A DNA stretch of 54,575 nucleotides from Candidatus Eremiobacterota bacterium. Its GTDB lineage: Bacteria > Vulcanimicrobiota > Vulcanimicrobiia > Vulcanimicrobiales > Vulcanimicrobiaceae. Below the pieces are notes generated by a model that saw only the letters and a program-made list of their open reading frames with translations, was not told where the DNA came from and ran no database searches. A program made the position numbers and the translations under genes. The DNA is taken from the NCBI GenBank assembly GCA_019235885.1, contig JAFAKB010000029.1:1-54575 (forward strand), written 5' to 3'. Shown here piece after piece: positions 1 to 54,575 of the stretch; within the stretch, counting starts at the first letter, position 1; each line of letters opens with the position of its first letter.

Positions 1-870
1 CTGAAGGCGGACGCGCTCTCGAAGCGGGTGACCGACGACATCGCAACCGTCCTGCACGACAAGCACGTACGGCTCCAGTACTCGGCCGACGTGCTGCCGC
101 CGGCGAAGCCGTCGGGCGAGGGCGAGAGTCCCGAGGAGAAAGCGGCTAACCAGCGGTTCTTCCGCCAAGTCGGGTACGGTTTGGGCCGGATCGCGCACCT
201 TCCCGGCAACGTCGGCTACATCGATCTGCGCTACTTCTTCCAGACGCCCGAGACGATCGGGCCCGTGTTCGACGGGATCGCTAACTCGGTCGCCTATTCG
301 GACGCGATCATCCTCGATCTGCGGCGCAACCACGGCGGCGATCCGGCGGCGATCGCGCGATTGCTCAGCCACTTTCTCCCGCCGAAGACGCACCTGAACG
401 ACTTCGTCGCCCGCGGCGACGGCGACGCGAAGGTCGCGGAGTCGACGTACACCGAGGACGTGCCGGGACCGCGGATCACCGCGCCGCTGTACGTGCTCAC
501 CTCGGGAGAGACGTTCTCGGGCGGCGAAGAGTGCGCGTACGACGTGCAAGCGCTCAAGCGCGGCACGCTGATCGGCGCGGTCACCGGTGGCGGCGCGAAC
601 CCCGGCGACATGCGGCGGATCGACGACCACTTCGCGATCTTCGTCCCCGACGAGCGCGCGCGGAACCCGATCACGCAGACGAACTGGGAAGGCGTCGGCG
701 TGAAGCCCGATCAGGCGGTGCCGCGCGAGCGCGCGCTGGCGGTCGCGTACCAGGCCGCGCTCGACGCGAAGCTGCGCGACCCTGCGCTCCTCACCGCGCA
801 GCGCGACGCGCTACAGAAGCTGCGCGCCAAGGTCGACACGATGAGCGACGCGGAGATCTTCGCGCTCTAA
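1..870 (+). CDS. S41 family peptidase, C-terminal part (5' end outside window)
   Basis: The reading frame is open from the first base of the window, so this is the C-terminal ~289 codons of a longer gene; the GTG at position 28 is probably internal. It shows the core of a tail-specific (S41, IRBP/tricorn-like) serine protease: a beta strand GYIDLRYF, then AIILDLRRNHGGD, then TSGETFSGGEE near codons 169-178, in which the serine of FSGG is the expected nucleophile. The GGGANPG loop that follows is also typical. Such proteins are usually exported and degrade peptides; the signal peptide and any PDZ domain would lie upstream and cannot be seen. It converges on pdxH with 8 bp between stops. Confidence 0.85.
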   Translation: MKADALSKRVTDDIATVLHDKHVRLQYSADVLPPAKPSGEGESPEEKAANQRFFRQVGYGLGRIAHLPGNVGYIDLRYFFQTPETIGPVFDGIANSVAYSDAIILDLRRNHGGDPAAIARLLSHFLPPKTHLNDFVARGDGDAKVAESTYTEDVPGPRITAPLYVLTSGETFSGGEECAYDVQALKRGTLIGAVTGGGANPGDMRRIDDHFAIFVPDERARNPITQTNWEGVGVKPDQAVPRERALAVAYQAALDAKLRDPALLTAQRDALQKLRAKVDTMSDAEIFAL

Positions 871-878
871 GCTTCTTC

Positions 879-1520
879 TCACGGCGAGAGGCGTTCCAGC
901 GTCCAGCCGTCGTCGGCGCGGACGTAGGCGATGCGGTCGTGCACGCGGTTGGGACGGCCTTGCCAGAACTCGAAGCGATCCGGCACGACCCGGTAGCCGC
1001 CCCAGAACGGCGGGCGCGGGACCTCGCCGGGAAAGCGCAGATCGGTTTCCGCGATCGCACGCTGCAGCGTCTCGCGGTCCGGCACGGCGGCGCTCTGGCG
1101 CGACGCCCACGCGCTCAGCCGGTGGCCGCGCGGGCGCGTCGCGAAGTAGGCGTCGCTCTCGACGTCCAGGACGCGCTCGACCGCCCCTTCGATTCGCACC
1201 TGCCGCTCCAGCGCGCCCCACCAGAACAGCAACGCGGCGTGCGGGCGCGCTGCGAGCTCTTCGCCTTTGCGGCTCTCGTAGTTGGTGAAGAACACGAAGC
1301 CGCGCGCGTCCCACTGCCGCAGCAGCACGATGCGCGCCGAGGGACGGCCGTCCGCGCCGGCCGTCGCGACCGTCATCGCGTTCGGCTCGACGATCGCCTC
1401 GTTCGCGAGCGCGTCGCCGAGCCAGGCGCGGAACTGCTCGAACGGATCGCGCGCGACGACCTCCACCGGAAGTTCCCCGCGCTGATAGGTGATGCGGCGA
1501 GTGCGAATCTCTTCGTCCAT
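879..1520 (-). CDS. pdxH: Pyridoxamine 5'-phosphate oxidase
   Basis: PdxH oxidises pyridoxine or pyridoxamine 5'-phosphate to pyridoxal 5'-phosphate using FMN and oxygen, the last step of B6 synthesis and salvage. The 213-residue length matches the family (E. coli 218). Visible family segments are [10 protein letters not shown] near residue 25, the FMN-binding stretch [20 protein letters not shown], the [15 protein letters not shown] segment, and the C-terminal [13 protein letters not shown] with the Arg/His pair that contacts substrate. It is the last gene of the long minus-strand run and starts 11 bp after the stop of the VWA gene, so it is probably cotranscribed with it, although no functional link is obvious. 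Confidence 0.95.
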
Positions 1521-1531
1521 CGTCTTCCTTG

Positions 1532-2452
1532 CTACGGAAAGCGCCCGGCGAGCACGCCGCCGGCGAGCGCGAGCACGACCACGAAGCCGCCCGCGAGCGC
1601 CAGCGGGAGCGCGGCGTCGATGCGCTTCTTCTCCGTCGTCGTGCTGTTGGCGAGCGCGGCGAGGTGCGCGCGCAGCGTCCCGGCGTCGTTCGCGCGCGCG
1701 TACGCGCCGTGGCCGGACGCGGCGATCTGGCGCAGCGCGTCCTCGTCGATCGTCGCCTCTTCGTTCGTGCCGGGGACGAACTGGCCGCTGTTGGTCCCGA
1801 TGCCGACCGTGTCGATCTCGATCCCGTTCGCGCCGATCTGCTGCGCCGCTTGCAGCGGGTCGATTCCCAGGTTGTTCACGCCGTCGGTGATGAGCACGAT
1901 CGCGCGTTTGCCGGAGGCTGGAAGCTGCCGCGCCGCCGCGGCGAGGGCGTCGCCGATCGCGGTCCCGCCGTTCGGCGGCGGGATGCGCCCGATCGCGTCG
2001 CGCACCGCGTCCTTGTCGTCGGTGAGCGGCTGCACGACCCCGGCACCGCTCGAGAACGCGACGATCGCCAGCCGCGTGCCGTCGGGGACGCCGTCGGTGA
2101 ACGCGCGCACCGCCGCGGCCGCTGCGTCAGCGCGCGACGGAGCGACGTCGGTGGAGCGCATCGAGCCCGACGTGTCGACGCACAGCACGACTGCCCCGCC
2201 CCGTACGGGGACGTTGGCGACGAACCGCGGGCCCGCGAGCGCGCCGCCGAACGCGACGATCCCCGCCGCGCAGGCGAGCGCGATCGCGCGCGCCGGATCG
2301 AAGCCCGGCTTCGTCGCCGACTCGAAGAACGCCAGATCGCTGTACGCGAGCGCCGACGCGCTCGCGCGCTGCGCGGCGACGTGCGCCGCCCACAGAAACG
2401 CCGCCGCCAGCGCGATCCCGAGCAGCAGCCACAGCGGATGCGCGAGGGTCAT
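1532..2452 (-). CDS. VWA-domain membrane protein (BatA-like)
   Basis: This 306-residue protein has two N-terminal hydrophobic segments (about residues 7-27 and 57-80), a von Willebrand factor A domain and one C-terminal membrane helix (about 283-303). That is the layout of BatA-type proteins, with the VWA domain facing the periplasm. The MIDAS metal site is intact: DTSGSM supplies DxSxS, and ITDGVNN supplies the later aspartate. It overlaps the upstream DUF58 gene by 4 bp (ATGA type). With the MoxR, DUF58 and BatD-like genes it forms a standard MoxR/VWA module, thought to act in chaperone-like assembly or envelope stress tolerance; the true substrate is unknown. Confidence 0.85.
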
Positions 2453-3252
2453 GCCGGAAGCCCGAACGCGCGCAGCAGCGAGCCGCGGCCGTCGCGCTCG
2501 TCGAGCCCGCCGACCCGCCAGCCGGCGGCCTCAAAGCGTTCGTGCAAAGCCGCTTCGCGAGCGCGCGACGCATCGCGGTACCGCGTGCGCGCGCGAGCAT
2601 CGACGAAGACGCGGCGCACGCGGCCGCTCTCCGCGTCGCGCAGGGGCACGAAGCCGCGCAGCGGGAGCTCGTCGCGCCACGGGTCGCGCGCCAGCAGCAC
2701 CGTCGCGTCGAAGCGCAGCGCGGCACGGGCGAGCGTCTCGTCGTCGGGGAGATCGAAGCCGTCGGCGATCGCGAGCAGCGAGGCGCCGCGGGGCAGCGCG
2801 CGCAGCGCGATCGATAGCGCAGTCTGGAACCGGAACGGTTCGGCGGCGTGGACGAGCGGTGCGGCGCGGCGGTCGTGGACGACGCGCTCGTCGACGATCC
2901 GCGCCGCGCGGTCCTCGCCTTCGAGCGCGTGGAACCACGCGCGCACTGCTTCGTCGGCCGCGTTCGCGAGGGCGCGCTTGCGGCCGACGCGCATCGAGCC
3001 GGACTCGTCGACGATCGCCGCGAGCACCAGCGCCGTCTCTTCGAGGTAGACGCGCGTCTGCAGCGCGCCGGCGCGCGCCGTCGCGGCGTGGTCGATCCGC
3101 CGCGGATCGTCGCCCGGCACGTACTCGCGCAGCTGCGCGAACACGAAGCCGTCGCTGGCGTTGGTGCGCGCGCGCGGCACGCTGCCGCGCAGCGCGTGCC
3201 GCGGCGTCGGACGCCGCGCGCCTGCAACGATCGCCGCGCGCAGCGCGTTCAC
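2449..3252 (-). CDS. DUF58 domain-containing protein
   Basis: This 267-residue DUF58 protein is the regular partner of MoxR ATPases. The hallmark REYVPGDDPRRIDHAATAR lies near residue 45 and is followed by a VWA-like fold whose DESGSM sequence keeps a DxSxS metal site. No membrane segment is seen, so the protein is probably cytoplasmic, unlike many DUF58 proteins that carry two N-terminal helices. It overlaps both neighbours by 4 bp (MoxR upstream, VWA downstream), which implies translational coupling. The biochemical role of DUF58 is not established. Confidence 0.85.
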   Translation of the reverse strand: MNALRAAIVAGARRPTPRHALRGSVPRARTNASDGFVFAQLREYVPGDDPRRIDHAATARAGALQTRVYLEETALVLAAIVDESGSMRVGRKRALANAADEAVRAWFHALEGEDRAARIVDERVVHDRRAAPLVHAAEPFRFQTALSIALRALPRGASLLAIADGFDLPDDETLARAALRFDATVLLARDPWRDELPLRGFVPLRDAESGRVRRVFVDARARTRYRDASRAREAALHERFEAAGWRVGGLDERDGRGSLLRAFGLPA

Positions 3253-4199
3253 GGCGCCGGCACCGAGGCGACGATGCGGCGCACGACCTCTTCCGGATCG
3301 CCGCCGGCGATCGCGATCCGGTCGTCGTACGAGATACGGTGCCGCAACACGGAAGGCGCCAGATCCCGCACGTCGTCGGGCGCCGCGAAGGCGCGGTCTT
3401 CGAGGTACGCGCGAGCGCGCGCCAGCGTGACGAGCGCGAGCGCGGCGCGCGGCGAGGCGCCGTGCGCGACCAATTCCGCGCCGCGCGTCGCGCGGACCAG
3501 GTCGATCGCATAGTCGCGCACCTTCGCGTCGACGAAGACCGCGTGCGCCTCGCGCTGCCAGCGCAGCACGTCTTCGAGCGCGGCGGCGTCCGCGCGCAGC
3601 GGCGGCTCGCCGGCGCCGAACCGGTCGACGATCGTGCGTTCTTCCTCCCGCGAGGGATACGGCACGACGACCTTCGCCAGAAACCGGTCGAGCTGCGCGA
3701 GCGGGAGCGGGTAGGTGCCTTCGGAATCGAACGGGTTCATCGTCGCCAGCACGACGAACGGCGCCGGGAGATCGTGGGTCTGCGGCCCGATCGTCGCGCG
3801 CCGCTCCTGCATCCCCTCGAGCAGCGCCGACTGCACCTTCGCCGGCGCGCGGTTGATCTCGTCGGCGAGCACGACGTTGGCGAAGAGCGGACCGAGCACC
3901 GTCGCGAACTCGCCGCTCTTCTGATCGAAGACGCGCGTTCCCACGATGTCGGACGGGAGCAGGTCGGTCGTGAACTGCACGCGCCGGAAGACGCCGCCGA
4001 CCGCCGCGGCGAGCGCGCGGCAGGCCAGCGTCTTGGCGACGCCCGGCGCGCCTTCCAGCAAGACGTGGCCGCCGGCGATCAGTGCGAGGACCAGCGCTTC
4101 CACGACCTCGTCCTGTCCGACGATCGTCGCACGCACCGCGTCGAGCACCGCGTGCGGGCGGACTTCTTCGGCGCGCTGCGCGGAGAGCGGGGTCGTCAT
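3249..4199 (-). CDS. MoxR family AAA+ ATPase
   Basis: This 316-residue ATPase has Walker A GAPGVAKT near residue 50, Walker B NVVLADEINRAPAKVQSALL, the sensor-1 region VLATMNPFDSEGTYPLP, and a C-terminal winged/lid region. It is full length for MoxR. I chose the ATG at 4199 (MTTPLSAQ) because the frame upstream is arginine/alanine-rich antisense of the next gene and because this start overlaps the BatD-like stop as ATGA. MoxR proteins act as chaperones that mature complexes with the help of VWA partners, and both partner genes follow directly. The target is not revealed by the neighbours. Confidence 0.92.
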   Translation of the reverse strand: MTTPLSAQRAEEVRPHAVLDAVRATIVGQDEVVEALVLALIAGGHVLLEGAPGVAKTLACRALAAAVGGVFRRVQFTTDLLPSDIVGTRVFDQKSGEFATVLGPLFANVVLADEINRAPAKVQSALLEGMQERRATIGPQTHDLPAPFVVLATMNPFDSEGTYPLPLAQLDRFLAKVVVPYPSREEERTIVDRFGAGEPPLRADAAALEDVLRWQREAHAVFVDAKVRDYAIDLVRATRGAELVAHGASPRAALALVTLARARAYLEDRAFAAPDDVRDLAPSVLRHRISYDDRIAIAGGDPEEVVRRIVASVPAP

Positions 4200-5065
4200 C
4201 GCAGCCAGCCCTCCGTCGTCTCGATCAGCTCTTGCGAAGAACGATCGCGCAGCTGCGCCGGGCCGAACGCCGTGCGCTCCGCCGCCGTCAGCGCCGCGCG
4301 CAGCGCGCGGTCGTCCGTCGCGCGCAGCGCGTCGCGCAGCGTCGCGCCGGAATTCGTTCCGGCCGCTTCGAACAGCGCCGCGCGCAGGGCCCCGAGCGAA
4401 CCGTTCGCCGGCGAGCTGGAATACGCGCGCAGCGCCTCGGCGACCGCATCGCGCGGCGTACGCGGCGGTTCGGCAACCGGCGCCGGCGCCGGCGCGAGCG
4501 GCGGCGCAACCGGGACGCTGCGCTGCCGGCGCACGACGAACCACACGACCAGCGCGACGACGAGCGCGCCGGCGAAAAGAACCAGCAGCACCGCGAGGGT
4601 GCCGAGGTTGAGCAGCCGCTGATACGATTCGTTTCCGAGCGGGGGTCCTTCGACGACGACCGTCACCGGATTGGACGAGAAGCGCGAGGGCTTGCCGGTG
4701 CGGGCGTCGATCGCGTCGAGGTACGCGGGCTTGAACGTGTACGTACCGCGCGCGACCGGCTCGAGGGTGAGCGTCTCGACGACGTCGGTGCCGTTCGGGG
4801 CTTGCGTGACGCGCCGCTCGTCGCCTTCGAGCTGCATCGTGCCGACGTCGGGGACGACCACCTCGTCGAGCGCGGCGACGTGCTCGCGCACGTGCGTGTG
4901 GATCGCCAGATGAAAAACTTGGTGGACCTGCACCTGCATGCGGTCGGCGCGCATCGAAAGGGCATCGACGTGCAGCCTGCGCAGTTGCGCCGAAACCGGC
5001 GACGCGGCAAACCCCAGCATCACGACGGCGGCGAACGCCGCCGTTAATCGACGCGCTCGAGCCAT
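4196..5065 (-). CDS. BatD-like membrane-anchored protein
   Basis: The 289-residue protein begins with a clear signal peptide (about residues 1-26, ending PVSAQ) and continues with a beta-rich domain of BatD/oxygen-tolerance type to about residue 145. A single membrane helix follows near residues 155-180, then a proline/alanine linker and a cytosolic helical tail. The start at 5065 is preferred because it gives the signal peptide. It overlaps the end of carA by 22 bp, so the stress-module genes are fused onto the pyrimidine operon. The assignment rests on topology and position beside moxR and VWA genes more than on sequence motifs. Confidence 0.7.
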   Translation of the reverse strand: MARARRLTAAFAAVVMLGFAASPVSAQLRRLHVDALSMRADRMQVQVHQVFHLAIHTHVREHVAALDEVVVPDVGTMQLEGDERRVTQAPNGTDVVETLTLEPVARGTYTFKPAYLDAIDARTGKPSRFSSNPVTVVVEGPPLGNESYQRLLNLGTLAVLLVLFAGALVVALVVWFVVRRQRSVPVAPPLAPAPAPVAEPPRTPRDAVAEALRAYSSSPANGSLGALRAALFEAAGTNSGATLRDALRATDDRALRAALTAAERTAFGPAQLRDRSSQELIETTEGWLR

Positions 5066-6129
5066 CGCGCGAAGAGGCTCCGCGCGTCGAACGGACCGGG
5101 AGACGCTTCGGGGTGAAACTGCACCGCTTCGATCGGGAGCGTGCGGTGCCGAAAGCCTTCGTTGGTTCCGTCGTTGAGGTTGACCATCGTGGCCTGCAGG
5201 TCGGCCGGGAGCGACTCGCCGTCGACGGCGTAGCCGTGGTTGTGCGCGGTCACCAGCACTTCGTCGTGCACGAGGTCCTTCACCGGCTGGTTTCCGCCGC
5301 GGTGGCCGTACTTGAGCTTGTACGTCTTCGCCCCGCACGCCAGCGCGAGCAGCTGGTGGCCTAGGCACACGCCGAAGACCGGCTTCTTTCCGATCAGCTC
5401 GCGCAGCGTCTCGACGGTTTTGCCGAGGTCGCGCGGATCGCCGGGCCCGGGCGAGACGACGACCGCGTCGGGGTTCTGGGCCAGGATCTGCTCGCTGTTC
5501 GCGCCGTACGGGAGCACCGTGACCCGCGCGTCGAGCGAGGTGAGGTCGCGGATGATGTTCTTCTTCACCCCGCAGTCGAGCAGCACGACGTGCTTGCGCC
5601 CGCTGCCGACCGTTTCGCCGGCGTGGTACGCGTCGGCGACCGAGGCCACGAGCCCCTGCGTTTTGAGCGCGTAGTCGCGCAGCGTCGACTCGACTCGCTC
5701 GACCGCCTCGTCTCCGACCGCGAGCGCCGCGGCGATCGTGCCGTGCTCGCGCAGCGCGATCGTCAGCGCGCGCGTATCGATCCCGACGATCGTGCGCACG
5801 CCCTGCGCGTCGAGCCACGAGCCCAAGTCCTGTTTTGACAGATAATGCGAGGGATGTTCCGCGAGGTGCTTGATCGCGGCGCCCGCGACGCACGCGTGCG
5901 GGTGCTGCGCGACCGTTCCGCTCACGCCGTAGTTGCCGATCAACGGGTAGGTGAAGGCGAGAATTTGCCCGGCGTACGAGGGGTCGGTGAGCGCCTCTTC
6001 ATAGCCCGTCATCCCGGTGTAGAAGACGGCTTCGCCGAGCGCGATCCCGGTCGCGCTCAAGCCTTCGCCGTCGAAGCGCGTGCCGTCGGCGAGCAGCAGC
6101 GTGGCGGGATTCTTCGGCGCGCGGTTCAT
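5044..6129 (-). CDS. carA: Carbamoyl-phosphate synthase small (glutaminase) subunit
   Basis: CarA hydrolyses glutamine and channels ammonia to CarB for carbamoyl phosphate synthesis. The 361-residue protein has the N-terminal CPSase domain (LADGTRFDGEGL, FTYPLIGNYGV) and a class I glutamine amidotransferase domain. The nucleophile cysteine is in FGVCLGHQLLAL and the catalytic His/Glu are in VQFHPEASPGPFD. It overlaps pyrC by 4 bp. Unusually, carB does not follow: the next gene is the BatD-like membrane protein, and no carB is present anywhere in the window. Confidence 0.96.
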   Translation of the reverse strand: MNRAPKNPATLLLADGTRFDGEGLSATGIALGEAVFYTGMTGYEEALTDPSYAGQILAFTYPLIGNYGVSGTVAQHPHACVAGAAIKHLAEHPSHYLSKQDLGSWLDAQGVRTIVGIDTRALTIALREHGTIAAALAVGDEAVERVESTLRDYALKTQGLVASVADAYHAGETVGSGRKHVVLLDCGVKKNIIRDLTSLDARVTVLPYGANSEQILAQNPDAVVVSPGPGDPRDLGKTVETLRELIGKKPVFGVCLGHQLLALACGAKTYKLKYGHRGGNQPVKDLVHDEVLVTAHNHGYAVDGESLPADLQATMVNLNDGTNEGFRHRTLPIEAVQFHPEASPGPFDARSLFARWLERVD

Positions 6130-7421
6130 ACGGCGACTTCCTCGCGCGGCAGGACGCGGCCGTGCTCGAAGACGACCGCGCCCTCGACGACGGTCGCGAG
6201 CGCGCGGCGCGGCAGCGTCATCCCGTCGAACGGCGTGTTCTTTCCCTTCGAGCGGAACAGCCGCGCGTCGACCGTCCAGGCGCGGTCGGCGAACACCGTC
6301 ACGTCGCCGGGGCTGCCGACGTGGAGCATCCCGCCCGGCACGCCCAAGATGCGCGCGGGATTCGACGAGAACAGCTCGACGAACCGCGCGAGCGGCAGTT
6401 CCGGCAGCGCGAAGGCGTACGCGCCGAGCGCGATCTCCAAGCCGCTGAATCCGACCGGCGCCGCGGAGAGCAGCTGCGCCTTCTCCTCGGCGCCGTGCGG
6501 CGCGTGGTCGGTCGCGAACGCGTCGATCGTTCCGTCGAGCACGCCGGCGCGCAGGGCGTCGCGGTCGTGCGCGCCGCGCAGCGGCGGGTTCACCTTCGAG
6601 TCGGCACGGTAGTCGTCGAAGCGGTCGTCGAGAAAGACGAGGTGGTGCGGGGTTACTTCGCAGGTCACCCGAACGCCGCGCGAGCGCGCCCAGCGGATCA
6701 GATCGAGCGAGGTCGCGGTGGTGACGTGCGCGATGTGCCAGTTCTTGCCCGCGTCGGCGGCGATCAGCAGGTCGCGCGCGACGATCACGTCCTCCGCGAT
6801 CGAGGGCGCGCCGTCGAGGCCGAGCCGCATCGAGGCCGGGCCTTCGTTCATCACCGCGTCGCCCTTGAGGTCCGGGTCCTCGCAGTGCGAGATGAACGCG
6901 TTCGGCAAGTCGGCGGCGTAGCGCGCGGCGTTGCGCAGCACGCGCGCGTCGCGCACGGTCGAGCCGTCGTCGCTGAACGCGACGCAGCCGGCGTCGGCGA
7001 GCAGGTGATAGGGCGCCAATTCCGTTCCGGCGCGCGCGCGGGTGAGCGCGCCGATCGGGTAGACCCGCGCCAGCCCGGCCGCGTCCGCGCGGCGCACCAC
7101 TTCGCTCACGATCGCCGCGGAGTCGAGCGCGGGCTCGGTGTTCGGCATGCAGGCGACCGCGGTGAACCCGCCGGCGACCGCCGCGGCCGTCCCGGTCGCG
7201 ATCGTCTCCTTGTGCGTCTGGCCCGGCTCGCGCAGGTGCACGTGCATGTCGATGAAGCCGGGCGCGACGATCGCGTTGCCGGCGTCGACGACGCGCGCAT
7301 CTGCCGCCTCGAGGTGCTCGCCGATGCGGGTGACGAACCCGTTCTCGATCAGCACGTCGCGGTTCGCGTCGACCCGCATCGCCGGATCGACCAGCCGCCC
7401 GCCTTTGATCAATGTCTTCAT
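6126..7421 (-). CDS. pyrC: Dihydroorotase
   Basis: PyrC cyclises N-carbamoyl-aspartate to dihydroorotate, step three of pyrimidine synthesis. The 431 residues fit the class I dihydroorotases. Visible metal-site motifs are the HVH of FIDMHVHLREPGQTHKE, EVTPHHLVF, and FATDHAPHGAEEKA with the catalytic aspartate. The typical ACMPNTEPALD segment is present. It overlaps both pyrB (4 bp) and carA (4 bp), so this is a tightly coupled pyrimidine operon. Confidence 0.96.
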   Translation of the reverse strand: MKTLIKGGRLVDPAMRVDANRDVLIENGFVTRIGEHLEAADARVVDAGNAIVAPGFIDMHVHLREPGQTHKETIATGTAAAVAGGFTAVACMPNTEPALDSAAIVSEVVRRADAAGLARVYPIGALTRARAGTELAPYHLLADAGCVAFSDDGSTVRDARVLRNAARYAADLPNAFISHCEDPDLKGDAVMNEGPASMRLGLDGAPSIAEDVIVARDLLIAADAGKNWHIAHVTTATSLDLIRWARSRGVRVTCEVTPHHLVFLDDRFDDYRADSKVNPPLRGAHDRDALRAGVLDGTIDAFATDHAPHGAEEKAQLLSAAPVGFSGLEIALGAYAFALPELPLARFVELFSSNPARILGVPGGMLHVGSPGDVTVFADRAWTVDARLFRSKGKNTPFDGMTLPRRALATVVEGAVVFEHGRVLPREEVAV

Positions 7422-8332
7422 GCTGCCACGGGGGCGCCGTTGACGAGCAGATCGAGCACCGCCATGCGGACGAAGACGCCGTTGTGCACTTGCGCGACGT
7501 AGCGCGACCGCGGGTCGTCGAGGACGTCGTCGGTCAGCTCGACGCCGCGGTTGTACGGCCCGGGGTGGAGGATCACGGCGTCGCTGCGCAGCGAGCGCAG
7601 CCGCGCGCGGTTCAGCTGATAGCGCTGCGTGTAGTCTTCCAACGAGGGCAGCAGTCCCAGCTCGATCCGCTCGCGCTGGATTCGCAGCATCATCACCGCG
7701 TCGACGCGGGGCAGGATCGCGTCCAGGTCGCGCTCGATCTTGACGCCGTTCGTCTCGAACTCGCGCGGCAGCAGGGTCGCCGGCCCGACCAGCGTCACGT
7801 CGATTCCCAGCGCGCGCATCCCGACGATGTTCGAGCGCGCGACGCGCGAGTGGAGGATGTCGCCGACGATCGCGACGCGCAAGCCGGCGAAGCGGTTGAA
7901 CTCCTGGCGCAGCGTCATCAGGTCGAGCAGCGCTTGCGTGGGGTGCGCGTGCGTTCCGTCGCCCGCGTTCACGACGTGCCCGTCGAAGACGTCGGCGAGC
8001 CGGCGCGCGAAGCCGGACTCGTGGTGGCGCACGACGATCACGCGCACGCCGATTCCCCGCAGCGTCAGCGCGGTGTCGGCGATCGTCTCGCCTTTGCCGA
8101 GCGAGGAGGCACCCGGCGCAAAGCTGATGACGTCCGCGCCGACGCGCTGCTCGGCGAGCGTGAACGAGGTCGCGGTGCGCGTGGAGGCTTCGAAGAACAG
8201 GTTCAGCACCGGGACGCCGGCCAGCAGGTCGCGCGGCGGCAGGTGGTCCCGGAACGACACGGCGCGGTCGAGGACGCCGACGAGCTCTGCGGGGGTGAGA
8301 TCGTCGACGTCGAGCAGGCTACGAGGCGGCAC
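7418..8332 (-). CDS. pyrB: Aspartate carbamoyltransferase, catalytic subunit
   Basis: PyrB condenses carbamoyl phosphate with aspartate. The 304-residue protein has the carbamoyl-phosphate loop FFEASTRTATSF, the GDGTHAHPTQALLDL segment and the aspartate-domain motif ILHPGPYNRGVE. The start is a GTG at 8332 lying inside the end of pyrR (14 bp overlap), which suggests coupled translation. No pyrI regulatory-subunit gene is present, so allosteric control of the E. coli type is unlikely and regulation probably goes through PyrR. Confidence 0.96.
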   Translation of the reverse strand: MPPRSLLDVDDLTPAELVGVLDRAVSFRDHLPPRDLLAGVPVLNLFFEASTRTATSFTLAEQRVGADVISFAPGASSLGKGETIADTALTLRGIGVRVIVVRHHESGFARRLADVFDGHVVNAGDGTHAHPTQALLDLMTLRQEFNRFAGLRVAIVGDILHSRVARSNIVGMRALGIDVTLVGPATLLPREFETNGVKIERDLDAILPRVDAVMMLRIQRERIELGLLPSLEDYTQRYQLNRARLRSLRSDAVILHPGPYNRGVELTDDVLDDPRSRYVAQVHNGVFVRMAVLDLLVNGAPVAA

Positions 8333-8891
8333 GGTCCTCGTCGGAGACCGTCACCGCGTCGCTCTCCGAGCGCTGCGCGGCGAGCACGACGTCGATGTGC
8401 TCGCGGCGGCTGGTCGGAATCTCCTTGCCGACGTAGTCGCCCTGGATCGGGATCTCGCGCAGCCCGCGGTCGATGAGCACCGCCAGCCGAATCGCGCGCG
8501 GCCGGCCGAGGTCGGTCACCGCGTCGAGCGCGGCGCGCACGGTGCGCCCGGTGTAGAGAACGTCGTCCACCAGGACGACCGTCTGCCCGGTGATCGTGCT
8601 GCGGATCTCCGACTCCGGCAGCTCGCGCGCGACGTCGTCGTCGCGGTAGAGGTTCACGTTCAGGAAACCGAGCTGCGGGAGCGAGCCGCGGATCTCGGCG
8701 ATCTTCGAGGCGAGCCGCCGGGCGAGGGCTTCCCCGCCGCGCCGGATGCCGATCAAGAGGAGGCCGTCTTGGACGTCCTCCGGTTCGACGATCTGGTGAG
8801 CCATCCGCGCGATCGCCCGCTCGATCTCGTCGGGCGACATCAGCACGCGCCGCCTCGTCACCGCGGTCTGCATCGGCCCGAGGTTCGTCAC
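8319..8891 (-). CDS. pyrR: Bifunctional pyr operon regulator / uracil phosphoribosyltransferase
   Basis: PyrR binds pyr mRNA in response to UMP in many bacteria and also has uracil phosphoribosyltransferase activity. The PRPP-binding motif VVLVDDVLYTGRT is intact and the final segment SRREHIDVVLAAQ is typical. The listed GTG start gives 190 residues; the ATG at 8873 (MQTAVTRRRVLMSPDEIERAI) gives 184 and matches the usual family start better, so the true start may be 8873. It leads the pyr genes with 63 to 81 bp after the thioesterase stop. I could not make out a PyrR-type attenuator hairpin in that short gap. Confidence 0.93.
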   Translation of the reverse strand: MTNLGPMQTAVTRRRVLMSPDEIERAIARMAHQIVEPEDVQDGLLLIGIRRGGEALARRLASKIAEIRGSLPQLGFLNVNLYRDDDVARELPESEIRSTITGQTVVLVDDVLYTGRTVRAALDAVTDLGRPRAIRLAVLIDRGLREIPIQGDYVGKEIPTSRREHIDVVLAAQRSESDAVTVSDEDRAAS

Positions 8892-8954
8892 CCTGGCACG
8901 TCTTGGCCTTCGCCCGGGCGCGATTCGGGCAGCGGTGCGGATCTGTGTTCGCGA

Positions 8955-9446
8955 CTAGCGGCGGAGGATTGCGCAGGCGGTGGTGCCGATGGCGAGGAGG
9001 CGGCCGGAGCTGTCGTACATCTTCGCTTCGGCGACGGCGGTCGAGCGGCCGACGTGGAGGGCGACGCCTTCGCAGCGGACCGCGCCGGTCGCGGTCGTGA
9101 CGCCGCGGATGAAGCGGACTTGCACGTCGGTCGTCGTGTAGGCAACCCCGGCCGGCAAGAGGGTGTGGATCGCGCAGCTCATCGCGGTGTCGAAGATCGT
9201 CAGCGCGAAGCCGCCGTGGACGACGCCGATCGGGTTGTAGTGTTCTTCGCCGGGATAGCCTTCGACGACGACGCGCCCTTCGTCGACCTCGGCAATCGTG
9301 AAGTTCACGAGCGAAGAGATCGGCGGACGCGGCAGCGTCCCGCTTTGAATCGCACGAATCGCGTCGAGCCCGCTGGAGCGCCGCACGAAGTCGATGGTCG
9401 GCGCCGGATCGTCCCACCGGACGAGGCGCTCGCGAGTGGCTTGCAT
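8955..9446 (-). CDS. PaaI-like hotdog-fold thioesterase
   Basis: The 163-residue protein is a single hotdog domain. The active-site region YNPIGVVHGGFALTIFDTAM near residue 70 has the HGG turn and the downstream Asp typical of PaaI/4HBT acyl-CoA thioesterases, and the C-terminal strand region VGRSTAVAEAKMYD fits the fold. The ATG at 9446 was taken as the start because homology-like sequence begins there. The acyl substrate cannot be told from the sequence. It is on the same strand just before pyrR and is divergent from the VioB-like pair. Confidence 0.85.
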   Translation of the reverse strand: MQATRERLVRWDDPAPTIDFVRRSSGLDAIRAIQSGTLPRPPISSLVNFTIAEVDEGRVVVEGYPGEEHYNPIGVVHGGFALTIFDTAMSCAIHTLLPAGVAYTTTDVQVRFIRGVTTATGAVRCEGVALHVGRSTAVAEAKMYDSSGRLLAIGTTACAILRR

Positions 9447-9506
9447 AAGGCACGGGACATAGCGCGGAACCGTACGGTTGCGGGCAGGCGGAGCGCGCTG
9501 AGCCGC

Positions 9507-9519
9507 GTCGTATAACGAC
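9507..9519. promoter_or_regulatory. Inverted repeat in divergent promoter region
   Basis: GTCGT-ATA-ACGAC is a perfect 5-bp inverted repeat with a 3-bp centre, in the 99-bp gap between the thioesterase and the VioB-like gene. It overlaps a TATAAC that could be a -10 hexamer for the plus-strand gene (start 9546). A matching -35 is not obvious. It may be an operator for either side or chance. Confidence 0.25.
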
Positions 9520-9545
9520 ACCGCTGCTTTCGTCGGAGGTGTGGC

Positions 9546-11375
9546 GTGTCGTATCTGAACCGGCCTCGGTTGCATTTCGCCGGGCGTTTCGAGGCCGACG
9601 TCTCGACGGTCAACAACGATCCGGCCAACTTCAACAGCGCGCAGTTCGTCCGCGGCGACGATCAGCGCACGACCGACAACTCGAAAGGCGCGTGGAATCC
9701 GCGCGGCACGGGATCGTGGCGTCTGATCGCGTGCACTGTGACGGCCGCCGCGTACGCCGACGGCAGTGTTGCGCCGGACTCCGATCCAGTCATCGGCATG
9801 GCGGTCGCGCACAACCGTGATCGCGTCGCGCCGAAGATCGTCGACCTTGATCCGCAGCAGCAGCTCGTCTCGATGATTTGGGGCCTGGAGCTGCGTCTCG
9901 TCGACCGCTCCGGCGCCGACGCGCTGCGCGGCGCGTTCGAGCCCGCGGCGTTCAGCGATCTGTGGAACCGCGTTCCCAACGATCCGAATCCCGGCGACTT
10001 CACGCTCGGCGCGTTCTATCAGTCCGCGCTGACGAACGTCGCGTGGAACAACGCCCTCGACTCGCGCTGGCTGCGGGAGCTTCGTGCCGCCGTCGGCGGC
10101 GGACCGGTCTCGGTGAAGTTCAACGTCGACGGCTTCTCGATGGACTGGACCTCGCCGGTGTTCGCGACGGGGCGCATCGTCGGGACGATCGGCCCGGCGT
10201 ACCCGAGCGATCCGAAGCGCTTCGTTCTGGGCCGCCATCTAGCGCCGGTCGGGCAGAGCCCGCTCAACTTCGCCGTGGCCGTCGTCGACGATGCAACGCA
10301 GCGCCTCGTGGTCGATCTCGGCAACGCGCTGCCGACCGCGACGCTCGGCGGGCCGATCGCGCCTGGCACGTTTACGCTCGCCGCGTTCGACGCGCAGACG
10401 ACCATTGCGTCCTTCGGGTACGGCGGCGACGGCTGGTACGAAAGCACCGGGGGAATCTGCGAAGTCCCCGCCGACGGCACCCTCTCCGGCAATCAAGGTG
10501 CGCACATCGCGTTCTCGCCGCTGCTGTTGCTCGATTCCGCGAACGGCAACGCCGTGCTCGCCGCCGAAGCCGCCAACGGCGCGCACGTCCGCGCCGATCA
10601 GTTCGTCTACCGGGTCGACGCCGGCGAACAGGCCGAAGTGAATCTCTACACGACGGCGTTCGGCCGCACCGCGCCCGGGATCGCGGTAAGCAGCAGCGTC
10701 GGAACGCAAGGGCTCCAGCCCGGCGGCCCCCCGCTCGGGATTCCGCTGAATGCGCTGGTCGCCGAACCGTCGCCGACGGTGAGCGGCGCGAACGGCGTCG
10801 CGACGCTGACGCTGCGCACGAGCGATCCCGGAAACCCGCGCGGCTACATCGACGGCCAGATGTATGCCGTGCAGTACGCCGTCCAGGGCGGGATCGCGAA
10901 CCCGTTCAACTTCGTCAGCGTGCTGCTGTGGAACGCGGTCCCGCCCGTCGACGAGCCGGCCTGGTGGCCGGACCTGCAGCCGGTGTTCGTGCAGTTCGGA
11001 AACCTCTATCCGATCATGCACCCGATCGTCGACCTGCGCACGTACGACTCGGTCGTAGCGAAGCGCGATCTGCTGCGCGCGGTCTTCTCGCTCCCGGTCG
11101 AGCACCCGAACTACATGCCGGTGACGCGCGATCTTTCCGGCGCGAAGCGCAAGCTGATCCTGCGCTGGCTGGACAGCACAGGCAACAACGGGCTGCCGAA
11201 TCTCGGCACGCCGCCGCCGTCCCTCGCCGCGGCGGTTCCGCGAAAGGCTGAGGCGTTCGCGTTCACGGTCGCGCCGTCCGAAGCGGCGCTCGACCCGAAC
11301 GAAGAGCGCGGCGCGAAAACCGCCGCCATCCTGCGCATCCCGGGCTTGGCGGCGAAGGTGAAGGTGAAGCCGTGA
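9546..11375 (+). CDS. VioB N-terminal-domain-like protein
   Basis: This 609-residue protein begins MSYLNRPRLHFAGRF and then STVNND, which closely resembles the start of violacein-biosynthesis protein VioB from my memory of that family. Near the C-terminus, NYMPVTRDLSGAKRKLILRW resembles the YMPSTRELSAPKARL segment that in VioB comes just before its ferritin-like domain. The following gene encodes that ferritin-like domain separately, so the two genes look like VioB split at its domain border. The start is a GTG 5 bp after GGAGGT. No signal peptide or membrane helix is seen. Its function outside indolocarbazole pathways is not known to me, and no vioA, vioC, vioD or vioE homologue is nearby. 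Confidence 0.7.
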   Translation: MSYLNRPRLHFAGRFEADVSTVNNDPANFNSAQFVRGDDQRTTDNSKGAWNPRGTGSWRLIACTVTAAAYADGSVAPDSDPVIGMAVAHNRDRVAPKIVDLDPQQQLVSMIWGLELRLVDRSGADALRGAFEPAAFSDLWNRVPNDPNPGDFTLGAFYQSALTNVAWNNALDSRWLRELRAAVGGGPVSVKFNVDGFSMDWTSPVFATGRIVGTIGPAYPSDPKRFVLGRHLAPVGQSPLNFAVAVVDDATQRLVVDLGNALPTATLGGPIAPGTFTLAAFDAQTTIASFGYGGDGWYESTGGICEVPADGTLSGNQGAHIAFSPLLLLDSANGNAVLAAEAANGAHVRADQFVYRVDAGEQAEVNLYTTAFGRTAPGIAVSSSVGTQGLQPGGPPLGIPLNALVAEPSPTVSGANGVATLTLRTSDPGNPRGYIDGQMYAVQYAVQGGIANPFNFVSVLLWNAVPPVDEPAWWPDLQPVFVQFGNLYPIMHPIVDLRTYDSVVAKRDLLRAVFSLPVEHPNYMPVTRDLSGAKRKLILRWLDSTGNNGLPNLGTPPPSLAAAVPRKAEAFAFTVAPSEAALDPNEERGAKTAAILRIPGLAAKVKVKP

Positions 11376-12421
11376 TCCTGGTCGAGCGCAAACCGCTGGA
11401 AACCGTCGCGGACGTGCGGCGCGCGCTGCAGTACGCGATCGAGATCGAGCACTCGACGATCCCACCGTACCTCGTCGCGCTGTACTCGCTCGGCACGGCG
11501 AAGAACGACGCGATCCGTGATATCCTGCGCGGGATCGTGATCCAGGAGATGGGTCACTTCGCGCTAGCCGCGAACATCCTGATCGCGCTCGGCGGAACGC
11601 CGCGCTTCACCGACCCGGCGTTCGTCCCGAACTACCCGGGCGGTCTGCCGTTCAAGATCGGCGACCGCGACGGCAACGCGCTCGTCGTCCACCTGGCGCC
11701 GTTCTCGATCGAGCTCGTGCGCGACACGTTCATGGTGATCGAGTCGCCCGAAGATCCGCTGCACTTCCAGGTGAAGCCGCACCCGGCGCTGTTCGCCGCG
11801 CTCGCCGTCGATCAGGAGACGTATCAGACGATCGGCGAATTCTACGACGCGCTCAAGGCGAAGCTCACGGACCTCGGAGACGATGCGTTCACCGGCAAGG
11901 ACCGCCCGCAGCCGACCGGCTTCCCGGGCGACGTCTTCGCGATCCGCTCGCTCGCCGACGCGCTGCGCGCGATCGACCTGATCGTGCAGCAAGGCGAAGG
12001 GACGAAGACGACCCCACTCGCCGGCGGCGGCACGGCCGTCGCGCACTACTACCGCTTCGAGCAGATCGTCAAAGGCTTCGCGCTCGTCGCCGACCCGAGC
12101 GTTCCGGAGAAATACTCGTACTCCGGTGAACCCATCCCGTTCGATCCGAGCGTCGTCGCACCGATTCTGACCGACGCGAAGACCTCCGACTACGCCGACG
12201 GCTCGATGGCGCGGCGGGTCGCGCTGCAGTTCGACACCGCCTACGCCGGGCTGCTGGCGGCGCTCGAAGCCGCGTTCGCCGGTGCGCCCGACGCGCTCAC
12301 CAACGCGATCGGGATGATGTACGACCTGATGATCTTCGCGCAGAAGCTGATGGCGACGCCGGCCGGCAACGGCAAGACCGCCGCGCCGACGTTCGAGTTC
12401 CCCGTCCCCGTCGCGCCGTAG
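11372..12421 (+). CDS. Ferritin-like domain protein (iminophenyl-pyruvate dimer synthase type)
   Basis: The 349-residue protein matches the ferritin-like half of VioB/RebD (imine dimer synthase family). The pattern AIEIEHSTIPPYLVAL near residue 25 and IVIQEMGHFALAANILIALGG near residue 55 supplies the E and ExxH metal ligands. In VioB and RebD this domain couples two imine molecules made by a partner amino-acid oxidase; no such oxidase is in the window, so the substrate here is unknown. The GTG start overlaps the previous stop by 4 bp (GTGA), indicating coupled expression. Its stop directly abuts the stop of valS on the other strand. Confidence 0.75.
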   Translation: MILVERKPLETVADVRRALQYAIEIEHSTIPPYLVALYSLGTAKNDAIRDILRGIVIQEMGHFALAANILIALGGTPRFTDPAFVPNYPGGLPFKIGDRDGNALVVHLAPFSIELVRDTFMVIESPEDPLHFQVKPHPALFAALAVDQETYQTIGEFYDALKAKLTDLGDDAFTGKDRPQPTGFPGDVFAIRSLADALRAIDLIVQQGEGTKTTPLAGGGTAVAHYYRFEQIVKGFALVADPSVPEKYSYSGEPIPFDPSVVAPILTDAKTSDYADGSMARRVALQFDTAYAGLLAALEAAFAGAPDALTNAIGMMYDLMIFAQKLMATPAGNGKTAAPTFEFPVPVAP

Positions 12422-15094
12422 TTACGCGGCCGGGAGCGCCGCGAGCGCTTCCTGCGCGCGCGCCAGCTCGCGACGGTATTCCTCGAGCTTCGCGCGCTCC
12501 GCGGCGACGACGGCCGGCGACGCTTTCGCGACAAAGTTTTCGTTGGCGAGCTTCTTCTCCGACCGGGTCACCTCGGACTCCAGACGCTTCAGCTCGCGCT
12601 CGTAGCGCTCGCGGAGCTTCGCGGCGTCGGCGACGCCGCGCACGGCGAGGATGCGGTCGCGCAGGCTGCCGTTGCCGCCGTCGTACGTGCAGACCTCTGC
12701 GCGCGCCAGCGTCGCGATCGCGTCGACGATCCCGCGGTCCCCGGCGAGCGCCGTGGGAATCTCCACGCGCATGTAATCCTTCGGCTGGATGCCCCATTCC
12801 GAGCGCGCGTTGCGGAGCTGCTCGACCTTTTCGATCACCGCGCCGAACACGGCCGCGTCCTCGGCGAACGACGGAATTTCCGCCAAGTCGGGCCACGACG
12901 CGGTCACGATCGTCGTGCCGTCGTGGGGAAGGGCCAGCCAGATCTCTTCGGTGACGAACGGCGCGATCGGGTGCATCGCGCGCACGAAGGCGTTCAGCAC
13001 GAACGAGAGCACCGCGGCGCGCGTCGCTTCCTGGCCGGGCGCTTTCGTCGCCTCGACGTACCAGTCGCAGAACGTGTACCAGCCGAAGTCCAGCAGCGTG
13101 TCTGTCGCGACGCCGAACTCGTAGCCGTCGTAGGCGCGCGTCACCGTCTCGACGCAGCGGTGCAGCTCGGTAAGGATCCACTTGTCGGCGAGCGTGAGCT
13201 GCTCGCGGGCCGGCAAGACGTTCGCGCTCGGCAGTGCTTCCGGTAAAGCGACGGTGTAGCGCAGCGCGTTCCAGAGCTTCGTGCCGAAGCGCTTTGCCTC
13301 GTCGCAGAAGCGCTCGTCGAACCGCAGTTCCTGCGACTCCAGCCGCATCTGGCGCAGGATCCCGAAGCGCGTTCCGTCGGCGCCGTACTTCGGCACGAGA
13401 TCGGTCATCGGATCGATCGCGTTCCCGAGCGACTTCGACATCTTGCGGCCCTTCGCGTCGAAGACGAGCGGCGTGATGAAGACGTCACCGAACGGCATCC
13501 CGCCGCCGAAGCGCAGCCCGAGGATCACCATCCGCATCACCCACAGAAAGATGATCTCGCGGGCGGTGATCATCACCTGGTTCGGATACCAGTGCTCGCG
13601 CTCGGGCGTCTGCTGCGGCCAGCCGAGGATCGAGAACGGCCAGAGCCCCGAGCTGAACCAGGTGTCGAGCGTGTCGGCGTCGCGCCGCAGCTCGTCGGTG
13701 CCGTGCCGCTCGCGCGCGAGCTTCTTCGCTTCTTCTTCGTCATGGGCGACAACGACGTCGCCGCCGGGCGTGTACCAGACCGGCAGCTGATGTCCCCACC
13801 AGATCTGGCGCGAGATGTTCCAGTCGCGGACGTTCTCCAGGCCGGCGGCGTACGTGCGGCCGAACCGCTCCGGCACGAAGCGCGGCGAACCGTTGCGGAA
13901 CGCTTCGAGCGCCGGTTTCGCGAGCGGCGCCATCTTGACGAACCACTGCAGCGAGAGCAGCGGCTCGACCACCGCGTGCGAGCGCTCGCTGATCGGCAGG
14001 ATCGTGTGGTACGGGCGTTCCTCGACGAGCGCGCCTTCCTTGCGCAGGTCTTCGACGATCATCTCGCGCGCTTCGTAGCGGTCGAGGCCGGTGTACTTCG
14101 CCATGTTCGGAGCCTGCGCGTCGATCGGCGCGCGGCGCTCCGGCGTCTCGTCGTAGCGCCACACCGGCGCGGTGATGCGCGCGTCGAAGTCGATCACCGT
14201 CGGCATCGGCAAGTTGTGGCGCTGGCCGATCTCGTAGTCGGTCTGATCGTGCGCGGGCGTCACCTTGACGGCTCCGGTGCCGAACTCGCGCACGACCGCT
14301 TCGTCGGCGATCACCGGGATCGCGCGCTCGACGATCGGCAGTACGACGTTCTTCCCGATCAGGTGCGCGTAGCGCTCGTCCTCGGGATGAACCGCGACCG
14401 CGACGTCGGCGAGATACGTTTCCGGCCGCGTCGTCGCGATGACGATTCCGTCGCCGGCGTCTTCGGCCCGATAGCGAATGTGCCATAGCGTCGTGTCGCG
14501 CTCGTCGTCCTCGACCTCGGCGTCGGAGAGCGTCGACTGCGCGACCGGATCCCAGTTCACCAGCCGGGTTCCGCGGTAGATCAGCCCGTCGTTGTAGAGC
14601 GCGACGAACACTTTGATAACCGCGGCCGACAGCCCGGGGTCCATCGTGAAGCGCGAGCGCTCCCAGTCCGGACCGAAGCCGAGCCGCCGGAACGCTTCGT
14701 CGATCTCGCCGCCGTACTGCTCGCTCCATTTCCAGGCCAGCTCGACGAACTTCTCGCGGCCGAGCTGGTCGCGCGTCTTGCCGTCCTTCTTCAGCTCGCG
14801 CACGAGGACGGCTTCGGTTGCGATCGCGGCGTGGTCTTGGCCCGGGATCCAGTCCGCGTTTTCGCCGAGCATGCGGTGGTAGCGCGTGAGCACGTCCATC
14901 GGCGTGTAGCTCGAGGCGTGGCCGAGGTGCGCGCGGCCGGTGACGTTGGGCGGCGGCATCGAGATGATGAACGGCGGCCGCGCGGGGTCGGGCTCCTCGT
15001 GGAAGACGCCCGTCTCGAGCCAGCGCGCGTACAGGCGCGGCTCGACCTCGGCAGGATCGTAGGTCTTCGGAAGCTCGGGTCGGGTCATCGTCAC
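12422..15094 (-). CDS. valS: Valyl-tRNA synthetase
   Basis: ValRS attaches valine to tRNA-Val and edits threonine. The 890-residue protein is full length. The class I signature HLGH occurs in PPPNVTGRAHLGHAS near residue 50 and the KMSKS loop in KGRKMSKSLGNAIDP near residue 530. The CP1 editing domain lies between them, an anticodon-binding domain follows, and a C-terminal coiled coil (ERYERELKRLESEV) ends the protein as in other ValRS. The stop codon abuts the stop of the convergent ferritin-like gene with no base between them. Confidence 0.97.
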   Translation of the reverse strand: MTMTRPELPKTYDPAEVEPRLYARWLETGVFHEEPDPARPPFIISMPPPNVTGRAHLGHASSYTPMDVLTRYHRMLGENADWIPGQDHAAIATEAVLVRELKKDGKTRDQLGREKFVELAWKWSEQYGGEIDEAFRRLGFGPDWERSRFTMDPGLSAAVIKVFVALYNDGLIYRGTRLVNWDPVAQSTLSDAEVEDDERDTTLWHIRYRAEDAGDGIVIATTRPETYLADVAVAVHPEDERYAHLIGKNVVLPIVERAIPVIADEAVVREFGTGAVKVTPAHDQTDYEIGQRHNLPMPTVIDFDARITAPVWRYDETPERRAPIDAQAPNMAKYTGLDRYEAREMIVEDLRKEGALVEERPYHTILPISERSHAVVEPLLSLQWFVKMAPLAKPALEAFRNGSPRFVPERFGRTYAAGLENVRDWNISRQIWWGHQLPVWYTPGGDVVVAHDEEEAKKLARERHGTDELRRDADTLDTWFSSGLWPFSILGWPQQTPEREHWYPNQVMITAREIIFLWVMRMVILGLRFGGGMPFGDVFITPLVFDAKGRKMSKSLGNAIDPMTDLVPKYGADGTRFGILRQMRLESQELRFDERFCDEAKRFGTKLWNALRYTVALPEALPSANVLPAREQLTLADKWILTELHRCVETVTRAYDGYEFGVATDTLLDFGWYTFCDWYVEATKAPGQEATRAAVLSFVLNAFVRAMHPIAPFVTEEIWLALPHDGTTIVTASWPDLAEIPSFAEDAAVFGAVIEKVEQLRNARSEWGIQPKDYMRVEIPTALAGDRGIVDAIATLARAEVCTYDGGNGSLRDRILAVRGVADAAKLRERYERELKRLESEVTRSEKKLANENFVAKASPAVVAAERAKLEEYRRELARAQEALAALPAA

Positions 15095-15133
15095 CGCTAA
15101 CGATACGCGAGACGAGCGCCGTTCTCCGCGCGC

Positions 15134-15155
15134 CCTTCGACAGGCTCAGGATGAC
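15134..15155. repeat. Dispersed palindromic repeat, copy 1
   Basis: CCTTCGACAGGCTCAGGATGAC lies between valS and the small acidic gene. It closely resembles the core of the copy at 43249-43273 and the type of CTTCGAC-GCTCAGG-TGAC repeat scattered through many GC-rich genomes. Here the outer arms are imperfect. Confidence 0.6.
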
Positions 15156-15162
15156 ACTGGGT

Positions 15163-15420
15163 TTAGATTCCGGAGCTCTCGTCTTTGTGCTCGCCGGCGC
15201 CTTCTTCGTAGGCGTCGGTGGTGCCGCCGGCGGCGCCGTACGAGGCCGGGATCGCGCCGACCTTCGTGTGCGTGCTGGTCGCGCCGGGCCGATTCGACTC
15301 GACCTCGACCGACTCGTCGGCCAGCGTCTCCTCGCCGAGCACCGTGCGAGAGTTCTTCTCCGTCAGCGCCGGCTCGTCGGCCGTGCCGGTTTCGCGCGCG
15401 TTCGTGCCGTCCTCGTTCAT
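15163..15420 (-). CDS. Small acidic hydrophilic protein, unknown
   Basis: An 85-residue open frame rich in Glu, Asp, Thr and Ser with no hydrophobic segment, starting MNEDGTNARETG. An AGGTG Shine-Dalgarno sequence sits 6 bp before the ATG, which supports translation. The composition suggests a largely disordered protein. I recognise no family. It lies between the valS promoter region and the HAD gene, all on the minus strand. Confidence 0.55.
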   Translation of the reverse strand: MNEDGTNARETGTADEPALTEKNSRTVLGEETLADESVEVESNRPGATSTHTKVGAIPASYGAAGGTTDAYEEGAGEHKDESSGI

Positions 15421-15541
15421 CGGTTCACCTCGGTGTGGCGATGCGTAGGCTTGCTTCGTACCCGCCGGACGACCGCCGTCCCCCGGCGCGACTTCGACGT
15501 TCTGCGGTTCGTCGGGCGCCGTCCGTGCGAACGGTGTACCC

Positions 15542-16228
15542 TCACGCGCCGGGGCCGCGGTGCGCGACGAAGGATTCGAGCTGGTGCAGCCCGTCGAGCA
15601 TCGTCTCCGGCGCCGGGGTGAGCGGTTCGGCGGGCTCCTGCGCGCGATTGCACCACGCCACGCGGAAGCCGAAGCGCGCGGCGCCCCACGCGTCCCACGG
15701 GTTCGAAGAGACGAACACGATTTGGCGCGGGGAGCACTCGAAGCGTTTCAGGGCGAGCTCGTAGACGCGCGGGTCGGGCTTGTACGCCCGCACGCTCTCG
15801 ACCGAGAGCACATCCGCCAGCAGCGCGCGCACGCCGGTATGCGCAAGCGCTGCGTCGGCGGAGGCCGGCGTGCCGTTGGTCAGCACCGCCAGCGGGATCT
15901 CGCGCGCGGCGAGCGCGCCGAGCGCCGGCAGGACGTCGGGGAACGCGGCCATAGTGCGCCATGCCGCCACCAGCTCGACGCGCGCGCTCGCGCTGAGCTC
16001 GACGCGCCGCTGCGCGCAGGTCTGCTCGAGCGCGAGGGCGGTCAGCTCGTCGAAGTTGCGGTACGCCTGTGCCAACGTGACGAGGAAGGCGTACTCGAGC
16101 TGCTTGCGGCGCCAGTCGGCGACGAACGCGCCGGCGTCCTCGATGCCGGCCGCGGCGACGCGGTCGCGCATCGCGCCGATCGAGAGCAGCGTTCCGTAGA
16201 GGTCGAAGACGACGGCGGCGACGTGCAT
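15542..16228 (-). CDS. Haloacid dehalogenase type II family hydrolase
   Basis: The 228-residue protein is a HAD-superfamily hydrolase with the type II haloacid dehalogenase pattern. Motif I is VVFDLYGTLL with the nucleophile aspartate, motif II is AVLTNGTP, motif III is YKPDPRVYELAL, and motif IV is FVSSNPWDAWGAARFGF. The SSNPWDAWGA form is characteristic of L-2-haloacid dehalogenases, although many homologues act on phosphates or unknown substrates. It is divergent from the exonuclease gene with 74 bp between starts. Confidence 0.88.
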   Translation of the reverse strand: MHVAAVVFDLYGTLLSIGAMRDRVAAAGIEDAGAFVADWRRKQLEYAFLVTLAQAYRNFDELTALALEQTCAQRRVELSASARVELVAAWRTMAAFPDVLPALGALAAREIPLAVLTNGTPASADAALAHTGVRALLADVLSVESVRAYKPDPRVYELALKRFECSPRQIVFVSSNPWDAWGAARFGFRVAWCNRAQEPAEPLTPAPETMLDGLHQLESFVAHRGPGA

Positions 16229-16302
16229 CCGCCGCGCTACGCGCTTGCGCGCGCCGGGACCTTGCCGCGGGGCGCCGCCGCCGCCGCGCGGAAACGACGC
16301 GC

Positions 16303-16947
16303 GTGAGCCGCAAACAGCAGCAGCGCCAGCCGCGCACGCCGGAGATCTACCTTTCCGTTGACGTCGAAGCCGACGGGCCGATTCCGGGAGGCTACTCGAT
16401 GCTCTCGTTCGGGATCGCGGCGTTCTCGCTCGACAAGGTGCTGCTCGCGACGTTCACCCGCAACTTGGAGCTGCTCCCCGGCGCGGCGCAGCACCCGCGC
16501 GTGATGGCGTGGTGGCAGCAGACGGCAGCGCACCGCGCGGCGTACGCGCAAACGCGCGAGAACGTGCAACCGATCCGCGAGTCGATGCTGGAGTGCGACG
16601 CGTGGTGCAAGTCGCTGCACGCGCACGGGAAGCCGTGCGCGGTCGGCGCGCCGGCGGCGTACGACTACGGCGCGTGGCTCTATTGGTACTTGGTCTACGC
16701 GCTGGGCGACATTCCGGACTTGGGGTTTTCCGCACTGGACCTGAAGTCGTTCGCGTTCGGACGGATGCCGGGCACGCGCTACCGCAGCCTGGGCAAGAGC
16801 ACGTACGATCCGGCCTGGTTCGACCCGGACGTTCCGCACACGCACGTCGCGCTCGACGACGCGATCGAGCAAGGGACGATCATCGTCAACGCGATCCGGC
16901 AGCGCGACGGCTTGCCGCGCATCGAGGGCTATACGCGGGCGGAGTGA
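16303..16947 (+). CDS. DEDDh 3'-5' exonuclease (Rv2179c/RNase T-like)
   Basis: The 214-residue protein has the Exo I motif YLSVDVEADGPIPGGYSML near residue 15 (DxE) and ends with HTHVALDDAIEQG, the HxAxxD of the Exo III motif in DEDDh exonucleases. The GYSMLSFG stretch is typical of the Rv2179c-like exoribonuclease group. The likely role is RNA trimming or degradation, but the substrate is unproven. Translation starts at GTG 16303. The basic N-terminus (SRKQQQRQPR) may be a nucleic-acid-binding tail. Confidence 0.8.
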   Translation: MSRKQQQRQPRTPEIYLSVDVEADGPIPGGYSMLSFGIAAFSLDKVLLATFTRNLELLPGAAQHPRVMAWWQQTAAHRAAYAQTRENVQPIRESMLECDAWCKSLHAHGKPCAVGAPAAYDYGAWLYWYLVYALGDIPDLGFSALDLKSFAFGRMPGTRYRSLGKSTYDPAWFDPDVPHTHVALDDAIEQGTIIVNAIRQRDGLPRIEGYTRAE

Positions 16948-16972
16948 CGCGCCCGCCGTCGCACCGCGTGCG

Positions 16973-17455
16973 CTAGGTGCGGCGCGCGAGCGTGCGCTCG
17001 AGGAAGCGCAGCACGCGCGTGAGCGGAAAGTCGCGCTCGACCAGCGGTTTGGTGAGGATCGTGCGCAAGCCCAGGAGCTTTGCGCCGAGCACGTCGGTGA
17101 AGAGCTGATCGCCGATCACCACCGTCGCGGCGCGCGGCGTCCCGAGCAGCTTGAGCGCGCGCAAGAACGCGAACGGGAGCGGCTTGAGCGCGTTCGGGAC
17201 GACGGGGATGCCGAGCTGCGCGCCGATCGCGCCGACGCGCTCGCTGAAGTTGTTCGACACCAGAACCAGCGCGAAGTCGCGAGCGCGCGCCGCAGCGACC
17301 CACTCCGCGACCCCCGGCGCGAGCTCCGGCCGGCGGTAGGCGCAGACGGTGTTGTCGAGGTCGACCACGATGCCGCGGATGCCGGCGAGCGCCAGCTCGT
17401 CCAGCTTGACGTCGGGCAGCGCGTCGGCGTGATGATCGGCCCGGAACCTCTCCAC
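16973..17455 (-). CDS. YqeG family HAD IIIA phosphatase
   Basis: A 160-residue HAD phosphatase of the YqeG/GEP4 type: motif I is IVVDLDNTVCAYR, motif II is VLVSNNFSERV, and motif III is VVIGDQLFTDVLGAKLLGLRTI. I chose the GTG at 17455 (VERFRADHHADALPD) because it gives the usual family length and has GGGGA 6 bp upstream. A longer frame to 17551 exists, but its extra 32 residues are not family-like and have no ribosome site. Relatives dephosphorylate phosphatidylglycerophosphate, or act near ribosome and shikimate genes in Firmicutes; the role here is open. Confidence 0.82.
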   Translation of the reverse strand: MERFRADHHADALPDVKLDELALAGIRGIVVDLDNTVCAYRRPELAPGVAEWVAAARARDFALVLVSNNFSERVGAIGAQLGIPVVPNALKPLPFAFLRALKLLGTPRAATVVIGDQLFTDVLGAKLLGLRTILTKPLVERDFPLTRVLRFLERTLARRT

Positions 17456-17556
17456 GCTATCCCCGGTTCCGTCCACAGCCCGCTCACCCCGCTCGCCGCG
17501 GGTCCACACGGCCTGCTTGCGGCCCTCCACCAGAAAGAAAAAGTCGTGCACCTAGA

Positions 17557-17585
17557 TTCACAAGGTGACCGGACTGCGATACAAT
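17557..17585 (+). promoter_or_regulatory. Sigma-70-type promoter of nrdJ
   Basis: TTCACA at 17557-17562 (5/6 match to TTGACA) and TACAAT at 17580-17585 (5/6 match to TATAAT) are separated by 17 bp. The start site would be near 17592, leaving a leader of about 140 nt before the nrdJ ATG. The -10 hexamer is inside NrdR box 1. Confidence 0.65.
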
Positions 17586-17594
17586 ATCTAGTAC
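17579..17594 (+). promoter_or_regulatory. NrdR box 1
   Basis: ATACAATATCTAGTAC fits the known 16-bp NrdR consensus (ACACWATATATWGTGT type) at about 12 of 16 positions, including the ATAT core. It overlaps the predicted -10 hexamer. NrdR is the ATP/dATP-sensing repressor of ribonucleotide reductase genes. Confidence 0.7.
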
Positions 17595-17610
17595 AGCCCG
17601 GCGGCGAGAG

Positions 17611-17626
17611 GCACAAGAGATTGTGT
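17611..17626 (+). promoter_or_regulatory. NrdR box 2
   Basis: GCACAAGAGATTGTGT fits the NrdR consensus at about 13 of 16 positions. It begins exactly 32 bp after box 1 with a 16-bp gap, the three-helical-turn spacing at which NrdR oligomers bind. It lies just downstream of the predicted transcription start, consistent with repression. Confidence 0.75.
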
Positions 17627-17731
17627 CGGGAGCCGCTCAGGGGCAGCCGCAGGGATTGACGAAGCCGAACAGACGTTCGATAATTTGCCGTCCCCGCCAA
17701 CGCTTTCACCGACCAAGAGGACGCAGCCGGT

Positions 17732-20700
17732 ATGAAGTTCTCGCGCACCTACTCCGCCCCCGGCGAACCCTATGCCGGGATCGCCTTCGAGCCGCGCACG
17801 TCGCGGATCGTGAACCCTGACGGCAAGGTCGTTTTCGAGGCCAAGGACGTCCAGATCCCGGCCGGCTGGAGCCAGGTCGCGACCGACATCCTGGCCCAGA
17901 AGTACTTCCGCAAGGCCGGGGTCCCGGACAAGCTGGTTCCGGTGCGCGAAGAGGGGGTGCCCGAGTGGCTGTGGCGCTCGGAGGCCGCCGACGACGCGAC
18001 CTTCGGGAGCGAGACCGACGCCCGCCAGGTCTTTCACCGCCTCGCCGGCTGCTGGACCTACTGGGGCTTCAAGCACGGCTACTTCGACGACGAGTTCGAA
18101 GCCCGCGCCTATTACGACGAGATGTGCGCGATGCTCGCGCTGCAGATCGGAGCGCCTAACTCGCCTCAATGGTTTAATACGGGACTGCATTGGGCGTATG
18201 GGATCTCTGGGCCGGCTCAGGGCCACTATTATGTCGATCCGAAGACCCGTGAACTCGCGGAATCAGCGAACGCGTACGAACACGCGTCAGCGCACGCTTG
18301 TTTTATTCAGAGCGTCAAAGACGATCTGGTCAATGAAGGCGGGATCATGGATCTTTGGGTCCGTGAAGCGCGCATTTTTAAGCACGGGGCCGGCACGGGA
18401 TCCAACTTCTCCAACATTCGCGGCGAAGGCGAGCGTTTGTCCGGAGGCGGTACGAGCTCGGGACTGATGTCGTTTCTGCGTGTTGGTGACCGCGCCGCGG
18501 GCTCGATCAAGAGCGGCGGCACGACTCGCCGCGCCGCGAAGATGGTCGTGTTGAACCTCGATCATCCGGACATCGAGGACTTCATCACATGGAAGGTATC
18601 CGAGGAACAAAAGGTCTCCGATCTCGTCACCGGTTCGATCACGTGCGAGAAATACCTCAATCTCATCATGAAGGCGGCTACCGATGAGTCACTTCCGGAA
18701 AGCGCGCGGCTTGATCCGACGCTTAATCCCGGACTGAAGGCAGCGATTCGGACGGCTCTTTCATTTGGCATTCCGCAAGCGAACGTACAGTATGCGCTGG
18801 ACTTTGCGAAGCAAGGCTACAAAGAGCTTACGATCGAGACGTACGACACGAACTGGGATTCGAAAGCGTACGGCACAGTCTCGGGGCAGAACTCGAACAA
18901 CTCGGTTCGCATTCCGAACGAATTCTTCGCGCGGCTTGACGCGGCGCAGTCATGGGATCTCACTTCGCGCACGACCGGCTCCGTCATAAAGACGGTTCCC
19001 GCCGACGAACTATGGGAGAAGATCGCGGTAGCGGCGTGGCAGTGCGCCGACCCAGGCGTTCAATTCGATACGACGATCAATGAATGGCATACGTGCATTT
19101 CCGATGGACGCATTAATGCAAGTAATCCATGCAGTGAGTACCTTTTTTTGGATGATACTGGATGCAACTTGTCCAGTCTCAATTTGGTCAAATTCCTCGA
19201 CGAAAATGGGCATTTTAGCGCTCGGCGTTTCTCCGAAGCATGCCGCATCTGGACGTTTACGCTCGAGATCACGGTTCTCATGGCGCAATATCCCTCGCGG
19301 GCAATTGCGCAGCGGTCGTTCGACTACCGCACACTCGGTTTAGGGTATGCAAACCTCGGCACGCTGCTGATGCGTCTCGGCCTGCCGTACGACTCCGAGG
19401 AAGGCTTCGGTTGGTGCGCTGCGATCTCGTCACTCATGACAGGCTCCGCGTACAAGACCTCAGCCGAGATTGCTCGCGAAGTGGGACCGTTTCCGGCATA
19501 CGATCGCAATGCCGAGAGCATGGGACGCGTTATGCGCAATCATCGCCGAGCCGCCTACGCCGTTCCAAACGACGAATACGAAGAGCTGACCATTCCGCCG
19601 ACGACGCACGCGCCGACGCTGTTTACGCAGGAGACATGGGCGCTGGCGCGCTCGGCGTGGGACAATGCGCTGGCAATCGGCGAGGTCGCCGGCTACCGCA
19701 ACGCGCAGGTTACCGTAATCGCACCGACCGGATGCCTCGTCGGAGATTCGCTTGTTACGACAGACCGCGGCCTCATGCGGCTGAACCGGCTGGGGAACGT
19801 CGACGGCGAGAAGTGGCAAGACGTTGAGTTCAATGTCTTAACGGATGACGGCGAGCAGCGCGCGACGAAGTTCTTCGTCAACGGCGTGGAGCCGACGCGC
19901 CGAATTACGACGGCGAGCGGCTACGTCATACAAGGCACGCCCACACACCGTATTAAGGTCGTGGACCCCGAAACGCGCGATCTTCGCTGGAAGCGTTTCG
20001 CGGACGTTACAAGCGATGACGTCGTCGCCCTGTCGCTCGGCGCCTTGGCCGGCACGCCTCGGACGGTGAACCTCCCGCCGCTTGGCGAGGAATATTGGAT
20101 CGCGGACTTCACCACCCGTGTCCCTCGCACGATGACGCCCGAACTGGCGGAGCTGGTCGGCTATTTCATGGGCGACGGATCCCTTCATGCGAAAGGCTTG
20201 CGCTTCTGCGTAGCGAGTGGCGATTGGGATGTTCTGTCGCATCTCTCCGACAGCATTCGCACGCTGTTCGGCATCGAGCCAATTTCGACGGACAAGGGCG
20301 GCTATGTCGAATTGGCCGCCAACTCGGTCTCGCTGACGATGTGGTGGGAGGCGTGCGGCTTCGCGAAACACCCGCCGACGTTCGACCATCGCGGCAAGGG
20401 CTACGTCGCACGCGTGCCGGACGCGGTCCTCGCGACAAACGATCCGGCGGTGTACGGCGCGTTCATTCGCGGCGTCTTCGAAGCGGACGGTACCGTGACG
20501 AATGGTGCGGCCTGCTGGTCGACGGTGAACAAGACGTTCTCCGACGACGTGAAGGCGATCATGCTCGCTCTCGGCATCCCGACGAGCACGAAGATCAATA
20601 TTTCCGGTTGGGGCCAGTCTGAGGTCTATGTCGTGCGGGTTCGCAATGCGGCCTATGCCGCTAGTTTCAGCGAGCGAATCGGGTTCATCGGAGCGCGCAA

Positions 20701-22582
20701 GCGCAACGCTGTAACGCCGTGCGATGCGTGGCAAGGCACCAAAGGCGATAGAGTGTACCTTCCCGATTCGTTGGTTCGAAATCTGATCCCTAACGGTAGC
20801 GATCTCTACACACGAACTCAGCTGTATCGCCACCGCCACGATGGCGCGGTTAGCCGAGCCACCGCGACGGCACTTCTCGAGCGCACCGAACACCCGCGTG
20901 TTGCGACCGCGCTCCAATTCTTCTACGACACCGTCGCGACGAACGAGGACGGAGGCGAGCAGCTCACCTACGACCTCTCCGTCCCAGCAAACGTGACCTA
21001 CTTCGCGAACGGCTTTATTTCGCACAACACGATCGGCCTGGTGATGGATTGCGACACCACCGGGATCGAGCCGGACTTCGCCTTGGTGAAGTTCAAGAAG
21101 CTCGCTGGGGGCGGGTATTTCAAGATCGTCAACCAGTCGGTCGAGTCGGCGCTGCGGCGTCTCGGTTATAGCAACGAGCAGATCGCCGCGATCGAGACGT
21201 TTGCCAAGGGAACGAACACGCTTCAGGGAACGCCGCACATCAACAAGGCGACGTTGCGGGCAAAGGGCTTCGACGACGACGCGCTCGCGAAGATCGAAGC
21301 GCAGCTGCCCGGCGCGTTCGAGATCGGCTTCGCCTTCAACCAGCATGTGTTGGGCGAGGAGTTCTGCCGCAACGTGCTCGGCATGACCGACGAACAGCTC
21401 GCCGACTGGAACTTCTCGATCCTGCGCGATGCGCTCGGCTTTACGCAAACGCAGATCGAGGAAGCATCGGACGTGATCTGTGGGCGCATGACGCTTGAGG
21501 GAGCGCCATTCCTGAAGGAAGAGCATCTGCCGGTGTTCGACTGCGCGACCCCATGCGGCAAGCACGGCGCACGGTTTATCCGCCCTCTAGCGCACGTCGA
21601 TATGATGGCCGCAGCGCAGCCGTCGATTTCCGGCGCACTCTCGAAGACAATAAATTTGCCGCAAACGGCGACAATCGCGGACGTAAAAGAAGCCTACCGC
21701 TACGCCTGGGAAAAGATGATCAAGGCGGTCGCGCTCTACCGCGACGGATCGAAGCTCTCGCAGCCGCTCGCGGCCTCGTACGACGTCGGCGGACCGGAAG
21801 AGCTAGAACAGCCGCAGGCCGCGTTCGAAGGGCCGGTTCGGATGGCGGAGCGGCTCGTGTACCGCTACATCGCGAAGCGCCGGCGGATGCCGGATCGTCG
21901 CGGCGGCTACACGCAGAAGGCAATCGTTGGCGGCCACAAAGTCTACCTGCGGACCGGCGAGTACGACGACAAGACGCTCGGCGAGATCTTCATCGACATG
22001 CACAAGGAAGGCGCCGCCTTCCGCAGCCTGATGAACAACTTCGCGATCGCGGTCTCGCTCGGGCTTCAACACGGCGTGCCGCTCGAAGAGTACGTCGACG
22101 CGTTCACCTTCACGCGCTTCGAACCGAACGGACCGGTCGTCGGCCACGCCAACATCAAGATGGCGACGTCGATCCTCGACTACATCTTCCGCGAGCTCGC
22201 CGTGAGCTATCTGGGCCGTTACGACCTCGCGCAGGTGCAGCCGTCCCAGGCCGTCGACGCAATGGGCCCGGACCCGGAATACATCGCTGAAGAACTCGGC
22301 GAAGTGCACTACGTACCAACGCCGGCAATCCCGCCGAAGGCGGGTACGCCGACATCGACGGCGGTCGTCGCGCGAGTTTCGGAACCGGTCGGCGCCGTCG
22401 CTTCGGCGCCGACGCCGGTCGGCACGGTGGCGAAAGGTCAGGCCGTCGCATCAAAGGCGCGCGAGGCGATCGCCAAGGGCTACAGCGGCGACGCCTGCAC
22501 GCAATGCGGCCAGTTCACGCTCGTCCGTAACGGCACGTGCCTGAAGTGCGACAGCTGCGGCGCGACGAGCGGCTGTAGTTAA
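17732..22582 (+). CDS. nrdJ: Vitamin B12-dependent (class II) ribonucleotide reductase with intein
   Basis: NrdJ reduces ribonucleotides to deoxyribonucleotides with adenosylcobalamin and needs no oxygen. The 1616-residue precursor contains a 432-residue intein (residues 668-1099), so the mature enzyme is about 1184 residues. By comparison with the Thermotoga enzyme, Cys467 (NPCSEYLF) should be the thiyl radical residue and Cys190 with Cys478 the redox pair; all three are present and 467/478 are spaced by 11 as expected. The C-terminus carries a CxxC...CxxC zinc-ribbon-like tail ([13 protein letters not shown]) that feeds electrons. Expression is probably under NrdR. Codon use drops to a lower-GC pattern between about 18155 and 19560 and within the intein. 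Confidence 0.97.
19733..21028 (+). mobile_element. Intein with LAGLIDADG homing endonuclease in NrdJ
   Basis: The intein begins at Cys668 directly after VIAPTG and ends at Asn1099 before Thr+1 ([12 protein letters not shown]). The joined extein reads APTG-TIGL, the normal uninterrupted NrdJ sequence. Block A is [10 protein letters not shown], block B is GTPTHRIKV with the TxxH motif, and the C-terminal block is [13 protein letters not shown] with the terminal His-Asn. Two dodecapeptide endonuclease motifs, [11 protein letters not shown] and [11 protein letters not shown], keep their acidic residues, so the homing endonuclease may be active. The frame is uninterrupted throughout. The insertion lies in a conserved active-site loop, as is common for inteins. 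Confidence 0.95.
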
Positions 22583-22653
22583 AAAGTCCCGGATTTTCAT
22601 CAGATGCTACAACTCTCCGTCTGATGGTCGTGTCTCGAAGCTCGTGATTCCGA

Positions 22654-22690
22654 GGGGTTGCCGGATATTCGTCGGCAGCCCCTTCTCCTT
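22654..22690 (+). terminator. Probable terminator of nrdJ
   Basis: A 10-bp stem (GGGGTTGCCG / CGGCAGCCCC, one G-T pair) closes a 9-nt loop and is followed by TTCTCCTT. A second weaker hairpin, CATCAGA / TCTGATG at 22598-22626, lies just upstream. Both sit between the convergent nrdJ and CBASS operons and may stop transcripts from either side. Confidence 0.6.
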
Positions 22691-23546
22691 ATGCGGAAGC
22701 ATGCGAACGTGATTTTGTTCGCGAACGCCGTTCCGCCCAGAGCCGATTGATGCACTCTTGGTGCCGCTCATAGATTCCTGGCGGAAACATTGGTGCGCCC
22801 TCTACGGTCGAATTGTACTCCGTGAGCACTGCTACGATTTCAGGGGACAGTGCGTCACGCTTCGTTACAGCATCCAACCGTAGTAGAAGCTGGTCTAGTC
22901 TGCGCTGCGCGCGATCAAAGGAGATGAGCGCGCCGAACATGTCGGCGACAACGACCACGCTGAACGCTGCCGCAATCGCGCGCACCGCCGACAGTCTTGT
23001 CGGCATGGCCACAGGCACCAAGCCCACTATCGCCGCAATGGTTACGAGGCCTAGTATCCCAAACATTATGGTCGTAAACGTCTTGCTATGGCGCATAAGT
23101 TGGCTAGACCAGAATGCCGATTCTTCCAGCATCTCAACGAGGCGTTCGGCACCCCGCGACGCTCGGGTCGCGTAGTACGCCGGATCCTCATTCGCTTTAC
23201 CCGCCGCCGAAGAAACCGAGAAATCGGTTTCACGCTGTAGACGCTCATTTGGGCGCAGCTGCAGTCCGAGCCCTTCAACGAGCAATGACGCTCGCCGCGC
23301 CCGCTCCGCTCGGTCACGACTGCCTCGATATCGTAGGGCTATCATCGCCCACGCTATAGTTAGGAACAATGATGCCGTTGCAACTATATAAGCGCCTATA
23401 TCATCTCCGACGTACACGGCTATCACTGCTGTAAGCGCGATTAAGCATTGAATGGCGCCGATCGCAAGCAAAAGCCGCGCGGCCCGCGCGAATTCTGCTC
23501 GCTGCATTCCTGTCAGGCGCACTTCCTCTGCGCACCAATCGTCCAT
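22689..23546 (-). CDS. CBASS S-4TM-type membrane effector
   Basis: The 285-residue protein has four hydrophobic helices in two pairs (about residues 24-45, 50-71, 167-190 and 196-218), with a cytoplasmic loop between the pairs and a soluble C-terminal region. This is the layout of SMODS-associated 4TM (S-4TM) effectors, which are thought to disrupt the inner membrane when a CD-NTase product binds them, killing the infected cell. It starts 2 bp after the CD-NTase stop, so it is the last gene of a five-gene CBASS operon. The assignment rests on topology and position, since the family has few fixed motifs. Confidence 0.75.
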   Translation of the reverse strand: MDDWCAEEVRLTGMQRAEFARAARLLLAIGAIQCLIALTAVIAVYVGDDIGAYIVATASLFLTIAWAMIALRYRGSRDRAERARRASLLVEGLGLQLRPNERLQRETDFSVSSAAGKANEDPAYYATRASRGAERLVEMLEESAFWSSQLMRHSKTFTTIMFGILGLVTIAAIVGLVPVAMPTRLSAVRAIAAAFSVVVVADMFGALISFDRAQRRLDQLLLRLDAVTKRDALSPEIVAVLTEYNSTVEGAPMFPPGIYERHQECINRLWAERRSRTKSRSHASA

Positions 23547-23548
23547 TG

Positions 23549-24424
23549 CTATGATTTTGGAAAGAGATCGCCGAACACGGAGCGCCAGATAGACAGGGCC
23601 TCACTAGTCCGGCCCTGTTGGTCCGCGCGAAACGCGTTTGCCGCCTGAATCTCCGCCTGCCGCAGCGCATCGCGTGCCGCCCGGCAGGCAGCGTCGCTCA
23701 TCTCGTCTGATACGTCGGGCCCGAGATGAGCTGGGTCGGGCCAGACCTGCGCAATGCTACATGCGGCAGCCGCAAAGAATCGCCGCACTTCATCTGGATA
23801 GGCGTTAAACGGAGCATCTACGAGCTCGAGCGCCATGACCTCGATGAGAAACGACGGGACTATCGGGCAGCCCGCGTTTCGGTTCCAACCCTTCACCATT
23901 TTGACGAGCGGGACCCAGTTGCCGTCAAGCTCCGCATTCTTTGCCGTGGCGCTCTCAGCGTGGACCTGCGGGTCTGTGTTGATCCAGTTGCCCAGCTTAC
24001 CGTCCGGAATCGAATAATATGACTTCGTTTCGAACGCTGGCACGACGTCAATACTGAGAACGCGGTCGTCTTGTGAACCCGTCGACTGGTCGAACAGGAC
24101 GGTCACACAGCGACGGTCATTCACAACGCTCGAGCGACCATAGACATTTACCAAGCAGTTCTCGACCGCAGTAAGTGTCTCTTGAGGCGGATCCTGTCTT
24201 CGGCCCGCCTCATCCGACCCGAACACGACAAAGACGTCAACGTCCCGCAGCGGCTTCGTCTTGGTATGTCTCGCATACGATCCCGTGAGAAAATCCGTCT
24301 TCACGTCGAACGCCGCCTTCATGCAAGAGCGGACCTCCTGCTGCCGACTGCTTGCGTCGTCTTGCTCGCCTTTGGTGATTTCGAGCCGCTTCTTATATTT
24401 CAGGAATGCTTCATTTACTGTCAT
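23549..24424 (-). CDS. CBASS CD-NTase (cGAS/DncV-like nucleotidyltransferase)
   Basis: The enzyme makes a cyclic oligonucleotide signal on phage infection. The 291-residue protein has the nucleotidyltransferase signature GS (48-49, in FLTGSYAR) followed by DVDVF with D61 and D63, and a third acidic residue D126 in SIDVVPAF; all three metal-binding aspartates are therefore present. A helical OAS1-type C-terminal region follows (WVPLVKMVKGWNR, PSFLIEVMALEL). It overlaps the HORMA gene by 4 bp. HORMA/TRIP13-associated enzymes mostly belong to clades C and D and often make cyclic trinucleotides, but the product here cannot be read from sequence. Confidence 0.93.
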   Translation of the reverse strand: MTVNEAFLKYKKRLEITKGEQDDASSRQQEVRSCMKAAFDVKTDFLTGSYARHTKTKPLRDVDVFVVFGSDEAGRRQDPPQETLTAVENCLVNVYGRSSVVNDRRCVTVLFDQSTGSQDDRVLSIDVVPAFETKSYYSIPDGKLGNWINTDPQVHAESATAKNAELDGNWVPLVKMVKGWNRNAGCPIVPSFLIEVMALELVDAPFNAYPDEVRRFFAAAACSIAQVWPDPAHLGPDVSDEMSDAACRAARDALRQAEIQAANAFRADQQGRTSEALSIWRSVFGDLFPKS

Positions 24425-24930
24425 GTCCGCGACTTCCAGTAGGTAAGACCCGCGGTGATGGCGGGCGAAGCGATGATTGTCCCCGCGGATCGACCAAGCA
24501 TAGCTGAAACAGAACGCAATTCTGCAGGCCCCATCGCTGCTATCTCTGCTCGACCGGCTTCTGCGCTGAGCACAAGGCGATACTTTGCGTTCGCCGGTGG
24601 CAACGTGCTTTTCGCGATCGTTCGCGCGAGATGATCACGATCGAGCCACATGTCGTCCGCAACACCGTTACCATCATACGCGACCGGAATATCCCAACGC
24701 GCTGAGGCTACCGACGCGCCCGGGACATAAAATTCAATCGTAACTGCCGTCAGGTGGCCGCTTTCAAGCCATGTTTTCACAGCTTGGCCGACAATCTTCC
24801 AGTCGTCGAGTAGGGCGTCCGGCTGCAGGCCGAGGCCTTCGATCAGCCGGATTAGAGCCGTCCTCATCGAGTCCGCGACAAAAGTAACGCTGTGCGTTCT
24901 ACTATACGCATAGGTAGCGATCGTAGTCAC
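24421..24930 (-). CDS. CBASS HORMA-domain protein (Cap7-like)
   Basis: The 169-residue protein begins with the pattern common to bacterial HORMA family 1: SRTHSVTFVADSMRTALIRL, then GLQPDALLDDWKIVGQAVKTWLESGHLTAV split over the next helices, then a beta strand and a C-terminal safety-belt-like region ending TAGLTYWKS. In type III CBASS, HORMA proteins sense a phage peptide and switch on the CD-NTase, and TRIP13 resets them. It overlaps both the CD-NTase (4 bp) and the upstream 154-aa gene (4 bp). Confidence 0.8.
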   Translation of the reverse strand: MTTIATYAYSRTHSVTFVADSMRTALIRLIEGLGLQPDALLDDWKIVGQAVKTWLESGHLTAVTIEFYVPGASVASARWDIPVAYDGNGVADDMWLDRDHLARTIAKSTLPPANAKYRLVLSAEAGRAEIAAMGPAELRSVSAMLGRSAGTIIASPAITAGLTYWKSRT

Positions 24931-25391
24931 GCCCTGCTCCAGTCGACATCGAATGCGGTTCCCTTTTGGCCGCCGGCACTCAGTGAGTCCTGAACCTCTG
25001 AAATATCGTCATCTAGCCCGATCGCGATAATGCGAGGCGAACATTCCGCGAACATTCTACTTGCCCACGTTCGGTGCTCCGCGGCACAAGGCACGAAGAC
25101 GTTCCAGTCGCCCGCAGTCGGATTCCATCCCAGCGGCGTTACATCGACGTCCGCTGTGAGAGCGTCGACTCCGTAAGACATATAGATGACCAAACGATGG
25201 CTATCGCCGACCACAGTTAACGGGTGTTCCGAGTAGTAGTCCTCGCTCAGCAGAGCCGACATGATTGGCGCCGCCTTAGAGAGCTGGTCGCTATCATTGG
25301 AGTCGTGCGCGACAAGGAGATCAACGATCGTCGCCCAGACTTCTTCCCCAGAACGCACGGGAAGGGCCGCGACGTCTCTACGCAGCTTCAT
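24927..25391 (-). CDS. Unassigned CBASS operon protein, 154 aa
   Basis: I cannot place this protein in a family. It is soluble, slightly acidic, and appears mixed alpha/beta: an N-terminal helix (RSGEEVWATIVDLLVAH), a strand-rich middle (HRLVIYMSYGVDAL, ADVDVTPLGW, WNVFVP) and a C-terminal IIAIGLDDDISEV. It sits between the TRIP13-like ATPase (14-bp overlap) and the HORMA gene (4-bp overlap), so it belongs to the system. Some type III CBASS operons carry a second, divergent HORMA protein at this place, and that is the leading guess; an adaptor or sensor specific to this subtype is the alternative. Confidence 0.6.
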   Translation of the reverse strand: MKLRRDVAALPVRSGEEVWATIVDLLVAHDSNDSDQLSKAAPIMSALLSEDYYSEHPLTVVGDSHRLVIYMSYGVDALTADVDVTPLGWNPTAGDWNVFVPCAAEHRTWASRMFAECSPRIIAIGLDDDISEVQDSLSAGGQKGTAFDVDWSRA

Positions 25392-26262
25392 GAGTTACCT
25401 CGGTGGTCGCGGCGGCTGAACTACGGATCGACTGAATCACGTCCTGGCTCGTCAACAGTGTGGGATCTTTTGCAACTGCGATCGATTGGGCCATGGCGCC
25501 AAGCACGGCTTTCCGCAGACGACGGCCGTCGAGACCCTCTGACGCCCGACAGTACGCGGGCAACTCGTCCTCGAGCTTCTTCAAATGCGGCCAGCCAGTT
25601 TGAAGCGCGGCCAAAACATCTTTGATGATCTCGAGTCGCGCGTCATAGCCGGGAAGGCCAATGTTTTCAATAAGGTCTGCGCGCGACAGCAGCGCTGAGT
25701 CAACCGCCTCAGAGAAGTTGGTGGTCGCGAGGAATATGACACTACGGTGGCGCCGCGCGATCATATCCATGCCCGCGAGCACGGCGTCAGTCGTGCGATG
25801 GACATCAATGGGATTCGCTTCTAAGCTCAGGCGTCGACGATCGGCGGCGAGCGTCTCGACCTCGTCAAGAAGGACGACCAATGGGCCCACCAGCGCCGCC
25901 TCTACGATCGTCTGCGCGAACAGCTGCGTCGTTTGTTGCTGACTCTTTCCGAGGGCAGCGCTGGCCAAGGCATGTGGATCGACCTGCAGTAGCTGAACGG
26001 TATCCTTCGGAAGCATCCTCGCGACCTGATCAGCGAGGCCGAGAGCGAGGGTCGTCTTACCAGTTCCCGGGGGACCGGTGAGCACGAGCAAGCCGTGCAC
26101 CGGCGCCTGTTCAAACGGAAGCGTACGCCGAAGGTTGAGGCCAACCAACGCGTGGGCGAGGAGCCGCTCCCGCTGATCCGCCCCGATTTTGATCGATCGC
26201 CAGTAGCCGGCGTACTCGTCGCGCGGCAACCGTTCTGCGGGTGAAGCCGATCGCGAGCTCAT
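25378..26262 (-). CDS. CBASS TRIP13/Pch2-like AAA+ ATPase (Cap6-like)
   Basis: The 294-residue AAA+ protein has Walker A GPPGTGKT (63-70), Walker B VVLLDEVETLA (D133, E134), sensor 1 VIFLATTNFSEAVD and an arginine-containing segment LLSRADLIENIGLPG typical of TRIP13/Pch2. In type III CBASS this ATPase remodels the HORMA protein and turns the alarm off. I chose the ATG at 26262 (MSSRSASPAERL); the frame is open further upstream to 26451, but that part is not family-like. It is the first gene of the CBASS operon. Confidence 0.88.
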   Translation of the reverse strand: MSSRSASPAERLPRDEYAGYWRSIKIGADQRERLLAHALVGLNLRRTLPFEQAPVHGLLVLTGPPGTGKTTLALGLADQVARMLPKDTVQLLQVDPHALASAALGKSQQQTTQLFAQTIVEAALVGPLVVLLDEVETLAADRRRLSLEANPIDVHRTTDAVLAGMDMIARRHRSVIFLATTNFSEAVDSALLSRADLIENIGLPGYDARLEIIKDVLAALQTGWPHLKKLEDELPAYCRASEGLDGRRLRKAVLGAMAQSIAVAKDPTLLTSQDVIQSIRSSAAATTEVTHEAA

Positions 26263-26801
26263 CGGCGCTTGCCTACGAAACGCAGAGATATGAGAGCCTT
26301 GATCGCCGAGCGCGTCGACATGCGCACCGTCTCCGTCTCCGCACTTCGTACGTGCGGACTCGTTCGCTTCCACAAGAAGCGCCTCGTTACCTCTACATAT
26401 AGTAGGCCTCGTTGCAGATTCCCACAATATATAGGACCAACAAATTATCATGCCATGTGGGCGTGCCAGATGCCTGGCACCTTGCTAGCAACCTAGCGCC
26501 AGCTTAGGAATGCGCGGGCTCTGACATCGCGCTGGCTCGATCGGACTATCGGACGCGATGAAGGTGGATGCCGCTCCTAGCTACCGAGGCGGCCGAAGCG
26601 CCTCCCGTTGCGCAGCGCTTTGTCATCACCAAGCGTCATGATTTTTGCTCTGCTAACGAACGCGCGTTCCGTGTCGCGCTCGCATTGGTCCATCGCGGGA
26701 AAAGGCGCTTTGGGAGATCGGGGTGCGGACCACCTCGACACCCAAAATCATCTCGCACATCGAAAGATACATTGCGGTTCGCATTAACGAACGAGTTGGC
26801 T
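26263..26801. other. Intergenic stretch upstream of CBASS operon
   Basis: About 540 bp without a convincing gene. Its base composition is lower in GC than the chromosome average. The only signal I see is the possible minus-strand promoter at 26399-26427. No inverted repeats of an insertion sequence, tRNA or integrase gene were recognised here. Confidence 0.5.
26399..26427 (-). promoter_or_regulatory. Possible CBASS operon promoter
   Basis: Reading the minus strand, TTGTGG (26427-26422) and TACTAT (26404-26399) are 17 bp apart, each matching 4 of 6 consensus bases. The spacing and the AT-rich setting are right, and the ATPase start lies about 137 bp downstream. The match is only moderate. Confidence 0.3.
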
Positions 26802-27460
26802 ATGTCAACCATCGTTGACGAACTACAAGAAGACGCCTTCCGCCAAAGAACAAGTGATGAAAAACATTGCGCACCTATTCGAACCACGCATTGTCAAAGC
26901 CGCGTTTCAGACGCTCGACGTAGAACGGCAACCCACCAAGAAATTCGAGCTTATAGCCGCCCTAGTTATGCACCGCGTGTACGAGCACCAATGGAGTGAG
27001 CCTACGAAGATCGGCTTCTATTTATCGCAAAAGGCCGCGGACGTTTTGCAGAACACGACCAACCCCGATCATTCGCTATTAGTTCGAACGCTCTGCGATG
27101 GGATTGCCGAGGATAATGACACCGATTTTTATGATCGTTGGCGAATCGCAACGCTGTATGCAAGAGTTCCAGTTAAAACGCTTCGGCTTCGACGATAGCA
27201 ACTCTCCGGAGGCTCTCGCGACGTATCTCAACAGCATGGCAAACCAATACGCACCAAGCGGGGCTACATGTCTCGTCTATCTGCGCAATCTTGCTAGTAT
27301 TGCGTCTGATCTCGCACGCATCGCCGGTCTTGTGGACAAGAAGGCTTTCCCGTTTTCTGAACTTCTTCTCATTGGCGAGGCGAACGGCAAGTTCGTCGTC
27401 GCCAGTCTACTGCCAGAAGAGGGATTTAGCACCTATGACCTTAATGTCGCGGTCTTGTAG
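26802..27460 (+). pseudogene. Hypothetical gene broken by two +1 frameshifts
   Basis: Three consecutive reading frames join into one sensible protein if two single extra bases are removed. Frame one begins ATG 26802 (MSTIVDELQEDA); near 26835 it continues as SAKEQVMKNIAHLFEPRI in the next frame; near 27113 it continues as PIFMIVGESQRCMQEF in the third, running to the stop at 27460. The repaired protein would have 218 residues and reads smoothly across both joins. I recognise no family. It may have been a cargo gene of the same island as the CBASS operon. Two overlapping small genes (26857-27198 and 27131-27460) are the alternative reading. Confidence 0.5.
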
Positions 27461-27724
27461 GGCTCTGACCTGTCATACCACCCTAAGTTCGTGCCTGTGC
27501 GATCTCTTCAACTTCTCCGATCGCCGTCGACAGGCATCGAGATGATAGAACGTCGAATAGTTCGTGTCAGAAAGTAAAACTTTGTTGCCCCACATTCGCG
27601 AGGGGATCGCCGGCCATAATGAGAGCAGATAGTTTCGAGCATACCGTCAACTTGTCTTCGGCAAGCTAGTTAAGCAGTTAAGCCCGCAGGGGTCCTACCG
27701 GAGTTGACACGAAGGCGGGCGCTC

Positions 27725-28102
27725 ATGGATTTCGAAGCGATTGAAACCGCGGGCGCGCCGCCTCCGCTGGGACCCTATTCACAGGCATTGCGGTGCGGTG
27801 ATACGATCTACATTTCCGGTCAGCTGCCGATCGACCCGGCTACCGGGAAGATCGTCGAAGGGAGTATCCGCGAACAGACGCGCCAGCTGTTCGCGAACCT
27901 GAAGGTCATCGTGGAAGCGGCCGGGTCGTCGATGCGCCGCGCCGTCAAGGTAACGATCTTTCTCAGCGACTGGAACGATTTTGCGGCGTTCAACGAGGTG
28001 TATGCCGAGCAGTTCGAACGGCCCTATCCGACCCGCTCCACGATTCAAAACTCACGGCCGATGGGCGCGCTCGTCGGCGCCGATCTCATCGCGCTCAGCT
28101 GA
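27725..28102 (+). CDS. ridA: RidA family enamine/imine deaminase
   Basis: RidA proteins hydrolyse reactive 2-aminoacrylate and related imines released by PLP enzymes. The 125-residue protein has PLGPYSQAL near residue 15, YISGQLPIDPATG, and PYPTRSTIQ with the substrate-binding Arg104. The family's typical C-terminal glutamate segment is replaced by GALVGADLIALS, so it may belong to a RidA subgroup rather than the archetype. The ATG at 27725 is used; the upstream 7 codons in the frame are not conserved-looking. It marks the return of high-GC chromosomal sequence after the island. Confidence 0.85.
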   Translation: MDFEAIETAGAPPPLGPYSQALRCGDTIYISGQLPIDPATGKIVEGSIREQTRQLFANLKVIVEAAGSSMRRAVKVTIFLSDWNDFAAFNEVYAEQFERPYPTRSTIQNSRPMGALVGADLIALS

Positions 28103-28111
28103 TCAGCCGCT

Positions 28112-29051
28112 TTACACCGTCGTTATTGGAAGATCACCGGTGTAGTACCATTTCAGAACGCGCATCGCGCGCACTGTATTCCAGCGGCTCGCCCTGCCAA
28201 TCTCCGTTTCCAGCGGGAAATCCAACCGGTCCGTGTGGAGGTGGTTCATGGGCCATCGCCCATTTTGATGACGCCGCGCTTCGGCGATTTCGACGGCTTT
28301 CGGCTGCGCGTCCGTCGGACCTGCAGCGTGCGCTTCGCAGATAACCGAGGCCGCGGAGAACATCGTAGTGCCACATGGCCGGAAACGTGAAGCGCGTCCA
28401 CTTCCAATCGATGGTCTCGTCGGTCGTCAAATGTCTGAGCATGCGGCGCTCCAGGAGATATTCATGTGCCTTCAGGCGCGCGTCACCGATCGCGGCAGTG
28501 GGTCCGCAACGACGTTCGTATTCCAGCAAGCCTTCTAGGACACGAATCGTCGAGTGGAAGGATGAGCGCGTACTCGGTGGGGCGTCGCAATTCCATCCGC
28601 CGTCCGAGAGCTGTTCGGCGAGGAGGCGATCAACGATGCTATCACATCGTTCGCCGAAGTAGCTGCCGAACGCAAGGATAGCACCGTTGATGCACGGCTC
28701 CGTCTCACCCTCGAAATACGGGCGATCGCCGAGCGTCTTCCACGTAAGGTTCGCTTTTACGCGCGAGATCGCGCGGCGCGCCTGATCGCTTGATGGGTCC
28801 AATTCCATTTCGCGCAAAAGCGCGAGGGCGTCCATCGTGATCATCCATCCCTCCTCGTCATGGCCGCCCCACCAACCCTGCGGTGCCTGACGCTCGAGTA
28901 ACGCTCGTCCCCAGCCCTCAGTCGCGACACGCGCGCGCTCCAGCGCGACGACCTCCTCGCGCTCATGGCTCAGATCTCGCATGACCTGCCACCGAATTGC
29001 GGGATCTCCGTCGAGAAGCCAGCGGATGACGCTCGCCTCGCTCATGAGCAT
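28112..29051 (-). pseudogene. Squalene-cyclase-like alpha/alpha-toroid protein, frameshifted
   Basis: The frame from 29051 encodes a repeat protein of the prenyltransferase/squalene cyclase alpha/alpha-toroid type: WLLDGDPAIRWQVMRDL, QAPQGWWGG, LLAEQLSDGGWNCD, MWHYDVLRGLGYLR. After GYLRSA the frame turns into arginine-rich nonsense and ends at 28134. The next frame, reached by dropping one extra base near 28325-28335, continues with AGPTDAQPKAVEIAEARR, then NGRWPMN and SRWNTVRAMRVLKWYY, the normal family ending, with a stop at 28112. The gene is therefore broken or carries a one-base assembly error. Similar proteins are of unknown function and are not true hopanoid cyclases. Confidence 0.75.
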
Positions 29052-29139
29052 CGCGCTACGACAGAGAAACGGACCTGCCTTTGCTCAGCCCGGGACACCC
29101 GCAGTGGAAGCATCCGCTCTTTCCACCTCCATTATACTG

Positions 29140-29688
29140 TCATTGCGCTTGTGCCGGCTGATTCTTGGCGCATTCCGGAAGCGTCTCGTAATGAGGTCTC
29201 GACACGGTGAGCGCCGGGAGCCCCTCGACCATCGAAATATCGAGCACGAACGCACGCGCGCCGAACGTGCGGTCGTTCGGGCACCAGACGTCGCGCCGGG
29301 GTCCGCCCGGTTGGTCTTCGGTAATCGCCTTCGCGCCGGCCGGTTCCTGATACGCCGTTTTGCGGAGAAACCGTTCCAGCGTCGCGACGGAGCCCAACGT
29401 GTTCTGCGACGGTTCGTACACGAGGATGCCGTCATAGATAACCGGGAGCTTCTTGTCCCACCGTGCGACTGCGCCTAATACGGGAATGTTTCTCAACTCC
29501 GGAAATTGATACGGACCGCCTATTCGCGGAATTCTGTTGGCGGGGAATACCTCGACGTCCGAGCCGGACGGAATCTCGACGCGTTTCGCAATCGCGTCAT
29601 AAACCGGATCACCCGGTTTGAGACTCGCTTCGGCGGCCGTCGGCCCTATCGCAGCGGCAATCAGCAGGCAGGCCATCATTCGTCGCAT
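29140..29688 (-). CDS. Secreted protein of unknown function
   Basis: The 182-residue protein begins with a signal peptide (about 1-22, MRRMMACLLIAAAIGPTAAEA). The mature part is hydrophilic with several proline/glycine turns and two late cysteines (DVWCPND and LPECAKN) that could form a disulfide. No family is recognised. It follows the VOC gene by 10 bp on the same strand and may be cotranscribed with it. Confidence 0.6.
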   Translation of the reverse strand: MRRMMACLLIAAAIGPTAAEASLKPGDPVYDAIAKRVEIPSGSDVEVFPANRIPRIGGPYQFPELRNIPVLGAVARWDKKLPVIYDGILVYEPSQNTLGSVATLERFLRKTAYQEPAGAKAITEDQPGGPRRDVWCPNDRTFGARAFVLDISMVEGLPALTVSRPHYETLPECAKNQPAQAQ

Positions 29689-29698
29689 CGCAGCGACT

Positions 29699-30055
29699 CT
29701 ATTTCCGACGGTGTAAAATGAACTGGTTACCTTCCGGATCTTCGCCGAAGGCCATGTGACACACCGGAGTGTCGGTGATCTCGCCGTCGTCCGAGAACTT
29801 CACGCCGCGCGCTTTCGCCTCGGCGACGGCCTGGGCGACGTCGTCCACCGCGAACATCGCGCTGCCGCTGCGCACTTCGGGCGCCTCGGAGAGTCCGTAG
29901 ATGCCGAAGCTGTTTCCGTCGGCGAACGTCCACTCCGCGAGCCGGCCGGGCCACTGCGTCTCCGGCGGCGAGCCGAGGAGATCCGAATAGAACTGCGTCA
30001 GGCCGCCGACGTCCTGGACGACATAGTAAACGGCATCGATCCCGTGGACTTTCAT
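29699..30055 (-). CDS. VOC superfamily (glyoxalase/bleomycin-resistance fold) protein
   Basis: The 118-residue protein is one vicinal oxygen chelate domain: GIDAVYYVVQDVGGLTQFYSDLLG at the start, a middle strand SGSAMFAVDDVAQAVAEAKARG, and the C-terminal FGEDPEGNQFILHRRK. The Glu and His ligands of such proteins are partly present, but the substrate cannot be inferred. It starts 31 bp after the stop of the upstream secreted protein gene. Confidence 0.85.
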   Translation of the reverse strand: MKVHGIDAVYYVVQDVGGLTQFYSDLLGSPPETQWPGRLAEWTFADGNSFGIYGLSEAPEVRSGSAMFAVDDVAQAVAEAKARGVKFSDDGEITDTPVCHMAFGEDPEGNQFILHRRK

Positions 30056-30086
30056 GCCGATTGCTTCGGCGCAGCGCCTCGGTAGC

Positions 30087-31232
30087 CTAGTGCGCGACCG
30101 GCGTGCTCGGGGCCGGCGTGCTCGCCGCCGGCGGGTTCGGGGCGGACGTGCTCGGGGCCGGCGGATTCGGGACCGGCGGATTCGGCACGGTCCACGTCGT
30201 TCCGTCGGTGAACTCGACGATGCCGGGCGTAATCACGACGCGCCCCACCGCGAACGGCGTTCCGTCCTTCGGCTGGTACATGAACGTGTCCGCATCCCAC
30301 TTGCCGCGAAAGCCTTCGCAGCTCGAGCCGGAGTCGGCCGACGCCGCGGCGGTCGCGAACGGGCCTTTCGAATCCATCGTCTCGACGGCGCCGACGTTCC
30401 CGGCGCGGTCCAGGACCGCCAAGTTGACGCGAACGTTCTTCACGTCACGCGGATCGCGGTTCGCGAACGTCATGCAGAACAAGCTCGCTCGCGTCGTCAC
30501 CGGTATGCTCGCGATGAGGCCGAGCAGACCCCCGCCACCCGGTCCACCGCCCGTCTGCACGACGTTCTCGACTCTGAAGGCGTCGGTGAGCTCGATCGGC
30601 GAACCCGCCACGGTACCGACCGTGACAGGGGGCGGACCGTCGGCCACCGCGACGGAATACGGCGGCGCGGTCGGAAGCGGCAGCTTGTCGCCGGTCTGCG
30701 GAACCTGATCGGTGCGAAACGCCGTGCCGTCGTCGTACACGATCTCGCGCACGGAGACCAGGATCGCGGCCACTTCGGTCGCCGGATCACCTTTGCGCGG
30801 GCGGTACACGAAGTTCGAGTGCGCCGCGCTGCCCTGCGCGAAGATCCCGTGGCAGTTGCCGTTCGGGATCTGGGTCGATATTCTGCCGCCGGAAAACGCC
30901 GAGCGCGCGTCGACCGGGAATTTGCCGGTCGGATACATCACCTCGACGCCGAGCACCGTGCCGCTCGCGTCCAGCATCGCGAGGCTCAGCCCGACCTTCG
31001 TCGCCATTCGCGGACCGTGGTTGACGAACACGATGCACGCGACGTCCTGCCGGCCGTCGGGGCCGATCGAATTATACGTCGTTCCCCCACGGATCTCGAG
31101 CGCGGCATTGGGCCGGGTCGTGTCCGCCGCAATTAACGGCGGACCGGCCGCGACCGCGGGCGGCGCCGTCACGGCGACCGCTCCTGCAGCAGCCAAGACG
31201 ACAAAAAGCGAACGCACGGCGTGGTAATACAT
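30087..31232 (-). CDS. Secreted protein with internal duplication and proline-rich tail
   Basis: The 381-residue protein has a signal peptide (about 1-29, from MYYHAVRSLFVVLAAAG). Two similar beta-rich domains follow. Each has a line like ACIVFVNHGPRMATKVGLSL or FCMTFANRDPRDVKNVRVNL, then LAMLDASG or LAVLDRAG, then a cysteine, then FVYRPRKG or FMYQPKDG, and ends YDDGTAF or FTDGTTW. The C-terminus is a low-complexity Pro/Ala/Ser run. The start at 31232 is chosen for the signal peptide; the frame is open to 31379. The family is unknown to me; export is likely. Confidence 0.7.
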   Translation of the reverse strand: MYYHAVRSLFVVLAAAGAVAVTAPPAVAAGPPLIAADTTRPNAALEIRGGTTYNSIGPDGRQDVACIVFVNHGPRMATKVGLSLAMLDASGTVLGVEVMYPTGKFPVDARSAFSGGRISTQIPNGNCHGIFAQGSAAHSNFVYRPRKGDPATEVAAILVSVREIVYDDGTAFRTDQVPQTGDKLPLPTAPPYSVAVADGPPPVTVGTVAGSPIELTDAFRVENVVQTGGGPGGGGLLGLIASIPVTTRASLFCMTFANRDPRDVKNVRVNLAVLDRAGNVGAVETMDSKGPFATAAASADSGSSCEGFRGKWDADTFMYQPKDGTPFAVGRVVITPGIVEFTDGTTWTVPNPPVPNPPAPSTSAPNPPAASTPAPSTPVAH

Positions 31233-31315
31233 CGCGCTGATCCGTGCCGTTCGGACGCGGTGATCTCCTGTAGGTTTTGCCGATTCCTTACAGGCGCCGT
31301 AACGTGGCCCCGTCG

Positions 31316-32395
31316 TTACGGGAAGATCACGGGCAGGACGAGGTTCGTGGTGAAAATGCAGCGGTCGTTGTGACCGCACTCCGGTACGATGATCGCTTTC
31401 TGCTTGGCCCCGAGCACCTCGGTCACGTACTTGAAGAAGGCTTCGCCACGCGCCCGCCGTGTCGGACCTTGCGCCATCGCGGCAGGCGAGGAATCGAAGC
31501 CACCCAGCGGCAACACGTCGACTTGGCCCAGGAGATACGTGGTCGGGCGCTCGACGAGCTGCTTCCTCAATTGGTCCGCGGTCAGCGCGGCCGCATAGCC
31601 GCTGAGATTCTCCAGACCGGCGGGCCAGCGATCGTACGCCGGAACCTTCGCCGCATCAAAAGGTCCGTACGTGAAGTTCGCGTGCAGCTTCTCGCCGTCG
31701 TCACCCAGGGCTTCACGGTACGCGTCAGTTGGATCGGCGTCGCCGGTCGGGAGCGGCCTCACGGCGGTCGGCCACGCATAGCTCGAAGGATTGGCGACGA
31801 CGTAGCTGATCGCCACGCCCGGCGTGCCGTGCACCCTGTTCGCCATCTCGTAGCGCGTCACCAACTGTCCGCCGGCCGAGTGTCCGGCGACGACGATCTT
31901 CGTCAGGTTCGGAAAGTTCTTCTTGTCCGCGAGCTTGCGCACGAGCTCGTCGATGAAATCGAACGACGAGAGCGCCGGATTCGAGGGCGACATGCCGCCG
32001 GATCGCCAGCTGTTGCCGCCTTCGGGCCACACTACCTCATTCGCGGCGCGCTGGTCGGGCGAAGCGACGAAATGCGGAGCGACGATGATCGTGTCGTCGA
32101 GCGCGCCGGCCACGAAGCCCGCGGCAGTGGCCGTCTCGAAGTAATGGTCGGCATTCCGGAGCGCTCCGTGGACCATGATAAGCGCGCGCGTCACCGCCGG
32201 CTGCGGGACGTCGAGCGGATAGGTGGCATAGACCATCGACCGCGCCGGTCCACCGCCGAACATGATCCACCGCGCGCACGCGGTCATCGGGGTGGTGCAC
32301 GGCGCCGGAGTGGCGGACGCCGGCGCGGGAGTAGACACAAACGCGAGAGCCAGCACCGCTGCAAGAACCGGGAGAATGTGCGTTCGCGAAAGCAT
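31316..32395 (-). CDS. Secreted alpha/beta hydrolase
   Basis: The 359-residue protein has a signal peptide (about 1-28) followed by an alpha/beta hydrolase fold: ALIMVHGALRNADHYFETA with the oxyanion region, the nucleophile elbow VVAGHSAGGQLV, and a late VPECGHNDRCIF that could supply the catalytic histidine. Four cysteines (APC, TAC and the two flanking the last histidine) suggest disulfides in an exported protein. The substrate is unknown; esterase or polyhydroxyalkanoate-depolymerase-like roles are possible. Confidence 0.8.
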   Translation of the reverse strand: MLSRTHILPVLAAVLALAFVSTPAPASATPAPCTTPMTACARWIMFGGGPARSMVYATYPLDVPQPAVTRALIMVHGALRNADHYFETATAAGFVAGALDDTIIVAPHFVASPDQRAANEVVWPEGGNSWRSGGMSPSNPALSSFDFIDELVRKLADKKNFPNLTKIVVAGHSAGGQLVTRYEMANRVHGTPGVAISYVVANPSSYAWPTAVRPLPTGDADPTDAYREALGDDGEKLHANFTYGPFDAAKVPAYDRWPAGLENLSGYAAALTADQLRKQLVERPTTYLLGQVDVLPLGGFDSSPAAMAQGPTRRARGEAFFKYVTEVLGAKQKAIIVPECGHNDRCIFTTNLVLPVIFP

Positions 32396-32440
32396 TTTAC
32401 ACTCCGGAAGGGCTGCCGTGCATGCCGAGGCTATTGTCGG

Positions 32441-33397
32441 CTACTGCGACGCGAAGCGCGCTACCGCCTCGACGACCGATGCGAGGAATGAATCGCCGCC
32501 GCCGTGGCCGGCGTCGCCGAGGACGTTCAGCTCGCTCGTTGCCCAGCGGCGTGAAAGCCGCCAGGCGGTTTCGAGCGGGCTGCTGATGTCGTAGCGGCCG
32601 TGAATAAGTACTCCGGAAATGCCGTTCAGCAACGGAGCGTTTCGAATCAGCCCTTCATCGTCGAGGAACGCGGCGTGCTTCCAGTAGTGAGTAACCAGTC
32701 GGGAAAAGCCGAGGCGAAATTCCGGATCGAAGAACCGAGGGTTCGGCGCGTGGCCGGGAGTCAGGGACACGTGAGTGTCTTCCCACCTGCACCATTCCGC
32801 AGCGGCCCGGTCCCGCACGAGCGGATCGGCATCGAACAGGAGCGCTGCATAGGCGTCCACCAACGGTAATTCGCGCATCTCCGCAGGAATCGCCGCGGCG
32901 AAACGCTCCCATTCCTGCGGAAAGATACGACCAATGTCATCGGTCAGCCACTGCACTTCGCGACGCGATGTCGTCGTCAGGAGCGCGAGTACGAGTGCGT
33001 CGACGCGATTCGGATGTGCCTGCGCGTACGCGAGGCCGAGCGTGCTTCCCCAAGACAGACCCAATATGGTCCAGCTCCGGACGTTTTGGTGCTCGCGCAA
33101 GAGCTCGACGTCGGCAATCAGATGAGCGGTGGTATTGGAGCTGAGGTCGGCATCGGGCGTGCTGGCCAACGGACGACTACGGCCGCATCCGCGCTGATCG
33201 AACAGCACGATGCGATATTTTTCGGGATCAAAGAACCGTCGCTGGTTTGCGGAGCAGCCCGAACCCGGTCCACCGTGCAGGAAGAGCGCTGGTCTTCCGT
33301 TCGGGTTTCCGCAGCACTCCCAATAGATCCGATGCCCGTCTCCTACGTCGAGCATGCCGCTGTCGTACGGTTCGATCGCCGGGAATCTCGGATCCAT
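32441..33397 (-). CDS. pip: Proline iminopeptidase
   Basis: This enzyme removes N-terminal proline from peptides. The 318-residue protein has the oxyanion motif HGGPGSGCSANQRRFFDP, the typical DQRGCGRSRP segment, the nucleophile elbow LGLSWGSTLGLAYAQAHP, the catalytic aspartate in HGRYDISSP, and histidine in DAGHGGG. Length and order match the S33 family closely. No signal peptide is seen, so it is cytoplasmic. It is divergent from the Vgb-like propeller gene. Confidence 0.95.
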   Translation of the reverse strand: MDPRFPAIEPYDSGMLDVGDGHRIYWECCGNPNGRPALFLHGGPGSGCSANQRRFFDPEKYRIVLFDQRGCGRSRPLASTPDADLSSNTTAHLIADVELLREHQNVRSWTILGLSWGSTLGLAYAQAHPNRVDALVLALLTTTSRREVQWLTDDIGRIFPQEWERFAAAIPAEMRELPLVDAYAALLFDADPLVRDRAAAEWCRWEDTHVSLTPGHAPNPRFFDPEFRLGFSRLVTHYWKHAAFLDDEGLIRNAPLLNGISGVLIHGRYDISSPLETAWRLSRRWATSELNVLGDAGHGGGDSFLASVVEAVARFASQ

Positions 33398-33490
33398 TCA
33401 CGTCTCCATCGCAGCGTCGGCATTGAGCCGCGTTTGCGCTGGAAGGCTTGCAGCCTTCATCGCGGAGCGGCATGGTATGATGCGGTAACG

Positions 33491-34507
33491 ATGTGTTTTT
33501 GCCGATCGCTCGCGTGCCTCATTGCCGCCGGATTGCTGACCACGGCAACGCTCCGCATGCCGCTCGACTCCGCCTTTGCCGCCGGCGCGGTTACGATCGC
33601 CGGCAAGATCACGGAATTCGGCGGACTTTCCGGCGGCATACTACGTTCCATTGCGCCCGGGTCGGACGGGAACGTCTGGTTCGTCGAGGACAGCCGCGAC
33701 GAGATCGGGCGCATCGCGCCGAACGGCAAGGTGACCGAGTTCGCGATACCGAGGCCGCCGCGAACGTCGTCGGCGCAACCGTTCGGGATCGCGCCGGGAC
33801 CGGACGGCAACTTATGGTTCACCGAAGGAGCGCGCGGGCGGATCGGTCGCATCACGCCGTCGGGAGCGATCAGGGAGTTCTTCATTCCGAACGGCCAGAG
33901 CCAGCCGACCGGGATCGTTGCCGGACCCGATCGCGCGCTTTGGTTCACTGAGAACTACGGCAACAAGATCGCGCGAATGACGCTCACCGGAGCGACGAAG
34001 GAGTTCGCGATTCCGTCGCCGCGCGCGTACCCGTTCTCGATCGCGGTCGGGCGCGACGGCAACCTCTGGTTCACCGAATACGGCGCCGACAAGATTGGTC
34101 GCATCACGCCGAGCGGCAAGATGTCCGAGTTCGAGCTGCCCTCACCGGCGCGGCATCCGTTCTCCATCACCAGCGGCGCCGATGGGAATCTCTGGTTCAC
34201 CGAAGAGTCCGCGGACAAGATCGGGCGCATGACCCCGTCCGGCGCGCTCACCGAGTTCCCCGTGCCGACGCCGAACGCCGGACCGTTGGGAATCACCACC
34301 GGCGCCGACGGCAACGTGTGGTTCACCGAAGGCTCGCTCTCGAATCCCGCCCACAAGATCGGCCGCATCACGCCGGCCGGCGTCGTCACGGAGTACCGGC
34401 TGCCGACCGCAGCCGCTCAACCGTTCGCGATCACCGGCACGCCGGACGGCAAGCTGTGGTTCACCGAGAACCGCCGTGACGCGAACCGTATCGGCGCCCT
34501 GCAATAA
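33491..34507 (+). CDS. Secreted Vgb-like beta-propeller (virginiamycin B lyase fold)
   Basis: A signal peptide (about 1-31, MCFCRSLACLIAAGLL onward) is followed by about seven repeats of the form GPDGNLWFTE...KIGRITPSG...TEF, which make a seven-bladed propeller of the streptogramin lyase (Vgb) family. The true Vgb enzyme is cytosolic, while secreted paralogues like this one are common in soil bacteria and mostly of unknown function, so antibiotic resistance should not be assumed. The start at 33491 is chosen for the signal peptide; the frame is open far upstream as antisense of pip. Confidence 0.85.
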   Translation: MCFCRSLACLIAAGLLTTATLRMPLDSAFAAGAVTIAGKITEFGGLSGGILRSIAPGSDGNVWFVEDSRDEIGRIAPNGKVTEFAIPRPPRTSSAQPFGIAPGPDGNLWFTEGARGRIGRITPSGAIREFFIPNGQSQPTGIVAGPDRALWFTENYGNKIARMTLTGATKEFAIPSPRAYPFSIAVGRDGNLWFTEYGADKIGRITPSGKMSEFELPSPARHPFSITSGADGNLWFTEESADKIGRMTPSGALTEFPVPTPNAGPLGITTGADGNVWFTEGSLSNPAHKIGRITPAGVVTEYRLPTAAAQPFAITGTPDGKLWFTENRRDANRIGALQ

Positions 34508-34516
34508 TCCGGGCGG

Positions 34517-34786
34517 CTACGACGCGAACCGCTGGGCCGACCGCAGCTTCGCTTTCGCGGCTTCTTCTTCACGGTTCTTCGGCGAGGCGGTCGTCTCGAG
34601 CGCGCGCAGCAGCCGCGCCGAGACCGCGGCGATCTCGTCGACCGCCGCGGCGAACGCCGCCTCGTTCGCCTTCGAAGGCTTGCTGAAGCCGCTGATCTTG
34701 CGCACGAACTGCAGCGAGGCCGCGCGAACCTCGTCGGTCGTCACGGGCGGCTCGAAGTTGAAGAGCGGCTTGATGCTCCGGCACAT
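34517..34786 (-). CDS. DUF2277 domain-containing protein
   Basis: The 89-residue protein matches DUF2277 over its length: it begins MCRSIKPLFNFEPPVTTDEV, continues LQFVRKISGFSKPSKANE, and ends AKAKLRSAQRFAS. The family is widespread in Actinobacteria and other GC-rich phyla and has no known function. Its stop is 9 bp from the stop of the convergent propeller gene, and it lies 42 bp after the Se/S-carrier-like gene on the same strand. Confidence 0.88.
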   Translation of the reverse strand: MCRSIKPLFNFEPPVTTDEVRAASLQFVRKISGFSKPSKANEAAFAAAVDEIAAVSARLLRALETTASPKNREEEAAKAKLRSAQRFAS

Positions 34787-34828
34787 GCCGCCCGGATTCG
34801 ACGGGCCGGGCGGCGGTCTCTGCCGGCG

Positions 34829-35044
34829 CTAGCGGTGAACGGCGCTCAGGCTGACCTTCGCCGCTTGGAGCGCGCCGACGGCGCGGCTCTCCGCCGCGCT
34901 GTCGATGCTCAAGCAGAGGTTCGCCGCCGACTGCACGCTCGCCGGCGTCGGCATCATGCGCGCCGAGACGCCGCAGTCGCGCAACGCCTTCGTCGCGATC
35001 ATGGTGCCGGCGTTCGACGGGAACACCAGAACGACGTCGGCCAT
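34829..35044 (-). CDS. DUF3343 (Se/S carrier-like) small protein
   Basis: The 71-residue protein resembles DUF3343/Se_S_carrier proteins: VVLVFPSNAGTMIATKALRDCGVSARMMPTP read in two parts, then a short strand and helix. Family members usually have a conserved CG near the middle that is proposed to carry sulfur or selenium; here the mid-protein cysteine is in NLCLSI without the glycine, so the activity may differ. It overlaps the upstream membrane-protein gene by 46 bp. Confidence 0.6.
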   Translation of the reverse strand: MADVVLVFPSNAGTMIATKALRDCGVSARMMPTPASVQSAANLCLSIDSAAESRAVGALQAAKVSLSAVHR

Positions 35045-35709
35045 CGCTTACGCGTTCGCCTCGCGAGGTGGTGGTCGAGCTGATCGCGCAGCGCCGCGAT
35101 CGTTTCTTGCTCGCGGATGAGCGCTTCGGCCGTCTCGCGCGAGGTGAAGTCGACCAAGTCTTCCAGCCGTCTGAAGAGGGCGCCGATCGCCGCCGTCAGC
35201 CAGAACAGCACGCCGCACTCGATGACCACCGCGATCGCGTGCAGCGCGACGCGGTCGAGCCCTTCTTCCGGAAAGACGTTGCCGGGCACGACGAGGTCGA
35301 GAATCAGATGGTGCACCGCCGTGAGCGCGGCGGAGATCGCGATCGGGCGCCAGTCGACGTACGCCGTCAGCATCGCGAACACGCCGAAGAAGTACATGTG
35401 GTAGTCGATCTGCCAGTCGCCGTTGCCGGCGATACCGCTGAAATGGCCGCGTCCCGCATAGACGAACAAGATCGGCCCGAACGTCAGACAGACTGCGATG
35501 ACGGAGCGCAGCGCGAGCCCGTCGCGCAGCTTCCAGGCGGCGAGCGTGGCGATGACGGCCATCACGAGCGCGACGGCCATCGGCTCGCGCCATGAGTTGC
35601 GGGCGAGCAGCGCGACCCCGGGGGCCAGCACGACATGCGCCCATGCGACCCAGACGAAGATTTTCGTCGCTTGGGCCCGGATCGAGCTCAGTGAAAAGGA
35701 GCTAGGCAA
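34999..35709 (-). CDS. Truncated sensor-like membrane protein (chemoreceptor-type N-terminus)
   Basis: The 236-residue protein has about six membrane helices from residue 15 to 175 with DYHMYFFGVFAMLTAYVDWRP and AVHHLILDLVVPGNVFPEEG, a pattern found at the N-terminus of some methyl-accepting chemotaxis proteins. A short coiled segment follows (FTSRETAEALIREQETIAALRD split at its middle), but no signalling domain is present. The last ~15 residues (TRKRWPTSFWC) overlap the next gene. The neighbouring frame would instead give a stop at 35048, exactly before that gene, so a small indel near the 3' end is possible. Confidence 0.55.
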   Translation of the reverse strand: MPSSFSLSSIRAQATKIFVWVAWAHVVLAPGVALLARNSWREPMAVALVMAVIATLAAWKLRDGLALRSVIAVCLTFGPILFVYAGRGHFSGIAGNGDWQIDYHMYFFGVFAMLTAYVDWRPIAISAALTAVHHLILDLVVPGNVFPEEGLDRVALHAIAVVIECGVLFWLTAAIGALFRRLEDLVDFTSRETAEALIREQETIAALRDQLDHHLARRTRKRWPTSFWCSRRTPAP

Positions 35710-35849
35710 CGCGAAATACCTCTCATCGGAAACGGAGGCCCGGCACAGACACTATCGGCCCGCGACGGCGCCGCCTGCACCCGCCCGTGTCAAGAAATGC
35801 GCTTGCTCGCCCGCCGGACGTCGCCGCGCCGGCGGCGAAGCGGTTCCGC

Positions 35850-36839
35850 ATGCCGACGTTGCGCCGCCGGAAGTTCGCCGCGCTCCTTGGGGCGGCGTTC
35901 GCGGCCGGCGGGCTGGCACGCTGCGGTCAGCACGGCTCGACCACGAGCGCGCCTGAGCCGGCGCCGCCGTCGTTCGCCGAGGCGACCGGCGCCATCCGCG
36001 CGCTCATCGCGCGCGACGCGGCCGACCCCGCGATCCTCCGCGCCGCGCTGCCGCGGCTGTACGAGCACGGCACGCCGGTGCAGCACGCCGTCGTCCTCTT
36101 CCACGGGTTCACCAACTGCCCGCAGCAGTTCGACGAGCTCGCGCGGGCGTTTCACGCTCGCGGCTGCAACGTCTACGTGCCGCGCATCCCGCACCACGGT
36201 TTGAAAGACCGGCTGACGCGCGATCTCGCCAACCTCTCCGTCGGCGAGCTGCAGCGGAACGCCGAGGATTCGTTCCAACTCACGCGCGGGCTCGGCACGA
36301 CGGTCAGCGCGCTCGGCTTGTCACTCGGCGGCTCGATGGCGCTGTGGCTCGCGCAGTCGAAGCCGATCGATCTTGCCGTCCCCATCGCGCCGTTCCTCAT
36401 GCCGTATCCGATCCCGCCGTTCATCGGTGAACCCGGGATGCTGTACCTGCACGCGATCCCGAACATGTACTGGTGGTGGGACTTTCACGTCAAGCAGAAC
36501 ACGCGCCCGATCTACGCCTATCCGGGATATCCGACGCACGCGCTCGCCGAGCTGATCTTCTTCGGGAACGCGATCGCCGCGCAAGCGCAAAAGACGAAGC
36601 CGCGCGGCCGCCGCTGCGTGCTGGTGACGAACCCGCACGACAACGCGGTCGACAACGACGTCGCACGGCGTCTGCTGAAACTGTGGAACCGCCACGGCGC
36701 CGGCTACACGGAGCTCGTCCTGAGCGGACTCGGCCCGCCGCGCCACGACATCATCGACCCCACGACCTACCCGCCAGGCCGCACGCTCGTCTATCCCAAG
36801 CTCGAGTCGCTCGTGCTCGGCGACTCGAGCTCCGCGTAA
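35850..36839 (+). CDS. Alpha/beta hydrolase with Tat-like signal
   Basis: The N-terminus MPTLRRRKFAALLGAAFAAGG looks like a twin-arginine signal (RRRKFAAL) and is followed by a single cysteine, so it could be a lipoprotein, though the residue before Cys is Arg, which is unusual for a lipobox. The hydrolase domain has AVVLFHGFTNCPQQFDELA, the nucleophile elbow ALGLSLGGSMAL, and a late aspartate and histidine (NPHDNAVD, PPRHDII). The frame is open to 35787, but the ATG at 35850 fits the signal. The gene converges with glnA with 3 bp between stops. Confidence 0.75.
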   Translation: MPTLRRRKFAALLGAAFAAGGLARCGQHGSTTSAPEPAPPSFAEATGAIRALIARDAADPAILRAALPRLYEHGTPVQHAVVLFHGFTNCPQQFDELARAFHARGCNVYVPRIPHHGLKDRLTRDLANLSVGELQRNAEDSFQLTRGLGTTVSALGLSLGGSMALWLAQSKPIDLAVPIAPFLMPYPIPPFIGEPGMLYLHAIPNMYWWWDFHVKQNTRPIYAYPGYPTHALAELIFFGNAIAAQAQKTKPRGRRCVLVTNPHDNAVDNDVARRLLKLWNRHGAGYTELVLSGLGPPRHDIIDPTTYPPGRTLVYPKLESLVLGDSSSA

Positions 36840-36842
36840 TCG

Positions 36843-38273
36843 CTAGAACAAGTTCCAGAGGTACTGGTTGTAGACTTCGTGGTGGTACTGGACTTCTTGC
36901 GCCTTCACGAAGGTGCCGAGCTGGCGCGGGCAGCGGTCCGCGCTGGCCTGTTTGAGGTCCGCGTACTTCTCCTTCGCTTCGGTACCGAGCAGTGTGGTCG
37001 CCCAGTCGGCGTTGCGGAAGTTCGCCAGCGCGTCGTAGATGTTGTCGGGCAGATAGCGCTCGGCATGGCGCAGGTTCGCAAGCGTGCTGGTGCGCCCGTC
37101 GAGGCCGGTGCGGAACACCGAGAGCATCACCATGTACGGGTTCGCGTCGGGCGCGACCGAACGCACCTCGACGCGCTTGCTGCGCTCGTTGCCGAGCGGG
37201 ACGCGCACCATCGCGCCGCGGTCGACAGCCGAGGCCGTGAGCTGGTTCGGCGCCTCGAAGTGCGGGTCGAGCCGGCGGTACGCGTTGACGCTGGAGTTCA
37301 GCAGCAGGCAGATGTCGTCGCCGTGGGTGAGGATGCGGTCGGCGAACTTCCAGCCGAAGTCGCTCAGCTTCTCCTCGCCGTCCGGATCCCAGAACAGGTT
37401 TTTGTCGCCCTTGCTCACCGAGACGTTGGTGTGCATCCCGTTCCCGTTCACGCCGACGACCGGCTTGGGCAAGAAGCTCGCCGTCATCCCGAGGTGCGTC
37501 GCCACCTGCCGGCAGATCAGCTTGTAGAGCTGAATCTGATCCGCTGCCGCGACGACCTCGCCGTAGCTGTAGTTGATCTCGAACTGCGAAGGCGCGACCT
37601 CGGGATGGTCCTTCTCGTTCTGGAAGCCCATCGCGCGCTGCACCTCGGCGACCGTGTCGATGAACGTGCGCAGCGGATCCCCGGGCAGCGAATGGTAGTA
37701 GCCGCCCGTGTTGACGTACTCGAACTTGCCGTTCTCGTGGTAGTGCCGCTCGGCGTCCAGCCCTTTGAACAGAAAGCCTTCGATCTCGTTGGCGGCGTTG
37801 AGCGTGTAGCCGTGCTTTTCGTACTGCTCGTCGGAGTACGCCTTGAGCACGCCACGAATGTCGGCGCTGAAGGGCGTGCCGTCGCGGTCGCGGACTTCGC
37901 CGAACACCAGCACCTTGCCGCTGCCGAAATAGTCCGCCGGCGCCCAGTAGAACGAGCTCCAGTCAAGCAACAAGCGCAGGTCGCTCTCGCGCTGCGGCGT
38001 GAAGCCGCGGATCGAGGAACCGTCGAAGGTGAGGTTGTCCGCGGACTTCAGCAAGAACTTCTTGTCGTAGTCGAGCATGTGCAGCCGGCCCTCGAGGTCG
38101 CTGAACAGCACCGTCACCGCCTTGATCCGGCCCTCGTCGGTGAGGTACTTCATCCGCGTCTCTTGGACTTTGTGCGCCGGAGCGCGGTCCTTGCGCTGTT
38201 GCTTGGCGGCCAGGTTCAGCTCTTCGAGCTCGCCGTACGGGAGCATGAGGAAATCGCGAAGTTCGGTAACCAT
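36843..38273 (-). CDS. glnA: Glutamine synthetase (type I-like)
   Basis: The enzyme makes glutamine from glutamate, ammonia and ATP. The 476-residue protein has LTFDGSSIRGF near residue 80, NEIEGFLFKG with metal-ligand glutamates, APSQFEINYSYGEVV, the HTN loop NGNGMHTNVSVSKGDKNLF, and the ATP/substrate region LNSSVNAYRRLDPHFEAPN. A ~40-residue N-terminal extension precedes the usual start (MKYLTDEGRIKAVTVLF). The C-terminal segment that in GSI-beta carries the adenylylated tyrosine is replaced by ANLRHAERYLPDNIYDAL, so adenylylation control of the E. coli type is unlikely. It is divergent from the transketolase genes. Confidence 0.95.
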   Translation of the reverse strand: MVTELRDFLMLPYGELEELNLAAKQQRKDRAPAHKVQETRMKYLTDEGRIKAVTVLFSDLEGRLHMLDYDKKFLLKSADNLTFDGSSIRGFTPQRESDLRLLLDWSSFYWAPADYFGSGKVLVFGEVRDRDGTPFSADIRGVLKAYSDEQYEKHGYTLNAANEIEGFLFKGLDAERHYHENGKFEYVNTGGYYHSLPGDPLRTFIDTVAEVQRAMGFQNEKDHPEVAPSQFEINYSYGEVVAAADQIQLYKLICRQVATHLGMTASFLPKPVVGVNGNGMHTNVSVSKGDKNLFWDPDGEEKLSDFGWKFADRILTHGDDICLLLNSSVNAYRRLDPHFEAPNQLTASAVDRGAMVRVPLGNERSKRVEVRSVAPDANPYMVMLSVFRTGLDGRTSTLANLRHAERYLPDNIYDALANFRNADWATTLLGTEAKEKYADLKQASADRCPRQLGTFVKAQEVQYHHEVYNQYLWNLF

Positions 38274-38424
38274 CGCCGGGAAGCTATCGCGCCGCGCCGA
38301 GCGCGCCCTTCGTCAGTTGTCCCACCCGTCGGCGCCGGGATGCGCCATATGGCACGAAGGACTCCCCTGTGGGCTCGGGCCGCGTGACGAGGACTCCGGC
38401 GGCGTCGCGGGGATAATCGCCCGC

Positions 38425-39282
38425 ATGGGATCTCTCTCCGCAGAGCGGCTGACCGAGCTGAAGTACCACGCGAACGACGTCCGCCAAGGGATCATCCGCT
38501 CGCTGGTCGCGGCCGGCTCGGGTCACTCCGGCGGCTCGCTCGACATGGCCGACATCTTCGCGGCGCTCTACTTCCACCTGCTGCGCCACGACCCGAAGAA
38601 TCCCGACTGGCCGGAGCGCGACCGGCTGCTGCTCTCGTGCGGCCACATCGCCCCCGTTCGCTACAGCGCGATGGCCTACGCCGGCTACTTCCCGGTCGAG
38701 GAACTGCTCACGCTGCGCCATTTCCGGACCCGGCTGCAAGGACACCCCGAGCGGGTCAGCCTCCCCGGCCTGGAGACGACGTCCGGACCGCTCGGCGAGG
38801 GGCTCGCGCAGGGCACGGGGATGGCACTTGCTGCGAAGATGGACGGCGCCGGCTGGCGCACTTACGTCATCACCTCGGACGGCGAGCACCAGTGCGGACT
38901 GCACTGGGAAGCGATGATGACCGCTGCCAAGTTCAAGCTCGACAACTTGACCTGCATCGTGGATCGCAACGTGATCCAGATCGACGGCAGCACCGAGGAC
39001 GTCATGCCGCTCGAGCCGTTCGCCGACAAGTACCGCGCGTTCAACTGGGAAGTCTTCGAGTGCGACGGCCACGACATCGCGGCGTTCGTGGAGACGGTGG
39101 AGAAAGCGCAGCGAGTAAAGGGAAAGCCGCAGGTGGTCATCGCGCACACCGTCATGGGGCAAGGCGTCTCGTTCATGGAGGGCGACTACCTCTGGCACGG
39201 CAAGCCGCCCAAGAAAGACGAAGCCGAGAAGGCGCTGCAAGAGCTGAACGCCGCGCGCGAGCTGATCGGAGCGGGACGCTGA
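38425..39282 (+). CDS. tktA: Transketolase, N-terminal subunit
   Basis: The 285-residue protein is the ThDP-binding N half of transketolase: SGHSGGSLDMADIFAALYF, CGHIAPVRYSAM, LGEGLAQGTGMALAAKMD and the diphosphate/metal motif SDGEHQ...DRN. In one-chain enzymes this would continue into the pyrimidine-binding domain, which here is encoded by the next gene. The stop and next start overlap as TGATG, so the halves are made together. It serves the pentose phosphate pathway. The ATG at 38425 is used; the open frame upstream is antisense of glnA. Confidence 0.93.
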   Translation: MGSLSAERLTELKYHANDVRQGIIRSLVAAGSGHSGGSLDMADIFAALYFHLLRHDPKNPDWPERDRLLLSCGHIAPVRYSAMAYAGYFPVEELLTLRHFRTRLQGHPERVSLPGLETTSGPLGEGLAQGTGMALAAKMDGAGWRTYVITSDGEHQCGLHWEAMMTAAKFKLDNLTCIVDRNVIQIDGSTEDVMPLEPFADKYRAFNWEVFECDGHDIAAFVETVEKAQRVKGKPQVVIAHTVMGQGVSFMEGDYLWHGKPPKKDEAEKALQELNAARELIGAGR

Positions 39283-40301
39283 TGGCCGGCACGCACACGC
39301 TCGACCACGCCGCTTCCGCGATGCACCTGGTCGACTACACCGACCCCGCGGCGATCAAGCAGGTCCCGACGCGCAACGGCTTCGGCGAAGGCTTGATCGA
39401 AGCCGGGAAACGCGACCAGAACGTGATGGCGATCTGCGCCGATCTCTCGGAGTCGACGCGGATGGAAGGCTTCAAGAAAGCGTTTCCCGATCGCTACGTC
39501 GAGATCGGCGTCGCCGAGCAGATGCTGGTCGCGATGGCGGCCGGGCTCGCTTCCACGGGAAAGATTCCGTTCATCGCGAGCTACGCGATGTTCTGCCCGG
39601 GCCGCGCGTGGGAGCAAGTCCGCACCACGATGGCGCTCAACGAGACGAACGTGAAGATCGCCGGCGCGCACGCCGGCGTCTCGGTCGGTCCCGACGGCGC
39701 GACCCACCAGGCGATCGAGGACATCGCGATCATGCGCGTCATCCCGAAGATGACGGTGATCGTGCCGTGCGACTCGGTGCAGACGAAGAAAGCGACGCTC
39801 GCGACCGCCGCGCGATGGGGTCCGACCTACTTGCGGTTCGCGCGCGCGGAGTCGGCGGTGATCACTACCGAGCAGACGCCGTTCGAAGTCGGCGTGGCCC
39901 AGACGTTCCGCGACGGCAGCGACGTCGCGATCGTCGCCTGCGGGATCCTGGTCTACAACGCGCTGATCGCGGCCGAAGAGCTGGCGCGCGACGGGATCGA
40001 GTGCCGCGTGGTGAACAACCACACGATCAAGCCGATGGACGAGGCGGCGGTGCTCGCGGCGGCGCGCGACTGCGGGACGGTCGTGACCGTCGAGGAGCAC
40101 CAGGTGCACGGCGGGATGGGCTCGCGTGTCGCGGAGATCCTTGCCGCGCAGCACCCGGTGCCGATAGAGTTCGTCGGCGTTCAGGACCGCTTCGGCCAGT
40201 CCGGCGCGCCGCAAGAGCTGGTGGAGGAGTACGCGATGGGCGTGACCTCGATCGTCGCCGCAGCGAAGCGCGCGCACGCGCGCAAGCGGGCCGCACGTTG
40301 A
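39282..40301 (+). CDS. tktB: Transketolase, C-terminal subunit
   Basis: The 339-residue protein has the pyrimidine-binding and C-terminal domains: FGEGLIEAGKRDQNVMAICADL, YVEIGVAEQMLVAMAAGLA with the catalytic glutamate that activates ThDP, GVSVGPDGATHQAIEDIA, and VTVEEHQVHGGMGSRVAE. Together with the preceding gene it makes one split transketolase, an arrangement common in archaea and several bacterial phyla. It starts within the previous stop (TGATG) and its own stop overlaps the TTG start of the transporter. Confidence 0.93.
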   Translation: MAGTHTLDHAASAMHLVDYTDPAAIKQVPTRNGFGEGLIEAGKRDQNVMAICADLSESTRMEGFKKAFPDRYVEIGVAEQMLVAMAAGLASTGKIPFIASYAMFCPGRAWEQVRTTMALNETNVKIAGAHAGVSVGPDGATHQAIEDIAIMRVIPKMTVIVPCDSVQTKKATLATAARWGPTYLRFARAESAVITTEQTPFEVGVAQTFRDGSDVAIVACGILVYNALIAAEELARDGIECRVVNNHTIKPMDEAAVLAAARDCGTVVTVEEHQVHGGMGSRVAEILAAQHPVPIEFVGVQDRFGQSGAPQELVEEYAMGVTSIVAAAKRAHARKRAAR

Positions 40302-42313
40302 CGACCCGCGCCGAAAGCGTCCCCCTCGCGGGCGACAAGCGCGTCGAGCTCACCGTCCGCGGGGTTCTGCTCGGCGGTCTGATCACGCTGCTCTTCACCG
40401 CCGCGAACGTCTATCTCGGTTTGAAAGTAGGGCTGACGTTCGCCTCGTCGATTCCGGCGGCCGTCATCTCGATGGCGGTCCTGCGCTGGGTGCGCGGAAC
40501 GACGATTTGGGAGAACAACATCGTTCAAACGGTCGCTTCGGCGGCGGGCACGCTCTCTTCGATCATCTTCGTGCTTCCGGGGCTGGTGATGATCGGTTGG
40601 TGGACCGGGTTTCCGTTCTGGGAGTCGTTCGGAATCTGTGTGGTCGGCGGAATCCTCGGCGTGATGTACAGCGTCCCGCTGCGGCGCGCGATGGTGACCG
40701 GCAGCGATCTGCCCTATCCCGAAGGCGTCGCGGCCGCGGAAGTGCTGGAAGTCGGCGCGGGCGCGGCGGCCGGCGGCGAAGCGAACGCGGCCGCGGTTGC
40801 CGAGAACGAAGCGGGGTTCGTCGTCCTGGTGTGGAGTTCCATCGTCAGCTTGGCGTTCGCGGCGATCATCACGACGAAGCTCTTCGCCGGCGACGTCGCG
40901 CGCTACGGACGGGTCGGCGTCTCGGCGGTGACCGGCTTCGACGTCGGCCTCTCGCTCGCGCTGGTCGGCGTCGGCCATCTCGTCGGCGTCACCGTGGGCG
41001 TCGCGATGTTGGCCGGCATCGTGCTCGCCTGGGGCGTGTTCGTTCCGGTTCTATCGTCCTTCCATCCGGCGACCTCTGACGTCGCTTCGCTGGCGGGAAC
41101 GGTCTTTCGCAAAGAGGTGCGGTTTGTCGGCGCCGGCGCGATCGGTGTCGCGGCACTGTGGTCGTTGGGCCGGCTCGCCGGACCCGTCGTGCGCGGCGTC
41201 CTCGCCTCGCTCGCCGCCTCGCGCGCACGCCGCGTCGGCGCCGGCGACACGCTGCCGATAACGGAGCGCGACATACCATTCAACCAAGTACTGCTCATCA
41301 GCGGAATTTGCTTGATCCCACTTGCGGTGCTGCTCGCCGCCTTCCTGAACGGCACGCCGCTGGCGGGCGCGGCGATCCCGCTGGTGATCGGCGCGCTCGT
41401 CTACGTCGTCGTCGCGGGGCTCATCGTCGCCGCCGTCTGCGGCTACATGGCGGGGCTCATCGGTTCGTCGAACTCCCCGGTCTCGGGGCTGGCGATCCTG
41501 ACCGTGCTCGGCGCGGCGCTGCTGCTCCTCGCCGTTGCACATCCGAACGATCCGAACGCCGCGAAGGCGCTCGTCGCGTACGCGCTGTTCGTAACCGCCG
41601 TTATCCTCAACGTCGCGACGATCTCGAACGACAACTTGCAAGATCTCAAGACGGGCCAGCTGGTCGGCGCAACGCCCTGGCGGCAACAGCTGGCGCTCGT
41701 CTTCGGCGTGATCTTCGGCGCGATCGTCATTCCGCCGGTTCTCGATCAGCTCAACCACGCCTACGGCTTCACCGGCTCGCCGATCCACGGCATCACCGCG
41801 CAGCCGCTGGCCGCGCCGCAGGCGACGCTGATCTCCGCGCTGGCGAACGGCGTGATCACCGGCCAGCTCCCGTGGAACCTCATCGCCATCGGCGCGGCGG
41901 TCGGCGTGGCAATCGTCGTCGTCGACGAGCTGTTGCGGCTCTTCACGCGCTACCGCTTCCCGCCGCTCGCATGCGCGCTCGGAATCTACCTCCCGATGGC
42001 CGTCACGGTCATGGTCGTCGTCGGCGCGTTCGCCGGCAAAGCGTACAACAACTGGGTCGCCGGGAAACCGAACGGCGACGTCGCGCAGCGGCTCGGCGTG
42101 TTGCTAGCATCCGGGCTCATCGTCGGTGAAAGCTTGTGGGGCGTGCTGTACTCCGCCATCATCGTCGCCTCGAAGAAGGACGAACCGCTCGGCCTGCCGT
42201 TCATTGGGCCGTCGTTCCAGTTGGCCGGAGAGTTGCTGGGCGCGATCGTTTTCATCGCCGTCGTCATCGTCTTGTATCGCTGGGTCGGCGGGACAGCGCG
42301 GCGGCTGGTCTGA
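40298..42313 (+). CDS. OPT family oligopeptide/metal-chelate transporter
   Basis: The 671-residue protein has about 14-16 hydrophobic helices and the OPT family features LTVRGVLLGGLITLLFTAAN, YLGLKVGLTFASSIPAAVIS and SDLPYPEGVAAAEVL. OPT proteins import oligopeptides or metal-siderophore complexes by proton symport. I take the TTG at 40298 as start: it overlaps the transketolase stop (TTGA), no ATG or GTG lies before the first helix, and the resulting length suits the family. It shares a coupled operon with transketolase, though the substrate is not indicated. Confidence 0.9.
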   Translation: MTTRAESVPLAGDKRVELTVRGVLLGGLITLLFTAANVYLGLKVGLTFASSIPAAVISMAVLRWVRGTTIWENNIVQTVASAAGTLSSIIFVLPGLVMIGWWTGFPFWESFGICVVGGILGVMYSVPLRRAMVTGSDLPYPEGVAAAEVLEVGAGAAAGGEANAAAVAENEAGFVVLVWSSIVSLAFAAIITTKLFAGDVARYGRVGVSAVTGFDVGLSLALVGVGHLVGVTVGVAMLAGIVLAWGVFVPVLSSFHPATSDVASLAGTVFRKEVRFVGAGAIGVAALWSLGRLAGPVVRGVLASLAASRARRVGAGDTLPITERDIPFNQVLLISGICLIPLAVLLAAFLNGTPLAGAAIPLVIGALVYVVVAGLIVAAVCGYMAGLIGSSNSPVSGLAILTVLGAALLLLAVAHPNDPNAAKALVAYALFVTAVILNVATISNDNLQDLKTGQLVGATPWRQQLALVFGVIFGAIVIPPVLDQLNHAYGFTGSPIHGITAQPLAAPQATLISALANGVITGQLPWNLIAIGAAVGVAIVVVDELLRLFTRYRFPPLACALGIYLPMAVTVMVVVGAFAGKAYNNWVAGKPNGDVAQRLGVLLASGLIVGESLWGVLYSAIIVASKKDEPLGLPFIGPSFQLAGELLGAIVFIAVVIVLYRWVGGTARRLV

Positions 42314-42552
42314 TGCAGGCGCAGGCGCTCGTCAGAGCGCTGAACGCGATCGCGAAGTCGCCGCAGTTCTCGTACACGAAGGCGCGCGCCGCCGCGCGCC
42401 AGGACCCGAACGTGGACTGGCCGGCGACGAAGGCGCTCAACGCCGACTTCAACCCGGACGTCGACGGCTGCGAGTCGTTCGTGATGCGCGACCGCAGCGT
42501 CTGCGAGTGGGCGCCCGGCCGGTACCTGTACGTCGCCCGCGCGGCGGGGTAG
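42313..42552 (+). CDS. Small protein of unknown function
   Basis: The 79-residue protein starts in the stop of the transporter gene (TGATG), so it is translationally coupled to it. It is hydrophilic with a late pair of cysteines (DGCESF, RSVCEW) and no membrane segment. I do not recognise a family. It ends 68 bp before the lytic transglycosylase start. Confidence 0.6.
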   Translation: MQAQALVRALNAIAKSPQFSYTKARAAARQDPNVDWPATKALNADFNPDVDGCESFVMRDRSVCEWAPGRYLYVARAAG

Positions 42553-42620
42553 TGGGCACGGTCACGGTTTGAGCGGACGGCTCAGGTTCAGCGGCTCGGC
42601 GGACGACAGAGAATTCGCCG

Positions 42621-43511
42621 ATGTTCTCTTTCCTCGGTCTGCGTTTGCGCGTTTCTGTGACGACGGTGCTCTGCGCGGCGATGACCAGCGCTGCGATACC
42701 CGGTCCTGCCGCCGCGCAGACAAGCGACAGCGCCGTCACGCGCTATGCGGCGGCGCTCGGCTCGGCAAACGCGCGCCTTCCGCTGGCAGCACGGCGCGAT
42801 CTCGCCGAGCGCGTGCTGCTGCTCTCGTCCTACTACAAGCTCGATTCGTCGCTGCTTGCCGCGCTCGTCACGGTCGAATCGGCCTGGCGCGCTCGCGCCG
42901 TCTCGCCGGTCGGCGCGCTCGGCTACGGGCAGCTGATGCCGGGGACGGCCTCGGCGCTGCAGGTCGACGCGCTCGAGCCGTACGAGAACTTGGACGGAAC
43001 CGCGCGCTACCTGCGCCGGATGCTGAACCGCTTCGCCGGCCGCGACCAGCAAACGCGGATGCAGCTCGCGCTCGCCTCGTACAACGCCGGTGCCGGCGCG
43101 GTCGACCGCTATCACGGCGTCCCGCCGTACCGCGAGACGCGCGCGTACGTCTCGAACGTCCTCCACCTGCGGCAGAGGTTCATCGCGTCGGTCGGCGTGC
43201 GCGTTTCGCACGACATCGAACCGCTGCTCTTGAATTCGCCACCACCGCTCACCCTTCGACGAGCTCAGGGTGACGGTGCAGCGCGGCACCACGCGAAGAC
43301 CAGACAGCGTGCACTTGCGCACACGAAACATCGGCTGCGCTCGCCGCATCTCGGCACGATCGACCTGAGCAGCGTGGCGCTCCAGACACCGCCGCCAGTT
43401 CGCTACGAGACGTCCCACTCGTTCGTCGCTCGGCTCTTCGGGCTGAAGCATCGCGTCGCCGCCCCATCCTCGCCGGCGCCCGCAGCGAACGTGCCGGCCG
43501 CCGATTACTGA
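42621..43511 (+). CDS. Lytic transglycosylase (SLT domain), exported
   Basis: The enzyme cleaves peptidoglycan glycan strands. The 296-residue protein has a signal peptide (about 1-32), then the SLT domain: ALVTVESAWRARAVSPVGALGYGQLMPGT read in parts with catalytic Glu86, and LASYNAGAGAVDRYHGVPPY with the closing YVSNVL segment at about residue 180. The region after residue 200 is low in family-like sequence and includes residues PPPLTLRRAQGDG that are simply the translation of a dispersed palindromic repeat, so the original C-terminus may have ended earlier or been extended by the insertion. Confidence 0.88.
   Translation: MFSFLGLRLRVSVTTVLCAAMTSAAIPGPAAAQTSDSAVTRYAAALGSANARLPLAARRDLAERVLLLSSYYKLDSSLLAALVTVESAWRARAVSPVGALGYGQLMPGTASALQVDALEPYENLDGTARYLRRMLNRFAGRDQQTRMQLALASYNAGAGAVDRYHGVPPYRETRAYVSNVLHLRQRFIASVGVRVSHDIEPLLLNSPPPLTLRRAQGDGAARHHAKTRQRALAHTKHRLRSPHLGTIDLSSVALQTPPPVRYETSHSFVARLFGLKHRVAAPSSPAPAANVPAADY
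43249..43273. repeat. Dispersed palindromic repeat, copy 2, inside lytic transglycosylase gene
   Basis: TCACCCT (43249-43255) and AGGGTGA (43267-43273) form a perfect 7-bp inverted repeat around TCGACGAGCTC. The core resembles the copy at 15134-15155. The element is in frame and translated. Confidence 0.7.
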
Positions 43512-43531
43512 GCCGCCGCCTCCGCCGCGGA

Positions 43532-44293
43532 TTACTGAGCGGTTAGGCCGCCGTCGATCACGAGCTCGGCGCCGGTGACGAAGGCCGACTCGTCGGAGAG
43601 CAGATAGACGATCAGGTCGGCGATCTCGCGCGGCTCCGCGGGGCGCCCGAGCGGGACCTGCGCCAGCAGCGCTTTGCGAATGTGCTCGGGATCGCGGGCG
43701 GCGGCGACCGTGTCGCGGAACATCGGCGTGTCGACGAACGTCGGGTGCACGGAGTTGCAGCGGATCCCGTAGCCTTTGCGCGCGCAGTGCAGCGCGACCG
43801 ACTTGGTCAGCATCCGCACCGCGCCTTTCGAGGCGTTGTACGCGACCACGTTGTGGCCGCCGACGATTCCGCTCACCGAGGACATGTTGACGATCGAGCC
43901 GCCGCGCGCTTTCATCGCGCCGACCGCGTGGCGGCAGCCGAGGAAGACGCCGTCGACGTTGACCGACATCGTGCGCTGCCAGTCGTCGAACGAGACGCTC
44001 TCGACGTCGCCGATCAGGAAGATGCCGGCGCTGTTGACGACGCCGTCGAGCGCGCGGAAGCGGGTGCGCACGTCCTCCAGCGCGTTGGCCCAGCTCGAAT
44101 CGCTGGTGACGTCGAGCCGCACGAAGTGCAGGCCCGGCGTCTCGCGCGCCGCGCGCTCGCCGGCCGCCATGTCGACGTCGCCGATCGCGACGTGCGCGCC
44201 GTGCGCCAGCGCGCGCTGCGCGGTCGCGAGCCCGATCCCGCTCGCGCCGCCCGTAATCAGGATCGTCTTGCCGGCCAGCCGGCCCTCAGCCAT
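43532..44293 (-). CDS. SDR family NAD(P)-dependent oxidoreductase
   Basis: The 253-residue classical short-chain dehydrogenase has the cofactor motif TGGASGIG near residue 15, VVNSAGIF, the catalytic serine in VNMSSVSGIVGG, and YNASK with the catalytic Tyr and Lys. Asp in AIGDVDM at the end of the second strand favours NAD(H). The C-terminal VTGAELVIDGGLTAQ is typical. It overlaps the MDR gene by 8 bp, so the two oxidoreductases are probably coexpressed; the substrate is unknown. Confidence 0.92.
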   Translation of the reverse strand: MAEGRLAGKTILITGGASGIGLATAQRALAHGAHVAIGDVDMAAGERAARETPGLHFVRLDVTSDSSWANALEDVRTRFRALDGVVNSAGIFLIGDVESVSFDDWQRTMSVNVDGVFLGCRHAVGAMKARGGSIVNMSSVSGIVGGHNVVAYNASKGAVRMLTKSVALHCARKGYGIRCNSVHPTFVDTPMFRDTVAAARDPEHIRKALLAQVPLGRPAEPREIADLIVYLLSDESAFVTGAELVIDGGLTAQ

Positions 44294-45305
44294 CGTCGCG
44301 GACTTTGAGGATCAGCTTGCCGAGGTTCTCGCCGCTGAACAACCGCAGCAGCGTCTCGGGGAACGTCTCCAGGCCGCTCACGACGTCGCAGCGCGAGACC
44401 AGCTTGCCGTCCTTCATCCAGCCCGCCATCTCGCGGGCCGCCTCGGCGTAGCGCGCGGCATAGTCGAGGATCACGAACCCTTCCATGCGCGAGCGGGTGA
44501 CCAGCAGCATCATGTAGTTCTTCGGCCCCTGCACGCCGGCGGTACTGTTGTACTGCGAGATCGCCCCGCAGATCACCACGCGCGCGCGGCGGGCGAGGTT
44601 CACCAGCGCCGCGTCGAGTATCTCGCCGCCGACGTTGTCGAAGTAGACGTCGATCCCGCGCGGGCAGTGCTCGCGCAGCGCCTTGGTCACGTTCTCGGTC
44701 TTGTAGTCGATCGCCGCGTCGAAGCCGAGCTCGCCCGTGACGTAGCGGCACTTTTCGGCGCCGCCCGCGATCCCGACCGCGCGGCAGCCTTTGACCTTCG
44801 CGATCTGTCCGACGACCATGCCGACCGCGCCCGCCGCGCCGGAGACGACGACGGTCTGCCCCGGTTCGGGCTTGCCGACGTCGAGCAATCCGAAATACGC
44901 CGTCAACCCCGTCATCCCGAGCGCGCTGCACCAGGTGGTGAGCGGCGCGGCGTTCGTGTCGACCTTCGTCAGCGCCTTGCCGTCGAGCACGGCGTACTCT
45001 TGCATCCCGAGCGCGCCGGTGACGTAGTCGCCGGGCGCGAAATCCGGATGACGGCTGGTAACGACGCGACCCGCGCCGAACGCCCGCATCACCTCTCCGA
45101 TCCCCACCGGCGGGACGTACGAGCGCCCTTCGTTCATCCACCCGCGCATCGCCGGGTCGAGCGAGAGGTACTGCGTCTCGACCAGCACCTGTCCGTCAGC
45201 CGGTTCGGCGACCGGTTCGGTAGTGAAGTTCCAATCGCTGCGCTTCGGCATGCCGACCGGGCGCGCGGCGAGCCGGAAGACGCGGTTCACTATCGTGGTG
45301 TCCAT
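44286..45305 (-). CDS. Zinc-free MDR family NADP-dependent oxidoreductase (CurA-like)
   Basis: The 339-residue protein resembles leukotriene B4 dehydrogenase/CurA alkenal reductases: YLSLDPAMRGWMNEGRSY near residue 55, the cofactor motif VVSGAAGAVGMVVGQIAK, and YFDNVGGEILDAAL. There are no zinc-ligand cysteines. Such enzymes reduce alpha,beta-unsaturated carbonyl compounds with NADPH. The ATG at 45305 (MDTTIVNRVFRLAARP) is chosen because the frame upstream includes a GC-rich palindrome rather than protein-like sequence. Confidence 0.9.
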   Translation of the reverse strand: MDTTIVNRVFRLAARPVGMPKRSDWNFTTEPVAEPADGQVLVETQYLSLDPAMRGWMNEGRSYVPPVGIGEVMRAFGAGRVVTSRHPDFAPGDYVTGALGMQEYAVLDGKALTKVDTNAAPLTTWCSALGMTGLTAYFGLLDVGKPEPGQTVVVSGAAGAVGMVVGQIAKVKGCRAVGIAGGAEKCRYVTGELGFDAAIDYKTENVTKALREHCPRGIDVYFDNVGGEILDAALVNLARRARVVICGAISQYNSTAGVQGPKNYMMLLVTRSRMEGFVILDYAARYAEAAREMAGWMKDGKLVSRCDVVSGLETFPETLLRLFSGENLGKLILKVRDDG

Positions 45306-45364
45306 TCGCGATTCGTGCGAGGCCGAGAGCAGCGAGACCTCGTTCGGCAGCAACAGAGCGCAGT

Positions 45365-45397
45365 CTCCCCTCCCGGAGGGCGGAGCGAGGGAGGGGT
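45365..45397. repeat. GC-rich palindrome in the MDR/CHAT divergent region
   Basis: CCCCTCCC (45367-45374) and GGGAGGGG (45389-45396) form a perfect 8-bp inverted repeat around a 14-nt loop that itself contains GGAGGGCGG. It lies between divergent starts. It resembles interspersed stem-loop elements of GC-rich genomes, but only one copy was noticed here. Confidence 0.5.
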
Positions 45398-45452
45398 CCC
45401 GGACCTGACGAACCTTTGCCATGCGAGGGTACCGCAAAGAACGGGGTGACTC

Positions 45453-48179
45453 ATGCTATTGGACGCCGCTATCAACGTTTTCGTCAAGCCTTCAACTACG
45501 GGCCGCGGTTACGTCCTCCGGACCGACGACGAAGCGGAATCTCTCGGCACCTTACATTTCGATCGAGAGCAGCATGATCCAAACAAGCTCACGACGCTGG
45601 ACCCATACGAGTATGGTCTGAACGATCCGGATCTCTCCCGAATCGGTCCCCACCGGCAAGTCAATCTCTACCTGCCAAACGACCCGGTGGCATGCCTTGA
45701 CTGGGAACGGCTCAGTCCAGGCAACGTCGTTCGCCGAATACGCGGTGTACCGGGGACCTGGGCCGAGCCGGTCCATGCGCCTCTTCGGGTGGGCGTCCTG
45801 TCGACTCAGCGCCATCGGCCGAGTTTAGAGGCAGCGGAGCTCGTCAAGGAGTTTCTCCCGCCCGAAGGCGTCGAACTGGAATGGTTGGACGCCTTGGACT
45901 GGCCCGCCCTCCGCCGCGCCCTCGAGGGAGGACGTTTCGACGTCGTCCACCTCATGCTCGACGCTGCGCTCAAAAAGGACATGCCGTGCGTGCTCATCGG
46001 CGGCACGAGCGTTTCGTTACGGGACGTCGTGCACGCGATCGCGACTCGCAGCACGCGGTTCGCGATTCTCGACGACGACGCGGAGGACCGCACCGAGTCG
46101 ATGGCGCCGCTGCGCTGGGGGGCACAAAGCTTACCCCCCAGCTCCCACACCTCGCTCCTGCTACGATCGGGCGGCTCGCCGTCCGGGACCGAAGCTGCTG
46201 TCGGCGAGGTCTACCGCGGGTTGTTCCGTGACGAGACGCTTACCGTTGCAGCACCCGCGCTTGCGAATGGGACGGAGAGCATCATCGGGTCGAGCGACAG
46301 AGAACCCGGTCTCGAGCTCGCCCAAGCCACCGAACTCGCTGACCGGCGAATCTTCCAGCTTGCCGCGGACATCAAGCGCTACGACCCCGATGCCTCTATT
46401 GCAACGAATGTCCAGACAGCCGTAATGGAGCCGAAGACGTGTTACGGCGAGCTACTACTGAAAGAAGACACCGGTGAGGCTCTGAAGACCGCTCTCCGCG
46501 AGATCGAGAGCCAGCACGCGCACGAGGCGGACGCGTCCGACAAGCGCTATCCCGTCGTTTCGTTCTACCACCCCGGCGGCGTCGCGGTGCTTCCGTCGGA
46601 GACGCTCTGGAAAAAAGACACACTGGAACTGCATTTCTGGCTCGACGTGGTGCCGGGCGGAATTCTTTCACGTTCGATGCCGGCGCCCTCGATAGTCTCC
46701 CGCCTTCCGTATCCTCTTGACTTCGACGTTCTGGTCTGGTCCGAGCACGTCCGCTTCACGAGAGACAGCGCGCCGCTGAGGTTGCACGCAACCGGTCCGA
46801 CGGAGCACGCGGTGTTTCCCGTCGAGGCGCTTCCCGACGCGCCCGGCCGAGCCATCGTCTTCCTATTCATGATGTACGACACCGCGCTTGTAGGAGCGTT
46901 CAGAATCGACGTCGCCGTGAACACGCAGCCCCCATTCGGCGAGGACGCGCAGACGCTGGAATACGCCTACCTTTCGAACGAGTGGTTCAACTTCGAAGAG
47001 GCGCCCGGAACCAGCGCGCTGACGATTTTCGTCGATAAACGGCCCGAAGGGCTCTCGATCTTCGGTCTTGCGCCGAAACAGCGACCGTGGTATGCGCTTT
47101 CGGTGACCGAGTCAGACCTGTACGCACAGGATAAAGGGTTCTATAGAGCACTGCAGCTGCTCGCGCACGAAGCCGAAGCCGCGGAGCGAAATGATACTTC
47201 GTTCACCATCGCCGCTCATGGCACGAAGCTGGCGCAACTTGGGCGCGAGATGTTTGGTCTGCTGTTCTATCAAGCAATCACTACCGACTTAATCAAGTTC
47301 CACGAGAACTGCGTTGAACCGCTCCCCGACGGTTCGGCGCTGACGATCGCGCTAAGCAAGAATTGCGAGGCCGTCACCGTTCCGTGGGGCTTGCTGTACG
47401 ATATGCCACCGCCGGTGGACTACTTTGACGCGTCAACGCTGCGCGGTTTCTGGGGGTACCGCTTTAACTTGACCGTTCGACCGCACGTGGCGCGCAGCGG
47501 CAGCGCGTCGGCGATGCTGCCGGTGCGAATGGGGTCCGCCTGGCTGATACATACGGAAACCAAGCGTCTGGCGGAGGCGCTGCAGCCGATGGTCGACGCG
47601 AATCAGCTTCGTATCGAGCCAATGCAGGTCGTCGACCATGCGCTCCCGGACCTGGCGACGGGGAACTACGACTTGATCCAGTTCTACTGCCACGGGTACA
47701 CGAAGATCCCGAACCTCTTCTCGCCCGAGGAAACGAATCGACTGCGAGAAACCTATCAGCGCGACGCGACCCAGGAGGATCGGCCGTTTCTGATGGTGTC
47801 AGCGAGCGCGATGGACTCGCTCATCGAGATGGCAGGCGGCACCGTCACTCTCACGGAGCTCGCGTACGGGCTCAAGGACGAGCTTCGCAAGGCGCCGATC
47901 ATCCTGCTCAGCATGTGTGGGTCGGCGCAGTTCACCTCGTCCGGAACCGGTTTCGTCCCGCTCTTCCTTCGGCGCGGCGCGCGCGCCGTCATCGGCACTG
48001 AGGGCCCCACACTGTGGACGCTCGCGCGAGAGATGGATACCGAGATCATTCGGCGGCTGCTCGCGGGACAGACGATCGGACGAGCGTTTTACGAGACGCG
48101 TCGGGAGTTTGCGCGGACACATGCACTCGCACTGATCTACACGCTGTACGGAGACGCCGAGGCGAAACTGGTCGCTTGA
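45453..48179 (+). CDS. CHAT-domain protease with degenerate N-terminal CHAT-like domain
   Basis: The 908-residue protein ends in a CHAT (caspase-like) peptidase domain. The catalytic histidine is His747 in QFYCHGYTK and the cysteine is Cys822 in LLSMCGSAQF; FVPLFLRRGARAVIGTEGPT and a closing TLYGDAEAKLVA are typical. An N-terminal region (about 105-215) has a similar strand order, LRVGVLSTQRHRPSLEAAEL then RFDVVHLMLDAA, but lacks the His, so it looks like an inactive copy. The ~400 residues between them are beta-rich and unassigned. No signal peptide is seen, so it is cytosolic. GGGG 6 bp before the ATG may be the ribosome site. CHAT proteases often act in defence or programmed cell death. 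Confidence 0.85.
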   Translation: MLLDAAINVFVKPSTTGRGYVLRTDDEAESLGTLHFDREQHDPNKLTTLDPYEYGLNDPDLSRIGPHRQVNLYLPNDPVACLDWERLSPGNVVRRIRGVPGTWAEPVHAPLRVGVLSTQRHRPSLEAAELVKEFLPPEGVELEWLDALDWPALRRALEGGRFDVVHLMLDAALKKDMPCVLIGGTSVSLRDVVHAIATRSTRFAILDDDAEDRTESMAPLRWGAQSLPPSSHTSLLLRSGGSPSGTEAAVGEVYRGLFRDETLTVAAPALANGTESIIGSSDREPGLELAQATELADRRIFQLAADIKRYDPDASIATNVQTAVMEPKTCYGELLLKEDTGEALKTALREIESQHAHEADASDKRYPVVSFYHPGGVAVLPSETLWKKDTLELHFWLDVVPGGILSRSMPAPSIVSRLPYPLDFDVLVWSEHVRFTRDSAPLRLHATGPTEHAVFPVEALPDAPGRAIVFLFMMYDTALVGAFRIDVAVNTQPPFGEDAQTLEYAYLSNEWFNFEEAPGTSALTIFVDKRPEGLSIFGLAPKQRPWYALSVTESDLYAQDKGFYRALQLLAHEAEAAERNDTSFTIAAHGTKLAQLGREMFGLLFYQAITTDLIKFHENCVEPLPDGSALTIALSKNCEAVTVPWGLLYDMPPPVDYFDASTLRGFWGYRFNLTVRPHVARSGSASAMLPVRMGSAWLIHTETKRLAEALQPMVDANQLRIEPMQVVDHALPDLATGNYDLIQFYCHGYTKIPNLFSPEETNRLRETYQRDATQEDRPFLMVSASAMDSLIEMAGGTVTLTELAYGLKDELRKAPIILLSMCGSAQFTSSGTGFVPLFLRRGARAVIGTEGPTLWTLAREMDTEIIRRLLAGQTIGRAFYETRREFARTHALALIYTLYGDAEAKLVA

Positions 48180-48200
48180 GGATCGCTATGGAGGTCCAGA

Positions 48201-48665
48201 ATGTCTAATCCCACCTTGCAGTTTGGAGTCGACGCTCTCTTCGATCTTTCGGATTCCGAGCTAGAGCTGGAACTCGGACGACGCCTAACGGAAACGCGGG
48301 AGGAGCTCCGCGAAGGAAAAGCCGATCTGAGCGCCGCGCAGCCGGCCGGGCCGACGCCGGATCGCGAGCAGCTCATGTCGTTGCCGAGTTTCGTGCGCGA
48401 TGTCGCTCAGCGCTTCTTGAAAGACTTCGACCACCAGATCTACTCACTCATCTGCGATCCTAACGACGAGGATGGCAAACAACTTCGGCTTGCCGCGGAC
48501 CAGGGTGCGCGCGCTCTCGGTTATGCTCTCGGCGGAGCTTTCATCGCCACCTTCGGGTGGCTTCCGGGAATAGCTACGGTGATCGCCGTTATTCTGGCGC
48601 GACGGATCGCCAAGAGCACGTACACAGCGTTCTGCGGGGCGTACAAGGAGCGTCTGGGCGGCTAA
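48201..48665 (+). CDS. Small membrane protein paired with CHAT protease
   Basis: The 154-residue protein has a strong ribosome site (GGAGG 8 bp before the ATG) and starts 21 bp after the CHAT gene. The first ~55 residues are acidic and charged (LSDSELELELGRRLTETREE), a linker containing PAGPTPD follows, then a helical part and a hydrophobic segment near residues 107-133 (GYALGGAFIATFGWLPG, ATVIAVILA) able to cross or enter a membrane. I recognise no family. The layout of a charged N-terminal part, a linker and a hydrophobic C-terminus would suit a membrane-active protein controlled by cleavage from the neighbouring protease, but that is inference. Confidence 0.7.
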   Translation: MSNPTLQFGVDALFDLSDSELELELGRRLTETREELREGKADLSAAQPAGPTPDREQLMSLPSFVRDVAQRFLKDFDHQIYSLICDPNDEDGKQLRLAADQGARALGYALGGAFIATFGWLPGIATVIAVILARRIAKSTYTAFCGAYKERLGG

Positions 48666-49576
48666 TCCTCCTCGGGCGTCGCAAAGCGTCCCAGCGCATC
48701 GAGCGCCGGGACGAAGTAGTACGCACCCGTCAGCGGCGTCGTGTAGCGCGTCAGCGCGTCGCGCGGGCCGCCGTCCGCGCCGGCCATCTGCTCCAACATC
48801 CGCTGCAAGCGGTGCTGCTCCTTGCTGAACCCGATGAACAGCGTCCCGTGATCGGTGACGGTGCCGTACGGGACGTTGCGCCGGAAGATCGGCAGCTCCT
48901 CGCCACCCTCTTTGAGCGTCGTGCGCGAGACGTGCGAATCGGCCGGCATCGCCGCGCCTTCGAGCTCGATGCTCTCGTCTTTGGTGCGCCCGATGACACG
49001 CTCTTGCGCGAGCTCGGGAAGCGCGTTCCACGCGCCGGTGTCGTGACGCCATTGCTGAAAGAGCAGCACGCTTCCGCCCGCGCCGGGCTGGCTTTCGTCG
49101 ATCAGTGCGACCTCGGCGGCTTCGTAGAGGGTCGGGTTCTCGGTGCCGTCCTCGAAGCCGGTGAGATCGCGGCTGTGCTTGTACGACCAGCCCGTCGCCT
49201 CGCGCACCAGCGACGCGTGCGGCGCCGCCGTCGCGATCGCCGTTTGGCCGAGGTCGAAGACGATGTCGTACGCGGCTGCGGCGACCCACACGAACAGGTC
49301 GGCCTGGGTCGCAGGCATCACGTAGCCGTCAGGTCCGCGCAGATCGTTCTCAAAGCTCGTCACGTTCGCCGGCACGTCGTCCGGCGCAACGCCGCGCCAC
49401 AACTCAGGGCGGAAGCCGACGACCAGGTTCACGCCGCCGACCGTCGTGTGCGGTGGGCGAAGGCTCGCAATCGCGCCGACCAGCCCCGCCGGATCGGCGC
49501 GTGCGTTCAGCGTGAACTCGAAGAACCCGTGCGACGCGTCGCCGAGCGAGAAGATGCCGAATTGCCCCGTCGCCAT
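48662..49576 (-). CDS. Dyp-type peroxidase
   Basis: The 304-residue haem peroxidase has the family signature GFEDGTENP near residue 160, with the distal aspartate, and SHVSRTTLKEGGEEL with the proximal histidine region, followed by FRRNVPYG and LFIGFSKEQHRLQRML. No Tat or Sec signal is visible, so it is cytoplasmic, possibly encapsulin cargo in other species, but no encapsulin gene is present here. Its stop overlaps the end of the convergent small membrane-protein gene by 4 bp. Confidence 0.95.
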   Translation of the reverse strand: MATGQFGIFSLGDASHGFFEFTLNARADPAGLVGAIASLRPPHTTVGGVNLVVGFRPELWRGVAPDDVPANVTSFENDLRGPDGYVMPATQADLFVWVAAAAYDIVFDLGQTAIATAAPHASLVREATGWSYKHSRDLTGFEDGTENPTLYEAAEVALIDESQPGAGGSVLLFQQWRHDTGAWNALPELAQERVIGRTKDESIELEGAAMPADSHVSRTTLKEGGEELPIFRRNVPYGTVTDHGTLFIGFSKEQHRLQRMLEQMAGADGGPRDALTRYTTPLTGAYYFVPALDALGRFATPEED

Positions 49577-49617
49577 GGACGGCTTCGATTATCGCGGCGG
49601 CGTGCCGGTTCCCCCGC

Positions 49618-50382
49618 TCAGCGCTCCTGCTGGGTCGGGCGGATCAGGACCTCGTTGATCGTGACGTAGCGCGGCCGCGTAATCACGTAGACGATCGCGT
49701 CGGCGATGTCAGTGGCTTGCAGCGGCTCGTCGATCGGCAGCCCCGCGCGCAGCTGCACCAGAATCTCGGGCCGGTTGTGGCTGCCCAGCTCGGTCGCGAC
49801 CATGCCGGGCTCGACCAGCGAAACGCGCACGTGACGTTTCGTGACCTCCTGGCGCAGCGATTCGCTGAACGCGCCGACCGCGAACTTCGTCGCGTTGTAG
49901 ACGCCCGCGCCGCTGCGCGCGACACGGCCCGCGACCGAGCTGATGTTCACGATGTCCGCGACCCTGCGCGGCTCCTGTTGCGCCGCGTCGAGCAGGTGCG
50001 GCAGCGCGGCGTGCGTGCCGAACATCAATCCTTCGACGTTGAGGTGCAGCATGCGCAGCCACTCGGTGACGTCCGCGTCCGAGATCGGGCCGAGCAGCAT
50101 CAGCCCCGCGTTGTTGACCAGCGTGTCGAGCCGAGCAAAGCGCGCGACGGTCTTCTGCACCATCGCCCGCGCTTCGTCTTCTTTGGTGACATCGGTTTCA
50201 AGGACCAGCACCTCCGCGCCGGCGCGCCGGATGCGCTCGGCGAGCGCTTCGAGCCGGTCGACGCGGCGCGCCGCGATCGCCACGTCGGCGCCTTGCTCGG
50301 CGAGAGCGAGCGCGGTCGCCTCGCCGATCCCCGAGCTGGCGCCGGTGACGAGCGCAACGGTTCCTTGCAGCGGCTTTGCCAT
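49618..50382 (-). CDS. SDR family oxidoreductase
   Basis: The 254-residue classical SDR has TGASSGIGEATALAL near residue 13, VNNAGLMLLGPI, the catalytic serine in VNISSVAGRVA, and YNATKFAVGAFSESLRQE with Tyr and Lys. Arg residues after the second strand (AIAARRVDRLEAL) favour NADP(H). The C-terminal YVTINEVLIRPTQQER is typical of the YdfG/serine-dehydrogenase-like group. The start at 50382 (MAKPLQGTVALVTG) is chosen over the longer open frame. Confidence 0.93.
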   Translation of the reverse strand: MAKPLQGTVALVTGASSGIGEATALALAEQGADVAIAARRVDRLEALAERIRRAGAEVLVLETDVTKEDEARAMVQKTVARFARLDTLVNNAGLMLLGPISDADVTEWLRMLHLNVEGLMFGTHAALPHLLDAAQQEPRRVADIVNISSVAGRVARSGAGVYNATKFAVGAFSESLRQEVTKRHVRVSLVEPGMVATELGSHNRPEILVQLRAGLPIDEPLQATDIADAIVYVITRPRYVTINEVLIRPTQQER

Positions 50383-50512
50383 GCCGTTCCCGATTCGGCT
50401 CGGCCCGCCTCGGTTGCGCTGTCCTTGGACCCGGCTCCCTAGGGTCGGCTCCTCTGCTGGGCGAAACGTACGGAGGGCGGCCGCGAAGCCGTGGCCGCCG
50501 TTGGAGGGTGCG

Positions 50513-52201
50513 ATGAGCCTGCAGCACACAACCACGGTGCCGCGCGCCGCACTGGCGCTCACCGCGTTGATCTTCGCGGCGTGGATGCTGGTCGAGCTCG
50601 CGCTGAGCCTGCACGATCGCGGCACGACCCCGCCGTACCAAAAACGACAACTGTCCGACGGAACCTACGTCGTTCAGAACATTACACCGGACATCGCGAA
50701 GGCGACCAAGCTTCGCGTCGCCGACGTCATCGACTTCCCGCACGAGGATTTGCCCGATCGCGTTCGCTGGTGGCAAGGCGCTCCTGTCGGCACGACCATC
50801 CCTGAGCTCGTGCGACGTGGGACGGGCTCGCTCGTGGTTCACATCCCGGTCTGGCCGGAGCAAATCGCGTACAAGGTCGGCGACACGATCGATCTGGCGT
50901 CGAAAGTCGTCTTGATGGCGCTGGCGATCGGGATCTTCTGGCGCGGGCGGGACGCGAACAGCTTGATCGCCGGCAGCTTCCTATACCTGTTCGCGATGGG
51001 CTCTGGGCCCAACGTGCGATTCGTGGACTTGCCGTGGTGGTCGGTGCTGATCTTGCAAACCGCGCGGCTGACTGCGTTCGCGCTCTCGACGCTGCTCGTC
51101 ATGTGGCTCGCGACGAATCTCGTCGGCCGCGCGCTGCCGCGCGTCGCGCGCGACGCGCTCCTCGTCGTCGCCACCGTCTTCAGCGCCATCGTGCTCGCCG
51201 GCGGCCTCGACCTGAACTTGTCGATCCCGTTCAGCGGCTTCGAAGACGTCCATCGCGCACAAGTGAAGCTCGCGTTCGTGGACGCGCAAGTGGCCGCGAT
51301 GGTCCTCCCGATCGCGGTGCTTCTCTTTGGAACGTTCCAGCGCGGCAATGCGGTCGATCTCGTCAAGGTGCGGTGGATGTTCGCCGCGACCGCGCTCGGC
51401 TTGACCGGCCCGGTCGTCAACGTCCTCACCGGGCTCTTCACCAAGAACGTGTACCTGCACGGGATGATGACGGCTTCGCTGATCGTCATGGCGGGGATTT
51501 ACGTCTACGCGATCGTGCGCCACCGCTTGGTCGACGTCTCGTTCGTCATGAACCGCGCCGCCGTCTTCGCGGCCGCACTCGCCGTCGTCACGTTTCTTGC
51601 GGTCGTCGTCGAGGTCGCGCTTGACCGCGCGATTACGACGAAGAACGAGGAGAGCGCGATCTTCACCTACGGCGTCGCAGTGCTGCTCGGCGTCACGTTC
51701 CGGTTCTTCGAAGAGCGCGCCAAGCCGGTGATCGACAGCACGCTCTTCGCCAGACGCCATCGGGCCGAGCAGGCGCTGCAGGCACTCGCTTCCGACCTAA
51801 ACCAAATCGGCGACACGACCGAGCTTGCCGAGACCGTCGCCGAGCAGGTCCGCCAGCTGACCAGCAGCCGGCGCGTCGTCATCTATGCCAAGCACGACCG
51901 CGTGTTCGCGCCGATCGCGGTCGACGGTAGCGACACCGCGGAGCTCTTGCCGGTCGGCGCCGGCGATCAGGTCATCGCGCGGCTGAGCGGTGGAAAATCG
52001 GCCTGCGAAGCAGCCGGACTGCACACAAAAGTTCCCGCTGACGCGATCGCTTTCCCCATTCACTCCGGCGGGAAGCTGCTCGGCGCCATGGTGTGTCAGT
52101 CACGGCTCAACGAGTACCCGTTCGATCCGGACGAATGCGCGGTGTTGCTGCGCGTCGCACACGAGTTCGGTGACCGGCTCCTGGTTCTGCGCGCCGCGTA
52201 G
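50513..52201 (+). CDS. Multi-pass membrane sensor with GAF domain, no kinase
   Basis: The 562-residue protein has one N-terminal helix, a periplasmic domain of about 100 residues (WPEQIAYKVGDTID near its end, PDZ-like in part), then about eight membrane helices to residue 410, and a C-terminal cytosolic GAF-like domain (QALASDLNQIGDTTELAETV, then DAIAFPIHSGGKLLGAMVCQ). This resembles the sensor half of membrane histidine kinases, but the protein stops after GAF with no kinase, GGDEF or HTH. A strong GGAGGG site precedes the ATG at 50513. No partner kinase gene is adjacent. Confidence 0.7.
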   Translation: MSLQHTTTVPRAALALTALIFAAWMLVELALSLHDRGTTPPYQKRQLSDGTYVVQNITPDIAKATKLRVADVIDFPHEDLPDRVRWWQGAPVGTTIPELVRRGTGSLVVHIPVWPEQIAYKVGDTIDLASKVVLMALAIGIFWRGRDANSLIAGSFLYLFAMGSGPNVRFVDLPWWSVLILQTARLTAFALSTLLVMWLATNLVGRALPRVARDALLVVATVFSAIVLAGGLDLNLSIPFSGFEDVHRAQVKLAFVDAQVAAMVLPIAVLLFGTFQRGNAVDLVKVRWMFAATALGLTGPVVNVLTGLFTKNVYLHGMMTASLIVMAGIYVYAIVRHRLVDVSFVMNRAAVFAAALAVVTFLAVVVEVALDRAITTKNEESAIFTYGVAVLLGVTFRFFEERAKPVIDSTLFARRHRAEQALQALASDLNQIGDTTELAETVAEQVRQLTSSRRVVIYAKHDRVFAPIAVDGSDTAELLPVGAGDQVIARLSGGKSACEAAGLHTKVPADAIAFPIHSGGKLLGAMVCQSRLNEYPFDPDECAVLLRVAHEFGDRLLVLRAA

Positions 52202-52210
52202 TCACCGCGG

Positions 52211-53878
52211 CTAGGGAATCGTGAGCGGGCGGTAGCGTAGGCGGTGCGGCTTGGCGGCCTCCTCGCCGAGCCGCGCCTTCTTGTTCGCTTCGTACTCCTG
52301 GTAGTTGCCCTCGCAAAAATAGACGCGCGAGTCGCCCTCGAAGGCGATGATGTGGGTCGCGATGCGGTCGAGGAACCAGCGGTCGTGGCTGATCACCATC
52401 ACCGTCCCGGCGAACTCGCTCAGCGCGTCCTCGAGCGCGCGCAGCGTCTCGACGTCGAGGTCGTTCGAGGGCTCGTCGAGCAGCAGCACGTTGGCGCCCG
52501 ACATCAGCGTCTTCGCCAAATGCAGCCGGCCGCGCTCGCCGCCCGAGAGCGTCCCGACCTTCTTCTGCTGGTCGGCGCCTTTGAAGTTAAAGCGGCCGAG
52601 GTACGCGCGCGAGGGCATCTCGAAGCGGCCGACCTGCAAGAGGTCGCGTCCGCCGGCGACGTCGTCGAAGACGCTTTTCTCGTCCTCGAGCGACTCGCGC
52701 GACTGGTCGACCACCGCCAGCTTCACCGTCGGGCCGATCGCGATCTCGCCCGCGTCGGGCCGCTCCTTGCCGGAGATCATCCGGAACAGCGTCGACTTGC
52801 CGGCGCCGTTCGGCCCGATGATCCCGACGATCGCGCCGGCCGGGATGCGGAAACTGACGTCGTCCATCAGCAAACGGTCGCCGTACGCTTTGCGCACGCC
52901 GGTGAACTCGATCACCCGGTCGCCGAGCCGGTCGGCGACGGGGATGAAGATCTCTTGCGTCTCGTTGCGCTTCTGGTGCTCGTACGAGGAGAGCTCTTCG
53001 AAGCGCGCGATGCGGCTCTTGTTCTTCGACTGCCGCGCCTTCGCGCCCGAGCGCACCCACTCGAGCTCGCGCTTGAGCGCCTTCTGCCGCGCCGACTCGG
53101 CTGCTTCTTCTTGCGCCAGCCGCGCCTGCTTCTGATCGAGCCAGGAGCTGTAGTTGCCCTTCCACGGGATCCCGCGGCCGCGGTCGAGCTCCAGGATCCA
53201 CTCGGCGGCGTTGTCGAGGAAGTAGCGGTCGTGCGTCACCGCGACGACGGTGCCCGGGAAGCGCTGCAGAAACTGCTCGAGCCATTCGACGCTCTCGGCG
53301 TCGAGATGGTTCGTCGGCTCGTCGAGCAGCAGCATGTCGGGCTTCGACAGCAACAGCCGGCACAGCGCGACGCGCCGTTTCTCGCCGCCCGAGAGCGGGC
53401 CGATCTTCGCGTCCCACGGCGGAAGGCGCAGCGCGTCGGCGGCGATCTCGAGCTGCGCCTCGACGTCGTCGCCGCCTTGCGCGAACAGCTCCGCCTCGAG
53501 CTTCGCCTGCTCTTCGGCGAGCTTGTCGAAGTCCGCGTCCGGATCGCCGTACGCTGCATAGATTTCGTCGAGCCGCGCGCGCGCGGCGGTCAGGCCGCTC
53601 AGCGCTTCCTCGACCGTCTCGCGCACCGTGCGCTCCGGATCGAGCTTCGGCTCTTGCGGAAGATAGCCGATCGTGATGTTCGGCATGGGGATCGCTTCGC
53701 CGTCGATGTCGGTGTCGAGGCCGGCCATGATGCGCAGCACCGTCGACTTCCCGGCGCCGTTCAGGCCGAGGATCCCGATCTTGGCGCCGGGCAGGAAGCT
53801 GAGCGAGATGTCCTTGAGGATCTGACGTTTCGGCGGCACCGTCTTGCCGACCCGATACATCGTGTACACGTACTGCAC
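52211..53878 (-). CDS. ettA: Energy-dependent translational throttle protein (ABC-F)
   Basis: EttA gates entry of the 70S ribosome into elongation according to ATP/ADP. The 555-residue length equals E. coli EttA. Both ABC domains are intact: Walker A GLNGAGKST with signature LSGGEKRRVAL, and Walker A GPNGAGKST with LSGGERGRLHL. The family-specific start QYVYTMYRVGKTVPPKRQIL and the linker EWVRSGAKARQSKNKSRI are present. I chose the GTG at 53878 to match the family start; the frame is open further upstream. Confidence 0.95.
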   Translation of the reverse strand: MQYVYTMYRVGKTVPPKRQILKDISLSFLPGAKIGILGLNGAGKSTVLRIMAGLDTDIDGEAIPMPNITIGYLPQEPKLDPERTVRETVEEALSGLTAARARLDEIYAAYGDPDADFDKLAEEQAKLEAELFAQGGDDVEAQLEIAADALRLPPWDAKIGPLSGGEKRRVALCRLLLSKPDMLLLDEPTNHLDAESVEWLEQFLQRFPGTVVAVTHDRYFLDNAAEWILELDRGRGIPWKGNYSSWLDQKQARLAQEEAAESARQKALKRELEWVRSGAKARQSKNKSRIARFEELSSYEHQKRNETQEIFIPVADRLGDRVIEFTGVRKAYGDRLLMDDVSFRIPAGAIVGIIGPNGAGKSTLFRMISGKERPDAGEIAIGPTVKLAVVDQSRESLEDEKSVFDDVAGGRDLLQVGRFEMPSRAYLGRFNFKGADQQKKVGTLSGGERGRLHLAKTLMSGANVLLLDEPSNDLDVETLRALEDALSEFAGTVMVISHDRWFLDRIATHIIAFEGDSRVYFCEGNYQEYEANKKARLGEEAAKPHRLRYRPLTIP

Positions 53879-53959
53879 GCCGACATATTGAGCTCGCGCG
53901 CACGCATCGCCTGTTAATCGGAGAACGCGGCGGCCGCCAAGGCAGGGATCGTTTGCTCG

Positions 53960-54106
53960 ATGAATTGCGACCACACCGACCGCGCGCTCACAGCGATGCG
54001 CACGCTGCGCTTCCGCAACTCAACCGACCGCGCGTTCTTCGTGCTCGATCCCCGCCTCGATCCCGTCCGCCGCGACCCCCGTTTCCGCAGTGTGTCGGTG
54101 CTCTAG
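53960..54106 (+). pseudogene. Possible gene remnant with TPR-type C-terminus
   Basis: A 48-codon frame ends in FFVLDPRLDPVRRDPRFRSV and a stop. This DP-R-DP-R-DPRF pattern is the usual last helix-turn of TPR-containing regulators and adenylate-cyclase-like proteins, but no TPR sequence precedes it in this frame. It therefore looks like a scrap of a larger deleted gene. The rest of the 309-bp gap between ettA and the ThDP enzyme shows nothing I recognise. Confidence 0.35.
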
Positions 54107-54187
54107 TCCGGCCAGCGATTCAGCTCGGGTCAGATTTCCGCTGAGGAAACAGGACGGCCGCACGCGGGTGAAGCACGTCGCTGGCTG

Positions 54188-54575
54188 ATGGCTGTTCGAT
54201 CAGGTGGAAGAGCTGTCGTCGAGGCGTTGATCGCCAACGCCGTCGACACGGTCTTCTGCGTCCCCGGCGAGAGCTACGTCGCGGTGCTCGACGCGCTGTA
54301 CGACGCTCCGAATCTCCGCGTGATTGCGTGCCGGCACGAAGCCGCCGCCGCGAACATGGCCGAAGCGTACGGAAAGCTGACGGGCCGGCCAGGCATTTGC
54401 ATGGTGACGCGCGCCCCGGGGGCGACGCACGCCAGCATCGGCGTCCACACCGCGCGGCAGGACTCGACGCCGATGATCGTCTTCGTCGGCCAGGTCGCCC
54501 GCGGGATGCAAGGCCGCGAAGCGTTTCAGGAGATCGACTACGCGCAGGTCTTCGGCGGGCTCGCGAAGTGGGCCG
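54188..54575 (+). CDS. Thiamine-diphosphate-dependent enzyme, N-terminal part (cut by window end)
   Basis: The frame from ATG 54188 is open to the end of the window (129 codons). It shows the pyrimidine-binding domain of acetolactate synthase-like enzymes: DTVFCVPGESYVAVLDAL, CRHEAAAANMAEAYGKLTG with the ThDP-activating glutamate, then TRAPGATHASIGVHTA and MIVFVGQVARGMQGREAFQE. The substrate cannot be told without the C-terminal domain; the GES form and APGATH suggest a relative of benzaldehyde lyase or acetolactate synthase rather than a housekeeping IlvB. No clear ribosome site is seen before the ATG. Confidence 0.85.
   Translation, partial: MAVRSGGRAVVEALIANAVDTVFCVPGESYVAVLDALYDAPNLRVIACRHEAAAANMAEAYGKLTGRPGICMVTRAPGATHASIGVHTARQDSTPMIVFVGQVARGMQGREAFQEIDYAQVFGGLAKWA

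Follow-up and report, generated by a model that had tools for sequence, protein, structure and literature searches.

The window, a 54,575-nt stretch of a Candidatus Eremiobacterota genome, contains a gene encoding a predicted CHAT protease and, 21 bp downstream on the same strand, a gene encoding a small orphan membrane protein (Table 1). As read from their sequences and context, the two genes point to an undescribed defence or cell-death module in which a protease is coupled to a membrane partner. Related CHAT proteins in Actinomycetota and in one cyanobacterium are likewise encoded beside membrane proteins.

The CHAT gene is preceded by a Shine-Dalgarno-like GGGGTGA with 3 nt before its start codon, and the small gene by a strong Shine-Dalgarno sequence (GGAGGT) with 5 nt before its ATG. 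Downstream, a convergent Dyp-type peroxidase gene shares a few bases with the end of the small gene, and upstream of the CHAT gene lies a divergent zinc-type dehydrogenase gene (both assigned by Pfam), such that the CHAT and small genes form a closed unit. The small gene has a coding-frame pattern of GC content by codon position (GC1 0.675, GC2 0.461, GC3 0.695) that resembles that of the CHAT gene (0.655, 0.457, and 0.754, respectively), and because this is combined with a well-placed GGAGGT, the small open reading frame is unlikely to have arisen by chance. The GC3 of the pair (0.75 and 0.70) is lower than that of most neighbours tested (mostly 0.87–0.95) and leans towards that of the CBASS genes in the window (0.59–0.67). 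This atypical composition suggests lateral acquisition, and the pair is probably foreign DNA; that both genes share it also supports the small reading frame as a real gene acquired together with the CHAT gene. The strong Shine-Dalgarno sequence, convergent downstream gene, and shared GC3 give the pair the appearance of a two-gene unit, and the 154-residue gene, which an earlier note on this DNA had seen 21 bp downstream, is situated and preceded by signals as expected for a partner in an operon.

Two other features of the window deserve mention. A type III CBASS system, located in a low-GC stretch approximately 19 kb from the pair, includes TRIP13 and two HORMA proteins together with an oligonucleotide cyclase and a 4TM effector. 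A class II ribonucleotide reductase gene (1616 codons) is apparently interrupted by an intein, within which Pfam identifies a LAGLIDADG domain.

Table 1. Coordinates of the CHAT/small-gene pair, other features of the window, and related loci elsewhere (locus identifiers precede the coordinates)
Feature	Coordinates	Strand	Basis or remark
Class II ribonucleotide reductase, 1616 aa, with apparent intein	17732–22582	+	Pfam
Type III CBASS	22689–26451	-	
Shine-Dalgarno-like GGGGTGA	45443–45449	+	Read from sequence
CHAT protease gene, 908 aa	45453–48179	+	Open reading frame; Pfam CHAT; relatives
N-terminal region, residues 1–365, lineage-specific, possibly alpha/beta, candidate sensor	45453–46547	+	Aligns only with the G034 protein
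Shared core, residues 366–908: putative beta-sandwich, FWG motif, CHAT	46548–48176	+	Seven-protein alignment; HMM scores
CHAT domain, residues 704–890	47562–48122	+	PF12770, 45.7 bits
Catalytic His747 codon	47691–47693	+	Sequence; invariant in core alignment
Catalytic Cys822 codon	47916–47918	+	Sequence; invariant in core alignment
Shine-Dalgarno GGAGGT	48190–48195	+	Read from sequence
Small membrane-protein gene, 154 aa, orphan	48201–48665	+	Open reading frame; no Pfam or NCBIfam match; coding-like GC by position
Hydrophobic stretch, residues 105–138, glycine-rich, central GWLPG break	48513–48614	+	Hydropathy; low-confidence model
Dyp-type peroxidase	48662–49576	-	Pfam
G034 4-TM protein	L042:3019–3588		
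SAVED-HNH-type endonuclease of G034	L042:8223–9266		PADLOC, E = 7e-33
G008 relative of the G034 4-TM protein	L063:5752–6315		
Glycine-rich 3-TM family loci	L053:6098–6418; L055:6104–6460; L052:6382–6891; L060:8520–8930; L059:6983–7315		

CHAT domains are caspase-related peptidases. The 908-residue protein matches PF12770 well above the curated cut-off (24 bits), and the proposed catalytic residues lie in the motifs YCHG (His747) and SMCG (Cys822), both residues being invariant in seven of seven aligned cores from different phyla. It is thus a genuine CHAT protein and a predicted protease, as had been proposed from its intact dyad. No Pfam match was found in residues 1–365, for which a single-sequence structure model starts beta-alpha-beta-alpha-beta at low confidence (pLDDT 40). 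A stretch reading FDVVHL hinted at a degenerate CHAT domain in this region, and this was unsupported by profile comparison and by shuffles. For the first part of the core, 'beta-sandwich' is our reading of an alternating hydrophobic pattern rather than the output of a tool.

Relatives of the CHAT protein are sparse within the phylum, where the family occurs in two of 149 genomes, that of the window included. The other (G034) belongs to the same family of bacteria and encodes a protein of 1013 residues with a local match of E ~1e-7 over 97 residues; most of its length can be aligned, with 27% identity. Neither window protein recovered relatives by tblastn of plasmids, or close relatives when genome and viral collections were scanned with peptide patterns. 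Using the G034 protein as the tblastn query, plasmid-borne relatives were identified in Streptomyces, Rhodococcus, and Calothrix. Seven cores, from Actinomycetota, one cyanobacterium, and the two genomes of the window's family, align over about 540 residues and share an invariant FWG motif as well as the dyad. An HMM of this alignment scores its members, a fragment included, at 168 bits or more and other CHAT proteins at hand at 39 or less, the member scores being high by construction since the model was built from the same seven. The N-terminal parts vary from locus to locus and include leucine-rich repeats (LRR) in Rhodococcus.

The small protein is acidic over residues 1–100 (21 D/E versus 11 K/R) and basic at its C-terminal end, and a single segment exceeds a Kyte-Doolittle score of 1.6 (residues 114–132, 2.12), in keeping with the charged N-terminal part and C-terminal hydrophobic segment noted earlier. 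A single-sequence model includes helices at residues 18–37, 90–118, and 122–153 among others, and because its mean pLDDT is only 47, the stretch at residues 105–138 could represent either one transmembrane (TM) segment or a short helical hairpin. The protein belongs to no recognised family, as was also suspected from its sequence: no match was found in Pfam (E ≤ 1), in NCBIfam, to EACC1 (PF19953), or among sequences of solved structures, gasdermins included. Searches of its own genome returned only itself, searches of the 149 genomes of the phylum returned no relative, and peptide patterns were absent from 84,980 species genomes, a scan sensitive only to close relatives. Weak matches within the phylum (three alignments inspected) correspond to parts of unrelated larger frames that lack a matching hydrophobic segment. 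PADLOC gave a match to PDC-M35B below significance (E = 0.0097; residues 69–150 against positions 62–145 of 149), which was not confirmed, and no firm PDC-M35 member was found in the phylum. With no relatives of the small protein, the pairing in the window is a single case.

A membrane-protein gene is adjacent to the core CHAT gene or in the same operon in all seven intact loci counted, including the window and leaving aside a fragmentary Rhodococcus opacus copy between transposases, although membrane-protein neighbours are common in general. The partners fall into four groups without detectable mutual homology. In G034 a 189-residue multi-TM (4-TM) protein is encoded upstream, in tandem; in a Rhodococcus aetherivorans plasmid a 106-residue protein follows ~18 bp downstream; in Streptomyces NBC_00989 a 118-residue protein follows ~3 bp downstream; and in Streptomyces Alt3 a 169-residue protein is encoded convergently ~20 bp away. 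A 136-residue membrane protein heads the operon of a Streptomyces ADI95-16 plasmid (L060) that includes two CHAT genes. Downstream of the Calothrix PCC 7716 core is a gene for a 560-residue membrane protein in which a long stretch separates the first hydrophobic segment from the second, and upstream is a second large gene whose product has a TPR-CHAT-like end, as judged by eye.

The co-occurrence in unrelated genomes that the earlier note had proposed to look for is seen for the pattern of a CHAT gene beside a membrane-protein gene, whereas the 154-residue protein itself was found nowhere else. The nearest CHAT homologue, that of G034, is accompanied by a different membrane protein, encoded on the other side. 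The G034 4-TM protein is not an obligate CHAT partner, because a relative in another genome (G008) stands alone without a CHAT gene, and the single-case associations of the window and G034 are weakened further by how common membrane-protein neighbours are. Proximity to defence genes, which the earlier note had also proposed to check, is seen at some loci: a SAVED-HNH-type endonuclease gene is 1.5 kb past the CHAT gene in G034, and an AbiGi-family gene is near the core locus of NBC_00989. Separately, the Agrobacterium plasmid pTiCFBP5877 (L058) has three CHAT genes clustered with two TIR-domain genes, a metallophosphoesterase gene, and a caspase-family gene.

The four small proteins encoded at the actinobacterial core loci constitute a single glycine-rich family with about three TM segments, and a fifth member is encoded beside a TPR-CHAT gene in Nonomuraea. 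When plasmids were searched with this family's own sequence, six records were recovered and a CHAT gene lies beside it in all six, two of which (Streptomyces Alt3 and NBC_01201) are apparently near-identical copies; such co-occurrence is not expected by chance. As only this family was searched independently of CHAT and gave several matches, its association with CHAT is strong and that of the window and G034 partners suggestive. Its members pair with three CHAT classes; their middle segment is rich in glycine, and their C-terminal tail is variable and of low complexity. Those compared with EACC1 (PF19953) do not match it, and the family has no homology with the window small protein. In the ADI95-16 operon, a 3-TM protein, a CHAT protein (1020 residues), a 477-residue protein, and a core CHAT protein (967 residues) are encoded in that order, bringing two CHAT classes together. 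In Actinomycetota the small partner is constant while the CHAT N-terminus changes, as expected for one output read by many sensors. The family, as found beside CHAT genes, is apparently undescribed.

Several known systems resemble the pair in part. In bacterial gasdermin-protease operons a caspase-like protease is also encoded beside a protein presumed to target membranes, but the small window protein has only 154 residues and a hydrophobic helical C-terminus, and Pfam gives it no gasdermin match. Borvo, unlike the pair, consists of a single gene, and its BovA, which we take to be a CHAT-domain protein, has a weak similarity to the window CHAT protein (PADLOC, E = 0.012) that is confined to some 45 residues in the CHAT region (805–849) rather than full-length. 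The type III-E CRISPR TPR-CHAT protease Csx29, once activated by target RNA, cleaves a partner protein (PMC10028731). The window pair shares with Csx29-Csx30 a CHAT protease encoded beside a possible substrate, but Pfam detects no TPR in the window protein, and neither Pfam nor PADLOC identified a gRAMP or other CRISPR effector among the neighbours. Csx30, moreover, is presumably not a membrane protein, unlike the small protein in the window.

The closest parallel in working is the EACC1-caspase two-gene conflict system described by Kaur et al. 2020 (PMC7159879), which likewise comprises a caspase-superfamily peptidase, fused to variable domains, together with a small membrane protein whose TM segment is rich in small residues. 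It differs from the window pair in gene order (EACC1 systems have the small membrane gene first, the window the protease gene) and in architecture (an N-terminal caspase with variable C-termini versus a C-terminal CHAT domain); furthermore, neither the small protein nor anything else in the genome has an above-cut-off PF19953 match. By sequence the pair thus falls outside these systems while resembling them. As an arrangement of this general kind has thus been published, the earlier note's view that the window pair, if conserved, would be a new arrangement was too strong, although no account of a CHAT core with a small membrane protein as its partner was found in the literature covered (bioRxiv and most subscription papers lay outside its scope).

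We tentatively favour, at somewhat less than even confidence, the reading that the membrane partner is the effector of a sensor-protease in a laterally acquired two-gene conflict module. A cytoplasmic CHAT protein would act as the sensor-protease, its lineage-specific N-terminal region (the putative sensor) controlling the conserved core with its intact Cys-His dyad. On a trigger that is probably phage infection or some other invasion of the cell, the protease would cut the co-expressed small membrane protein or alter its state; the hydrophobic, Gly-rich C-terminus of the latter would then permeabilise, perhaps by pore formation, or depolarise the membrane, leading to dormancy or death of the cell. 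Variable N-termini attached to one catalytic core with a small membrane neighbour fit a sensor-protease with a membrane output, and we infer a defence role from domain content, the patchy distribution in the phylum, the lateral signature, and the defence-gene neighbours in G034 and NBC_00989. Proteolytic activation is not obvious for the 3-TM proteins, as they are not evidently autoinhibited.

Alternatively, the small protein may recruit or activate the CHAT protease as its anchor or sensor in the membrane, and the protease would then cut itself or other cell proteins. The same logic has been proposed for EACC1, with its Gly-patched TM segment, as anchor or sensor of its caspase (PMC7159879), and it finds some accord in the Gly-rich middle segment and variable tail of the 3-TM family, in the service of that single constant partner to three CHAT classes, and in the long inter-segment stretch of the Calothrix partner, which is more receptor-like than toxin-like. 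However, the window protein, with a soluble part of about 100 residues and a single hydrophobic stretch, is not obviously a receptor and has no EACC1 match, and we consider such a role a serious but on the whole unlikely alternative. It is improbable that the two genes are chance neighbours, or that they form a housekeeping pair functioning in non-defence regulation; the exact pair is seen only once, the small protein is without relatives, and another gene lies beside the nearest CHAT relative, but the 21-bp spacing, strong Shine-Dalgarno sequence, and shared atypical GC3 argue against this, as does the recurrence of small membrane neighbours in other phyla. Decidedly improbable is a toxin-antitoxin-like inhibitor or immunity protein keeping the protease inactive, with a membrane segment for localisation only, for although the genes are tightly paired with the small gene second and the N-terminal part of its product is acidic, partners at other loci are mostly hydrophobic with little soluble domain for protease inhibition.

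Extended across phyla, the reading of the membrane partner as effector would describe a class in which one sensor-protease core (beta-sandwich and CHAT) is combined with swappable, non-homologous small membrane outputs, that of the window being entirely new; we regard this as possible, though short of an even chance. Cell death is believed to be set off by bacterial caspase-like proteases, yet apart from gasdermins few membrane outputs of these enzymes are known. Should CHAT cores regularly pair with small membrane proteins, the neighbouring gene would provide a testable substrate or partner for many unassigned CHAT proteins, the glycine-rich 3-TM family encoded beside CHAT genes in Actinomycetota being among such neighbours.
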